A stretch of DNA of 64,000 nucleotides from assembly GCA_961205875.1 (NCBI GenBank), contig OY540810.1, positions 12,524,001 to 12,588,000 of the forward strand, given 5' to 3'. The position numbers were made by a program, and so were the translations under genes. This stretch comes from Sialis fuliginosa. Taxonomy: Eukaryota; Arthropoda; Insecta; Megaloptera; Sialidae. The notes under the pieces were generated by a model, which was given only the letters and a program-made list of their open reading frames with translations, did not search any database and was not told the DNA's origin. Shown piece by piece: positions 1-64,000 of the stretch; within the stretch, counting starts at the first letter, position 1, and every line of letters starts with the position of its first letter.

Positions 1-727
1 ATTTACAAATAATTTTAATAATGATCATCCCAGTTATTTATGAAAATAAAAGCATTTATTATTACAACTGTCAATTAAATATGTAGATGTACTTATAGAA
101 ATAATAATATCTAAAACGTGTTCAACTGTTGAAATATCTATTCAGATTTATAATAAAAACATTCGAAAAAATTCACAGAATAGAATTAAAATATATCTCG
201 AACAGTAACAAAAACAACAATTAATGTAATGTTATTTATATTAAATTTCTTAACAGAAAGTGTTAATTTATGTAATTTCTTCTATATCATTATGTATAAA
301 AAAGTCTTGTGCCGGCCAGGGCAGTTTCTTATTGAAATTATACTTCTTTATATTTACATATTTAATAATTTCTGATAATATATAATACAATTTTATTTCT
401 TTTTAACATATTTCTGCAGAACTAAGGTTGGCTATTTTTTGGGAAAAAACCGTGTGCACGCTTTCAGGTGGTTCAGGTAAGTTGATCACGTGAGACAACG
501 AACGAATGTACGTGACTGTTCCACTGGGCCGCTGTGTGTCCCCTCGGGCATATGTCGATAGGTATGTGTGTGTGTATGTTTAAAATATAGGCCAAGTTCG
601 CAGTTTCCTGGAAACAAACACACATTCGACATATGCACATCATTATTAAAGCCACAGAGTCGGGATTCAGTATTTTATATTGGGTTGAAATTGTATCCTG
701 AATTTTGCACCTTCGGATATTTGAATT
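1..727. other. Intergenic, no gene seen
   Basis: AT-rich. The block at 240-340 ('aaaaaagtcttgtgccggcc' and neighbours) recurs at 38620-38720, so it is a dispersed repeat. A short GT-rich microsatellite is near 565-575. Open frames here are short and non-conserved. Confidence 0.6.
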
Positions 728-1480
728 ACTTCCATGTTCTGAAAGAAATGGAAGTATTGTAATACCATCGAAAAATCGTGTCCGAGAAAATGACAAATTC
801 TGATTGTACTAACTTCAAAACTTAAAGAAAAGTTAATTTCCGCATGGCGGCTGTGCGTGTGTCTGTGTGTCAGGATGTAGATTTTTTTTTCGTTCACGAT
901 AACTACCGTAAAAATGCACCGATCTAAATTATTTTTGGGGAAAATGTTTGTCTCAGTGAGTACTCCAGACCTATTGATTTTGGTGCTAATTGGATTAGGG
1001 GTTTTGGAAATATTAGAAATTTTGTAACTTTTTTCGTCTAAAAAGTGAATATTGCGAGTATTATCTCACTAATTTTGATAAGATTTGGTACATTTGCAGT
1101 TCAATTGAATCTAAGGGACATTTATTATTTGTACGTGCCTAAACAGCCGTTAAAGGGGTGAAAAACACACTTAAAATTTGAATTTTAAATACTAATATGT
1201 CATTAATTCATGCTACCTTGGAAACAAATGCAACTAAATTCAAATTGTCAAATTAGTTTTTCTACGAATGTGTTTTATGTTTTTGACATTAGAAAACTAA
1301 TATTTATATACAAATGGCAAAAAGAGCTGTAACCGTTGTAAGTATTTATGTTTTTTTAATGTATTACGATATGTATATTCATAGTAGTAGGTTATATAAG
1401 AAAATATTTTAAAAAATTTATATTTAAAAATTATTTAAAAAGATAGAAAGAACATGGAAGTCATGTATGGTTCTCCATAC
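728..1480 (+). mobile_element. MITE-like element (ACTTCCATGTTCT family), longest copy
   Basis: About 750 bp, with ACTTCCATGTTCT at the left and its inverse AGAACATGGAAGT at about 1449-1461, then a 'catgtatggttctccatac' tail. Homologous to 2795-3330 and 56497-57100, with short pieces at 12740-12805 and, reversed, at 14925-15065. Its open frames are not conserved between copies. Confidence 0.65.
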
Positions 1481-1573
1481 CGATATTTTTTAAATGTTAT
1501 ATTACCAAATTACCTGTACTTACTGAATTTAAATGGAAATAGCCTATAAAGTATTGATAGATTATACTTTATA

Positions 1574-1800
1574 GTCTACTAGCGCATTGCACCCGGTTTT
1601 ACCCGGGGATATTAATTTAATTAAACATAAAGTAATCATGCCCACCCAACATGCCCACAACACACGGTTCATCGCAAATTGTTTTTCCCGACTTCACAAC
1701 ATATTCACAAATTATACACCTAAACTTAACCTATCCATTAGTGAAAACCGGAATAAAATCCGTTCAGTAGTTACTGAGAATATTGTGTAAAACAATTGAA
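1574..1800 (+). repeat. Short interspersed element ('accggaataaaatccgttca' type)
   Basis: Begins 'ctagcgcattgcacccgg' and contains 'ccattagtgaaaaccggaat' + 'aaaatccgttcagtagttac'. Copies at 13990-14220 (same strand) and 30780-30960 (reverse). Confidence 0.6.
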
Positions 1801-2254
1801 ATCAATTTCGATATTTTACTTTTCATGGAAGTCAAATGTTTCTTCATATATTAATTTTCAATCAATATATTTTAAAATATTTAATTGTAGACATGTGTAA
1901 AAAATCATTCAATTGTTTGACAAAATATTTGAAAGAAACATGCTCATAATAACCTATATTAAATAAAATATTGAAACCGTAAATTCTTGTAAATTATAAA
2001 ATTCTTTATTCCATGGCTGCTATGTTTTTATATAAATGACACTTGTATACTGTTACATCATGGAAACAAAACACGATTTGATAATGATTTGTTTAGTCTT
2101 TTGATGTTAAATTTTAGGTTTTCATAAAATATTAATATCCACGATACTGCTCAGAAAAATGATCTAACTATTGGTGAAAACCACATTGAAATCGGTTAAG
2201 TAATTCCCGAGTCTATAAGCCTCATATAAACGAACATTAATTTTTATATATTCG

Positions 2255-2680
2255 ATTTATACCTCGCATTGCGTTGAAGATGAGTTCTAGGAAAACTGGT
2301 TGAATATTGAAATGATGATTTCCTTGCAAAACCTAAGAAAAATGGATTATTCAAATGACGTAAATATGCAAAAATTTTACTAGTAGGTATATCAATCTAT
2401 TTATATCAGACCTCCCTTTGCGTCGGGGATGTGTTCTTGAAAAACTATAGATGCATATTGAAATGATGAATGAAAAATGGATAATTTAAATGATAAAAAA
2501 ATGCAAAATTTTACTAGTGTATCTATCTATCTATATTAGGCCTCACTTTGCGTTGGGGATGCGTTCTAGGAAAATTGAATGCATATTGAAATGACGATTT
2601 TTTTTCGAAACCCGCAAAAAAATGGTATATTCGAACGACGACGTGTAAATAAGCGAAATTTCACAACTGAAATAGATTAA
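2255..2680 (+). repeat. Three tandem units of about 140 bp
   Basis: Each unit has 'cctc(gc/cc/ac)tttgcgt(t/c)gg(g)gatg(t/c)gttct', then 'gcatattgaaatga', 'aaaatggata' and 'gcaaaattttac' (starting near 2258, 2400 and 2537). The three differ at many sites, so the array is old. No coding content. Confidence 0.65.
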
Positions 2681-2794
2681 TTTGTTTTAATTAGTTAGTT
2701 AATGTAACTCAGTATCGGACTAAATGGGGGAGGGTCCACCCCTTAGGCTTCAGTGCTTAGAGAACCCTGATGTTTTATTAAATTTAGTTAGAGT

Positions 2795-3330
2795 TTGACA
2801 AGTAAAGAATTTTTCGTTTGCGATAACTACTGTAAAAATACACCGATTTGAATTATAATTCAAATCGGTGTCGAGTACACCAGATCTATTAGAGGTTTTA
2901 GAAATATTCGTTATTTTGTACTTATTATCGTCTAAAAAGTGAACGTTGTGAGTATTATCTCACTAATAAGACTTGGTACACTTGTAGTTCAATCGAACCT
3001 AAGAAACGTGCCTAAACTTTCATTGAAGGGGTGAAAACCACCCTTAAAATTAGAATTTTAAATACTAATATAAATACGTCTACTAATTCATGTTGCCTTC
3101 GAAATAAATATAACTAAATTCAAATTATCAAATTAGTTATTCTACAAATGTGTATTATATTATTGACATTACGGCATTAGAAAACTAATATTTATAGTGC
3201 AAAGGTGAGTTTAATTTCTGATAAATCCTACTGAAAATTTTCATATATGTACATATTAAAAATGATATAAAAATATATTATAGAAGATGGAAGTCGTGTA
3301 TGGTTTTCCATACAGTTAATTCTATATGAA
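2795..3330 (+). repeat. Partial ACTTCCATGTTCT-family element with a palindrome
   Basis: It shares 'cgataactactgtaaaaat', 'tattatctcactaat' and 'ggtgaaaaccacc' blocks with 728-1480 and ends in a 'gtgtatggttttccatac' tail. A 32-bp perfect palindrome at 2840-2871 replaces about 60 bp present in the other copies. Confidence 0.65.
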
Positions 3331-3854
3331 ATCGAGCATTATTGGTCAAATTTTGAGATACTTGCACTCGTCATTATTAAATAATTTTGAAAAACAGTTT
3401 TTTCGAGATAACGATTAATTTAATAACCAAAAATCAAAATAAACGAATTAGAAACGATAACTCAAAGTGCGGTAACAAACAATAGGTCGTATAAACAGAC
3501 ATCCCGACCAAAATCACTCATAGAGTTAAGCACTTAACATTACAATGGTTAACCCATAAGCATGTGTATAATACATATATACGAACAGTTTATCATTTAT
3601 TATTATATGTATACCTATATGGTTATAGTTACCCTTTGTTACTCAAAGGGTACACAGTTTAAAATGATTCAGAATACAATATTAATGTGATGGACATGAT
3701 TGAGTTATTTTTTATGGTGATTATTATGTTTTATAAGTGCATATATTGATTTGAAATTTTGTTTTTTTAAATCATTCTATTGTAATGTTAATGTTACATA
3801 TATTACATTTTTATTAAATACATACTTCGCAATTTGATTTGATAACAATGCAAT
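3331..3854. other. Intergenic, no gene seen
   Basis: AT-rich unique sequence. A small hairpin 'taccctttg...caaagggta' sits near 3629-3652. No coding signal. Confidence 0.6.
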
Positions 3855-4030
3855 CCATACTATTAATAATATAAATGCGAAAGTATGTCTGTCTGTCTGA
3901 AACCTTTTCACGACTAAGCTGCTGAACCGATCTTGATGAAATTTGGCATCCAGAGTTTTGTAGTCCGAAAAATTGATTAGATAAAAAAAAATACAAATTC
4001 TACGCGGATAAAGTCGCGGGTAACAGATTA
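3855..4030 (+). mobile_element. SINE/Helitron-like short element
   Basis: 'aatataaatgcgaaag', 'tgtctgtctgtctga', 'gctgaaccgatcttgatgaa' and the terminal 'gtcgcgggtaacag'. Same family as 10167-10520. Confidence 0.65.
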
Positions 4031-4149
4031 AAAGTTTTATTATAATTTTCAAATACATTTATAATATTTTTTTAAAGATTATTTGAAATGATTTTATTTA
4101 ATTATGTTATATACACATAAAACAAATCTTTCTAACTGATAATAGGTAT

Positions 4150-4570
4150 AAAATAAAAAAGACGGATAAGTGTGAGTAGAAGTCGCGCCCTGAATGTTCC
4201 GTACAGTTATATAAAACTTCATTATTGATAATAGTTAGTTACGTAGACAATGAACTTTACGTACACACTGTATCAAAGAAACCGCAAAATTGAGTTTACC
4301 ACGTAATAATTTCACATATTAGATTATTTCCTTTTCTTGTGCTATGAGACCTTCCTTCGTACCAAATTTCAAGATTCTAGATCAAAGTAACCTATAGATT
4401 TTGATGAATTAGCAAAATACACCGTACCTTTTTATTGCAAAATTAGAATCTTGATTTTTTTATAGGACTATGGGACTGTAAACTTTAATATTTGATATTA
4501 ATTTCAACTTGATACTTTTAGCCATTCCTGAGACAGACAGATAGACAGACGAACAATAAAGTGATCCTTT
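4150..4570 (+). repeat. Retroposon-like repeat ('gcgccctgaatgttccgta' type)
   Basis: Starts 'agacggataagtgtgagtag' and ends 'gacagacgaacaataaagtg' + 'atcc'. A shorter copy is at 20698-20885. In Lepidoptera I know similar text as the tail of non-LTR/SINE-like repeats; that origin is inference. Confidence 0.5.
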
Positions 4571-5149
4571 TTTCATGTTGAAACCTAAAACATATAAATC
4601 CATTTCAATTACGTACAAAAATAAAATCATAAACTATAATTTATCGAGTGGTCAGTTATTATTTGATTTTAATAAAGAAGGGTGATTTTTCAGTGGTCGT
4701 GGTTATACAATACCCATATATCATCACACTCTAGGTCCAATATGTGGTTTATATAATATATAACATATCGAATGCGCCAGCCCACCCGATCATACTTATA
4801 TAGTGTTTTTTTCCACGTTTTTCCCTTTTATTTGAATGTAAAGGCCAGTTCAGACAAATGTTGTAGTAATCGATTCCTTGTGCATTTTTTAGGGGAAGGG
4901 TATGATTTATGGGACGTATTTTTGAACACAGATTATGTGCAGTTTTTTTATGCAATGTTGCAGTCTGGAATTCAGAAACTTTCGTAGAGTTTTCTTTTTT
5001 ATTCTTGGGAGATTATTGTAGAAGTATAAAGAAGAATGAATTAGAATTCTATATTTTAAATAAGTACATCTTTTCTGTGTTAAAATGATTACTTATACAA
5101 AACCATTTGAAAAGTTTTAAATACCAGAGAAGGAACAAATAAATATTAA

Positions 5150-5452
5150 TATATAAAAACGTTGGTGCGTATGTATGCGATCTCATCAGGCCTAAATCAC
5201 TGGACGTATCGAAGCCATTTTCACACCATATGTTCGTTTGGTGCTCCGATAAGTTTTTTTTTTGATCCGGTAGGTGGCACTGAGGTCGAGATATTTACAA
5301 AAATGTTTATTTATAATCTTATTTTTAAACAAATTATTTTTCGACAGAAAAACGTTTGTCGGGTCAGTTAAAACAACAATTACAACCCTCCATACGTGAC
5401 AGAGGGTAAAATATTAACTCCCGCGCGAAGCTAAGACGGATTCGCTAGTTTT
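5150..5452 (+). repeat. Short interspersed element ending in 'ggattcgctagt'
   Basis: 'cgttggtgcgtatgtatgcg', 'ttttgatccggtaggtggca' and the end 'ccgcgcgaagctaagacgga'. A CTAGT-like terminus after a GC-rich tail suggests a Helitron- or RTE-derived element. No second full copy in the window. Confidence 0.45.
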
Positions 5453-5694
5453 TTAGTTTTATTAATATACCCCGTTGAAAGTACGTTTGTTTTCTCTATT
5501 ATAATATCGGAAATAACTCGAATAAAATAATTAGTGACTAAGAAACCACAGTTTATTCGTTTTCCAATAGTAACTAATAACTTATTTAATGTCCAGTATT
5601 GCACACGCCTAAAGAAACAACAAAATATTGAATTTTTGTCAAGATACTAAATAGAGTCGATTCATTCAATGAAAAATTCATTAATTACAAATCC

Positions 5695-6612
5695 CTACTA
5701 GCTATTTATATTTAAAAAGTTATAAGAATAAAGTGTTCAAATTACAATAAGAAAATAAATCACAAAGAATTTATAATTATTAAACAAGCGCGCAGGTAAA
5801 TGGTAAAGAAATAGAATTGAATAATAATTTAAATCTTTGAAACGTAGAAATATTTCCTATCTATACTAATTTTCCAAAAATTGCAAGTAAAAGGTTAAAA
5901 TTATAATAATATAACAAATCAAATATAACTGTTTTAACTTTTGTTTTATAAGCAAGTGCGCAAGTAAAGGGTTGAAAAATAGAGTAGAATGTTATTTTAA
6001 AGCATTCACCATACATATCTCTTCTACAAAGTTGGAAGTCTTTACTTAAAATAACAATAACAAAATAAATTGCAAATATTTAATTTATAAGCAAATGAGC
6101 AAGTAAAGGGTTGAAAAATAGAGTAGAATATATTTTAAATCATAGAATCGTACATAGACATCTTTTCTACCGATACTTATATTTAAAAGTTGCAAGTAAA
6201 GGGTTTTAATTACAATAATAAAATAAAGCTCAATTAATATTATTTTTGAAAACATTTGTTTTATATAGACAAGTGCGTAAGTAAAGGGTTGAAAAATAGA
6301 GTATAATGTTATTTACAAAGTTACAAGTAAAGGGTTAAAGTTACAATAATAAAATAAACTACAAATACATTTTTTTAACATTTGTTATATAAGCAAGTTC
6401 GTAAGTAAAGGGTTGATAAATAGAATAGAATGTTATTTTAAAGTATTGCGCCATACATGTATCTTCTACAAAGTTGGAAGTAAAGGGTTAAAATTAAAAT
6501 AATTAAATAAATTATAAATAATTTTATTTTTTTAATAATTGTTATATAAGCAAGTGAGCAAGTAAAGGGTTGATAATAGAATAGAATGTTATTTTAAAAC
6601 GTTGCACCGCGT
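5695..6612 (+). repeat. Minisatellite array with AAGTAAAGGGTT motif (6-7 units)
   Basis: Units begin near 5782, 5950, 6089, 6268, 6391 and 6548, with a partial unit before. Each has 'aagcaagtg(c/a)gcaagtaaagg', 'gttgaaaaatagagtagaat', then 'caaagttggaagtaaagggt' and an 'acaataataaaataaa' tract. Unit length varies from about 122 to 180 bp through internal deletions. The array is followed by a GC-richer block 6600-6690. Confidence 0.8.
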
Positions 6613-7394
6613 CGCGTTGTAGACAGTCGAGAGAAAGTATGTGGTAGAAACAGCAGAAGCTATCGTCCTCGTGTCTAAGGGGAGCAAAGAGTTAATATTG
6701 ATCCGTTTTTTTATTTGAGTCACCCCCACGTTTTTTTTCACCCTCGAGTTTTTTCATCCCCGGATGAATGTTTCTATAGCAACTGTACAGCAGGTGCCAG
6801 TCGGCGTGCTACAAGTTCATATTCTCTCACTTACTCAAAGTGTTGTGTACAGCGAAACACTTAACCAAACAAAATTACTCTACCGATTATTTTTTTAAAT
6901 TTCACAACACGAATTTCTTATTTAATATAATAACTAATATTTAGTTTTCAATATTAATTATATTCAATTAAAAATTGGGTTTGCAATTTTATATTACATA
7001 TACGAGTATTAACTAACGAACTGCCCATTCGCGGCTTCACTCGCGTAATATTTATATTAATTGTGTACTGACAAATTTCAAATTCAAGGGGCCCCAAGCA
7101 AAAATGTATGTGTGACTCACCACCCAACTAAATTATTTATTGAATCACCAAATTACTTTTGTTTTTTAAATTGATTTTTTCAGATAAAGCAATATCCAAA
7201 ATAATCACAAAAATGTACATTTCCGATCTAAATATCCCGGAATATTGACAAAATTTTCCTTTTATTAATTACGAGGGGGGAGGAACGTTCTTAAAAATAT
7301 GTGGATATATTGCGGGCAGACAAATATTCAAACAGACACAAACACCTTCCATTTTAAAAGAAAGAAGAAGAAGTTTCACTTCAAATTGACAAAT
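6613..7394. other. Intergenic, no gene seen
   Basis: 6613-6850 is higher-complexity sequence ('cagtcgagagaaag', 'ccccacg', 'gtacagcaggtgccagtcgg'). After it, a 'gcggcttcactcgcgt' element end at 7025-7045 marks a SINE-like fragment. No conserved reading frame. Confidence 0.5.
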
Positions 7395-7697
7395 TGCAAA
7401 TAACATGCTAATGATTACAAAATGATAAGTACCAATACACAAAAGTTATAAAATAAAGAATCGTAAAATTGTAAACAATGTAAAGCAGATGCTATGATAA
7501 TATAATAATTAATTTAAATGTAACACCCATAACAATCGGTTATCAAATTAAGCTATTTTAGAGTTAAGTGTCTATATATTATGATTCAGTAATGGCAGTA
7601 TGTAATCAAATATCTAAAAATAATTCTAATTTAGTACATTTAATTAAACAAGTGTTCAACACCGGGGTATTGTCCAAGACTGGTACCAGTACCAAAT
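7395..7697 (+). repeat. Partial GGTACTGGCACC-type MITE
   Basis: The right half of the family runs from 'tgctaatgattac' through 'gtaaagcagatgct' to 'ccaagactggtaccagtacc'. The left half is missing. Confidence 0.7.
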
Positions 7698-8185
7698 ATC
7701 GCGGTAAGGTATAAATAAGGCAAATTTAAAAACTAGGTACATGTTAAAAAAAATATTAATTATATATATTTATTTAAAAAATTGGTCAACTAAAAATTAC
7801 CCAAGTCTTTTTTAAAGTTTCACACATAGATAGTATATACATTATTAGACATAAAATGATATGCGTTTATAAATATTATAAATACTCAATATATTAAAGG
7901 GTTCTCTTTAAAATGCTCGTATCCACACGCATGCACTCATTCAGAATGTATTGATAGATTCGTCAGCTTTTTTATTGTCGATTCCCCGATCATTTTCATG
8001 CCGTTGTTAAAGGCTTATGTTCAAACATATGTTACACACTCATACACACATACACACATACCTGATTAGTGGTGAAATATCATGCGTTCATAATAGTTTT
8101 GTTGTGTGTTTTATATTTCATTTAAATTCGATCGGAAAGGTTAGTGGAATCTTATAACAGACATCAATGCTATAGGCTATTGATT

Positions 8186-8615
8186 TAAATATGTATGTAA
8201 TAAGGTTTCGGAGGAATGATAGGGGGGGGAGGGGGGAAAGGTCATAAGATCTTATGTCAGGGATGTGTTTGAAGTGTTACTTACGTAAGTTTCTTATTTA
8301 TTAATAGTTATTTTAAAGTACGTTATTTTAAGCTAAGCTTTTAAATAAGTATATATAATAGAGTTTCGAAGGAATGGGGGGGGGGGGCGTAAGATCTTAC
8401 GTCAGAGAAGAGTTAGTTACGTAAGTTTCTTATTTGTTGTTAGTTATTTTAAAATACGTTAATTTAAGCTACAGCTTTTTAAAAAAGTACATGTAATAGG
8501 ATTTTGGATTTTTGTTGAGGATGTGGGAACTAGGGAAGAGTATGGAGAGTTAGTTACGTAAGTTTCTTATTTGATGTTAGTTATTTTTAAATACGTTAAT
8601 TTAAGCGCTTGAGTA
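8186..8615 (+). repeat. Three tandem units with G-runs and an AAGATCTTA core
   Basis: Units start near 8186, 8341 and 8480. Shared text: 'agg(t)ttt(c/g)g', a poly-G stretch, '(t/c)gtaagatcttacgtcag' and 'ttacgtaagtttcttattt', then 'tacgttaatttaagc'. Period about 140-155 bp. The third unit has lost its G-run. Confidence 0.75.
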
Positions 8616-9059
8616 ATTTTGGTTAATAAAGAATTGTTTTTTTTACTCACGCACGGTAAGTTATAAAAATAAATAAAAATATTTCTGGTTAACTAAGATA
8701 AAAGATACAAAAATTAATGGGGCATAAATTATACAACTTTTATCTGAAACATTTTTTTTTACTCTCATTGTTTCAAAAATAGTTTGAAAAATTTAAAAAT
8801 CCACAAGAGTATATAAACATCGTTTCTGATGGTAAGATCGTATTTAAAAATAGAATATTTTCATGTCAGGCAAATTAATCCTAAACATAAAATTTCACCC
8901 TTATATATCGTTTTTGAGTTACAATATCTACAGACCGACCGACAGACACATAAACATCATGGCGAAAATAGTCAGAATGTATTCAGGGAAGGTTAAAATC
9001 GATAATTACATCAAAATCCGAAATTCGAAAAAAAATCGCCTTTACATGGCAAATTTTCA

Positions 9060-9375
9060 GTTATAAAATTTTTTTTAAAAATCGATCTTAAAATTATAAT
9101 ATCTCTAAGTTAAAAATAAAAAAAATTACGTATGAAGAGATAGGGGGGGGGGGGGGGTGAAAAATGTCATTAATGGAAGCTCTTTTATAAAATAAAAATG
9201 AACAATTTTTCAGTTTTAAAAAAATTAGTTTTTCCTTGAAAAAAAATTCAATCTTAAAATTATAATATCTCAAAATTAAAAATAGGAAACTTTATGTAAT
9301 GAAGGAGGAGGGGGGGGGGGGGGTTGGAAATATCATTAATGGAAGCTCCTTTATAAAATAAAAATGAAATGATGT
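9060..9375 (+). repeat. Two tandem units of about 165 bp with poly-G tracts
   Basis: Each contains 'cttaaaattataatatctc', then a run of 14-15 G (9143-9157, 9310-9323), 'tcattaatggaagctc' and 'ttataaaataaaaatgaa'. The left neighbour 8870-9060 belongs to the 'tttcacccttnnatatcgtttttgagttac' repeat family also seen at 29430, 40625 and 46140. Confidence 0.65.
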
Positions 9376-9641
9376 ATAAGTTAATATATACGACATGAAA
9401 TAAGTTATTCCTAAATGATATCCTGTCATCAAGGATAACATACAATTACTTTATAAGGAAACAAATTAAGGTAGAGCAATTAAAAGCTTTTAAATACTTA
9501 ATTTAAATTTTCATTGCCGTAAATGCTATTAACATATTTAGGATAGCAAAGAGAAGTAGAGATTAAAAAAATAATTTAAATAAAACGTCAAGGAACGGTC
9601 AAAAACATTTCATTAATTTTAATTTTAATTATCTTTTCAGT

Positions 9642-9788
9642 TTTGCAAGCAACGATAAAAGCAATGTGAGTGAGGAAATTAATATGAACAAAGTTTTCTT
9701 CGCAAGAAAAAGGAATCTACACAGACACAAGAAATTATCATCAAGTTTACGTCAAAGACACAGAAGAGCACCGAAAAAAATAAATTAA
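9642..9788 (+). CDS. Possible orphan terminal exon, very basic peptide
   Basis: After a good acceptor (tatcttttcag at 9630-9640) an open stretch of 48 codons runs to TAA at 9786-9788. The end of the peptide is rich in Arg, Lys and His (RNLHRHKKL, then RQRHRRAPKK). Base composition is richer in C and G than its surroundings, and no similar copy exists in the window. It could be the last coding exon of a gene lying to the left, a decayed exon, or chance. I do not recognise the protein. Confidence 0.2.
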   Translation, partial: FASNDKSNVSEEINMNKVFFARKRNLHRHKKLSSSLRQRHRRAPKKIN

Positions 9789-10094
9789 AAAATATCATTA
9801 ACTCTTTGTAAAAGAATATTTCTCTTATCTCGGCATTGCAGAGAAATGTAAATTAAAAATATTTGCATGGGGTAATGGAGACGGCTTTTTACAGATACGT
9901 ATATACCTAAATGTAAATTAGTGTGTATAGATATCGTTTTACATTCGCTCTAACATGTTCTTCTTATTCTTATTTCACGGAGTCGCCCGTCCAAATTATA
10001 CACTTGATTATTTTCATTAACTTGCACTCATAAAACATATTTAACATTATTGTAACAATGTTATAAATTATACTATGCTTTATTATAAAAAAAG
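9789..10094. other. Intergenic, no gene seen
   Basis: AT-rich, apparently unique. If the exon at 9642-9788 is real, this would be its 3' untranslated region; no canonical AATAAA stands out close by. Confidence 0.4.
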
Positions 10095-10166
10095 GCTAAG
10101 GTACTGGCATCAGTCTTGGACTATACCCCTGTGTTGGCCACTTGTTTAATTAAATGTACTAAATCC

Positions 10167-10520
10167 ATACTAATATTATAAATGCAAAAGTGTAACTGTC
10201 TATCTGTCTAACTATATGTTACCTTTTCACGCGGTTAAATGCTGAACCGATCTTGATGAAATTTCGCAGGGAGATAGCTTACATCCACTTTATATCACAA
10301 AAATTGTATCTAGAAAAATGTATTAGATAAAAAAATGGAAGTGTGACTTTTGTACGCGCGACTCGTTTTATTGACTAATATAAAATCATAACATGAAATA
10401 TGAATTACTTAATCTTCTTCTTCATGAGTGACAGCTCCTACCTAACATAAATTCTACGTAAACCATAAACTTCTTACTATATAAATGACGCGAACGAAGT
10501 CGCGGGTGTCAGCTATATTT
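10167..10520 (+). mobile_element. SINE/Helitron-like short element
   Basis: It starts 'catactaatattataaatgc', contains 'gctgaaccgatcttgatgaa' and ends 'gcgaacgaagtcgcgggtg'+'tcagct'. It is inserted in the GGTACTGGCACC-type repeat: the flanks 'aaatgtactaaat' and 'tatttgattactgcg' are continuous in other copies. It belongs with 3855-4030, 18340-18436 and 27230-27525. Confidence 0.7.
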
Positions 10521-10641
10521 TTTTATATTTGATTACTGCGATTACTAAATCATAATATATATAGACAATTTACTGTAAAACAGCTTAATTTTATAACAAT
10601 CGGCCAATGGGTGTCAAAATGGTGGACATTTAAACTAATTA

Positions 10642-11794
10642 CACTACTTTACAAAAAAAAAATTGTGTTTACCCAAACATAAGTTTATACCGAATTCAAT
10701 TTCTGTCAACCTCTTATCACAAAATTATATGTAACATATTTTCATCACGTCAACTTTTTAAATATACCCACATAAAGTTTTGAAAGAATCTTATTCGTAG
10801 CGTCTAGTTTATCACTCGTTATTGTTGTATTTAGGTAATTGTTAAAGATTGAACGTGTTTTAAAAATGTCCTCAAGACAGTGTAAATTAAGTCCAAACAA
10901 CTTTTGCTATGTTTGTGGTAAAATTATTCTAACAAAGACGAAGAGATCAATTACAGAAGCAATAAAACGGGCATATTTCCAATACTTTCAAATTTTGATA
11001 ACAAATCTTGATAATAAATGGGTTCCTGGAGTAGTATGTGAAAATTGTAGAAGTATATTAACTAACTGGGCTGCAGTAAATAAAAAATACTTGCAATTTG
11101 GAGTAATTTGGAGTTTCAATGATGTAGAGAGAACCAACGCATCACGCTACGGACTGTTACTTGACAAAAATGGGTCTGCTTTTGAATATTTAAAAGCCGT
11201 CTAATCTCTCTGATGCTAAAATTAAAGAAGGAATATTTGTGGGTCTCCAAATAATAAAAATATTAAAGGATAACAATTTTGACCGTCACTTATCCAGTGT
11301 TAAAAAAGATGCTTGGTATTCTTTTAAAGCGGTAGTGGCAAATTTATTGGGCAACAACAAAACAGAATTATGAAAAAATTGTATCCAATTTATTGAATAA
11401 TTACCACAAAATAGGTGTCAACATGTCGTTAAAAATTCATTTTTTACACTTGAAAACCTAGGAACCGTAAGCGATGAACATGGTGAACGTTTTCATCAAG
11501 ATCTAAAGTCCTATGAAGAGAGGTACCAAGGTTTTTGGAATAAAAATATGTTAGTCGATTACTGCTAGAGTACCTTTAGAGAAACTGACACTAATCAATA
11601 TAAAAGAAAAAGTAATTTGTGCCACTTTTGATTGTCTTAAGATTTAAATAGGTATGTAAAAAATGTGAAATATAATTATTATAAAATTTAAAAAACTTGA
11701 CGTCCCATTTTTTTCCACTTCAACATTCAAGGGTGACTTACTCTACCGATTCTCATTGGTTTCATCCATGAGAAAAAAACGTTGTAAAGTAGTG
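10642..11794 (+). mobile_element. TIR DNA transposon (CMC/Chapaev-like), internally deleted
   Basis: Perfect 13-bp inverted ends CACTACTTTACAA (10642-10654) and TTGTAAAGTAGTG (11782-11794) are flanked by TTA on both sides (10639-10641, 11795-11797). It interrupts the repeat family of 21222-21762, whose uninterrupted copies read 'aattattagt' at this point, so the 3-bp duplication is verified. CAC...GTG termini with a 3-bp duplication fit the CMC group (CACTA/Mirage/Chapaev); the assignment is inference. It carries a decayed cysteine-rich gene at 10866-11631. 1153 bp, much shorter than an intact element would be. Confidence 0.82.
10866..11631 (+). pseudogene. Decayed transposon protein gene (CYVCGK family)
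   Basis: The N-terminal part (10866 to about 11110) reads MSSRQCKLSPNNFCYVCGK..., with CxxC (CYVC) and a second CxxC (CENC) that look like a zinc-binding module. From about 11150 the similarity jumps to the C-terminal part of the same family: DAKIKEGIFVG, a WxSFKAVVxNLLGN block, MSLKIHFLH, then DEHGERFHQD and YEERYQG. About 250 codons of the middle are missing. A stop at 11202-11204 and at least two later frameshifts and stops separate the rest. I recall this as a 500-600 aa protein family, multi-copy in arthropods and fish and mostly annotated 'uncharacterized'; here it is carried by a TIR transposon. Non-functional. Confidence 0.8.
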
Positions 11795-12022
11795 TTATTA
11801 GTGTAATATATTTATTAATTAATATATTAACATATATTAACATAGCATCTGCTTTACATTGTTTACAATTTTACGATTCTTTATTTTATAATTTTTGGTA
11901 ATTAATTTGATTTAATAAAGAGGTACTTGTTTTATTAGTAACATGAGTTTATGAGAATTACAAAGAAGAAGCCCATCATTCCCAAAAACAATATACCTTG
12001 CTCTTAAAGCGGTGTCAGTACC

Positions 12023-13540
12023 TTATTTATTTATTTTTGGACTCTAATTAAAAGTCAAAGATTAAACATAACAAACACAGATATAAAAAATGTTAATCGT
12101 GTAAACAAGGCAATTTACAGAGAAAAGTATTTCAAAGAAGAATAAAAAATATATAAAATAAAATAAAAGTGATTCCATTCGGTCGACTGAAATCATTCGA
12201 AAGATAAAAATATAGACGCAACAGTTTCAAGTCAAAAACACCTGTCCGGCACCCCGGGAAGGGGGAGGGGGGGAAGGGTGTTAAGATGTCACCTCATTCC
12301 ATATTCGCTCCTATACATCTTTATTTTTACCCTCATTTGGTTTAATTTTTCTGTATAACTCTGTGTTTGTTTCTTTTGACGAAAAGAAAAACAAAGATAT
12401 TTTTTTATTTTGTTGAGAAATTAAATAGAAATGAAGGTACAGTGATTTTTAATTAAATTCACGATTCCGTGGATTTAATATTTTATATAAAAAGAATTAT
12501 TTATAAACAATGTAAGTAAAAGTCATTTGCAGATGGAAAGATTAATTCTTAAAAAAAACACAGACGTGGAGAGATATAAAAGAATTAGTAAAATTAAAAA
12601 GGTAAAACATTTCACTGCCGATTTCTATCTTTTTTTTAATATATTTATCTTTAATTATATTACATATCTCTTTTGTATTCGAATTAACAACAAAATTGTA
12701 TTTGAATTTTTGTGAATTGTACATATATTAATAATTAATTTACTATTATCGTCTAAAAAGCGATTATTATGAGTATTATCTCACTAATTTTGATAAGACT
12801 TGGTACAGGGACATGAACCCGAACCGTAAGCATATATTTTTAAAGGTTCAATAAATTATTTTTAATATTTTAATATTTTTCTCCAATAATTTTCAAAAGA
12901 AATTGTAAAATGTACTAATACTGGAAATCTATTTGAATTTTATGTGTGACTTATCAAGTCAACTCCTAAAATGTACATATTTTTTACTTTCTTTTTTAAT
13001 TCTATAAAAGAATTACATATCAATTTGCAAAAAAATATGAAAAATAGATTTCAATCTTAAAAATTTTATTTTATTTTTTGCCCCCTTTTTCTAGCAATAT
13101 TTTAATGGCTATTAATGTTTTTTTTAGTTTTTCCTTCTCCAGAAATTGTTTTATTTGTTAATTATAATTTTTTTTCGAACATTATAATTTCTTTCAATTA
13201 CAAACCTGAACCAGAACCCGAACTTGAACCTTAAAAAATTAACGGTTTTTGAACCCAACCCCGAATCTGAAACATAAATAAATTCCAATTCAAGACCCTG
13301 GTCGTTACAAATATTTAAAATTATTCTGATACTGCACATAAAATGACAAAGAACCTTATTACTAGTGATAATCATCTTAGATTAAACAACCATAAAATTA
13401 TGCATCCATAAACACAGAGCAAAAAAATGAAGATAAAAAAAAATCAGTTCAAAAGTTCAACATACGTATAACAGATTCAACAATGCGTAACATTCGCAGA
13501 AGCAACAGACAGTATTTTATAATAAATTAAACACTCCGCT
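12023..13540. other. Intergenic, no gene seen
   Basis: A higher-complexity block at 12180-12320 includes 'cggcaccccgggaagggggag'-like G-rich text. A fragment of the 728-1480 family is at 12740-12805. 'gaacccgaacc' phrases at 12815 and 13200-13260 are related to the repeat at 33349-33720. No conserved coding content. Confidence 0.5.
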
Positions 13541-13760
13541 TGTGTCAACAAAAACAACAACAACCGGTGTGGGGGTGGAGGGGGGGGGGGCAGGCCGTCG
13601 TCAGGGATGTCCACCCCTTCTACACGTGTACACAACCCCCGTGTCCCTGCAGGCGCTGCTTAAGATCGAACGATGTTGGGTGAAGAAAAAACCAAGAACA
13701 AGTGAGAATTTTAAATTGGGTATTATTTCAATAGCATGATATAGCTCTGGTGTAGTGTAA
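13540..13760. other. GC-rich island with 11-G run
   Basis: A local rise in GC with 'caggccgtcgtcaggg' and 'cgtgtccctgcaggcgctgc' and a run of 11 G at 13580-13590. Its 65-codon open frame shows no family resemblance. It could be regulatory or a decayed element end. Confidence 0.3.
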
Positions 13761-14289
13761 ATGAGATAGGGCTATTATCACCGTCTCTTTTTGTTGTTGT
13801 TAAATGTGAAAATGCATGTGAAGTCGGTTTCAAATCACACTATATATTTTATAAGATAATTATTTTTATCTTTACAAGGTGTAATTTTTTAAACACATAC
13901 GTAGATTATTTGTTAATACTATACACTCACATTGGACCTGGTGCTATCTAGAGATATAAATTTAATTTGTAATAAACCTATTAGACATTCTTTTCACTTA
14001 TCACTAACTATTTACGCAAAGATACCTCTCCGATGATTAATTTATACAAATATCAACAAATTATACACCGAAACCTTCCTTGTGAAACACTATCCATTAG
14101 TGAAAACCGGAATAAAATCCGTTCAGTAGTTACTTAGAAAATCGTGCACAAACAGACAGATGCAACGATAGACTGTTTTATACTATGTGTATACTACTGT
14201 ATACCATATAATAAATATTACATTTAATTAGTCAACTAGCTAAATTAACAATGAAAGGACAAAAATATAATTTTAAAAAAGTGTGTGCC

Positions 14290-14850
14290 TTACAGGTACA
14301 TTAAATTAGCACAACAAATGTAGCACACATCGATAAAAAAAGAGTACTAAATTAGATCCTATTTAATGCTAATTTAGTACGCCAAACAAAAATGTATAAC
14401 TATTTTATTTTAAAAAATTACAAGCGAGTGTGCCAGCTTAAGATTTTAGCCAGCACACTCAAGTAAAATAAGGATAAATCTTAACTTTAGTGCTAATTTA
14501 TAACCCGCATTAGATAATTCAGAAGCAATTATTTATCAATGTATTCGAAAATAAGCATGAGTGAGCGCTGACTTAAGACAAACATGCGTCGAATTGATCG
14601 CTCGAAAACGAAATTCGCGAAAATATATTTAGTGCTAATTTAATACTACGAAAAAAACGACCTTGGAGCGATACGTTGTATTTTAGCGCATATGTGCTAG
14701 CTTAGTTTTTAAGTTAGCACACATCACTGTCGGAAACGCAAACAAAGTGGTGTTCTAAATTAACGCACATTTAGTGCTAATTTTGTACGATCTTAAAACT
14801 TCCTTTTTTTAATTACGAGCAAGTGTGCTAGCTGAAGAATGAAGTAAGCA
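14290..14850. repeat. Cluster of GTGCTAATTTA(G)TAC and GTGTGCTAGCTTA motifs
   Basis: 'tttagtgctaatttaatac'-like motifs at about 14378, 14483, 14628 and 14770 alternate with 'a(a/g)tgtgc(c/t)agct(t/g)aag' near 14426, 14702 and 14825, and with their inverses ('gccagcacac', 'gttagcacacat'). It looks like an old tandem or subterminal-repeat region of one element. No reading frame. Confidence 0.6.
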
Positions 14851-15065
14851 TTTTCACGTAAAATAATTTTTAATTTGTCTATTATTCCTAATGTCAATAA
14901 TATAATACAAATTAGAATAACTAATCTATAACAATTCAAATTACATTTCGTTTGTTTGCAAGGCAACATGAATTAGTAAACGTAGGTATTTATTAGTATT
15001 TAAAATTCAAATTTCGAGGGTGGTTTTCACCCCTTCAATGGCTGTTAAGCACGTATAAAAAAATA

Positions 15066-15890
15066 CTAAAAAACATGTTTAATTATTTGTATTATAAAAT
15101 ATTTATTCATGCTAAGTTTCAAGTAAATCTGACCAAAAAAATATTTTTACCCACACAAACTTTTATACCTCATTCTACCCCCGTAGAGGTTGAATTTCGA
15201 AAGAGCCTTTCTTTCCCCAACGAAGTTAATAATATTTTTTATTTGCGAGATTTCGTGCACGAATAAAATAACACGTACGTACGTACATACACACACATAC
15301 ATCATTTTGAAAATAATGTAAATATACTATAGTGACCTTAAAACATAAAAATATTAGTTGAAATTTTTGATTTTGATTTTCGGACCAATTACAATAATTT
15401 CCTATTGGGAAGTTAAAAAATTCAATTTCTTAACAAAAAGTGTAAAATTGAAAAGATACTAAATAATAAAAGTATAATGATGAAGACAGAATATTTTTTA
15501 CTTCGTGTGTTTATTAAAAAAATTAAACTATCATCAAATTAAAAAATAATACGCATTACCCAAATACCTGTATAAAATTATTTAATAAGGAAGTACATAA
15601 TATTTTTGGTACGAATTTTAGCGTCTTATTACAGAAGATATAACTAATAACTTAGCAATTTAGCGAAGAACAAAAAAGATTTCAAATTAATTTAAAGAAA
15701 ATTTGATATGCGTTCCATACTTTCACAACGGCTTCCATAATTTTGTTCTTGCATTCATTATTAAATACCACTAGAACATTAAGAGAGAGGGAAAAACAAA
15801 ATATCACACATTTCATCTATATGTTACATAAAATTTTGCACGATAGCTAAATGCCTTGTAGTAAAATGTCCATTATGAGATATTAGCGAA
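15066..15890. other. Intergenic, no gene seen
   Basis: AT-rich, with a CGTA/CACA microsatellite near 15272-15300. No shared repeat was recognised except the reversed ACTTCCATGTTCT-family piece ending at 15065. Confidence 0.5.
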
Positions 15891-16190
15891 ACAGTTTGCT
15901 AGAGAGAGAGAGTAAACGAGGGTGTTATACGTCTGTCTTTATCTGTCGAGGTCTTAATGTCGTATCGTTACAAATTCGAGCCAACTCGTCTCCCGTGCTT
16001 TTCTGTAAGGAAGATAAATTAAAAAATATAATTACGAGAAGGTCCCTAAAAAAAATACGCCAAGCGCGCTTTCAAACCACCCTTCACTCGTCCCATGAGC
16101 TCTGCTTTTAAAATGTACCCATCGCCTACTGTCTTCAACCCACTAATCAAGACCAGCGGCTCGTAAACAGTGGATTTTATTGTACAATAT
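15891..16190. other. Unique higher-complexity island
   Basis: Starts with an AG microsatellite (15900-15911). It then runs through non-repetitive, less AT-biased sequence, with GATA-like 'tttatctgtcg', 'caagcgcgctttcaaacc' and 'cccatgagctctgc'. Candidate regulatory sequence only. Confidence 0.25.
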
Positions 16191-16232
16191 ATACATGCAT
16201 ATTATCTCTAAAGCTTTATTCTTATTATGTAC

Positions 16233-17370
16233 TAGCTGTGCCCGCGGCTTCGCTCGCGTGGAATTATTGTTTTGGATTTTATTTATTATTTTGGATTAGT
16301 TATTATTGTAATAATAACTAATTACCACCTAAATTACCTAACAAAAACGAATCAGAACAAATAATTTTTGTTCTGTTTAAATTTAAAAGTTAATTATTGA
16401 AAAAAAATAAACAATTGACGATCAAAATACAACAATCCGAATATCGGCCGAGCGCATGCATATCGTTCCCTCTGCCTCGCTACGACTAGATACTTCTTTA
16501 GTTCGCGCGTTGTTCATAATATTTTACCGTATATAACTTTATTAAAGTCATTTCCTAAACTATCATTTTTTTAGACAAGGTTTATTGTTTTGCAGGTCAT
16601 AAGGCCACGTAAACAGAACCCAAATATTTTTAATTTTCTTTGTAATATAAAAGCAGTGTGGCTTAAATATAAAAGTTAGATATATGGTATCTAGACTTTA
16701 TTTTAGATCTTTTGATTCTACACAGTTCTTTATTGCATTATTTTGTTCAATATTTAACGGTTTAGGCAGCGTATTGCAAAAGAGCGCGCTGGCGGCAAAC
16801 TTTTTTCCGACTTGATTTACTATTATCGTCACTGCTTATTCCTTATGTTACCTAGCGTAATAAAATACATCATATAACCACGTAAATCGAAGTTATACGC
16901 GCACTAACGGGTCTTCTAATATACTATAAAATTCCAGTATTTATCCAATATCGCAGCGATCATTCAACGCGCTAGCGTAAATTTAAAATCAGCATAGCTC
17001 GACAATCAGAGCAGCTAGCACGATCGTGTTGATCTCAAGTTATAGATATTGATTAGATCTACGAGTTATAAGTACAAATCAAAACATTTAACCAGTTTTA
17101 GTGAGTGAAAAACTTTATATAATTTTAAAAATCAGAATGTCAGCTAAAACACGCGTAATAGCCAGCATTGGAAAAATCGTCTCAGCAGCTATCAGAAAGT
17201 ATACCATTACCTGAGAGAGTTAAAAGGTTAAGGGTACGCAAACACATCATGAGTCTGTTTTATTTAACCATACTGTTACAAACGACGTGACCTTAGATTT
17301 GGAACGTATTCACGTCAATCACTCGACTGTGCATTCCGACACAGTCACACTCATTTTTTTTAATGAATGT
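16233..17370 (+). repeat. Composite of interspersed repeats
   Basis: Opens with 'ctagctgtgcccgcggcttc'. 16670-16930 matches 18690-18990 ('gttcaatatttaacggttta', 'cttattccttatgttaccta'). 16940-17370 is a copy of the family at 43216-43860 and 60646-61048 ('agatctacgag', 'aaacatttaaccagtttta', 'cgacacagtcacac'). Confidence 0.6.
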
Positions 17371-18690
17371 ACTCCTGAAAGGGTCCCACATAAATGTTAT
17401 CAGAATCTAAAAATCTTAAAAAACGACAAAAAAAATTATAACTATGAAAAGTAATATAATTAAATTTAACAGTTTTTGAAGTTTTTAAGAAAGAAAAATA
17501 TAAAACCGACTTCAAAAACTTTTTAGGTTTTTTTTTAATCGTTTTTTATAATATTTGTTATTTTTGGTACTAAATTGGCCTGTATTAACGAGATCCCGAT
17601 TTCGGTACTACCGGTATAGTAGATACCTATATGTATATAAATTATAACATACATTACTTGCGGATAATATTATTTATTTTAAATATTAAAATTAACAAAA
17701 ATATACATGCTTATAAATATAAAACGATATCCGATCACCACCGATAGAATTTTTTGTTCTCTTCAGTCACGATATAAAAAAGCGTACATAAAAATGCATG
17801 AGCTGTAGAAGGGGTAGATAGGCACTTTAGTTACCCCCGCACCCAAGGGGATGCAGGAAAAAAAACGTCTACCCTCAGTGCGTAAAAGGACACACTATAT
17901 GTCCTCAAACTCACAACGCGTCAAATTATCAGTTTTCTCTGTATAGCATATCTATTAGATTAGTATCGTTTAATTTTTAATATTTTATTACATAATTATT
18001 TTTTTCATACTGATTTCTTGACATCATTTTTTTAAGCATTTATTAATGTAGATTATATAAAACAAAGAAAAAACTTATAGAATGCCTGTCAGGGCTGGGT
18101 TAGACATTACAATTAATATAGTACTCTATGAAAAATTATTTAAATAATTAATAAATTAGATTTAATGACAAAAAAAATATTATGTTTAAAATTGTCTTTC
18201 AAAAACTTTTAAAAATGTAGTTTCGAAGAATAAAATCCTTAAATCTCGTCATGAAAATAAGTTTTTGTCTTTATACAATTTTCCTCTAAAGATTTTTAAT
18301 AAACAGTTCATGAAAATAAAATCCAAACGAATAGTTACTTATATTATAAATGCGAAAGTAACTCAGTTGTATCCCAAAAAATTTATTAGATAAAAAAATA
18401 CAAATTCCGCGCGGACGAAGTAGCGGGTAACAGCTAGTATACTAAATATATAATAAATAAGTCCAATTAAAAAAATGTTTCAGACAAAAGTTGTTTGTTT
18501 TTATTCATAAAATACGATGGTGCTATATAAAATATAGGTGAACCTTCAATTGACCTTAAAATCATCCTCCAAATCAAAAATAAATTATACCATATGGTAC
18601 AATTCTTTCCTCTCGAAATATTTCCTGTGTCAACTAAAAATTTACACCCTGTAGATATACTAGAAACTATAATAGTTTAGCTTGCTTAGT
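17371..18690. other. Intergenic, repeat fragments only
   Basis: 17450-17530 carries the 'aaaaccgacttcaaaaact' repeat phrase. 18340-18436 is a truncated SINE/Helitron-like element ending 'gcgggtaacagctagt'. The rest is AT-rich without coding signal. Confidence 0.5.
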
Positions 18691-18990
18691 TATATAAGTT
18701 AGATATATGGTATCGCGGAGTTTATTTTAGATTTTTTATTCTACATAATTCTTTACTACATTATATTGTTCAATATTTAACGGTTTAGGCAAAGTATTGC
18801 AAAAGAACACGCTTGCGGCAAACTCTGCTGCTTATTCCTTATGTTACCTAACGTAACAAAATACATACTAAAATCTGGCCAGAGAACATATATATGAATT
18901 AAAAAAAACACGTAAATGGGATAAGTGGTTCTCGAGTTATAAGCGCACTAACAGAAAGACAGACAGAAATATGTTGCGTTTTATAATATA
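18690..18990 (+). repeat. Second copy of the 16670 repeat
   Basis: Shares 'atatggtatc', 'gttcaatatttaacggttta', 'gcaaaagaacacgct' and 'cttattccttatgttaccta', then 'ttataagcgcactaac' followed by a GACA-rich tail. Confidence 0.6.
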
Positions 18991-19074
18991 TATGTAAGGA
19001 TAATACCAAATTCGAAGAGATACTATATACAAGAGTACTCTGAGAGATGGTGGACGAATCAGAGAATGTAATAA

Positions 19075-19340
19075 ATGATTCCGTAGAGTTAACTATCCGA
19101 GCTCATTGCAAAGGCCGCGCCGCGCGCAAGAAATCTACATAAAAAATAAGTGAGTAAAAAAGTGTAGGCAATTTCAGCAAACGGCTTCCATTAACGGGAT
19201 GCGGCCATTGTTTAGCGCGCCAAATTAATTTAACCCGAAGCGAGGGGAGGGGGGCAGGGGACGGGTGGGGGGTTGCGCGGGCTCAGTGTCGAGGGAACGA
19301 CAAGCTGGGGTAGATTCTCATCCGCGTATCATTGAGATAA
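19075..19340. promoter_or_regulatory. CpG- and GC-rich island, possible promoter or enhancer
   Basis: In a very AT-rich setting this 265-bp block holds 'aaggccgcgccgcgcgcaag', 'cattgtttagcgcgcc' + 'aaattaatttaa', and a purine-rich G block. It has no copy elsewhere in the window. The homeodomain-type AATTAATT next to a GCGC palindrome suggests a regulatory element; no transcript evidence. Confidence 0.3.
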
Positions 19341-19460
19341 AGGGGTGGACAGTAGATAATATTTAAATTGGAAATTATGTAGAAACTTTTCTTGAAATTG
19401 TATGTTTGAAAATAAAATCTGTGAATTGGGATTTTTTTATAAATCAAATAAATCTAATTA

Positions 19461-19915
19461 AGGTACTGGCACCAGTCTTTGTCGATACCCCAGTGTTGGA
19501 CACTCGTTTAAATATACTAATATTTGTTGATATTTAATTACTGCCTTTACTAAATCATAATCTATAGACACTTAACTATTAAATGGTGGACATTTAAAAG
19601 TAATTTATTAATTAATTATATTATCATAGCATCTGCTTTACATTGTTTCAAATTTTACGATTCTTTATTTTATAACTTTTGTGTCGTAGTACTTATCATT
19701 TTGTAATCATTAGTAAGTGTCCATCACTGGGTGTCCATTACTGGTTTTACTTACTGGAGAAATAAAAATAAAAGGCCATAATTTAAAAAACAAACTATAT
19801 TTGCGTAATTAAATTGATTTAATTATTTCATAAAGAAGTACTTGTTTTATTAGTAACATTAGTTCATTAAAATCATAAAAAAGAAGCCCATCAATCTAAA
19901 AAAACAGTATATTAT
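19461..19915 (-). repeat. GGTACTGGCACC-type MITE, reverse orientation
   Basis: Begins 'aaggtactggcaccagtc' and carries the 'gtggacattt', 'catctgctttacattg' and 'aatcataaaaaagaagccca' blocks. Its far end is lost. Confidence 0.7.
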
Positions 19916-20980
19916 ATTATTTATAAATATTTATCTCTGATTGTTCAATAAAAATATTTTGAATTTTTTGAATTATAATCCATTTTGATACTTTTTTTTA
20001 TTTTGTCTTTTCGTCTGTTACGACGCGATACAAAAACTGCTGAACCGATTTTGATGAGATTTTCACTGTCATAAAGACCATATAATTAGTTTAAGCTGTA
20101 CCTACACTATACAATAATTAATTTAAAGCAAGCCCATATCAAAGAAAATTCACAATTTATATTTTTAAGTACCTATATACTTATCCCGAAAAATGTAGAG
20201 TTATATTAGCAATATTTTTTTTGATCTTGAAATTTTATCAAAGAACAAACAAAGTATGATTTGTTAAAATTAAAACTTAAAGAAATAAACAATTAAAATA
20301 ATAGAATTGATCAAATTCAATACAGAATATTATTTATGATATTCTTACTAGTAAAAAAAATTACAAATGTAATTGTTTGAGTTTTGGCAGCCCTGTGCAA
20401 TAAGAATGAAGGATATGGTTGCGACATCTTCCCGGAATGAGACATTAGGTAAGTAAGAAGCGATCCGGAGGAAATAAAGAACAAACTAAATACACCGTGA
20501 CGCGACTTTAGCATGGCTTCAACGAACGCGTTTAATTTTTATGCAAGATTTATCCCTCACTACGACGGAAAACAATAAAATAAAACTGGGGGGAAAAGAC
20601 ACGAATACACTTTCTTAGTTCAATTAAACATAATAATATTATATTATTCAGTGCAAGTGATACTTTAACTGAAAATACTCGTCATGAATTAAACAAATTA
20701 AGTGCGAGTAGGACTTGCGCCCTGAGTGTTCCGTACCGTTGTATAAAACTTAATTAACAAAAAATAATTACATAGACAATGAAGGCGTCTTTTTATTGCA
20801 TTGAGTTATTATAGAAATTGATTTTTTTAAAGGACTGAGGGTGTAGACCGTAGTATTTCATATTAATTTCAATGGGTGCTTACGATTTTAAACAAACAGA
20901 AAATTAGGTCGTATATCATCTAAAAAAAATAATTTGTAAAATGTTACACAAGTTATGAGGCTTCCGCGGTAATCTAGATA
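19916..20980. other. Intergenic, repeat fragments and a unique island
   Basis: 20030-20070 has the 'aactgctgaaccgattttga' phrase. 20380-20620 is unique, less AT-biased sequence ('cccggaatgagacattagg', 'gcgatccggagg', 'tttttatgcaagattta'). 20698-20885 is the 'gcgccctgagtgttccgtac' repeat. No gene. Confidence 0.45.
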
Positions 20981-21150
20981 TAGATCTTGTCTTCTGGGTG
21001 TAAGCCTCGTTGATTTGGTCGTGTTATAGGCCAATTTTTCGTCACGCATTGCAGTCGACATCTTCAGGGCTTTGTATCTGAAGATGTCCACTGCAATATG
21101 TGACGAAACGTTGGTCGATAACACGACCAAACACCAGAAGCCAAAATTGT
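20980..21150 (-). repeat. Long-hairpin repeat, copy 1
   Basis: Two arms ('cttctgggtgtaagcc...gacatcttcag' and its inverse) meet at 'ggctttgtat'. The right arm lacks 16 bp of the left. The one-sided flank 'ccgcggtaatctagata' also accompanies copies 2 and 3. Confidence 0.75.
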
Positions 21151-21221
21151 TGTATTTATTACAAACCAAATCAAAAAAAAAAAAAAATCATAATTTTATA
21201 TTATTATTATAATCATTAACA

Positions 21222-21762
21222 GGTTGTGGTAAGGTACTGTTACTTTAAGAGCAAAGTATACTGTTTTTTGGGATTGATGGGCTGCTTTTTGCAATTCTCA
21301 TTAACTCATGTTAGGTACTAATAAAACAAGTACCTCTTTATTAAATCAATTTAATTACCAAAGTTCGAAAATATAGTTTTTTTTATTATAGCCTTTTGTT
21401 TTGTTTATGTTTTTTCTCCAGTAATGGACACGCTAATGATTACAAAATGATAAGTACAAACTCACAAAAGTGATACTAAAATAAATAATCGTAAAATTTG
21501 AAACAAAGTAAAGCAGATGCTGTGATAATAATATAATAATTAATAAATAGATCATACTAATAATTAGTTTAAATGTCCACCAGTTTGACACTCATTGACC
21601 GATTGTTATCAAATTAAGCTGTTTTAGAGTTGAGTGTCTGTAAATTATGATTCAGTAGTGGCAGTAATTAAATATCAACAAATATTTGTAATTTAGTACA
21701 TTTAATTAAACAAGTTTCCAACACTGGGGTGTATTGTCCAAGACTAGTACCAGTACCTTACC
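21222..21762 (+). mobile_element. Reference full-length copy of the GGTACTGGCACC-type MITE
   Basis: About 540 bp bounded by 'taaggtactg' and 'cagtacctta'. Comparing copies gives an inverted end of about 23 bp, TAAGGTACTGGCACCAGTC followed by TTGG. Internal landmarks: 'ctttaagagc', 'aatcgtaaaatt', 'gtaaagcagatgct', 'aaatgtccacca', 'aacactgggg'. No coding potential. Other copies: 7395-7697, 10095-12022, 19461-19915, 25988-26392, 30985-31715 (interrupted), 34360-34708, 44563-45031. Confidence 0.75.
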
Positions 21763-22460
21763 TTATAAAATAAACTTGAAATAAGCGTGAGCATTTAGTT
21801 ACTGAATAACTCAAATAAACGCATCGATGTAATCGGTAGAGAATTTACGCGTATAAAATTGATTATTTCTACTTGATATAACACAAGGGGGAAATGTAGA
21901 TATCAGATCGTGAAAATACTTTATATCAACATCAATTTGTTAATTAAAGTATATTAAAAACAGTTTAACAACTTACATAAGATATATAGATACACGCACT
22001 TTACATACATAGTACAATAATCCCTCCATTTACGCGGTTAATTGGTTCCATGAAAACAGCGCTTAAACATAAAGCAATTAATCCACACAAATTAGAAATT
22101 TCCTATAGGTGACGAATGGAATTAGTATTCGCCTCGATTATTTTAGCGCCAATCAATGGTAAACAATGTCCTTAATAATATACCAAAAATTCAAAGCTGT
22201 GGGCCGCTGCGAAATACACTAAAAAAAATAAAAACAAAAAAATTGAGTGCCAGTTATGCTTAAATCGTCAATGCAGTGAAAACGATGTAAGATAGAGCAA
22301 AAATGAACAGGATCAATATTACAGATGAGAAAATTTCCTATAAGAATGGTACTCCTATTTATACCTAAATTAATATAATAGTTCAGGAGAGAGACCAAAT
22401 GTATTTTTTTGAAAAGGTCGCAATTTGCCTCGGTTTTCTATAAAATTTAATATCGGTATT
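21763..22460. other. Intergenic, no gene seen
   Basis: AT-rich, unique at the level I can judge. 22010-22080 contains 'tttacgcggttaattggttc', also seen inverted near 37140-37170. No coding signal. Confidence 0.5.
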
Positions 22461-22600
22461 CAACAGTTATCGATCTTGGTTTCTGGGAGTCAGCCGCGTC
22501 AATTTGGTCGTGCAGTGTACATCTTCGTAGGATCAAACTTATATGACAGTTCTTTTTGAGCTTTTGATAGATAGTTAAATGCGCAGTAAGTTGGTTTTTT

Positions 22601-22819
22601 ACCATAGACATAGAGCATGGACTCGAAAATAGAGTCGTGTCAAAATAAATAGATATAAATAGGTTTGGGATATACTTGTCTTTTTTAAACAGGATTGTCT
22701 ATTTCATTCTTATTAGAAAAAGATATATAATATCCCAAACGCCACCACATCTGTCTCACTGTTTTGGAGAAATGTCACATTTAATACAGAATGCGCAGTC
22801 CATGCTCTATGTCTATGGT
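22601..22819. mobile_element. 219-bp TIR element
   Basis: Starts ACCATAGACATAGAGCATGG + ACT and ends with the exact inverse (22797-22819), a 23-bp perfect inverted end. A second nested inverted pair, 'gtttgggatat' / 'atatcccaaac', lies inside. No target duplication was clear by eye. Just upstream, 22465-22520 is a solitary arm of the long-hairpin repeat. Confidence 0.75.
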
Positions 22820-25240
22820 TTTAACCATTTTACTCAAGGTTAGTAAATACACTTTAGTAAATATACTTTAGTTTACGTACATATTTTGTTCTAATTTAAT
22901 TTGTAGATGTATTGCGTCTGTGAAAATTGTGTTATTGTGAATCTGCCTGGCGTTTTGCCCAATCAGAAGCGCGTATTATGCTTCCTATGTTAGCTACCAC
23001 TGCAATCTTAAATAAAACAGACTATAGACTGTAATACCGGACCAACGTCGGCTTTAGGGGGGGGGGGGGGGGCAACCGATTATTTAATAGCTGCTAATTA
23101 ACAAATCCTTATTTAGCAATCCAGAAAACTTTTTATAAGGTATTTTAGGGCAATTCTTGTAAAAATGATTAATTTTTATGAAAAAAGTACAAGCACTGTT
23201 AGGCCGATCCCCAGAGCTACAAAATGTATTAGGAAAGGCGCACATATATACGATTTTTCACGTTTTGCGTTTTAACTGCAACCCTGTTTTGATCTGTTAA
23301 ATTACGACCTATAGAATGCTCACATATACTTATGAAGCACGGAGACCCAATTTCACGACAACATATCAAGATGGTAGAGTTCAAACTAAGCTTATTTTAT
23401 TCGTAATGTAGTGTAGTATAAATTAAGTTTTATGATTTTTTCATCAGAGTCGTTAAAAAAATGTGTGAGATGATATACTGAGATATGAACTTATTTGTTA
23501 ATTTATTCATTTTAATTTGATAATAAGAGGGGAAGGGGTCTCGACCGTCTTAGGGTATTTGATAGACTTAAAGTTAAGTCTGTAGGATCGCGCCAAGTTG
23601 AGATATTAACTATTCAACTTATTTGTTAATTTATCAATTTTAATTGACATTTTCGGTGTTTTTAACATTTTTTTAGGGGGAGAGAGGGCGGAAAATAAAT
23701 CTCCCCCAGCTTGCTAAGGTCGACTCTGTATCTACCGGACATTACTATCTAAATTTAAATAAGTTATTAATTATCTAGTATATTTACATAAATAATAATT
23801 TAAAATGAAAAAAAGTTGAAAACACATATTTTAAATAAACCCAAAGATATTTATGTATTAATGATATACTTACATCTCCTAATTCAAAATTACTCTTCAT
23901 AATGAGGAATTTGTTTTTTTCTTTTTCGTTAATTTCCATTCTTTACGAAAAATTAAACCGTATAATTACAAAACGTAACCAGATATAGAAACCGCAAAAA
24001 ATTATAATTACTGTTTTATTTTCTACCTAATTACCTTTGGAATTTAAAAATTCAACAATCTGAAGAAACAAAAATCAACAATGTTTTCTTAATAATGAAC
24101 AAGACTCCCTGGTATGAATATTTTCACAAATTATTTTCAGTTGGAAGTAAATCCTTAAGTAAGTTTAAATAAAAAAATTAAAAAACATTATGAACATTAA
24201 AAAAACCTGCTAAAGACATTCGTTGTTACAATGTAAAGTATCGGGGTGGATTTATGAACCAAAATTAGTGATAATTTGTTTGTAAGGATTATCATATAAT
24301 CATAATAAGTACAAAGTAGTTAATTTCACTTCCTTGCCAAATCCGAAAGATATAAGAAGCTATGTGACCATTTCTGAAAGCAGAAAAAAAATTATTATCT
24401 GATTTTAAAACTTTTGACTAGATTTTTCCATTCCGTGGTGTCTGTATGTCTCATTGTCTTCTGAATCTTTGTCACATATATAAGTCATGAACCACTGTAG
24501 TAAAAATCAACGAAAAAAGCTAGAACAGCTCGCATATTACAAAAAAAAAAACATAAATAATACAAAAATTAAGAAGGAAACATACAGTATAGATGGACGT
24601 AAGTTATCAACAAAAATTGTATATACTTACAAAATTCACTGCAGTTTGTAAGATTTTTCCATTCAAGACTTCTTAAACGCGTTTTTCTCGAAACTACCTT
24701 TTTCTATGCAGTCTGTACGATAACTCAAAAAGTTTTCAATATTTTTAAACAATATTTTTTAATCTTCCAAAATACTTTCTCTTTAGTCTGTCGAGTCATT
24801 TTTTTGATATTTTATTTAGTAAATTTTTGATGAACAAAATTTTTGATGAAAATAATTTTTTTATCTTCAAAATGTCATAAAATGCTAATTTTTTCGAAAT
24901 TATAAAATTTGGCTCGACAGACTATAACGAAAACATAACTGTACAAGAATAATTTTGAATTTTTCAGATCGATCGACCTACATCGAAAAAATATTTTTTT
25001 TTATGTTTAAATTGTTATTAAAATCTACATTTAACAAGATTTCATAAACGGTGCCTATTTGTATTTTCAGATAAAGACGCTAATTCTCATGAAAAAATAT
25101 TTTTACTTTCCAATAAAATTGAAAAACAAACTTATTTTATTTTAAGTTTTATATCAATTTCTTTCAGATTTTCGAACTGATTTTCTTTGTTCTTTTAGGC
25201 ATTCTTATTTAAACTTTTTTTATACGACTATCGGCTTATT
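22820..25240. other. Intergenic, no gene seen
   Basis: 16-G run at 23057-23072. 23520-23720 has two similar blocks ('ttatttgttaatttat(t/c)(a/c)(a/t)tttt' with 'gggg' clusters). 24320-24500 is the 'ccttgccaaatccgaaag' repeat shared with 34110 and 35150. The remainder is AT-rich and non-coding. Confidence 0.5.
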
Positions 25241-25419
25241 TTTATTGATTGATTTGGTTGTTCGTGGTTTTAGAAAATAATCGAACTTACTCTACTAGCA
25301 ATTTTACAATGATTTTTTACATGCGGTTTTCTATGGAACGTATCTACCACGTAAATAGAGACCCTATTGCACTTCAAGTACTAGTGACAGCTCTGCTATT
25401 TATAAGTCATTTTTTACAG

Positions 25420-25830
25420 TTCATAACTCCATCTAAACCGGGTGACGCTACCAAGGGAGTTAAGGATGAGTTAAGAAACACACGGACCAGTAAGCAGGAG
25501 GTAGTAGGGGTTGTGAGAGGGGGTGGGAGGTACAAACGAGGATGGGTGCAGAAGAGAATACGTCTCTTCCCGATATCAAGAAAGAATCACAGGAAGTAAG
25601 TAGGCGCAAGAGAACAAAAAACATTAATTATATTTTCTCACAAAAGATCTAGCGACAGGATTGGACTCTCTAAGGTCTACAGTATTGTTACAAGCGCGCG
25701 CCGGCATGGGAGGGGGAGGGGGTGAGACACAAGTAGACGAACAGTGGGGGTTATAGGCCGTCGGGCAGTCGGGTTGGGGGGGGGGGGGGATATACGATTG
25801 TAGCAGGCAGTGTTTTGTTTCGACTTATGA
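25420..25830. other. GC-richer island with poly-G run
   Basis: 'aaaccgggtgacgctacc', 'caagcgcgcgccggcatggg' and a 14-G run at 25776-25789. A 116-codon frame crosses its left part, but its first half is AT-rich repeat-like sequence and its second half is low-complexity RG-rich, so I do not call it a gene. Confidence 0.3.
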
Positions 25831-25987
25831 TGTACGGACTAATATTATATGTAGGTACTTGATTGAATTCATTATAATCATTTTTACTACTATTTTCATG
25901 TTAACAAAGATTTAAGAAGATGAAAAAGTTAATACTGTATGACATGTATTATAACATATATTCATACATATAATGGAAAAATAATTA

Positions 25988-26392
25988 TAAGCTACTGGCA
26001 CCAGTCTTGGATGCTTTAAGAGCAGGGTATACTATTTTTTGTAATTCTCATGAACTCATGTTACTAATAAAACAAGTACCTCTTTATTAAATCAATTTAA
26101 TTACCAAAGTTCGCAAATATAGTTTATTTTTTTATTTTTTGTTTATGTTCTTTTTTCAGTAATGGGCATCCAGTGATCGGCACTTGCTAATGATTATAAA
26201 AAAAAATATTTTTTGTAAACAATAATAATTCATAAATAAAGACCCATTGGCCGATTGTCATCAAATTAAGCTGTTTTACAGTTATGTGTCTATAGATTAT
26301 GATTCGATAATGGCAGTATGTAATCAAATATCAACAAATATTTCTAATTATTCAAGTGTTCATTGTAGTATTTTCCAAGACTGGTGTTAACA
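25988..26392 (+). repeat. GGTACTGGCACC-type MITE, internally deleted
   Basis: 'gctactggcaccagtcttgg' at the left, 'ctttaagagc' just inside it, and 'ccaagactggtgt' at the right. This copy and 44563 show the left-end inverted repeat most clearly. The 'gtaaagcagatgct' block is deleted. Confidence 0.7.
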
Positions 26393-26559
26393 AATGAATC
26401 CATTCAAAAATATGTTAATTATTAGAAATGTATTAGATTGAAAATGGAAGGTGACATAAGTCGATATTAAATATGAAATCCTTGAAGTGAATGTATTTGT
26501 AATCCTTGAGGAAACTTTAGCATCCCTGAGAAATCACTATAATCCCAACATCCCAGCAC

Positions 26560-26820
26560 CAAAGGACACAATTTTAATTTGAGATTCCGCGAACGCTAAA
26601 AGAAAATATTATATTCGCGCCACGATGCAAAAGATGATATGAAAATTTTTAAGCGATGGAATTATTTGCCCCGGGGAAATTATGCGACAGAAAATTAACG
26701 TTTTCGGAAAACACACAAAGTAGTGTGACGTCACAAAAACCTTTCTCCAGAACCCTCCCCCCACCCCGCGCACAACTGACTGCCGCTTGGAAGCAAACGC
26801 CTTCTATAGAAATCTAAAAA
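26560..26820. promoter_or_regulatory. Candidate enhancer with CRE palindrome
   Basis: A single-copy, less AT-biased block with TGACGTCA inside 'gtgtgacgtcacaaaa' (about 26727-26734), the palindromic 'tttgccccggggaaa' (26673-26687) and 'attcgcgccacg'. No coding frame. CREB/ATF binding to TGACGTCA is established; a role here is inference. Confidence 0.3.
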
Positions 26821-26886
26821 TCCGCTCTGCATATCTTACATACATTTATAATTATAAATATTTATGTTTCAATAAAAATATTTAAT

Positions 26887-27072
26887 TATGGATCTCGGCT
26901 TCTGGGTGTAAACCGCGTCAATTTGGTCGTGTCATCACGTGAGCACTTTTAAAAGATCCCTGAAGATGTGCACTGCAATGTGTGACGATACGTTGGCCGA
27001 TAACAAGACCAAATTGACGCGGCTTACATCCAGAAACCAAGATCCATATCCAGATCATCGCGGAAGTCTAAA
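26887..27072 (+). repeat. Long-hairpin repeat, copy 2
   Basis: Arms 'atggatctcggcttctgggt' + 'gtaaaccgcgtcaatttgg' and the inverse ending 'ccaagatccat' (27047), followed by the conserved one-sided flank 'atccagatcatcgcggaag'. Confidence 0.75.
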
Positions 27073-27229
27073 AACGAATATTTAATTAATTAATCTCAAA
27101 ATTAACTTCCATATTAAAATTAAAACTTTAGAAATAGATTATTATTGTAAATTTTTGTAGTTAAAAAATACACAGAAAAAAAATTATATTAGACAAATTT
27201 GATTCATAGATAACAAAACAATATTTTAT

Positions 27230-27525
27230 TTATAAGCTTTTACCCGCAACTTCGTTCACGTGGAAGTTAGATTAGGTAGGAGCTATCAGACATAAAACTC
27301 ATGAAGATGAAGGTTAGATTATACATGCAGATTTCTGTTATGATAGTCGATAAAACAGGTCGCGCGTACAAATGTCATTGAGTGTCAGTGCCCTTCCTCA
27401 GAATGCAAGCTATCTTCCTGCCAAATTTCATTAAGATCGGTTCAGCGGTTTAGCTGTGAAATAATAACAAACAAACAGACAGACAGCCAGACACTTTCGC
27501 ATGTATCATATTATCATAGCATAAA
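27230..27525 (-). mobile_element. SINE/Helitron-like short element, reverse orientation
   Basis: Begins 'ttacccgcaacttcgttcac' and ends 'cagacactttcgcatgtatc'. Contains 'ttaagatcggttcagcggtt'. Same family as 10167-10520. Confidence 0.65.
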
Positions 27526-27867
27526 TTACTACAATTTTAAGTTTTTTTTGAAAAATATTATAAAATTATAAATAATTGATATTTTTATAAACAAACTCAA
27601 TATTCTTATATTGACGAGAAAAATGATCGTGTTTACATTATAATTTTTTTGTTTATTACTTTTGCAGCTGAAAAAAAACTATTTTAGATATTTAGTAGCC
27701 AACTTGGAAAAATTCAACCTAAACCCAAAATTCAAACTCAAATTTAAAAAACTGGTAAGCAGAAAATTCCAAAAATTAGGATTTCGACTATGCTCGACCA
27801 ATACTACAATGCTGTATATATAGGGCGCTTTTTTGGTACCTCACTCTTTTTTTGTGTGGCTGTGTAA

Positions 27868-28235
27868 TAAAATAATACAATAATATAATTTTTCAATAAA
27901 TTAAACACATGTACCTTAAAAATGACATACATATTTTTTAAAGCTCCCATTTTCTAAGTGGGTATATTTTTAATTATTATTATATATTTTTTAATTATCA
28001 GCATAATATTTAATATTCAAATTTAATGATTCGATAAAATAAAAATTGATTAATTAATTAATAATATAATAATACAATAATAAATAATTTTTCAGTAAAT
28101 TAAACACACGTACCCTAACTAAAATGACTTATATTTCTTAAAGCTCCCAATTTCTAAGTGGGTATACTTTTAAAAAAATTCATCGGCATAATATTTAATA
28201 TTCAAATTTATTGATGAGAATTTAACAAACTTCCT
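27868..28235 (+). repeat. Two tandem units of about 200 bp
   Basis: Both units contain 'aataatacaataat', 'aaattaaacaca(t/c)gtacc', 'aaagctccca(t/a)tttctaag' + 'tgggtata' and 'gcataatatttaatattcaa'. Starts near 27869 and 28068. Non-coding. Confidence 0.7.
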
Positions 28236-30475
28236 TACAAAGGAAAAGTTTGTCTTTAGAAGAGTACATGTCGACACATTAAAAGCTCATTTTTCAACAT
28301 TAATTTCAGCACTCAAAATTAATAATTAATTACAATTTAACAGCATGCATTAGGCGAATGGAAAAGTTACTTTGAATAGGATACCTGGGTGGTGGTAGCT
28401 CAAGTAAAAGAGGGTGAGCATTTTTTATACGGTTTCTACTCGCGAGGGTAGTATTTCCGTACCCTGAAGTCAAACGCAACCCTTACATTACTACCCTTAA
28501 TCATCTAGTCGTGGGGATACGATATAAGCCTAGACGCGTGGCATTTTTTCACAATTAGATGACAGTGCTTGGGTGAGATATTCCCACTATATAATTATAT
28601 ACAATTCAGTATGCAAAAGAGTTTTTTTTCCTAATATTTGTCTTATTTTGTGTGATATTTTTGATATTTTTAGTTTGTTGTTCATTATTATAATTAAAAT
28701 TAATAAAAAAGCCTATATAATTATATAGAACACATACAGTATATGCAAAAGGTTTTTTTTTATATAAAAAAATGTTCATATTTTTTTAAGATTTGTATTT
28801 TTTAATGTATTTTTGTTAGAATATTTTTTTTAACTAACAATACATTTTCAACCGATTTAAAAAAAAGGAGGTTCTCAATTCGATAATATATATTTTTTAT
28901 GTATGTTAGGGCATAACTCCGACAAATTTGCTTCGATTTGGACGATTTTTTGTTTGTTTGAAAGAGTATACCCTCGAGGTGATAAATTTTATCAGAATCT
29001 GATCATGAACTTCGAAGATACGCCACTCAAAAGGGGAAAATAATAAAAACTTTTTAAGAAAAAAATAAAACCGACTACAAAAATTTTTAAATTTAATTAT
29101 TATATACTTTTCAGTGCTTTTAGTGATTTTTTTTAAAGTCTGTTTTATTTTTTCTTCAAAATGCTTTCATTTATAATTACGAGTACAACGGGACTTTCTT
29201 ATACCTGTTTATAATTTTATTTTTTTAAATCTTTCTGACTAAAAAATAAGATGGGACATTATAGGACATAAATTTTCGATAATAATATAATATTTTCTAC
29301 AACTGTTAACTAAATATTCTTTTCTTATTTACCCTGTTTCAAAAATAATTAGAAAAAAATAAAAATTGATTTTTGGTTGTAATATTTAAAAATATGAGGT
29401 TTTCTTCCCACGAAAATTAATCTCAAATAAGTATAAAATTTCACCCTTGTATGTTTTATCGTTTTTGAGTTACAGCATCTACAGACAGACGTACAGATAT
29501 CATGGAAAATAGAATGGATTCAGGGAAGATTATAATGGATATCGAAATCTCAAATTCGAAAAAAATGGATTTGTATGATTTGTCTCTATTAAATATATTT
29601 TTCAAAATAATTTGGTGAGTCCATTAATTACGTAAGGCTTTTAGTAGAGAAGGGGGGGTACTAAAAACTTACGAATACTTATAAGTATAAAAGGGTAAAG
29701 ATAGTACAAATCTTTACTTTCTTTACTAATGTAAGTTTTCTATTTTTAATTAATTGTTTTTAACTTAACATAATAATATATATGTATGTATATAAGTTGT
29801 TATTTTAGGCAAAATGCCTTAAAGCCAGCATATACATACATACATATTTAAACTAATATTATAATAAATATATAATATATTAATACTTTTCATGGAATTT
29901 CCAATATATTTGCTCCATACAAAAATCATTAAAAATATATTAATATTTCATAATTCAATTATATTTCACGGTAAAACTGTTTTATATTGTTGGTCATATT
30001 AAATGAAGATGATTTCCATACTGATATCATATTGTGAAACATTACACCCTGTATTTTTTTTAGCGTGAGTCATTGATAAAAAAAAAACTTTTGATTAATT
30101 ATGTCAAATGCAATGTGTAGGGTTCATACTAGGTATATACGCTGAGACAATATTTTTCTCGGTCTCGGAGACGAGATGATATCAATTTTATTTGGACTCA
30201 ACCCACAAAAATAACACTTTTAGTTATTTATCCAGTTTCAATTAATATTTACAAAAAATAGTTCATTGCTACATAAATAAATTTTATTTAAATTATATTT
30301 TAACAAAAACACTGTTTAGGGAGGAGGGGGAGGGGTATCGATTTTTTTTTGCTGACAATATATTATACAAAAATAATAACAATTAATAATATAGTTATAA
30401 ACTCAAAAAAAAAAAAATGAAAGAATATTGCAATATACATTTCCTGTATGAAAAAAAAATACATTTTTTAACCCT
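28236..30475. other. Intergenic, repeat fragments
   Basis: 28370-28560 is a unique block of higher complexity. 28849-29100 is the 'aaggaggttctcaattcg' repeat, also near 41740. 29185-29580 is a partial ACTTTCTTATAC-type element. 29770-29850 has a TATG/CATA microsatellite hairpin. No gene. Confidence 0.5.
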
Positions 30476-30780
30476 GTAGAGCGGTAGCGCACGGGCGCGA
30501 CGCGGCATCGCTTAAACGTATCTACTATATACTGATTAGATATTTATAATCTCTGAAAAACTTTTCCCTGTTTTCCATTCTTTACATTAACACCGCGCAC
30601 CTCGCGGCCTATAGGACTTGGGTTTAAGATTACCCCCAAACACTGTTGCCGATTTTCTAAACGAATAGACACGGCCGGTTTTTATGCACAGGTATTTGAG
30701 CATCTTATTTTTGTTACAACAATACCTAATTCACTAAAAAAATTTAAAAAAGTTTTATTATTTACCACTTCGGTATAAAG
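30476..30780. other. GC-richer block, unknown
   Basis: 'gcggtagcgcacgggcgcga' and 'caccgcgcacctcgcggcct' stand out from the AT-rich background. No open frame and no second copy. Possibly regulatory. Confidence 0.25.
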
Positions 30781-30984
30781 TTCCTCGTCACGTCTGTCTG
30801 TGTACGATTTTCTCAAAAACCGCTGAACGGATTTTATTCCGGTTTTCACTAATGGACAGAGTGTTTCACGAGGAAGGTTTAAATGTATAGTTTGTGGATA
30901 TTTTGTATTTTCATCAATTTAGCGATAAGTGAAAACAATATTTAAATCCGGAACAAGTTAATTCATAAACATAAAGAAACAATA

Positions 30985-31715
30985 AGATACTGATCAGTTT
31001 TGGACAATACCCCAGTGTTGGATAGATATATTTGTTGATATTATAACTAGTATTCGCCTATGGTCGAAATTCGACCAATATTTTATCTGCCTTAACGGCA
31101 ACGTACAAAAACCTAACCTCAAAATTCAAAATGAATAAATTAAAAATTGGAAACTTATTCGTTTTCTATTATTAAACGTAAATGCTATTATTTACAACAA
31201 AATTTTCAAATAAAAACACTGCAATTGAACGCGAATTGATTTGGCATTCTCTATGTTTAACAGAAACCCAAAACTATTTACTTTTGCCGCTTTGTGGCGC
31301 TAACAATACTGCTATGCTGTTGAACAATGCTAGGGGAAATAAACAATCAGAGAGAGGCAAAATAATGTGTATGTATATAAATATATGTTAACTTTATTTT
31401 ACATGCTTTAACGGCAATATACACAATATTTCTTTCGAAAGATATAAATTACGTTCACCTCCTTTTATAATAGTTATATACTAAAAAAACGTACGACGAT
31501 TTTTGATGTTTACGTATTAATATATTCAAATTTTACGATTCTTTATTTCATGACTTTTGTATCTTATACTTATCATTTTGAAATCATTAGCAAGTGCCCA
31601 TCACTGGCTGCCCACTACTGGAGAAAAAATAAATAAAAAGCTATAATTAAAAAAAAAACTATATTTGCGGTATACCTTGCTCTTAAAGCGTTCAAGACCG
31701 GTGCACTGTGTTTTT
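30985..31715 (-). repeat. GGTACTGGCACC-type MITE, split by about 450 bp of other sequence
   Basis: The first end is at 30985-31060 ('ggacaataccccagtgttgg'), and the remainder is at about 31510-31715 ('attttacgattctttat', 'ccttgctcttaaagcg', 'aagaccggtgc'). The 31060-31500 filler contains two 'ctt(t/a)aacggcaa' motifs and no recognised gene. Confidence 0.55.
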
Positions 31716-33340
31716 GTCAATTGTTGAACAATACATGTACAAACATGGCAACGCCGCGGCGTCTTGAAGCGATGGGGGTATGGAGCAGGATTCATAAGCT
31801 CGGCTTACACCGTAGAAAGGGAAGAACTCAAGGATAAGTAATTTTGCCTAAGAACCCCTAACGTAATTAGTTACGTGGGTGGTGTGGGGTGAGTTTTGTA
31901 ACGCTCGGGGGTTGCACGTTGGAAAAACGGCGGGGAGAAAGGGAGGAAAGGGGCTAATACTAAAGGTTGATTGTGATTACTCTCTTTTTAAAATGTCATG
32001 ATGCATATTTTAGGTTAGGTTTGGTTATAAAGACGCGTACAAACGAGAAATACTTAATTGCAATATTGACAATATTAGCGAAAAAATGCCCATTAGGTGT
32101 GTCAAAAAAGCAATATTTTTTCCTTCGCTCTCGTTACGAAATAAGTTAGTTTATGACCTAAAATAAATCCTTGCCGAAAGATTACCTTGTAGTTCAATTT
32201 TAAGAAGTACCCCAAAGGGGGGGGTTCTATTTAAATAACATTGAAAAATTATTCTTTAGTACTAAAGTTGACATTACTGATTCTCATGATAATGGATAAA
32301 AAAAATTAAGGACGTTATTTTGTAGATAATGAAATTATTTTCTAATAATGACAGTTGTCGATTGGGTCATTCTTTGTCTGATAGCTCAGCAGTAGGGTTA
32401 TATAAGTATTGCTATTTTATTGATATTTATAGAATATCGACGTTAAAATGCTGATTTTCTCGAGTGACAAGCGCACTAACGGACAGACAGACAGACGTTG
32501 CGTTTTATAATATGTAAGGATGATGAAAAAGTGTGATTTTTTTAATATCAACTTATTCATTTTCACGACTCATTGAAAATTCGTAACACAAAGAACTGTC
32601 AGGAAATCTTTGCATTTAAGATGTATCCAAACAAACAGTACGTTTTCATCAATTGTCCTCAACGGCACTAAAAATTTACACTTCAAGCACACCAATTCTA
32701 ATTTTTCGAACTCTACTTTTTTACGTCTATTCATTTTATATTCAAATTTACGTTTTAAATATTTAAACGAACGCCGAGTATAATTCATAAGCCACGGGCT
32801 TGACTCTTGTCCCCCCCCCCCCCACTCAAACTTGTACTTACATTGCCGACCCCCCCCCCCCCTACGGTACTAAATATATCTAATTAACTGCGTGAAATTG
32901 CGTGGATGGAAGTCAATTTAAACAAGAAGTGTACGTACGTACATCAGTGGCGTTCTCTGTAAAAGTAACGAGGGCTTCATATTATTATAATTATAACCTT
33001 AATTTCGGTAGACTATCAAAAAGTGTATTTTTTTATGTAAATACTTTATATTTACATTGTTTTAAATTTTACGACTCTTAATTTTTTAACGTTTGTGTAA
33101 TAAATTTATACTGTAGTACGAGTAGTAGGTACCTACTTAATTTTTCATATTTTACTAATTGAGATCTACATTTCGACACTCCACGTGCCTAGATATGAAA
33201 ATAGATAAATCTGAAACTCCTCCGTATTATTAAATTTAAAATCAGGGAAACTTGTATTATTTTATATGATACTGCCGTAGTTTATGGTGGCGACGAACAT
33301 GTTAAGAACTAGACTTAATATCTGCAATATAATATAATAC
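31716..33340. other. Intergenic, GC-richer start then AT-rich
   Basis: 31720-31960 is GC-richer ('atggcaacgccgcggcg', 'taattagttacgtgggtgg'). 32440-32520 is a SINE-like tail ('gcgcactaacggacagac'). Two 13-C runs lie at 32811-32823 and 32850-32862. A 72-codon minus frame at 32570-32788 shows no recognisable family. Confidence 0.4.
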
Positions 33341-33348
33341 AGGGCTTC

Positions 33349-33720
33349 GAACCGTTATTTTTTTCGTTTCGGTTTTCGTTCCGGTTCGAGTAAAAAATAT
33401 ATTTCGGTTCGGTTCCGGTTTTCATTTCGCAAAAAAGAATGGTTTTTCCGGTTTTCGGTTCAGCTCCGAGTGATTAATTAAAAAAAAATTATTTGTATTA
33501 AAAAATTTTTTTCTACCATAATTTAGAATATTTTATGGTACTTGTATGATAGTCTGAACGACAATTGAAGTGGGAAATAAGATCATGTTAACGCGCGTAT
33601 TTTAACATGTACTGAACCGTAAAAACCGATATTTTTATTTCGGTTCTGTTCCGGTTTTCGTTCCGGCTAAAAATAACGGTTTTTCCGGTTTTCGGTTCAG
33701 TTCCTAAAAAAATAATTTTT
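33349..33720. repeat. CGGTTTTCGGTTCCG-rich degenerate repeat
   Basis: Many variants of 'ttccggttttcg' and 'cggttc(g/c/a)g' in two clusters (33349-33465, 33615-33705) joined by AT-rich sequence with 'aaccgtaaaaaccgat'. The two clusters look like halves of one duplicated element. Non-coding. Confidence 0.6.
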
Positions 33721-36149
33721 GTTTAAAATCAAGAAAATTAAATTTGAACATCCCTTATTATTTAATATGGGACTGCCACTGTATATCAGCACCCCTATAT
33801 ACGCCAAAGACAATGTGTATCTCATATTTAAATTTCAACGTGCCCATCTTTGTTAGTCTTGTATGTTTTAATGCAATTTATCAATTTATGGTATTTTTAA
33901 TTTATTCAAGTTTCGAGTTATGATTAGGGTAGTGTTGGATTAAAATATACATAAAAAAATAAGAGAGATATGGTTTTTTTATTATTTGAATTTATATGTT
34001 TTGTGTTTGATTAGTATGAATGCAAATGATTTATTTTATTTATTAATTTTCTTAACTCGTGATTACAGTTTTAACTTCAAAAAAAAGGATGTTCTCAAGT
34101 CAATCAAATATATTGCTTCCTCGCAATATCGAAGATACGAGAAGCTTTGTTTTCGTTTTAAAATGAGACAAAAAAATTGTTCTCAGATTTCAAAATTTTA
34201 AATTGATCTTTCCGTTTCAGGTCAAGACAAACACTTTTCTTTTCGAATCTGTCTGTCTGTGTGTCTGTAGAGTGATTATTTGTCACATGCATAACTCATG
34301 AACCACTGAACCGATATTAATGAAACTTGGTAGAATGGTTGGGTCTAAAATTTTTTCAATCAATTTAATAAATTAAATAAATCAATTTATTTTAATTATA
34401 GCCTTTTATTTTATTTATCTTTTTTCTCCAGTAATGGGCACTTAGTGATGGAGACTTGCTAAAGATTACAAAATGATAAATACTACGACACAAAAGTTAT
34501 AAAAGAAAGAATCGTAAAATTGTAAACAATGTAAAGCAGATGCTATGATAATACATATAATAGCTAATAAATATATTACACTAATAATTAGTTTAAATGT
34601 CCACCATTTCGACAGATTATGATTCAGTAATTGCAATAATCAAATATTTCTAATTTAGTACATATAATTAAACAAGTGTCCAACACTGGGGTATTGTCAA
34701 AGTACCTTATTTGTTAAATACATTAATCGATTAAATATATAATTTCTTAATCAATAGATTGAATCGAATATCCCCAGGTCAAATGCATATTCATTAGAAC
34801 TAGAAAAATAAATAAGGTAGGTATGTAAAAAACACCATGTGTTTTAGTGAATAAATTTAAAACATCTGTAAAAAATGTGCATGTTTTGCCCATAATAAAA
34901 TAATTAACATAGTCTACCCCAAAAACTGCACCAGACAATTTAAACTAGTTATTTAAATGAATCCGGAAAAAGACGTTCACAGTTAACTTTTTACCAACTG
35001 TTGTAAAATTTTATGGGGGGGTTTGGTGATTACCTTAGGAAAAAATGTATAGTTTATGGTTTTTTTTAAAATATTTTCTCCTGACAGTGCCGTTTTTAGA
35101 CTGGGCTAACAACATCAGAGAATATTTGATCTAATCTGAGAATATTTTACTTCCTCGCCAAATCCGAAGGAAGAGCGAAGCTATGTGATCATTTTTGAAT
35201 GCAAAAAACCATTTGTTCTGATTTCAAAATTTCTACTTAATCATTTTTCTGTTCTCTGAATCCTTGTCACTTGTATAATTCATGAACTATTAAACCGATA
35301 TTAATGAAACTTGCTTGGTTAGTTGGGTCTGACAAGTAGATAGTCCCATATAAAAATCATCAAAATCGTGTGTATGGGGGAGGGGTGACATTCTAAAATA
35401 GTTATTTTTTCAAGATATCTGAAGAATGACATTACGTGGAAATTTTATAGAATCTTTTTTGTAGAGCATTTTTAATTTTTTTATAAAATAGAGCACTACA
35501 ACTTTCGTAGTAAAATTTTCCCTTTTGCGTTCTAAAATTTAAAAATCTTCAGTTTTTTTTTCAAAGTGAAAAAAAAATACGAAATAATAATCAGGCACGT
35601 ATTAAGTTAATATTTTTTTTTAATTTGAATGGTTTAGCATTAGATTAAGACTATGGATACATAACAACCAATGTTAGTCCGTATATGAAACTGTTGTCAA
35701 AATTATACGGCGGCCATCTTTACTGAAATGTCACTTTTGTCATTTCCATGCATATATTATCCCAGAGGCGTCAGTTGAAAATTTATAAAATGCAAATATG
35801 CTTTAAATTACAATTGAATTTGGTATGTATGAGAGATGATAGTTCCAAATAGACGTTCCTCTTAAATAATTATCACTGAAATACTATTAAAGACAATATA
35901 GAACATTTATTATTAATTAATTCTATAGTTCAAAACAATTGATATTTTTTTTTTAATCATACGCCAATGACTTATGGAGCGATTTTTCGTGGAGTGATAT
36001 GGTAACAACGCTAGATAATGTGTTATTCGCCCTTTATCTTTCCTTGTCTAATGGTTAAACAATGACAGTTCACTTGTATACTTTATCGGTGTTTATTAAA
36101 ATTGTTCAATACTTAACTACCTTTTGTGAATTTAGCACCTGGCATTCAT
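33721..36149. other. Intergenic, repeat fragments
   Basis: 34110-34340 and 35145-35310 carry the 'gccaaatccgaag' / 'catgaaccactgaaccgata' repeat. 35440-35580 matches 50520-50615. 34360-34708 is a MITE listed separately. No gene. Confidence 0.5.
34360..34708 (+). repeat. GGTACTGGCACC-type MITE, partial
   Basis: 'aattatagccttttatttt', 'gtaaagcagatgctatgata' and 'caacactggggtattgtc' followed by 'agtacctta'. The left end is truncated. Confidence 0.65.
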
Positions 36150-36318
36150 ATGGATCTTAGCTTCTGGGTGTAAACCGCGTCAATTTAGTCTTATTATCGG
36201 CCAACGTGAAGATGTCCACTGCAATGAGTGACAAAGCGTTGGCCGATAACACGACCTAATTGACGAGGCTTACACCCAGAAGCCAAAATCCATATCCAGA
36301 TCACCGCGGAAGTGTTAG
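36150..36318 (+). repeat. Long-hairpin repeat, copy 3
   Basis: Arms of about 57 bp at 36150-36206 and 36237-36293 are nearly perfect inverses around a 30-nt loop region. The one-sided flank 'atccagatcaccgcggaag' follows. Confidence 0.75.
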
Positions 36319-36660
36319 AACATTCACTTGGCGGATGTTTTTTTATTTTTATTTTAAAATTGCAAAATTTAGAACAAAAAATAAAATGCATTAGACAGAG
36401 AGATGGTACAAACATACAATGCATAACCCCTATTTTGGTTTAGAGCAAAAAATATATATACCGATGAATATCGTGACCTTGGCACACTTCTCAGGTTGAT
36501 TTTCTTGCACGTTTCACACTATAATACATTGAACCCTTTGTAGATATTATATAAAAAACGATGTAAACAATGGTATCCAAGGGTTGCGCATATGGTATTC
36601 TATATAAAAAACTACTCTTTTTACCTAAAATTTTGGCACACTTTTAAACCCGTGCCGCAA

Positions 36661-36693
36661 TATAAAAGAACAGTTGTTTAAACATAGTTCAGC
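36661..36693 (+). promoter_or_regulatory. Candidate TATA/Inr core promoter
   Basis: TATAAAAG at 36661-36668 and a TCAG initiator whose A is at 36691, exactly 30 bp downstream. AGTTAC at about +29 resembles a DPE. An ATG at 36694 opens only a short frame, with possible donors at 36706 (after 4 codons) and 36771. No second exon was recognised. It may be a real promoter of an unrecognised transcript or chance. Confidence 0.25.
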
Positions 36694-36771
36694 ATGTTTT
36701 TCATTGTATTATACTTACAGTTACATATTATATAAGTGCATTTTTACAGTTAGAAGTTTGGTAAGTATATA

Positions 36772-37398
36772 GTAATTATAATATATTAAATTATATTGTA
36801 ACGATTAGAATTAATACGGTTTTATTTGTAAATAACAATTTAAATACTAATAAAAAAGACTTACATATATAGGTGTACACTATATAGTTAAGTTGCACTG
36901 TACTACACATTAACACTGAAATATATGTATGTCTACACTAGTTTAAAAATAGAATCAAAAAAAACTAGCACTTATATTTAATTAATCTAACACTATAACT
37001 ATGATACTATGCACTAATCCTTACATTTACGCAGATTCACGTTCACGCGGTTGAAAATATTTGGAAAAAGAGTGGAAAAACTTAAAAAAAACACAAATAA
37101 TAGAGTAATTTCTATTGCTTTAAATCTATTGCTCCATTTACGCGTTTTTTTATATAGTGTTTTCATGGAACCAATTAATTAATAAATATATAATTTTGTG
37201 TACATTTATAAGATTGCTGTTGTCTTAAATACACTGTAATATCGACTGCCCCTTTCTATTATATACCACTCGGCTATCTATCAGTAAATAGGTATTATCT
37301 AATACAAACTGTTAGTTGATTATATAATTATTAAAAACGATTTTATTGCAATTTTATGTCTATTATTATTAAATCAAAAATAATTTTATGTATATATG
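36772..37398. other. Intergenic, no gene seen
   Basis: AT-rich. 'tttacgcg' phrases near 37030 and 37140 recall 22020. No coding signal. Confidence 0.5.
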
Positions 37399-39659
37399 TA
37401 CAGTCACCTGTAGAACTCGTCTGGCACCCTAAAGGCCATAATCGCTTACAACAGATTTTAAATTTAAAGACAAACATCATCGGTTATCTTTTTCTAGGGC
37501 GAAGCTTACACTTGCAGTTATAAGATTTTAAATAAAAACAATAAATATACGTCCATTTCAAATAATGATTTATTATTACAAATTTTGCTTTTGTTACCTA
37601 ATTTCTTATATTTATTATGGTTATTTACTTATGTATATTTTAAATCTTATATGTATCTACAGTTTATATTGGATTTGGATATTATTTTATACATTTTAAC
37701 AATAAAATATTAATATATTATTTTTTGCTATTACATTTTACGTTTTACACATCATATTTTTCGAGATAAGCGGTAAAAGATACAAAAATAAGCTTTTTTA
37801 TGTAGGTAGAGTTAATTAATTAATTGTATAAACAATCAATTTTTATAAAAATTGTGTAGTGTGTAATATACAACAAAATAACTCAAAAACTACTGAACCG
37901 ATTTTAATGCGGCTTTCACCAATAGATAAATAATTGTTCGGAGCAGGTTTTTGGCTATTATTTTTTTAATGTTGCTGGTTCTATGAAACAACTGTATTTG
38001 TTTATAATAAAAAAAATTCAACAATAAGATTTCAATGCCACTATTTGCCATATTGATAAATTTAACTTTTTTATGGCGACAATCGATTGGAAACACATAC
38101 AAACAATTTTACAAAAATAAAGGTTTTACAAAAAATTGTATTGTGAATCATAAACAAGCATGATTCCATTATTAATAATTTAATTAAACAAAAACAATTG
38201 AAGATGTCAGGTCCTAATTTTCAGTGAATGTTCTGTACTACAGAATGTTTATTTTCCAGGAGTATCAACTTAAAAAACGTTAAACTTAATTAGTTATTAC
38301 TTATTACAGCTTAAAAGAGTGTGTTTTCAGCCATTTTAATCAGCGTAACGGATAAACAAATGATTTTTTAAATTTTTTTCAAAATTTTACATGAAAACTT
38401 TTTTTATAATACTTATTTAGACCACTATTTACCAAAAATCAGAAAATCTTAAGAATTTTGCAAATGAACCATGGTTAACCCCTGTCGCGAACAACCTAAA
38501 TCGGAGCAAACTTAGGGTATTATTCTCTTCATATTTGTAACAAATGCTGTTAGTATTAAAACTGTACCCAAAAATAATATGTTTTAGCCTCCACAGACTG
38601 GACTATAAAATTTGTAGTTTATATTCAATTTCTTAGCAGAAAGTATTAACTAATGTAATTTTCATCTGTATCATGATGTATAAAAAAGTCTTGTGTCGAC
38701 CAGGGCAGTTTATTTGCAATAATAATTTGCGTTTCTTGTAATATAAATATAAACAATAAAATCACTACCTTTGCAATAACACATGCGTTAATTTTAACCC
38801 ACTCGTAGGTATACATATTTAACAAAATATAAAAATTTCAAATTCCTTTTTTATAGTCATTAGGCATTATAATGACTAGTTTAAAATTTTTAAATTACAT
38901 TTAAAAAGGTGCAATGGCTATCACTGGACTTTCTTTGTCGTTTTTTAACGACTACAGATCGGCACATAACCATCAAGTCGAAAATAATCAGAATGGATTC
39001 AGAGAAGGTTAAAATGGATATTGCCATCAAAATCCGAAATTGAAAAAATTGGTTTAACAATACTAACTTCAAATTTGATAGGGGGGTAGACAAAACAAGT
39101 TTTGAAGTTCGAAGCAAAAGAATTGTATATTAAATTAAGAAATTTTTATTTGATTTGCTATAGTTTTACAAATGTTGTTTCTTATGGGCCCCTATGACTC
39201 CACCCCCTTTATTTAAATTGCTTTAAATTTATAAGTTTTTTTAAAGGGAGCATAACATTAAACGAATATACTTCGCCTTTCAGTGGGTGGGGGGGTACAT
39301 ACTCCTACCCCCCTCAAAATGTTTTAATCTCCACCTTATCCATATTAATGAGACATATAATTTTATATCAAGTTTAATATATTTAAATACTAAAATTCGA
39401 AATATCAAATATTTATTGCCACAAAATTTACTTATACAATTTTTAATAAATTACATAATAATTTAATTGCACAAATATATATGAATACTATAAACAAAGA
39501 GTAGTTCTTTATCTAGCAAATGAATTTCAAAATATCTGTCTTTGTTTGATACATGGAGAAATGATATAAATATTATAATAATCAAATGGGAGGAGCCTAC
39601 TAAGTTTGTGATAAACGAAAATGAATACAAATTGCAAGACCATTAATGCAGGTGACTGT
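37399..39659. mobile_element. Possible Tc1/mariner-type element (TA-CAGTCACCTG ends)
   Basis: CAGTCACCTG at 37401-37410 and its inverse at 39648-39657, each bordered by TA. The similarity continues outward (tatatg...), so either the true ends are longer or the flanks are alike by chance. CAGT ends with a TA duplication are typical of Tc1/mariner. No transposase remnant was recognised inside; the interior includes the dispersed block 38620-38720. Confidence 0.35.
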
Positions 39660-40024
39660 ACATATAATAAGTATAGTCATATTCACAGTAACAAAGTATC
39701 ACTGAAATTATGTTTTTAAATAATGAAATAGGTTAAAAAGATTCTAAAAAATGTATTTATTTTTATATTAAAAGCGAGATTAATACCATTTTTGTTAAAA
39801 TAAAAACACAAAATACAACAATTCGCCATGTTAGATAAAACACCAGTCAGAGTAGATGACGTCACGGCTAAATAAACATAATTTTTATTTCATTAATATC
39901 TGCACTGTTTATAAATTATTTTGTGGTTTTAAATTATCAATTTGCTCAGTTTTGTACTAACCTCAAAAATTGAGCTGACCTAACTTTACTGGTGTTCTTA
40001 AAATTCAAAATTGACTTCAAGCCA

Positions 40025-40812
40025 CGGGACTTTCTTATACGTAATACTGACAGTGAACAGCGCAAGTGATTCTTATTTTATTTTGAGGGGGCATTAATTA
40101 TAGATAATAAAATTCTCTGCAACATGTATCAAATTAATTTTTTAATTACTAAACCAGAAACGGATCAATTTTTGAATTTTCGTTGCAAATTGTCGAGTAT
40201 TTTATTATCTATAATTTATGTATAATTTATTTTTTTCCATCATTTATTATATAGCCAGAAAGAATGTCTTTACATAATTAATTATAATCACCCACACTGT
40301 TCACTCTCAGTATTACGTATAAGAAAGTCCCATGGTACCTATGGCATATACGCACACTGTTCAAACTCTGTAATACGTATAAGAAAGTCACTCATGGCAG
40401 ATATTTCTTCTCTCTTATGAACCATTTAAAATGTAATTTTTTTCAAAAATTTGTTTTTACGAAAAAATGAATAGAACATAAATTATAGATAAAAATATTA
40501 CCTTCAATTTTTAACTTGACCATATTTATTCAAAAATCGACCACAGCAAACGTCCTTATCCGATTGAAAGATCGTTTTCAAAAATATGAGGTTTTCTTCC
40601 CAGACAAAAATTAATTTTAAATATAAAATTTCACCCTTCTACGATTTGTCGACAGATCGACACACAGATATCATGGCGAAAATAATGGATTAAGGGAAGG
40701 TCAAAATGGATAATTCCATCAAAATCCGGATTTCGAAAAAAATCGGCTTTACTATATACCTATATGTATATTTTTTTTCATATATACATTGGTATAAGAA
40801 AGTAAAAAAAAA
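40025..40812. mobile_element. TIR element with ACTTTCTTATAC ends, copy A
   Basis: Left 'gggactttcttatacgtaat' and right 'gtataagaaagt' (about 40792-40803). Inside, two further 'acgtataagaaagt' ends at about 40315 and 40375 and the 'tttcacccttctacgatttg' block. Homologous throughout to 45567-46340. No coding frame. Confidence 0.65.
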
Positions 40813-43065
40813 TATAATTATTTGTATACCAATATATTTTTAACTTAAAAAAATATTTGAAACGGTACTGTTTATAACATTTTTTATACGCAATTTGCTG
40901 TGGAACGTATGTACCGCGTAAAAAGAGACCCTGCTGTATATTATAATTTTAATATTTGACTATTTTCAATCCATATTAACGGACTTTTCGTTTATCTTAT
41001 GAAGATCTCGAATATAATCATATTATTATTATTAAGAAATGTGCATCTATAATAAACGTTAAATTATAAAAAAAGTCTCTTTCATACGTATGTTACATAC
41101 GTTTATACTTTTTCAACAGAAATCATTTTCAGTCGATTAAATGTTCAACTGCCACTGAGAAAAAAGTTGTGACATATCTGTCAAACTTCAAACGGTCATT
41201 TTTTTCACTGAAATCTATGAAATATTGTATAAATATCTTTACAAATCTTGTTTAAAAGGGCGTTATGAGTTTCAAGTGGCTTTTTTCTGTGCAGTAACGT
41301 ATTTCACCACAAAATTAAAATACTCGCGCTATTTGGTTTCCGCCTTTTTCTGTAATTTTGCATACGGACTTAGGGTGGGGTGAATTATCACAAAGGTTTC
41401 CTGGTTTTACACGATTCTCAAGTCGATATTTAAATCAATTGTTAAACATTGTGATTGACATTTTGACACCTAGTTGACTGTATAAATTGTTATACTGACT
41501 TCATTATTTCTTAAGACGTGAATAGTTTGTGTTAGTATTAGATTTTTTTATTATTAAGTCAGTTATTGAGTTGGGCGTTGACATATTTTTTCTAGAAAAA
41601 CGTTATTTTCAAATCAATGTATTTTATTCAAATCAGCGGAACGTTTTTGCCCATGGAGGGGGAGAGGGGGGGGGGGGGGTAATTTTTATCAATAGAAAGT
41701 AACTTGATAACATACATATTGTTTTGTATTTTTAACCGACTTTGAAAAAGGATAAGGCTTTCAATTTGACAATATATATTTTTTATGTATGTTGAAATGT
41801 GAAGGCTTTCAAATTTGAATTATTAATATTTTTTGTAAAGAATTAAAATTACACTAGTAATTTTTTTTTAAACAAACAATAATTTCTCATTTTGAGCTGC
41901 ATAAAACTCAATTTATACTGGAGTTATATTAGCGAAATGTTTTGTAAGTACCTTATTGAAAAAACGATCATTTTTACGTTTTTTTGTGTATGTTTTTTTT
42001 TTTATTAAATATCTGCAATTCTATTAACCGGATTGCAAAAATAAAAAATGCATTTTTCTTCGTTATGAATTTCCCTATATAAAACTAAATATTTAAAAAT
42101 CACAATAATTGTATTACATAACCTAAAAACCCATTAGTATTTTTTTACAACGACCAATAATATAGTAAATCGATTTTAATAAAATTTTGGGAAAATATAT
42201 TTTTTATGATTGTAAATATGTAAGTGTGAGAAGTTCCAAATCAAAACGGCTAAAAAACAAATTTAAAAATAAAAATTGACTCGCTGATATCTTGTGGGCA
42301 ACAAATAGTAGAGGGATATTCTTTTTTTGTAGATTTTTTATGTACTTACTGTGCGGTGTCAAGGTAATTCTATAAATGTTTTAAAAATCTAATTTTTTGG
42401 GTTTTTGTTTTTGAAAAATTTTCTCCGTGTTGAATCAAAATAAGTTTAACTCAAAACTTTTTTAAATCTGGTTTCATAAAAAAATACCTTCCTTGTTCGG
42501 GGGCCCCCATTGCCCGGAGGGTCGGGGCACTACCCCAGCTGCCTCGGTGGTAGTTACGGCCCTGCTTAATATTAGTTAGTTGATCACGTTTGTATGTATT
42601 GTAGACTCGAGACTAAATAAGTTTTATGATATTATGCAATAATGTATGTTTTTTCTCCGACTACATACCTTCATTGTTACATAAAACATAACCTTCATGC
42701 AACAAAGGTACACTTAACACGGAGTTCATAACAAAGATTGGGCATTAAACACTGTTTATGGTCAACATAAAGTAGAAATACTTTTTATATGGTTGCAGTT
42801 TTACTGTAAAAGCGTTTGGCTGATGGTAAACCACTATTTTACGGCCTTTCTCTCGCAGAATAATAATTTTCTTTTTAGCAAATATAAAGTTATGTGGATA
42901 AAATATTATACTTGCTTTATTTACAGTGTAATTATTTATATATTATTATGAGTATGTATATAAAAGTTTTTTATTTGAAATATACACCGTTGTAGATTTT
43001 AATGAAAGATTTTTTTATTAAAATATTTTATATTCTTTAATAAATATTTGAAATGCTCTTTAAAT
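40813..43065. other. Intergenic, no gene seen
   Basis: 41740-41870 is the 'aaccgactttgaaaaagg' repeat. 14-G run at 41666-41679. A GC-rich patch 42500-42565 ('ggggcccccattgcccgg') looks like an element end. Otherwise AT-rich and non-coding. Confidence 0.5.
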
Positions 43066-43070
43066 TCCAC

Positions 43071-43137
43071 TCTAGAACTATGAAGCTCCTGATGAGGACT
43101 TCTTGTGAAGTCGAAACACGTGTCGAGTGACTCTAGA
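43071..43137 (+). ncRNA. Hammerhead-ribozyme-like motif (type I layout)
   Basis: CTGATGA at 43089-43095, a stem II hairpin (ACTTC-TTGT-GAAGT, 43098-43111 region), GAAA at 43113-43116, then a very short stem III (ACAC/GTGT) and the cleavage-site TC ending at 43124. Stem I is GCTC (43085-43088) with GAGT (43125-43128), an internal loop, and an outer CTAGA/TCTAG pairing. One extra G after CTGATGAG would bulge in stem II, so activity is uncertain. Such short-stem-III hammerheads are known from Penelope-like elements and retrozymes. Confidence 0.5.
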
Positions 43138-43215
43138 AGGAGGAAGGCATGTAGGACATAACCCCCCCCCCCTCTAAACCTCTAAAATTAAATCAAATTA
43201 TATAGAACATTTTTT

Positions 43216-43862
43216 TGACATGAATAACGCCTAGAGTTTCAGGCCAGATACTGGGTGGGCATTTCGGAAATTTGATGTAACGCACAGAGATCATTTTTGT
43301 GCGCTAGTGTACATTTAAAATCAGTATATCTCAACACTCGGAGCAGCTACCATGCGGGTTTTGGTCTCAAATTATAGATCTCGATTATATCTACGAGAGA
43401 CAAGTAAAAATCAAAACATTTAACCAGTTTTAATGAGTGATAAATTTAATATTATACAAAAACAATAACAAAAAATTAAATCTTGTGTCCACAAAGTTTT
43501 TTAAATTGAATAAAAAAAATTTAAAGTTTTCGTATTTCCACGATTGCACTTGTAAATATTAATTAAATAAATTGAAAAAAATAACAGGATATTAGAATAT
43601 ATTCTCTACGACCTAACGGGTTTTAATTTTCTGATTAAAGTTTTTTTAAATTCAATAAAAAAATAAAAAGTAAATTTCGTATTTCCACAGTTCTGCTTCT
43701 AAATATTAATTAATTGTTTTTATATCCGTACAAATCATAAGAAATAAAATATAAATAATTAATATTATACAATACTAGTCTGGGTTTTATTTAACCCCGC
43801 CGCTACGTATTCACGTCAATCCCACGACTGTGCATCCCGACACAGTCACACCCATTTTTTTA
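43216..43862 (+). repeat. Longest copy of the 'ctgggtgggcatttc...cgacacagtcacac' repeat
   Basis: Homologous to 60646-61048 and 16940-17370, same order of blocks. It contains an internal duplication ('aattaaagttttcgtatttccac' and 'aagtaaatttcgtatttccac' near 43520 and 43665). Non-coding. Confidence 0.65.
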
Positions 43863-44562
43863 TCACTTCCCAGACCACGCCCCACCAAATTGTAAATCTA
43901 AATTCGCGCCAACCCCCCACCCCCCTTATTTCCGAAGAAAAAAAATTACTAAAATAACTATATAGAAATTGCAACTGGGCCCTGCATTTATATCTTATTC
44001 AAGTGAACATAATATGACTTGATGAGATATACATACATATGTATAAAAAATATATTTTTACGAAACTTGCAATCCTATACGATATTTTTTTTAAACCAAA
44101 CAAACTATAAATTAAATTAAATAAATATCAATGGCATCTAAAATTACAACAAGTAACATCTAGACTATTGAATTTTTAAAACCAGTAATCAAATAGCAGT
44201 ATAATAGATTCCTTAATATTGAATTAAATTAGGGGAGAGAGTCTACAACATATTCTAGAATAGAATAATAGAAAACTGTCACTATGATGTCATAGTTAGT
44301 TAACAACTTAAAAAGCATTTAATTTTTATATTTTTTTCCAGCATAGCTGCTGTCATATCATGAATAATGTGTTAATTATTAATTTCAGGAAATTGTAAGA
44401 TCAGATGTCGATTTGTTATTTGTTAAATAAAAATGATACCTATGTTTGATTTTTGATACACATATCGCGTAACTTATCGGTGAGAAATAAAATACTTCTA
44501 ACTGATTTTCACACTGCATTGTTAATTTTTTTATTATTTTATCACAACCTAAGATAAATTAC
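43863..44562. other. Intergenic, no gene seen
   Basis: C-rich start (43890-43930) then AT-rich. No repeat or gene recognised. Confidence 0.5.
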
Positions 44563-45031
44563 TGGCATCAGTCTTGGCCGCTTTAAGAGCAATGGGCTTC
44601 TTTTTGTAATTATCATGAACTCATGTTACTAATAGAACAAGTACTTCTTTATTAAATAAATTTAATTACCAGAGTGTGCAAATACAGTATATTTTTTCTC
44701 CAGAAATGGGTACTCAGTGATAGACACTTGCTAATGATTATTCACTACGACACAAAAGTTATAAAATAAAAAATCGTAAAATTTTAAACAATGTAAAGCA
44801 GATACTATGATAATATAAAAATTAATAAATAGATTACACTAATAATTAATTTAAAGGTCCACCATTTTGACACCCATTAACCGATTGTCATCGAATTAAG
44901 CTGTTTTAGAGTTCAGTGTCTATAGATTATGATTCAGTAATGGCAGTACCTAATCAAATTTCAACAAATATTTTTAATTTAGTACATTTATTTAAACAAA
45001 TGTCCAAGACTAGTGCCAGTACCTTATTTAA
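44563..45031 (+). repeat. GGTACTGGCACC-type MITE, near full length
   Basis: From 'ttactggcatcagtcttgg' + 'ccgctttaagagc' to 'ccaagactagtgccagtacc'. A 61-codon open frame inside it (from 44916) is chance. Confidence 0.7.
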
Positions 45032-45394
45032 CCGTTTTCTTGTATTATCATCAAAGAAATCTAGAAAAATATCATTGGGGATATATTATATACATATATA
45101 ACTATTTAATTCTTATTTTGGGAATAACCATCAACTGAAAGATTTGAGATAATTTAAAAAAAAACTAGTTACTTATATTTATTCAAGCAAAAATAGTACG
45201 TTACATTTAAATGCGATTTGGTAATTTGAATAGTTCTATTCAAATTAGGAAAAGATCATAATCTTTGCGGTCACAAAGAAATCGTTGATCTACCCATATT
45301 TAATTCAATATCATTCAATTATATAAAAACCAAATGTCCGGCTGTTAGAGCCCCAACTATTTAAATCTGATCTTGTTAATTTATTGCTACTTTA

Positions 45395-45525
45395 ACTAAC
45401 TGTCCACGGTGCTCTGGAAGCTAACTTAAATTAAAAAAATTATTACCTCTGAACTGTTTGTACAGTTCAATTCTTTAGTAGTTAAGGACATTTTAAGACC
45501 ACAAAGAAAAAAATCACCTCCGCGC
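45395..45525. repeat. Inverted-pair repeat, left member
   Basis: 'cacggtgctctggaagc', 'ttacctctga', 'tgtacagttcaattctttag' and 'ttaagaccacaaagaaaaaa' are the inverse of 47690-47815. Confidence 0.6.
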
Positions 45526-45566
45526 TTTTTTAATAATTCATAAAACAAAATATCTGCCTTGGGAAC

Positions 45567-46340
45567 CACGGGACTTTCTTATACGTAATCCTAACAATGA
45601 ATAGTATACGTGATTCTTATTTTATTAAAACATTTCTGACAAACTAACAAGAAAGAATAAAATGAATAATATAGGTAATATTATTCTCTCCATTATATAA
45701 CAACTGGTTATTTTTTAACGTAATAACTGAAGACGGATGTTTACTCTTGTAAATTTTTGAATTTTCGAATTATTTTTGAAATAAGAAAAAAATGTTTTAA
45801 ATAAAAAATGTCGAGTATGTTATTATCTATAATTTATTCACTATACATTTTTTCCAACATTTATGATTTAGCCAGAAAGAATTTTTTTATGTAATTATTT
45901 AGACTCACCTACACTGTTCACTCTCAGTATTACGTATAAGAAAGTCCCATGGTACCTATGGCAAACACACACACTGTTGAATCTCTGTAATACGTATAAG
46001 AAAGTTCCATGACACTCATGGCAGATATTTCTCCTCTGTTATGAACCATTTGAATTTTAATAAAAAAATGTTTTTTCAAAAATTCGTTTTTACGAAAAAC
46101 GTTTTCTTCCCAGACAAAAATTAATCTTAAATATAAAATTTCACCCTTCTACGATTTGTCGTATTTGAATTACAGCGCTTACAGACAGACAGACACACAG
46201 ACATCATGGTGAATTCAGGGAAGATCAAAATAGATAATTCCATCAAAATTCGGAGTTCGAAAAAAATCGGCTTCAGTATACTTACTTATACTATAACATA
46301 TATGTATATTTCATATACATTGTATAAGAAAGTAAAAAAT
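45567..46340. mobile_element. TIR element with ACTTTCTTATAC ends, copy B
   Basis: Same ends and internal order as 40025-40812, including the internal 'acgtataagaaagtcccatg' and 'acgtataagaaagttccatg' ends at about 45932 and 45990. 13-bp-scale differences and small gaps separate the copies. Confidence 0.65.
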
Positions 46341-46419
46341 ACATAAACCGTGTGCAAGTTAAATAACGCGATTTTTTTTATTATTTATTGTTTATTAACT
46401 TTTTACTATACATAATAAA

Positions 46420-46921
46420 CAAAATAATAAAAAAATATTGGGATTGGAACTTAAGACCCTTACTTTACAAAATCTGGTATAATTTTTTGTTAATTTTTAA
46501 ATATCAACCAAACAGTACTTTATATCGAAAAATCATAAGAGATACAATAATTTGGTTTTATTGAGCGGATTCGAAAACATATTTGATATTATCGATCCGG
46601 TAGTTAGTACCCGAGATATGAATTATTTTCAATTTTATAATAATGCCTTTTAGTTTTTTTGTGGACTCTCTGGCCTTTCAAGTTTCCTTCCGATTTTTTT
46701 GAAACTTGGTAAAAAAAATCGATCTTGTAAATACCTCAGTTAAATTCATTAGTTAGCGGAATTTCTTCATGACTTTAAAATTTTTATATTTCTTGCAATT
46801 TTTCGATATAAAATACCATTTGGTTGATATTTTAAAATTTACAAAAAATTATAGAAGATCTTATAAACAATGGGTCCTGAGTTCGAATTCCGATATTTTT
46901 TTATTTATTATGTAGAGCCCG
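46420..46921. mobile_element. Foldback element with about 115-bp inverted arms
   Basis: Left arm 46420-46533 and right arm 46803-46921 are imperfect inverses ('aaaaaaatattggg', 'gacccttactttac', 'atatcaaccaaa', 'tatatcgaaaaatc' and counterparts). The loop is about 270 bp. The right arm has 'gagttcgaattcc', which mimics a tRNA B-box, but no tRNA fold surrounds it. Confidence 0.7.
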
Positions 46922-49609
46922 CGAGTATCTTTGGTGCGGCCCTCATCGGATGATTAAAAAAAATAATAATCTTATAATAATAAAATAATGAATATAACAC
47001 ATAACACAACGCTAGAAGGATTCTACGATTTAAAAAATAAAATACAATGTTTTTAGAATCAAAAAGAAAAACTAGAGGTACCTTATTTGGAAGATCCTAA
47101 TTGGTTGGCAGATTTAGCTTTCAAAACTTAAAAAATAAACAAAAATAAAACAGACTTAAAAAAACCAGAAACACTGAAATGTATACCTAATAATTAAATT
47201 TAACAGTTTTTGAAGTCGGATTTCTTGTCTTTTTATTAAAAAGTTTTTTATTGGCTTGGCACCGATTTCAAAAACTGTTAAATTTAATTATATTTCTCAG
47301 TATATTTATTTATTTAGTATATTTCTCAGTGTTTTTAGTTTTTTTTAAGTCGATTTTATTTTTTTTATTTAAATTAAGTTTTTTATTTTTCTCTTTTGAG
47401 TGGCGTATCTTCGAAGTCCATTCTCAGATTCCAGTAGCGTAGTAAGAAAAAAGTTCGGAGGAGGGGGAGGATAAATATATTGAGCAAAATTTTTTTAAGG
47501 TATTTTGAACTGATGTTTTCTCAAAACACGTTTTTTTAGAACACTGAATATTTCGGGGGGGGGGGGGTCATGTGCGGTCCTTGATAGCTTGGGTTTATGC
47601 TATGCGGTCCAAAAAATTCAAAAGGTTGGACACCTATGATGCAGAGTTTTGTAGAGTATAATAATAAAATAAATTTATAAATTACTAAAAAAAAAACCCG
47701 AGGCGATTTTTTTTTGGTCTTAAAATGTTCATAAAATACTAAAGAACTGAACTGTACAAATAGATCAGAGGTAATCAAATGTTTTATTTAGTTTGGCTTC
47801 CAGAGCACCGTGTTGTATTATCAACAGAACCAAGCATAATACATTTAATTAAATGAATTTTTAATTTGTTGCACTATATTTTTAAATGCATTTTATGTAC
47901 CAACATTTTTCATTGAGAGCCTAAATATTGATTTAAATCATGTTAGTAATACACCAAATCTACTTTATTAAGAAAGTTCAAAGAATCTATCTACGTAATA
48001 TAACTTTGTTCCTATTTTAATTCAACTATTTTTAAAGATCCTACATTCTTTTAAAAGTATTGTCTCATTTATGTCCTTGTATAAGATAAATGTTTGAAAA
48101 TTAATTCCTTAAAAACGGTGTGGACAAATAATCTCAATTTTTTGCAGTAAACATTTTTTAAATAGTTATCTTTTTGCTAGATCAGATAAAGTGCACATAT
48201 GTATTCATTCTTGCCTATCAAATGAAATAATTATTAGTTAAATGCAGTGGCGCCTTATCCTATCGGTAAAATGGGCAATTACCCGGGGCCTCCACCAACA
48301 GAGATGCCCCAAATCCAAGGTACACTGTCAAAAATTTCCGAGTCAAATTTACAAGAAATGTGTTGGAAGTTTTATTCATAAACAGTGTCCGAAATTTCTA
48401 ATACATATTGTAAATGAAGAAGTGAAGATTTAGGATAATTCCAACATGGTGTTGGAATTTGAAATACTATACTGTGTAGGAAATTACGATACCACAACTT
48501 TGTAAAATTCCTATATTGGTTATACTAAGATTACAATATCAGTATACTATTTTTAATTACGAGAAAAGTTTTGAAAATTTACAAAATGTATTGGAAATTT
48601 CAAAAATTGTATATGAATAAAACTTCCTACACATGGCTTGTAAAATTTATCTTGGATATTTTTTTCTATTTTTGTTTTTCGACATTGCATAATCATAAAG
48701 AACTGCCAGAATCACAAAACGTATTGCCAACTATACATATAATAAAAATGACACTTCGCGAATAGTCCAAATTGTATGTGACAGATTTTTTATGGTTTTG
48801 GAATGTCGAATTTGTACTTCTTTAATTATATGTGTATTTAAAATATCAAAAAACACGAAGACAAAGGTTTTATTGTAATTGATTTTCTATTATACATTTA
48901 TAACATTTGAATACGTCTTCGAGGTAACATCAATTCCCGCACCAACTTTGATTGGTCAATGAGCTCATGAAACTACCTTGTCTTTATATACCTTGCCCCA
49001 AATCAATCTTTTATTAACTAATTACTGAAGTATTAATCTCGATTTTTAAGTTTGGCAACTCGGTTGATGGAAAGAGGCTTTAATCAATCTTTTATTAACT
49101 CAATACTGAATTATTTATTGCGAGATTATCTACATATGTGAAGCTACAATAATTTTTTTTCATTTTGTTACCTGTGTCCGTTCAATACGATCATTTTTTC
49201 CCAAAATATTGAAAAAAAAACTAAAACATTAAGAGGTCATATTTGGAAAACAGTTTGAGATAAAGATCTGTGGTTTAAAATGTTCATATTTTTACATCAT
49301 TTTCTATACTTATAATAAACATTCGTTCGAAAACACAAAAAAATTTCAACTATTCGTAGAAATATCAACTCAAATACATTTCAAAATTTAATTTATAACA
49401 TAAATTATAATAAATATATTAAATTATGTCACGAACGTGAGCGGACGAGAGTAAAAAATACAATTCATGACTCGTGAGTGATCGTGAGCAAGAATTACTT
49501 ACACACCCAACTTAATTAATACCTTAATTAATTAATTTATCCAGGGTGGTTTAATTTGAGCTCATGTGAAAACGGTTTTAGCCGTTTTAGCTGAAATCTA
49601 TTATTTAGT
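46922..49609. other. Intergenic, repeat fragments
   Basis: 47170-47300 has an inverted pair around 'aaatttaacagtttttgaag'. 47436 and 48245 start with CAGT(A/G)GCG-type hAT ends without a clear partner. 13-G run at 47555-47567. 47690-47815 is the right member of the inverted pair with 45395-45525. No gene. Confidence 0.5.
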
Positions 49610-49913
49610 ATTAGAACCAGTGTCGAGATGGTTGGTGGAGGGGGGTAAACTTTATTTAGAGACATCTATCGGGTAAAAGCGAAACTAAAACCTGTTTTGT
49701 CGACTATATCATAACAGAAATCTGTATTTTTTACGATTTACCTTACCTACCTTCATGGTGTTGTGTTCACTTACCTAAATCTCACGCAAACGAAGTCGCG
49801 GGTACCAGCTACTACAATATATATGTAAAATATGTTATATGTCAATGCCCCTCCCCCATAAAAAATTTCCTCCTCCCACTAAAAAAAAATCTGGCTACGC
49901 CACTGATTAGAAC
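49610..49913. mobile_element. hAT-type element with perfect 8-bp target duplication
   Basis: ATTAGAAC at 49610-49617 and again at 49906-49913 flanks a 288-bp element (49618-49905). It begins CAGTGTCGAGATGG and ends with the complement of CAGTGGCGTAGCCAG. A 'gaagtcgcgggtaccagcta'-ended short element appears to be embedded at about 49660-49815. It lies about 190 bp downstream of the CARS1 stop. No coding capacity. Confidence 0.8.
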
Positions 49914-49978
49914 CAAAATGCTAAAAATCTGGACAACATTTTAGGTATTAATATAAATAAAAATATTATATTTAATTT

Positions 49979-49984
49979 TTTATT
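49979..49984 (-). terminator. Candidate polyadenylation signal of CARS1
   Basis: AATAAA on the minus strand about 120 nt past the CARS1 stop codon at 50103. It is the first canonical hexamer I see downstream. In AT-rich DNA such hexamers also occur by chance. Confidence 0.45.
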
Positions 49985-50102
49985 AGAAGATATAAGATTA
50001 AAACAAAATATAAATCAGCATAAATACAATTAAATTCAAAACTTTTTTAGGTTAGAAAATAAAAATTATTACAACTTTTAACTTAGAAAATAATTACAAA
50101 CA

Positions 50103-53100
50103 TCATTTGCTATTCACCGAAGCCAAATATTCATTATATTTCTTTTCTTGAACAATCTGAAGCTTCTGTAACTTCTTTAAAAGCCCTTTACTAATCTCTT
50201 TCCCATCTTTATCATGAGTTGGAAGACCTCCGTCATCAAATTGTGAATATTTATCTGTTTCTTGTTTAAACATTTCACTCGGTGGTATTTTCCTTTGCGC
50301 GTCTTTCAATGCTTGAGCTGCAGCTTGTTCTGCTTTCTTTCTCTGTTTCTCTGCCTCTTTTTCTATTTCAACTTGTTTTTTCATTTCACGTTCTTTCAGT
50401 AATATTTCACGATCGACTAATTTTACAATACTCGAAGAACCTAATAAGTTCAAGAAAAATTAAATATGATAAATTCCAAAATTGTCCATTTTTAAAATAT
50501 CTTTAGAATGACGCACGTTATGTGAAAGTTGATAAGGATCTTTTTTGTAGAGCATTAAATTTTTTATAAAAAAGGTTATTATAACTTTTGTCGTAAAATA
50601 TTCCCTTATATATCTACATTTTTAGGGTTCTGTAGAAAACTAGAATCTTCCCATAGACTGAGTGTATTTTTTTTTCTTTACCCCATTAACTGGAGTGTTT
50701 TTTGATAGGTCTCCTAAAATGCAACAAAAATGTTTTTGGACCATTTGATTTTAACCCTTCTGTAATGAGATATATGCTTTCAAAGTCATTATCAGAGTAT
50801 CTGAGTATCTCTCCCCACTCTAATTTCTAAACTATTGATACAAAAAATCTGTTAAAATTGTATAATGTAGCTTTTAATTAGTACTTTCAATGAAAATTAT
50901 AACAAACACTGTAACAAAAATAGTTTATGAAAAATTTAGAAATAACTTTTTTTATAAATCATCATATGAACAATCAAGTAGAGAATATTAGTGAGAATAG
51001 TTACGGAACCCTATCATGCACTTGGTCATTTTTTTTCCCTAAAATTCTATCCATCTTCAATTGTTTCAATGCATGTGCTTTTTGACATCAACACATGTCA
51101 ATACTACATAAATAATAGAAAAAGTGTTAATCTTCTGGTTGGTATGTCTAGCTCCCCACTTTCCGAATACCCCAATACAAACCTTCTCTGTCTTCTAATC
51201 GTACACCGACATTAGGTAAAACATCATCTCGAAGTTTATCACATTCTGACAAAATCTGAGTCGCTTTCAGTTCTCTCGCTTGGATACGGATAGCATCACG
51301 AAATTCTGCCAAGATCGTTAAATAAGGAATAAGGATTTGCTCCGTCTGAAATATATTTCACTAAATAATAACGTATTTCATATTACAAAGTATTCGTAAC
51401 ATACATCACAATTACTGGAATTCAAAACGGTGAAACCTATATTAGTTTTTGATTCAATTGCACCAAATACTTCAAGCATATGCGTGATATAAGCCGCAAT
51501 GTCCCTCAGTAAAAGACAAGCCGGCGATTTTTGTTCTCGGATATAAATATTACTTGTTGTTACTAATTCTCGTATTGCATCCAACGCACTACGTGTATCA
51601 ATATTATCTGAAAAGAAATAAAATATTATCGAATATTAAATAGATTATTATTAAGGTATTCTCGGAAAAATTAAAAGATTCAAGAGTAAGCTCAAATTTT
51701 GTAAAAAAACTAAAAAAAGGTTAATTAGAAGCTCCATTCAAAATCTTAAAATGATTGACCATCTGTAAACAAAGATATCATCAAAATATAATCAAAAATT
51801 TAACATTGCGAGTATAGAGATTACGAAATTTTATGCGAATTTTCAATGAAAAAGTAAATAATTTTATGCGAAGGAAGATCAAGAAATTTATGAAATTTTG
51901 AGAAAAACTAAATTAATATATTTGGAGTTAATATAAAAAATCTCATGTATTTTCACCACCCCGTTTTTAAGTTATAAGTAAAATAAAAACTTATTTTCTG
52001 ATAAAAAATATCACGGTACTAGCTATCTTGAAAATTCAATAATAAATTACTGATTCAAAAAACTTTTTTCATATTAAAATTTTATTGCTATGATGTGCGG
52101 GTTTATAAATTAGTGCATAACAAAATTACTATGAACTTCTTATTTTATTATTTATAAAATAAAATGTTAATATATTTAATAATTATTATATTAAAATATA
52201 TTTTTAATATAAAAAACTTTTATTATTTAAATTTTTAATTTTATAAAAAAAAAAATTGACTTTATACTACACTTTTTTTTCCTTTTCTAACATCTGAGAA
52301 ATACCTTATATAACTGTCACATTTACAATTTTTTTTATTGTTGACAATAAAAAAGTTAAAGTATATTTGAGGTTATTTTAAACTTTGCAACAATGGTTGT
52401 AATTGTCATAAAGCAGCGTGAATATTTTGTTTTGTTAACACAATATTTTTTCCATTTTTTCATTGTTGGCAGTCAAAAAGTTAAAGTATATTTGAGGTTA
52501 TGTTTAACTTTGCAACAATGATTGTACAGTCAGATAAGTAAGTAATATACAAGAATAAATAAACAATGGTTAAGTAAAAACACATACCACATAAAGCAGC
52601 ATGAACATTTTGTTTTGTTAATGCTAATTTGTTATTTAGTGCAAGTTCTTGTTTATCCCATTTACTGAAAGTATCAAGCACTGTTCCACCTAACAAGTTT
52701 CTTGTTAAGCTCTTAACATTCAAGAAAAATTCCTGAAAAAAACATTTATAATTATTTATAAATTATAAAAACAGGTAAAATGCTTATTTCTCACATTAAC
52801 AACTTTCTCATACTGAACAGCCATGTCCATTGTATTATCGCTGTAATCAAGAGTATCCTTCCAAGAATGTAACAGAAAAGCTAATCTCAACTGACGAGAT
52901 GAATGTTTCTTCAATGCATCTTGAATCGTAATGAAATTCTTCAAAGATTTTGACATCTTGCAACCAGTAATCGTCAGATGGCCCGAGTGTAAAAAGTACT
53001 TTACCCAATCAGCACTGCAGAAATAAGCCTGCCGGTAGTTGAAATATTTATTTTAATCAACCGATGAACATAAATTTTTTTTTTTTCAAGAATTTTAGAT

Positions 53101-54892
53101 CAAATTTTGATTCACTATATCAAGTTTTCTTTGTAATTTTATAGAGAATAGAAAAATATCCTATAGTTATATCGAATTTCACGATAGAGTTGGAAATAAA
53201 GTGCAAAACGCAAATTGTTAAAATTGCGACAAAATTTATATAAGACAGACTAGATTCGATTTAAGAGGAGAGATCTATTTAGGCAGCCAAAAATAAAATT
53301 TTTTGTGTTGAAACTATTAATTCTACATAATTAAAATTTTACATACATATTTATCATATCTTTTAATTTTCTAAAACAAATTTTTATTTTTTACTATTTG
53401 TTAAAGAAAAAGTAGTTTTTTTTTTTAATAAATTTCAGTAAACTTTAGGTTTACATTGAAGGTATAATTATGATATGTTATCTATAAATATACCAAACTA
53501 CCAAATGATTGATCAAAAAAGATAAACCCCTCCCACAATCCTTAAAAATTTCATTTTTTTTTTCGCAACAGACAACATTACAATTTCCAACTTACCTCAC
53601 TCTGAGCAATTTCATTATCATGATGCGGGAACTTAAGATCCACGCCTCCCGTATGGATATCCAACGTCGGCCCGCATATAGCCGAAGCCATTGCCGAGCA
53701 CTCTATATGCCATCCAGGCCTTCCTAAACCCCACGGAGAATCCCATGCAGGTTCCCCATCCTTACTGCGTTTCCACAACGCAAAATCTGTCGACGCTCTT
53801 TTTTCATTCGCTTGATCTGCGGAACTCAATTCCCCTTCACCTTCCTGTAGACTAGACATATCCCCGTACGCTTCTGGTACAAGTTTCGCGTAATGGTGAA
53901 GCTCCATTTTATCAAACGCAGCTACATCAAAGTACACAGAGCCGTTCGCTACGTACGCAAATCCATTCTTGATGATTTGTTCAATGTAAGCGATGATTTC
54001 AGGGATGTATTCGCTGACTCTAGTTAAAACGCTTGGACGTAGAACATTTAAAGAATCCATATCTTTATGGAATTCTTGTTCCCAATATCTCGGTACAGCA
54101 GTGAAGACTGCGTTATCTTTAACGGAAGATCCTAGTTTTTTATCGAGCCAATCAGATAGAATATCTCTTGCTTCGGAAACTAAATTTGATTGCGCTTTTG
54201 ATACTTTATCACTATCGCCACTTTTCACAGCCGTTTGGAGTTCTTCAATTACAATCGTCAATCTATAACGAATAGTCAATTATAAATTTAAAGGAAATCA
54301 TTTGTAAATTTACGTTCCCGTACCGTTCTAACATTTTTTCCATCATGGTTTTTTTATCTGGATCTGTAGTCGATTTAGCTTTTATAGAAAAATCAGTCAT
54401 TGCCTAAAATATATTTTAAAAAAGTTTAAAAAAGACAGATAAATTATTATTACTTTTTTTTTTACATCTTGGGCGTCTTTCAAAATTTGTTCAAGTTGTA
54501 ATGTTTTCGATGTATACTCGTTAAATAAATACTGTTGCCTTGCTCTTTTAATTATTTTATCATCCACATCTGTAATATTCATTACATACATTATATCGTA
54601 CCCAAAATAATCTGATAAAATTCGTCTTAAAATATCAAATGAAATATATGATCTAAAAAAAATTTTTTTAAATAAGTAGAAACGATTTAAAAATAATTAA
54701 TGAATTCGATTACCTAGCGTGGCCCATATGTGATGCGTCGTAAACAGTTGGACCGCAACTATACCATAAAACTCTGTTTCCATCGTGAGGAATGAATTGT
54801 TCTTTTTGTCTTGTTAGACTGTTGAATAATTTCAAAGCGGGACCTTTTTTGGGAGTCGGCACACTCCAAGGTGGTTGGAAACGTTTCGACAT
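50103..54892 (-). CDS. CARS1: Cysteinyl-tRNA synthetase, cytoplasmic (9 coding exons, complete)
   Basis: It joins cysteine to tRNA(Cys) using ATP in the cytoplasm. Coding exons in transcript order: 54892-54714, 54652-54466, 54403-54324, 54262-53596, 53028-52795, 52732-52588, 51607-51405, 51345-51183, 50440-50103. All junctions are GT/AG and phases match, giving 2196 nt or 731 aa; human CARS1 is about 748 aa. Seen in the protein: class I signature HMGH at residues 55-58 after the CGPTVYDAS stretch (C46), a zinc-site region with [10 protein letters not shown] (C337) and HHDNE (362-366), and KMSKS at 395-399. A lysine/glutamate-rich helical segment lies in the last exon, followed by the eukaryotic tail IPPSEMF...KYSQFD...GLPTHD. 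The start at 54892 matches the usual animal N-terminus. Two introns hold repeats (50441-51182, 51608-52587). The gene looks intact and is divergent from PDCD11. Confidence 0.96.
50623..51013. mobile_element. Element with AGGGTTCTG...ACGGAACCCT ends in CARS1 intron 8
   Basis: 391 bp inside intron 50441-51182. Its inverted ends and internal blocks match 62611-63075 in the neighbouring gene. The flank 50520-50615 ('cttttttgtagagcatt...cgtaaaatattccctt') matches a different repeat at 35455-35525, so two repeats sit side by side in this intron. Confidence 0.65.
52328..52622. repeat. Local tandem duplication that includes the 3' end of CARS1 exon 6
   Basis: Unit at 52328-52440 and unit at 52454-52622 share 'agttaaagtatatttgagg', 'ctttgcaacaatg' and then 'cataaagcagc(g/a)tgaa(t/c)atttt'. 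The second unit contains the true end of CARS1 exon 6 and its donor. The first keeps the exon-like stretch (52407-52439, same frame, encoding K-Q-N-I-H-A-A-L) but lacks the donor and about 45 bp between. It lies in the intron and should be spliced out. Confidence 0.7.
53029..53595 (-). other. CARS1 intron 4, no recognised element
   Basis: 567 nt between exons 4 and 5, AT-rich with homopolymer T runs. I see no repeat shared with the rest of the window and no coding content. Confidence 0.6.
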
Positions 54893-55160
54893 TGTGTACT
54901 GTAAAATTTATAAATTCGTTTGTATATTTTTGCCTTTTAAATTAATTAAAAAATAAAATGTCATTTAGTCAGTTTGTATAAAACATTAGTGCTTATGCAA
55001 GTTTTTTATGTACTTACAAGAAAAATGATGCAATTTATGAAATATAACAGAAAGATAAAATTTAAACAATATGATAAATGTATAAAAATTTGATTACCTG
55101 TACGCCACGATGCACCGTCTGAACTTTAGAAAAATGTAGAATTGTCCTTCAATAAAGTGA
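54893..55160 (-). other. CARS1 5' untranslated leader with a probable intron
   Basis: Just upstream of the start codon a good acceptor (minus strand ...TTTTACAG, coding side beginning at 54898) pairs with a donor CAG|GTAATC at 55098/55097. This suggests a 199-nt intron (54899-55097) inside the 5' leader and a short non-coding first exon ending at 55098. No in-frame ATG upstream extends the protein. The transcription start is not visible directly. The splice sites are seen; the leader intron is an inference. Confidence 0.5.
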
Positions 55161-55350
55161 ATAATAAACTCTAAAAAATGTGTAATATAAAGTAAGATAG
55201 TAGTTGATCAAACCTTCTTTATAGCAATATACATAAATGACTAATGCAAGTACGTCAATTTATAACATAACCTATACGTTTTCACGTGTTATTGACTTGA
55301 CTGTTTTAACCAAAATTTATTTGACAATTTTTTTATATAAGTTGAATAAA
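55099..55350. promoter_or_regulatory. Shared bidirectional promoter of CARS1 and PDCD11
   Basis: This short gap lies between the CARS1 leader exon (minus strand) and the PDCD11 start codon at 55351 (plus strand). It has no TATA box in a convincing position for either gene, as is common for housekeeping promoters. A canonical E-box CACGTG lies at 55283-55288, 63 bp before the PDCD11 ATG. Myc/Max binds this site, and in flies it is enriched near starts of ribosome-biogenesis genes; that Myc acts here is inference. Confidence 0.6.
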
Positions 55351-58300
55351 ATGGGTGTAGAAAAAGAAACATATTTTCCTCGTGGAGGAGCAAAACCTTC
55401 ATTTAATAAAGGAAGTAAAGTATCTTATAAAACTGTACGTATTTTTATATCTATTTACCTAACACAATATATTATAACATGTTAAACATAATTTTAGCTG
55501 TACGGAACAACCAAATTCAAGCGTCGTGTTCAAAAGAAGCCTAAGATATCGAAGTATGATAAAAAAAATAAAATATTTCCTAAGCCAAGTAAACCGAAAA
55601 CCGATACCAATGCTTCCAAAGACTTAACGACAGCTTCAGCGGAACGTTTATGTTATAAGGTAATTAGCTAATATTTAGCAAACGTGTTATTACTATTGAT
55701 ATATTTATAATTATCTTTTATTTTTAAAGAATATTCAAGAAGGGATGGTTGTTTTGGGAGCAATCCGTGAAGTTCAACAAATGCATTTGAGTATTTCATT
55801 ACCCGGTAGAATATCAGGTCAAATACCCATTACCCACATATCAACTCCATATAGACAGATGTTAAAAACACTTCTCGAAACTAACGAACATCCTAGTGTA
55901 AGTATTCTTTTATAACGGAACCTTTGCAAATTTAATAAACAAACTATTTTTTAATCAGGGTTATAAATCGTTAAAAGAAATGTTCGAATCCGGTCAATAC
56001 GTCATATGTAATGTCGTTCAAGTTGGACATGCGGCGGACGCTGATTTACATGAAGTCAAGTTATCATTAAACCCAGAAAGTATACAATCAGATAAGAAAC
56101 ATAACATGTTGACTAAAGGTACGTTCCTCGTGGCGGCAGTTTCAGCAATTGAAGATCACGGTTATGTTATGGACGTTGGAGTTAAGAACTGTCGAGCATT
56201 TTTACCGAAAAGTAATGTCGACGTGGATTACGGATTTTTAGGTTAGTTTTCTGCTCATTATCTGTATAATTGTTATTAAATATTATTAATGTTTAGGTGT
56301 TGGACAAATATTGTGGTGTTCAGTTAGTAAATCGGAAACAACTAGTATTGCATCTACGATAAAACTGACTACAATTAAAAAGCAAGTGTTTAATTTGTAC
56401 CCAACTGAAGAAGCTACTCTTAACGATCTAACGCCAGGATTAATGGTTGAATTTAAAATAAACAAGGTAAGATATTTATATTTCTATACAAATTTTACTT
56501 CCATGTTCTGGAAGAAATGGAAGTATTGTAATACCATTGAAAAATCGTGTCCAGCAGATTCTGATTGTACTACTTTTAAAACACATAAAGAAAAGTTTAT
56601 TTCCGCATGACGGCTGTGCATGTATTTGTGTTTTGGGGAAAATGTTTGTCTTAGTGAGACATATTGATTTTGGTGCTAATTGGATTAAGGATTTTGGAAA
56701 TATTAGAAATTTTGTACCTAGTATCATCTAAAAGTGAACGTTGCAAGTATTATCTCACTAATTTTGATAAGACTTGGTACATTTGTAGTTCAATCGAACC
56801 TAAGGCATATTTATTTTTATACATGCCTAACAGCTATTGAAGGGGTGAAAACCACCCTCAAAATTTTGATTTTAAATACTAATTAATACATCAACTAATT
56901 CAAAAGCAATTAAATTCAAATTGTCAGATTAGTTATTCTACAAATGTGTATTATATTATTGACATTAAGATATTAGAAAACTAATATTTATAATACAAAG
57001 ATGAGTTTTATTTCTGACAAATCCCATTTTTTTTTTCATATATTAAAAACTATTTTAAAAAATATTAAATATCATAGAAGTCATGTGTGGTTCTTCATAC
57101 TGTTAATTTATTAAATAATACTGTGATTTGTATTTACAGATACTTTCTGACGGATTGCAAGGAACGTTTTTAAATAATTATACTGGATATATCAACGTAT
57201 CACAATTTACAAAATCGTTTGCTATTCCATCATCGTTTGAAGTAGGTCAATCTATAAAAGCTCGTTTATTATATATAATGCCTACGATTAAATTATCGTA
57301 TTTTACATTGAAAAGCTTAGATGCGAAAGAGAAAATCTGTTTAAAAGAAGGTCATACTGCAAAAGCAATTGTACGTTAAAACTTCTGTTAAAATTTAGAA
57401 TTGCTATAATTAAATAAAACCTTCTTTTTTTTTAGATAACTTCGCACGCTGGAAAAGGGTTTTATATAAAAATAAGTAAAACAGAAAAAGGGTATGTTTC
57501 GTATCAACGTTTACGATTAAAACAAGATTCGACGGATAGTAACAAAATCAAATCGAAATACACTATCGGTTCTATACATCAGTGCAGAGTCCTCGGTTAC
57601 GATTACATGGAACAAATATATATCTGTACGTTCGAAAAGGATTTAATCACAGATAAATATTTTACTGTAGATAAATTGGAATTGGGACAACTCGTTACCG
57701 TTACTGTAGACAAAATTAAAGACAACGGTTTGATGGTTTCCTTTGGAAGAATAAAAGGATTTATTCCAAAGCTTCATGTATCAGATATACCGTTAATTAA
57801 CATCACAAATGCAATAATACAGAAGTTTTCGGTTGGACAACAATATAATGCAAGGTTAGGTTATAATCATATAAATTATTAACTTTAATGGCTAATACGG
57901 AGAGTCTGGGGGTCCTCTGTCAGATTTGTGAAAAATCACGTATATAGTTATTCAGAATAGGGTTGACGCACATGCGTGACTAGATTAGGGTTACAAACTT
58001 TTATAAATCACGCATTTTATAAAACGACTGGCCACGTTTAGCTGTGGTATATTTAATTATTTAGTTTAAGTTAGAGTAGTCCAGATAGATTGGTTCGTTT
58101 TCAGGTAGGGTTAGGTTAGGTTTATGAATTTCTGTCTATGCACTAAATAATATATTAACATAGATACAGCATACTCTACTCTATTCTAACACATCAACAC
58201 GTGATTTTCAGAGTTTTTGACAGAGGACCCCAGACTCTCCGTATTTACCACTTTAATTTTTAATTGTTGTTTTAATTTCAGAGTATTAAACATAAATGCA

Positions 58301-61300
58301 GATAAATTTCCATTACTTACCCTTAAACCTTCTTTGGTCCATACAAAACTACCTTGTCTAACCTCTTATGAAATGGTGCAACGTAACACAGAACACGATG
58401 GATATATCATTAAAATCATGCGCAAAGGTATTACTGTGGCGTTTTTTGGTAATGTAAAAGGATGGATACCGGTTTCTTTATTAAGCACAGAACAAATTAA
58501 AAATCCTGAAGAAATATTTCATATCGGTCAAATGGTATGTACAAATTAATGTCTTAATTGAAGTGTAGTAGGTCCTCCCTAAACCGCCTAGATAAACTTT
58601 TAAAGGTTAAACATAGCCTCAAATTAGCGTGTTTTAAAAATTAAACTTACGTGACAGTTACAAACATTTAAAGGTTAACCTCAAATTAGTAGTGGGGAAA
58701 GAAACCAATATACAATTACGGATGTAAATTTTATGCCTTATATATAAATATACTTTAAAAGTTATTATAATGTATATATTTTTTTATTTAGGTTAAATGT
58801 ACGGTCATGAAATACAACAATGAAAAGTTGTCCTTGAGTTTATTAGGACCTAAAATGATGGAAGTAAAAATAGGAAATCGAGAAAATTGTACCGTGACCT
58901 CTGTTACAGAAAATGGTTTAGAAGTTAAATTCGATAATAGTGAATCAGATTTGGCTATTATTCCAAAAATGCATTTAACAGAACATCCAAGTCTGGCTAC
59001 GGCTCTTTTAGGTATTTATAAAATGAAAAATCTCACTCTTTAATATTTTATTTAAAAATAATACATTTTTCAGAAACTTATTCAATTGGAGATCAATTAA
59101 GTAATATACTGGTTGTAAATGTACGTGGAGTACCTACATTATCAATCAGAGAATCAAAGTATTTTAATGACGGCATCTATAAATACAACGAACTAAAAGT
59201 AGGATTAAAACTGAGATGTTCAGTTCAAAGTAAACAGATGACTGCTGCATTATTACAATCTCCGATTAAAAATTTCTCACATTTAATAGTAGTTCCAAAA
59301 TCGGTAAGTACAGATCTGAAACCAATTAAGTGATATTTTATTCGACGTAACTCTACAATGGACAAAACACTGCTTGTATTACAATAAAGCCATGTCATTA
59401 AAAATAAAAAAATGCTGACGAAAAATTGAAAAAAATATTTTGTTGTCTTACCGTAAAATTTGATTTTGGCTTTCCACCGTCTGCAGTGGCGCCGGAACCA
59501 GGAGGGGCGATTGCCCCCCCCCCCCAAATTTTCAGTGAGGGGGCAATGACTACTTTTTCCCCCCTCAAAATTTGGATCCTGTTTTTTTAGGATGGGTTTG
59601 AAGCAACATGCAATTATAAAAATCTGTTCTGTAATTTTTTTACTCTTAAAAATTCTTTAATTTTTGTAAACTGATGTTAAAATTCACGAACAATTTATAA
59701 AATGTAACCACGAGTCTAGTCAGAGACAAAGAAAAAGGAAGTACAGTGAAACCTCGTTAGTAAGTTTTTTTCTTTTTTTAGGTCCCGGCATTCTTTTATA
59801 AGAGTATCATAAGACCCCATGTTAAAATATTTCGTTGTGTGTTTTTCCTCAGTTTCTTTAAAAACGTACTAACGAGGTTCCACTGTATTTCTATTTTTAT
59901 TTATTTTTAAGAAATAATACGATATTAATCAAGCCAAAGAAAATTGTAGTCAATTTTGAATTTTAAGAATGCCAAGTAAAATTAAGTCAGTTTAATTTTT
60001 GAAGATTTTATTGCTGCTGACCCCCCCCCCCCCTCTCCTCACCCAAGAAAAATTGGTTCCAGTGCCACTGACCATCTGGTATAGTTTATGACAATTTTAT
60101 TGTAATATTTATTAAAATCGTCTTTTACAGAATTTCGGCACAAAGATTAATTACGAAGACATAATATTAGAAAAATTTCAACCACTAATTGTAACAATTA
60201 AATCAATTAATAAAGAAAAAAACGCAGTCAAGGGTACAGTGGAGTTAAGTAAATGTTTGGAAGGCCCGATAAAGGTATTTAATAATAGTAATAATAATAT
60301 TAATCAAAATGCAAAAATAAAAACAAAACAACATTTTGCAGGAATATAAAATCCAATTATTAGAATCTTATTTAACAGATTTCGACAGAATTAAAACGTT
60401 TATGGAAAAAAGCGATACAATGTTAGGAACGTTATCTTTAGGGGAAAATATTTCTGGTATAATTACATCAGTGAACGATTCAGGATCGTGTTTATTACAG
60501 CTTGAAAATAGCATTGAGTGCTTCGTTCCTGCGGATCATACAAATGGTAAGAATAAATTAATTTTAAAAGTTTATGCCAAAGTTACAAAACTTAATATTT
60601 TTTAATGGAACATTCTATATTTTTGTACCTTATATTATGTATACAATTTTGACGTGAATAATGTCTAGTGTTTCACGTGGGTGGGCATTTCAGAAATTTT
60701 ATGTAACGCGCAGAGATTAGTTTGAGCGCTATCGTAAATTTATAATCAGTTTTGGTCTCAAATTATAAATTTCAATTAGATCTACGAGGTACAAGTAAAA
60801 ATAAAAACATTTAACCAGTTTTATGAGTGAAAAACATGTAATAAGTAAATTTTGTATTTCCACGATTTTATTTGCAAATATTAATTAATTGAATTGATAT
60901 AAAATAATTTTAGACTTACAAATATTCAAACGTTTCTGTGTAACAAAGATGTATCAATCCATGAGTCTAAGTTTTATTTAACCCCACTTCCACGTATTCA
61001 TGTCAATCCCTCGACTGTACACCCCGACACAGTCACATCCAATTTTTAAGCATCTCTTTTTTATTATTGGTTTATTTTACTATTTTTATTTTTTAGAGAA
61101 AGCTAAGAAGAATTCTCAAGTTAAAGGTGCTGTGTTATGGTTCGATTACAGTACGAAGAGAGCTATTGTTTCTCTGTTACCCACAGTAATTAAGAAAACA
61201 AAACATATTCAAAGTAGGTTATCTTTATATAACAATGAAATATAATATATAACATTTTGATTTATTATTTTCTATATAGATTGTCCTCCAGAAGATTTAC

Positions 61301-63621
61301 AAGACAAAGAAATAAAAGTGACGATTGTTTTCATCGAAGATAATCTTATAATCGCAGTTCCGCAAAATAAAATGGAGAAATATTTTATTTATTTACCGAT
61401 GAAGAAACATTATAATGATTTTACACCTGATACAAAAAAATATAAAATCGGCGATGTAAAAATAGTTTCCGTTGTAAAGTAAGTTTAAAGTTACATAGAA
61501 ATGTCTTATTTTTTATTAATGAGTCTTGATTTTTTTTATAGAACCGTCAAGAATTACGTAATAGGTAAAATAAAAATAAAAAAATTAAATAAAAATGTAA
61601 AAATAATTGATACAGAGAACGTTAAAAGTAAAAACCATAAAAGAAAAATGTCTCAATCTGAAACAGATGAAACAGAATCAATTAAAAAAAAATTAAAGAC
61701 AGACGAACCAAAAGAAGAAGAAAAATCTAAAAAACAGAAAACAACTGACGGAATTGAAAAAAAAAGTAAAAAAATGAAATCTCTTGAAAAGAATGCAGCA
61801 GAAAAAAAAGAAAAGTTAAAGAAAAATGATGAAATTAATAAAACACCAGTTTTATCTGGTGCAGATAACTTTTGGGATTTAAAACCTGAAATGTTAGGAC
61901 TTTCAAAGATAGATGAAGACTCCGCCGATGAAGAAGACTCGGTAATTTAAAAAAAAAATTTACATATATATATATAAAGTCTCTCTGTAAGTCTGTCCGT
62001 TAGTGCGCTTATAACTCGAGAACCACTTAAATAGAAATAATTTGAACTAAATTATATACGGTAAAATATTATCAATAAAGCACGTCAGAGCGAGTAGCTG
62101 TAGTCCACGCGAGCGAAGCCGCCCGGACACAACTAATATTTATATATAATACAATACACTTTTTAATTTTAGAATAACCAAACCAACAGTAAGAAAAAGA
62201 AAACGACTGCAGCTGAACGAGTCGAACTAGCTCGTAAAGAAGAAGATCGTTTAAGAGAAATCGAAGACAGATTAGCCGATACGGCTACGATACCAACAAG
62301 CGCTGATGAGTTTGATAGATTGGTTCTTTCAAAACCAAACAGTTCATTCGTCTGGGTTAATTACATGGTGTATCACTTACAAGCTACAGAGATAGACAAA
62401 GCCCGTGCTGTTGCAAGAAAAGCATTAAGTACGATTTCGTTTAGAGAAGAACAAGAAAAATTAAACGTATGGGTTGCGTTGTTGAATCTTGAGAATAATT
62501 ACGGGACAAATGTAAGTATTTACTATCACACACACACCGCACACACCTTACATATCAAAGTCATTCGATGTTAACCGCACTCTTTAATAGGGTATTTGAA
62601 TCTGTTTTTAAGGTTCGGTAGAAAATTAGGAACCCTTATAGTTTCGCTCTATCCGTCTGTCTATATAAATTTTATACTGATTAAGATGAAATTTAATATA
62701 CGGAACCCAAAAACAGAAATAATAAGATTTTCGAAACAAAAATGTTTTTGGACCCCCTTTCCATAGACTGAAAAGTATATTAACAAAAATTCACTTAATC
62801 CATTAAGTAAAGTGTCTTTAGACAGGTCTCCTAAAATGCAACAAAAAATGTTATATGACCTTTTGATTTTAACCTTTTAGTCACGATATATTTGCTTTTT
62901 AATGTCATTATCAGCGTGTCTCTCCTCCCTCAAATTTCTAAACTATCAATTCAAAAAAACTGAATAAATTAAAAATGTAGCTTTTAATTAGCACTTTCAA
63001 TGAAAATTATAACGAACACTCAAAATTTTTTATAACTTTTTATAAATCGTAGTGAGAATGACTACGGAACCCTATCAATCATTTTATTTCCTAAATAATG
63101 CTAAAATGCTGAAAATAGTATTTTTAATTTTCAGGAATCATTTACATCCGTTCTAGAAGAAGCTGCTCAAATGAATGACGCACTTGCGATTAGAACTCGA
63201 GCCATGGGTATTTTAGCCGACAGTGGAAAACAATCCGAGCTACAAGAATTAATTAAAACTGTTTTACGAAAACACAAACATATGCCGGAAGCTTGGCTTC
63301 AAACTGGCGCGGCTTATTTCCGAGCTGGTATGGTTCAATCAGCTCGATCTGTCTTGCAGAGGGCTTTAACTAGTCTTGATAAGAGACATCGTAAGTTGAT
63401 TTTAAACTTTTAAACCCACATTGTAAATTTTATTGATAACTCGTAATTTTTCTAGATATTGATTTGATTGTTAAGTTTGCATTCCTTGAATCGAAGAATG
63501 GAGATTCGGAACGAGCTGAAGCATTATTTGAACAAATTCTTGCTTTGTATCCAAGGCGTATAGATATTTGGTCAGTTTATGTAGATTTGTTGATTGGAAC
63601 CGATAGAATTGACATCGCAAG
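55351..63621 (+). CDS. PDCD11: RRP5 / PDCD11 pre-rRNA processing factor (18 exons, 3' end outside window)
   Basis: A nucleolar scaffold of the 90S pre-ribosome, needed for 18S and 5.8S/25-28S rRNA maturation. Exons: 55351-55434, 55498-55659, 55730-55897, 55959-56241, 56297-56466, 57140-57370, 57436-57854, 58282-58534, 58792-59011, 59074-59303, 60131-60274, 60342-60546, 61097-61213, 61280-61478, 61542-61941, 62173-62511, 63135-63390, 63456-63621. Phases agree throughout (1348 codons plus 2 nt). The N-terminus has the FPRGG motif, then about eight S1-type OB folds (residues ~85-860). A Lys/Glu-rich, NLS-like linker (~965-1070) leads to an acidic FWDL region. C-terminal HAT/TPR repeats start near residue 1135 (DEFDRLVLS...[23 protein letters not shown]). 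A donor at 63622 shows that the final part, expected to be about 50-80 residues by homology, lies beyond the edge. I start at ATG 55351; an earlier in-frame ATG (55237) gives a non-conserved extension. Confidence 0.95.
56497..57100 (+). mobile_element. MITE-like element (ACTTCCATGTTCT family) in PDCD11 intron 5
   Basis: About 600 bp filling most of intron 56467-57139. It matches the repeat at 728-1480 along its length, including 'ttgattttggtgctaattgg', 'tattatctcactaattttg' and 'gaccaaggggtgaaaacc'-like blocks. The left end starts ACTTCCATGTTCT, and the right end carries the decayed inverse before a 'catgtgtggttcttcatac' tail. No coding capacity is seen. Probably a non-autonomous DNA transposon; the superfamily is unknown. 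Confidence 0.7.
57897..58242. mobile_element. Short TIR element in PDCD11 intron 7
   Basis: 346 bp bounded by long inverted ends of roughly 44 bp beginning ACGGAGAGTCTGGGG(G)TCC and running to 'aatcacgt' on each side. It sits inside intron 57855-58281. The interior contains two TTAGG units near 58107. No protein-coding content. The target duplication could not be settled by eye. Confidence 0.7.
58535..58791. repeat. PDCD11 intron 8 with two copies of an 'aggttaacctcaaattag' repeat
   Basis: Two direct copies of a 30-nt motif (near 58598-58627 and 58667-58689) lie in this 257-nt intron. They are the reverse complement of a block found at 52355-52400, 52485-52525 and 63757-63806, with the 'tttgaggttatgtttaact' core. 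It is a short dispersed repeat of unknown origin. Confidence 0.5.
59484..60070. mobile_element. hAT-type non-autonomous element in PDCD11 intron 10
   Basis: 587 bp with inverted ends CAGTGGCGCCGGAACCA (left) and the complement of CAGTGGCACTGGAACCA (right), 15 of 17 matching. It is flanked by ACCGTCTG / ACCATCTG, an 8-bp target duplication with one difference. CAGTG-type ends and 8-bp duplications are typical of hAT transposons. It has a poly-C run near each end (59514-59525, 60021-60033) and no transposase reading frame. It lies within intron 59304-60130. Confidence 0.8.
60646..61048 (+). repeat. Interspersed repeat in PDCD11 intron 12 (third copy of a family)
   Basis: It matches repeats at 43216-43860 and 16940-17370 over blocks such as 'gggtgggcatttc', 'gatctacgag', 'aaacatttaaccagtttt' and 'cgacacagtcaca'. 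Order and orientation are the same in all three. It occupies most of intron 60547-61096. No coding content was recognised; it is a non-autonomous element of unknown class. Confidence 0.7.
61960..62150. repeat. SINE/Helitron-like piece in PDCD11 intron 15
   Basis: It contains 'gtccgttagtgcgcttataactcgag' in parts and ends in 'cgcgagcgaagccgcccgg...aacta', a tail type shared with other short elements here (16233, 18980, 32470). It fills intron 61942-62172. Assigned by similarity to copies in this window. Confidence 0.55.
62611..63075. mobile_element. Element with AGGGTTC...ACGGAACCCT ends in PDCD11 intron 16
   Basis: 465 bp with imperfect inverted ends ('aggttcggtag' / 'ctacggaaccct'). It shares 'cctaaaatgcaacaaaaa', 'agcttttaattag' and 'tttcaatgaaaattataac' with the copy at 50623-51013 in a CARS1 intron. 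No open reading frame. Probably a non-autonomous DNA transposon. Confidence 0.65.
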
Positions 63622-64000
63622 GTTTGTTAATTTATTATTATTTATATTTTTCTATTACAGTTCAAGTCTACTCCCTAAGCGTAATAATGTGTAAAATTTA
63701 CCTGTCAAAACTTGTGATTTTCCTTTGGTTTCTTTTTCCACTAATAATGACTAATAGATGCTAGTTTGAGGTTATGTTTAACTTTGCAACAATGATTGTA
63801 ACTGTGAGAAAAATTTAAATCATTTTAAATGAAAATATCATATTTGTACTATTAATATACACGAAAAATAGTGAAACTTCAAGCAATTATTATTTGGTGT
63901 GAAGAGTTTTTGAAGTTTTAGATGGGCATTTTAACAATTGACTGGTGACTGTGTTCGATATGACGCATCCTTTGTGGACCCGTTTACACCGTATTTTTGT
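63622..64000 (+). other. Start of PDCD11 intron 18 (gene continues past the window)
   Basis: Begins with the donor GTTTGT after the exon ending DRIDIA(R). It holds one copy of the 'tttgaggttatgtttaactttgcaac' repeat at 63757-63806. No further exon is recognisable before the edge. Confidence 0.7.

Follow-up and report, generated by a model that had tools for sequence, protein, structure and literature searches.

A 1153-bp inverted-repeat unit of Sialis fuliginosa, very probably a dead Chapaev3-group transposon copy

Chapaev transposons were reported in 2007, and the Chapaev3 group in 2008 (the latter in Repbase Reports). According to passages of PMC4079192, Chapaev transposons have invariable CAC/GTG termini and target-site duplications that are generally 3-4 bp long; all Chapaev3 elements examined there have TWA duplications between A and T, and empty sites confirm them. 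The same passages describe the silkworm element Garfield, 2,289 bp long, in whose 556-aa transposase the C(2)C, LH and H(4)H motifs are seen. Where Garfield and Merrow transposases are complete, their length is 554-562 aa; they are encoded by two exons, and in complete copies exon 1 contributes 77-78 aa. A single exon is described for most other Chapaev3 transposases, and tenrec Conan has 461 aa (passages of PMC4079192). Internal-deletion derivatives of Chapaev3 are known from silkworm and lizard (same passages). The Chapa domain, a zinc finger of complex type, is found in Chapaev3 transposons (a section of PMC4411706), and Chapaev, EnSpm, Mirage, Transib and RAG1 have been grouped by their C(2)C and H(3-4)H motifs (a section of PMC12730594). 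Chapaev3 elements are also listed for a blowfly, in a part of the paper that does not show their end sequences (PMC3630058).

Here we describe a 1153-bp terminal inverted repeat unit (positions 10642-11794) in a 64-kb stretch of Sialis fuliginosa DNA, referred to below as the window. Very probably, it is a Chapaev3-group DNA transposon (CMC clade) that has lost part of its interior and is now dead and non-autonomous. A CMC-like reading had already been proposed in the first-pass annotation: its DNA transposon with CAC/GTG ends and a 3-bp duplication is supported, as a cut-and-paste element, and its notion of an unrecognised family is not supported. The element most likely belongs to a kind that is already known rather than to an unrecognised transposase family, because the ends of the unit and the TWA duplication with its A/T neighbours fit Chapaev/Chapaev3, as do the size of the protein and its zinc-finger-like N-terminus.

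The unit, its target site and its empty sites

The unit has perfect 13-bp CAC...GTG inverted ends, CACTACTTTACAA, and was inserted with duplication of a TTA (Table 1). The empty sites in uninterrupted copies of the host repeat are clear proof of the element's ends. When the two flanks of the unit are joined and searched against the window, the joined sequence matches through the site at 21477-21685, 34491-34614 and 44753-44971, all on the minus strand. The aligned empty site reads AATTATTAG, and the occupied site has one more TTA plus the unit. Two other copies of the host repeat are damaged here: near 19461 a deletion spans the site and no empty site is present, and the copy at 7440-7622 keeps TTATTA and has lost the sequence just beyond. 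The 1153-bp length, the perfect 13-bp ends and the TTA duplication of the first-pass annotation are all reproduced, with exact coordinates. Two of the three empty sites it named (19461, 21222 and 44563) are right as well, the copy at 19461 being deleted across the site, and the clean empty site at 34582-34596 had been overlooked. One base on each side can be assigned either way (TTA + CAC or T + ACAC), because an A adjoins CAC at both ends of the unit.

Table 1. Coordinates, strands and remarks for the features of the unit and its insertion site
Feature	Position	Strand	Remark
Left target-site duplication, TTA	10639..10641	.	One TTA fewer in uninterrupted host-repeat copies
Left terminal inverted repeat, CACTACTTTACAA	10642..10654	+	
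Presumed 5' non-coding part	10655..10865	+	Precedes ATG at 10866
N-terminal 80 residues, C-x2-C ... C-x2-C, zinc-finger-like, weakly ZAD-like	10866..11105	+	PF07776 zf-AD
10-bp tandem duplication, AATTTGGAGT twice	11095..11114	+	Where the family-like frame shifts
REPTHHATDCY stretch, changed frame	11107..11172	+	tblastn match, residues 78-101 of the composite protein
C-terminal block with SDAKIKEGIFVG	11200..11370	+	SDAKIKEGIFVG from 11209
C-terminal block NYEKIVSNLL...KIHF, other frame (frameshift)	11366..11443	+	
C-terminal block with ENLGTVSDEHGERFHQD, interrupted by one in-frame stop and closed by the presumed terminal stop	11443..11631	+	ENLGTVSDEHGERFHQD from about 11452
Presumed 3' non-coding part	11632..11781	+	Downstream of presumed stop
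Right terminal inverted repeat of CACTACTTTACAA	11782..11794	-	
Right target-site duplication, TTA	11795..11797	.	
Empty sites in host-repeat copies	34582..34596, 21558-21572, 44840-44854	-	Flank alignment

Inverted repeats arise frequently by chance in the window, owing to its low GC content (29.2%). Counting overlapping 13-mers singly, there are 411 perfect inverted 13-mer pairs whose starts lie 200-6000 bp apart. A 3-bp direct duplication flanks eight of the 411, and only one of those eight begins with CAC: the unit at 10642-11794. The insertion site reads A-TTA-...-TTA-T, that is, ATWAT, a motif that starts at a fraction 0.0102 (1.02%) of window positions; by chance, an A before and a T after accompany 12% of the TWA sites in the window. 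With the duplicated TTA at its centre, the target forms a palindrome of 11 bp, CTAATTATTAG (10635-10641 with 11795-11801; empty sites 21558 and 34582). The empty-site copy at 44840 deviates from this palindrome by one base, and perfect 4+4 complementarity around TWA is found at 1.3% of TWA sites in the window.

A single copy of the unit is seen, so the ends are without confirmation by a second copy. Additional matches to the unit ends in the window are near chance (six with two mismatches, 3.76 expected). Plant CACTA elements carry subterminal repeats; a test for such repeats in the unit gave six shared 8-mers, which is not significant against 500 shuffles (mean 3.78, maximum 14).

Several other features of the window were observed. 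The 332-bp unit at 46500-46831 has the look of a further small terminal inverted repeat element, its inverted ends AATATCAACCAAA being perfect over 13 bp and each flanked by TTA, and a 219-bp unit at 22601-22819, with 23-bp inverted ends ACCATAGACATAGAGCATGGACT and TTT on both sides, is hairpin-like. A 5.2-kb stretch at 40375-45586 is bounded by 15-bp inverted ends ACGTATAAGAAAGTC, each flanked by AAT, and is possibly a larger element of the terminal inverted repeat type; one empty-site copy lies inside it. The repeat at 10484-10512 is presumably one that also occurs in Lepidoptera. Host coding sequence is represented by a cysteinyl-tRNA synthetase exon on the minus strand at 53578-54279 (PF01406, E 3e-63). 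On the plus strand, a weak RRP5-type S1 domain (57436-57879; E 1.5e-4, below the cut-off) and a TPR-like repeat (63105-63410; E 2.7e-5) may come from one RRP5-like gene.

The broken gene and its presumed parent

The coding blocks of the unit are distributed over three reading frames. The N-terminal MSSRQC... stretch (from 10866) lies in the first frame, SDAKIKEGIFVG and ENLGTVSDEHGERFHQD lie in the second, and the stretch between those two lies in the third. From the ATG, 112 codons remain open (MSSRQCKLSPNNFCYVCGK...VVCENC...), and the corresponding ORF at 10839-11204 is one of three in the 64 kb that reach at least 120 aa with a usual start codon. The start codon is 224 bp, and the presumed stop 163 bp, inside the unit ends. 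A 10-bp tandem duplication, changes of frame and in-frame stops disrupt the gene, and the protein is not intact. The peptide blocks picked out earlier in the first-pass annotation are thus present in the unit and on the same strand, yet in different frames of a broken protein. The tandem duplication at 11095-11114 spans codons 77-83, near the position of the Garfield/Merrow intron; this may be a coincidence.

We take the protein of the unit to be a recurrent, multi-copy type of "uncharacterized protein" in animal gene sets. Two composite proteins that approximate this family were written out after the window had been read, which makes them a yardstick that provides a lead and no test. In a tblastn comparison with the 64-kb window, the 551-aa composite protein matches at both ends (2e-19 and 1.7e-35), through residues 1-80, 78-101 and 402-551; about 290-300 middle residues have no counterpart in the unit. 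By the same comparison, the last ~30 codons of the 112-codon stretch are out of the family frame. The N- and C-terminal blocks would then belong to opposite ends of a single protein that has lost its catalytic middle, with a putative internal-deletion junction near 11160. A single protein with a deleted middle, as the composite protein implies, is consistent with the way in which the blocks, which are seen directly, follow one another on the same strand.

The protein most likely represents the element's own gene. It would be the transposase rather than an accessory protein, because its start and stop lie near the ends of the unit, the missing part is intragenic, and the simplest parent has no room for a second gene; an accessory protein is less likely, as the deletion proposed here sits within one gene spanning the unit. 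We infer the transposase identity, the size of the parent and its catalytic motifs along the following lines. The parent element would have been ~2 kb long, with one gene encoding a transposase of ~550 aa. The N-terminal cysteine-rich zinc finger of this protein would bind DNA at the element ends, and its RNase H-like DDE core, carrying the C(2)C, LH and H(4)H motifs, would cleave at CAC/GTG; insertion would take place at A-TWA-T, where TWA is duplicated. Gap repair, or something comparable, would then have removed the middle of the gene (~290-300 codons). The shortened copy would have been mobile only with help in trans and would have decayed afterwards.

The core motifs C(2)C, LH and H(4)H are present in the composite sequences, and the core itself is missing from the unit. 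The 551-aa composite protein has CFLC, LH and HFLHSH in this order ahead of GERFHQD; the patterns themselves (C..C, LH and H....H) are loose and have further matches in it. Against the Pfam copy used, the 551-aa composite protein has no match at E up to 10, and neither composite matches a transposase profile; such proteins would therefore receive no name from routine annotation. Among the six rows of the family alignment, matches are confined to zf-AD and five unrelated Pfam families (best non-zf-AD E 0.037). A PDB search with the alignment profile gave nothing better than E 0.99 and no transposase or RAG1. An LC3 protein matched by the 290-aa part of the composite protein (PDB, E 0.025) was rejected as chance, with again no transposase or RAG1. 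These null results agree with a family that lacks a model, and they give no positive support for a transposase. In animal gene sets, proteins of this "uncharacterized" type would probably be better labelled as Chapaev3 transposase, and masked.

The N-terminal 80 residues weakly resemble the Pfam family zf-AD (PF07776, ZAD), with E 1.5e-4 and a score of 22.3 bits, below the curated Pfam cut-off of 28. None of nine cysteine-preserving shuffles matched zf-AD, and the best shuffle match to any family had E 0.0067. The 551-aa composite protein has no zf-AD match in Pfam at E up to 10. No ZAD structure was found in PDB for the N-terminus from the window, all 18 matches (E 1.5-1.8) being ribosomal protein S2, and the predicted structure of the 80 residues is not usable (mean pLDDT 53.4). 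Among the 10 listed of 15 literature matches, no paper contains both of the words Chapaev and ZAD. A parallel can be drawn with the link between Chapaev elements and RAG1 that has been attributed to the Chapa domain: the dimerisation domain found in a large family of insect regulators might have come from an animal transposon, or be shared with one. Such a history is unlikely; if the ZAD resemblance were real homology, the origin of a regulator domain that is expanded in insects would be opened to test.

Searches for relatives and rival identities

Searches with window peptides and degenerate DNA patterns found no real relatives in IMG/VR viral contigs, where a composite protein was also used, or in GTDB genome contigs, and tblastn found none in plasmids and phages. 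This is the expected outcome for an animal transposon, since the IMG/VR, GTDB, plasmid and phage sets hold few or no animal sequences. Five candidates were rejected: a viral contig (L001) with a chance 9-residue match, and four others (L002-L005) with one 8-residue word in common, for which tblastn reached E 0.95 at best and found nothing for L002. Literature searches for the peptide motifs of the unit and for uncharacterised CMC proteins returned no paper. Among the matches listed for the 13-bp end and its shorter forms, the full 13-mer occurs once in one paper and no title has a transposon topic. PTHR46114, which we take to be the family number, is absent from the papers among the matches listed.

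Assignment to a different CMC branch (EnSpm/CACTA), or to a CMC-like lineage not yet described, is quite unlikely in place of Chapaev3. EnSpm/CACTA elements are usually much larger, with several products. The Transposase_21 profile of EnSpm/CACTA has no match at E up to 10, in a scan whose window pieces are without the core and whose core was that of the composite proteins. That this composite core matches no Pfam transposase, and that Chapaev3 is set beside the unit by description only, leaves some weight with such a lineage, as do the CAC...GTG ends and 3-bp duplications that EnSpm shares with the unit (a section of PMC12730594). However, the A-TWA-T duplication, the ~550-aa protein and the N-terminal zinc finger are reported for Chapaev3, and the portions of the EnSpm/CACTA literature compared here do not state a TWA target rule.

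A Pack-type non-autonomous element, in which fragments of an unrelated multi-copy host gene were captured and moved by another transposase, is very unlikely. Capture of this sort is reported in plants (PMC8903248), and the unit is known from one broken copy, with no intact parent seen. Internal deletion of a transposon's own gene nevertheless leaves the pattern observed here, as in the Chapaev3 derivatives described in passages of PMC4079192. Both apparent ends of the protein, start and stop included, stand in order on the same strand and take up the greater part of the unit, which argues against captured fragments.

A PIF/Harbinger element is extremely improbable: TTA duplication is a Harbinger habit and the unit shares it, within an 11-bp palindromic target, but PIF/Harbinger elements are not known to have the CAC/GTG ends of the unit, and neither Harbinger transposase nor Myb/SANT has a Pfam match in the four coding pieces (which are without the core) or in the composite proteins. 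A TWA duplication is equally a feature of Chapaev3 (passages of PMC4079192).

Comparison with known systems

Among animal CMC elements, the CACTA family Spongebob is comparable to the unit and is also found in silkworm, but it differs in having CCC termini and a 2-bp duplication (a section of PMC4298943). Membership of the unit in Chapaev3 is well supported but unproven. Unlike the described Chapaev3 families, the unit is 1153 bp long and dead, and no intron is seen in it, in contrast to the two exons of Garfield and Merrow.

The fit to Chapaev3 is close in the ends and the target rule, both of which were tested: the unit has 5'-CAC...GTG-3' inverted termini and a 3-bp TWA duplication (TTA, with three empty sites), preceded by A and followed by T. 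The fit is also close, partly by way of the composite protein, in protein size, in the finger-like N-terminus and in the kind of derivative. Where Chapaev3 has the Chapa zinc finger, the unit has a cysteine-rich N-terminus with the weak zf-AD match. Like Chapaev3, which occurs in insects including Lepidoptera, the unit is found in an insect, and it combines CAC...GTG ends, an A-TWA-T target, a zinc-finger-like N-terminus and a protein of probably similar size in an internal-deletion derivative.
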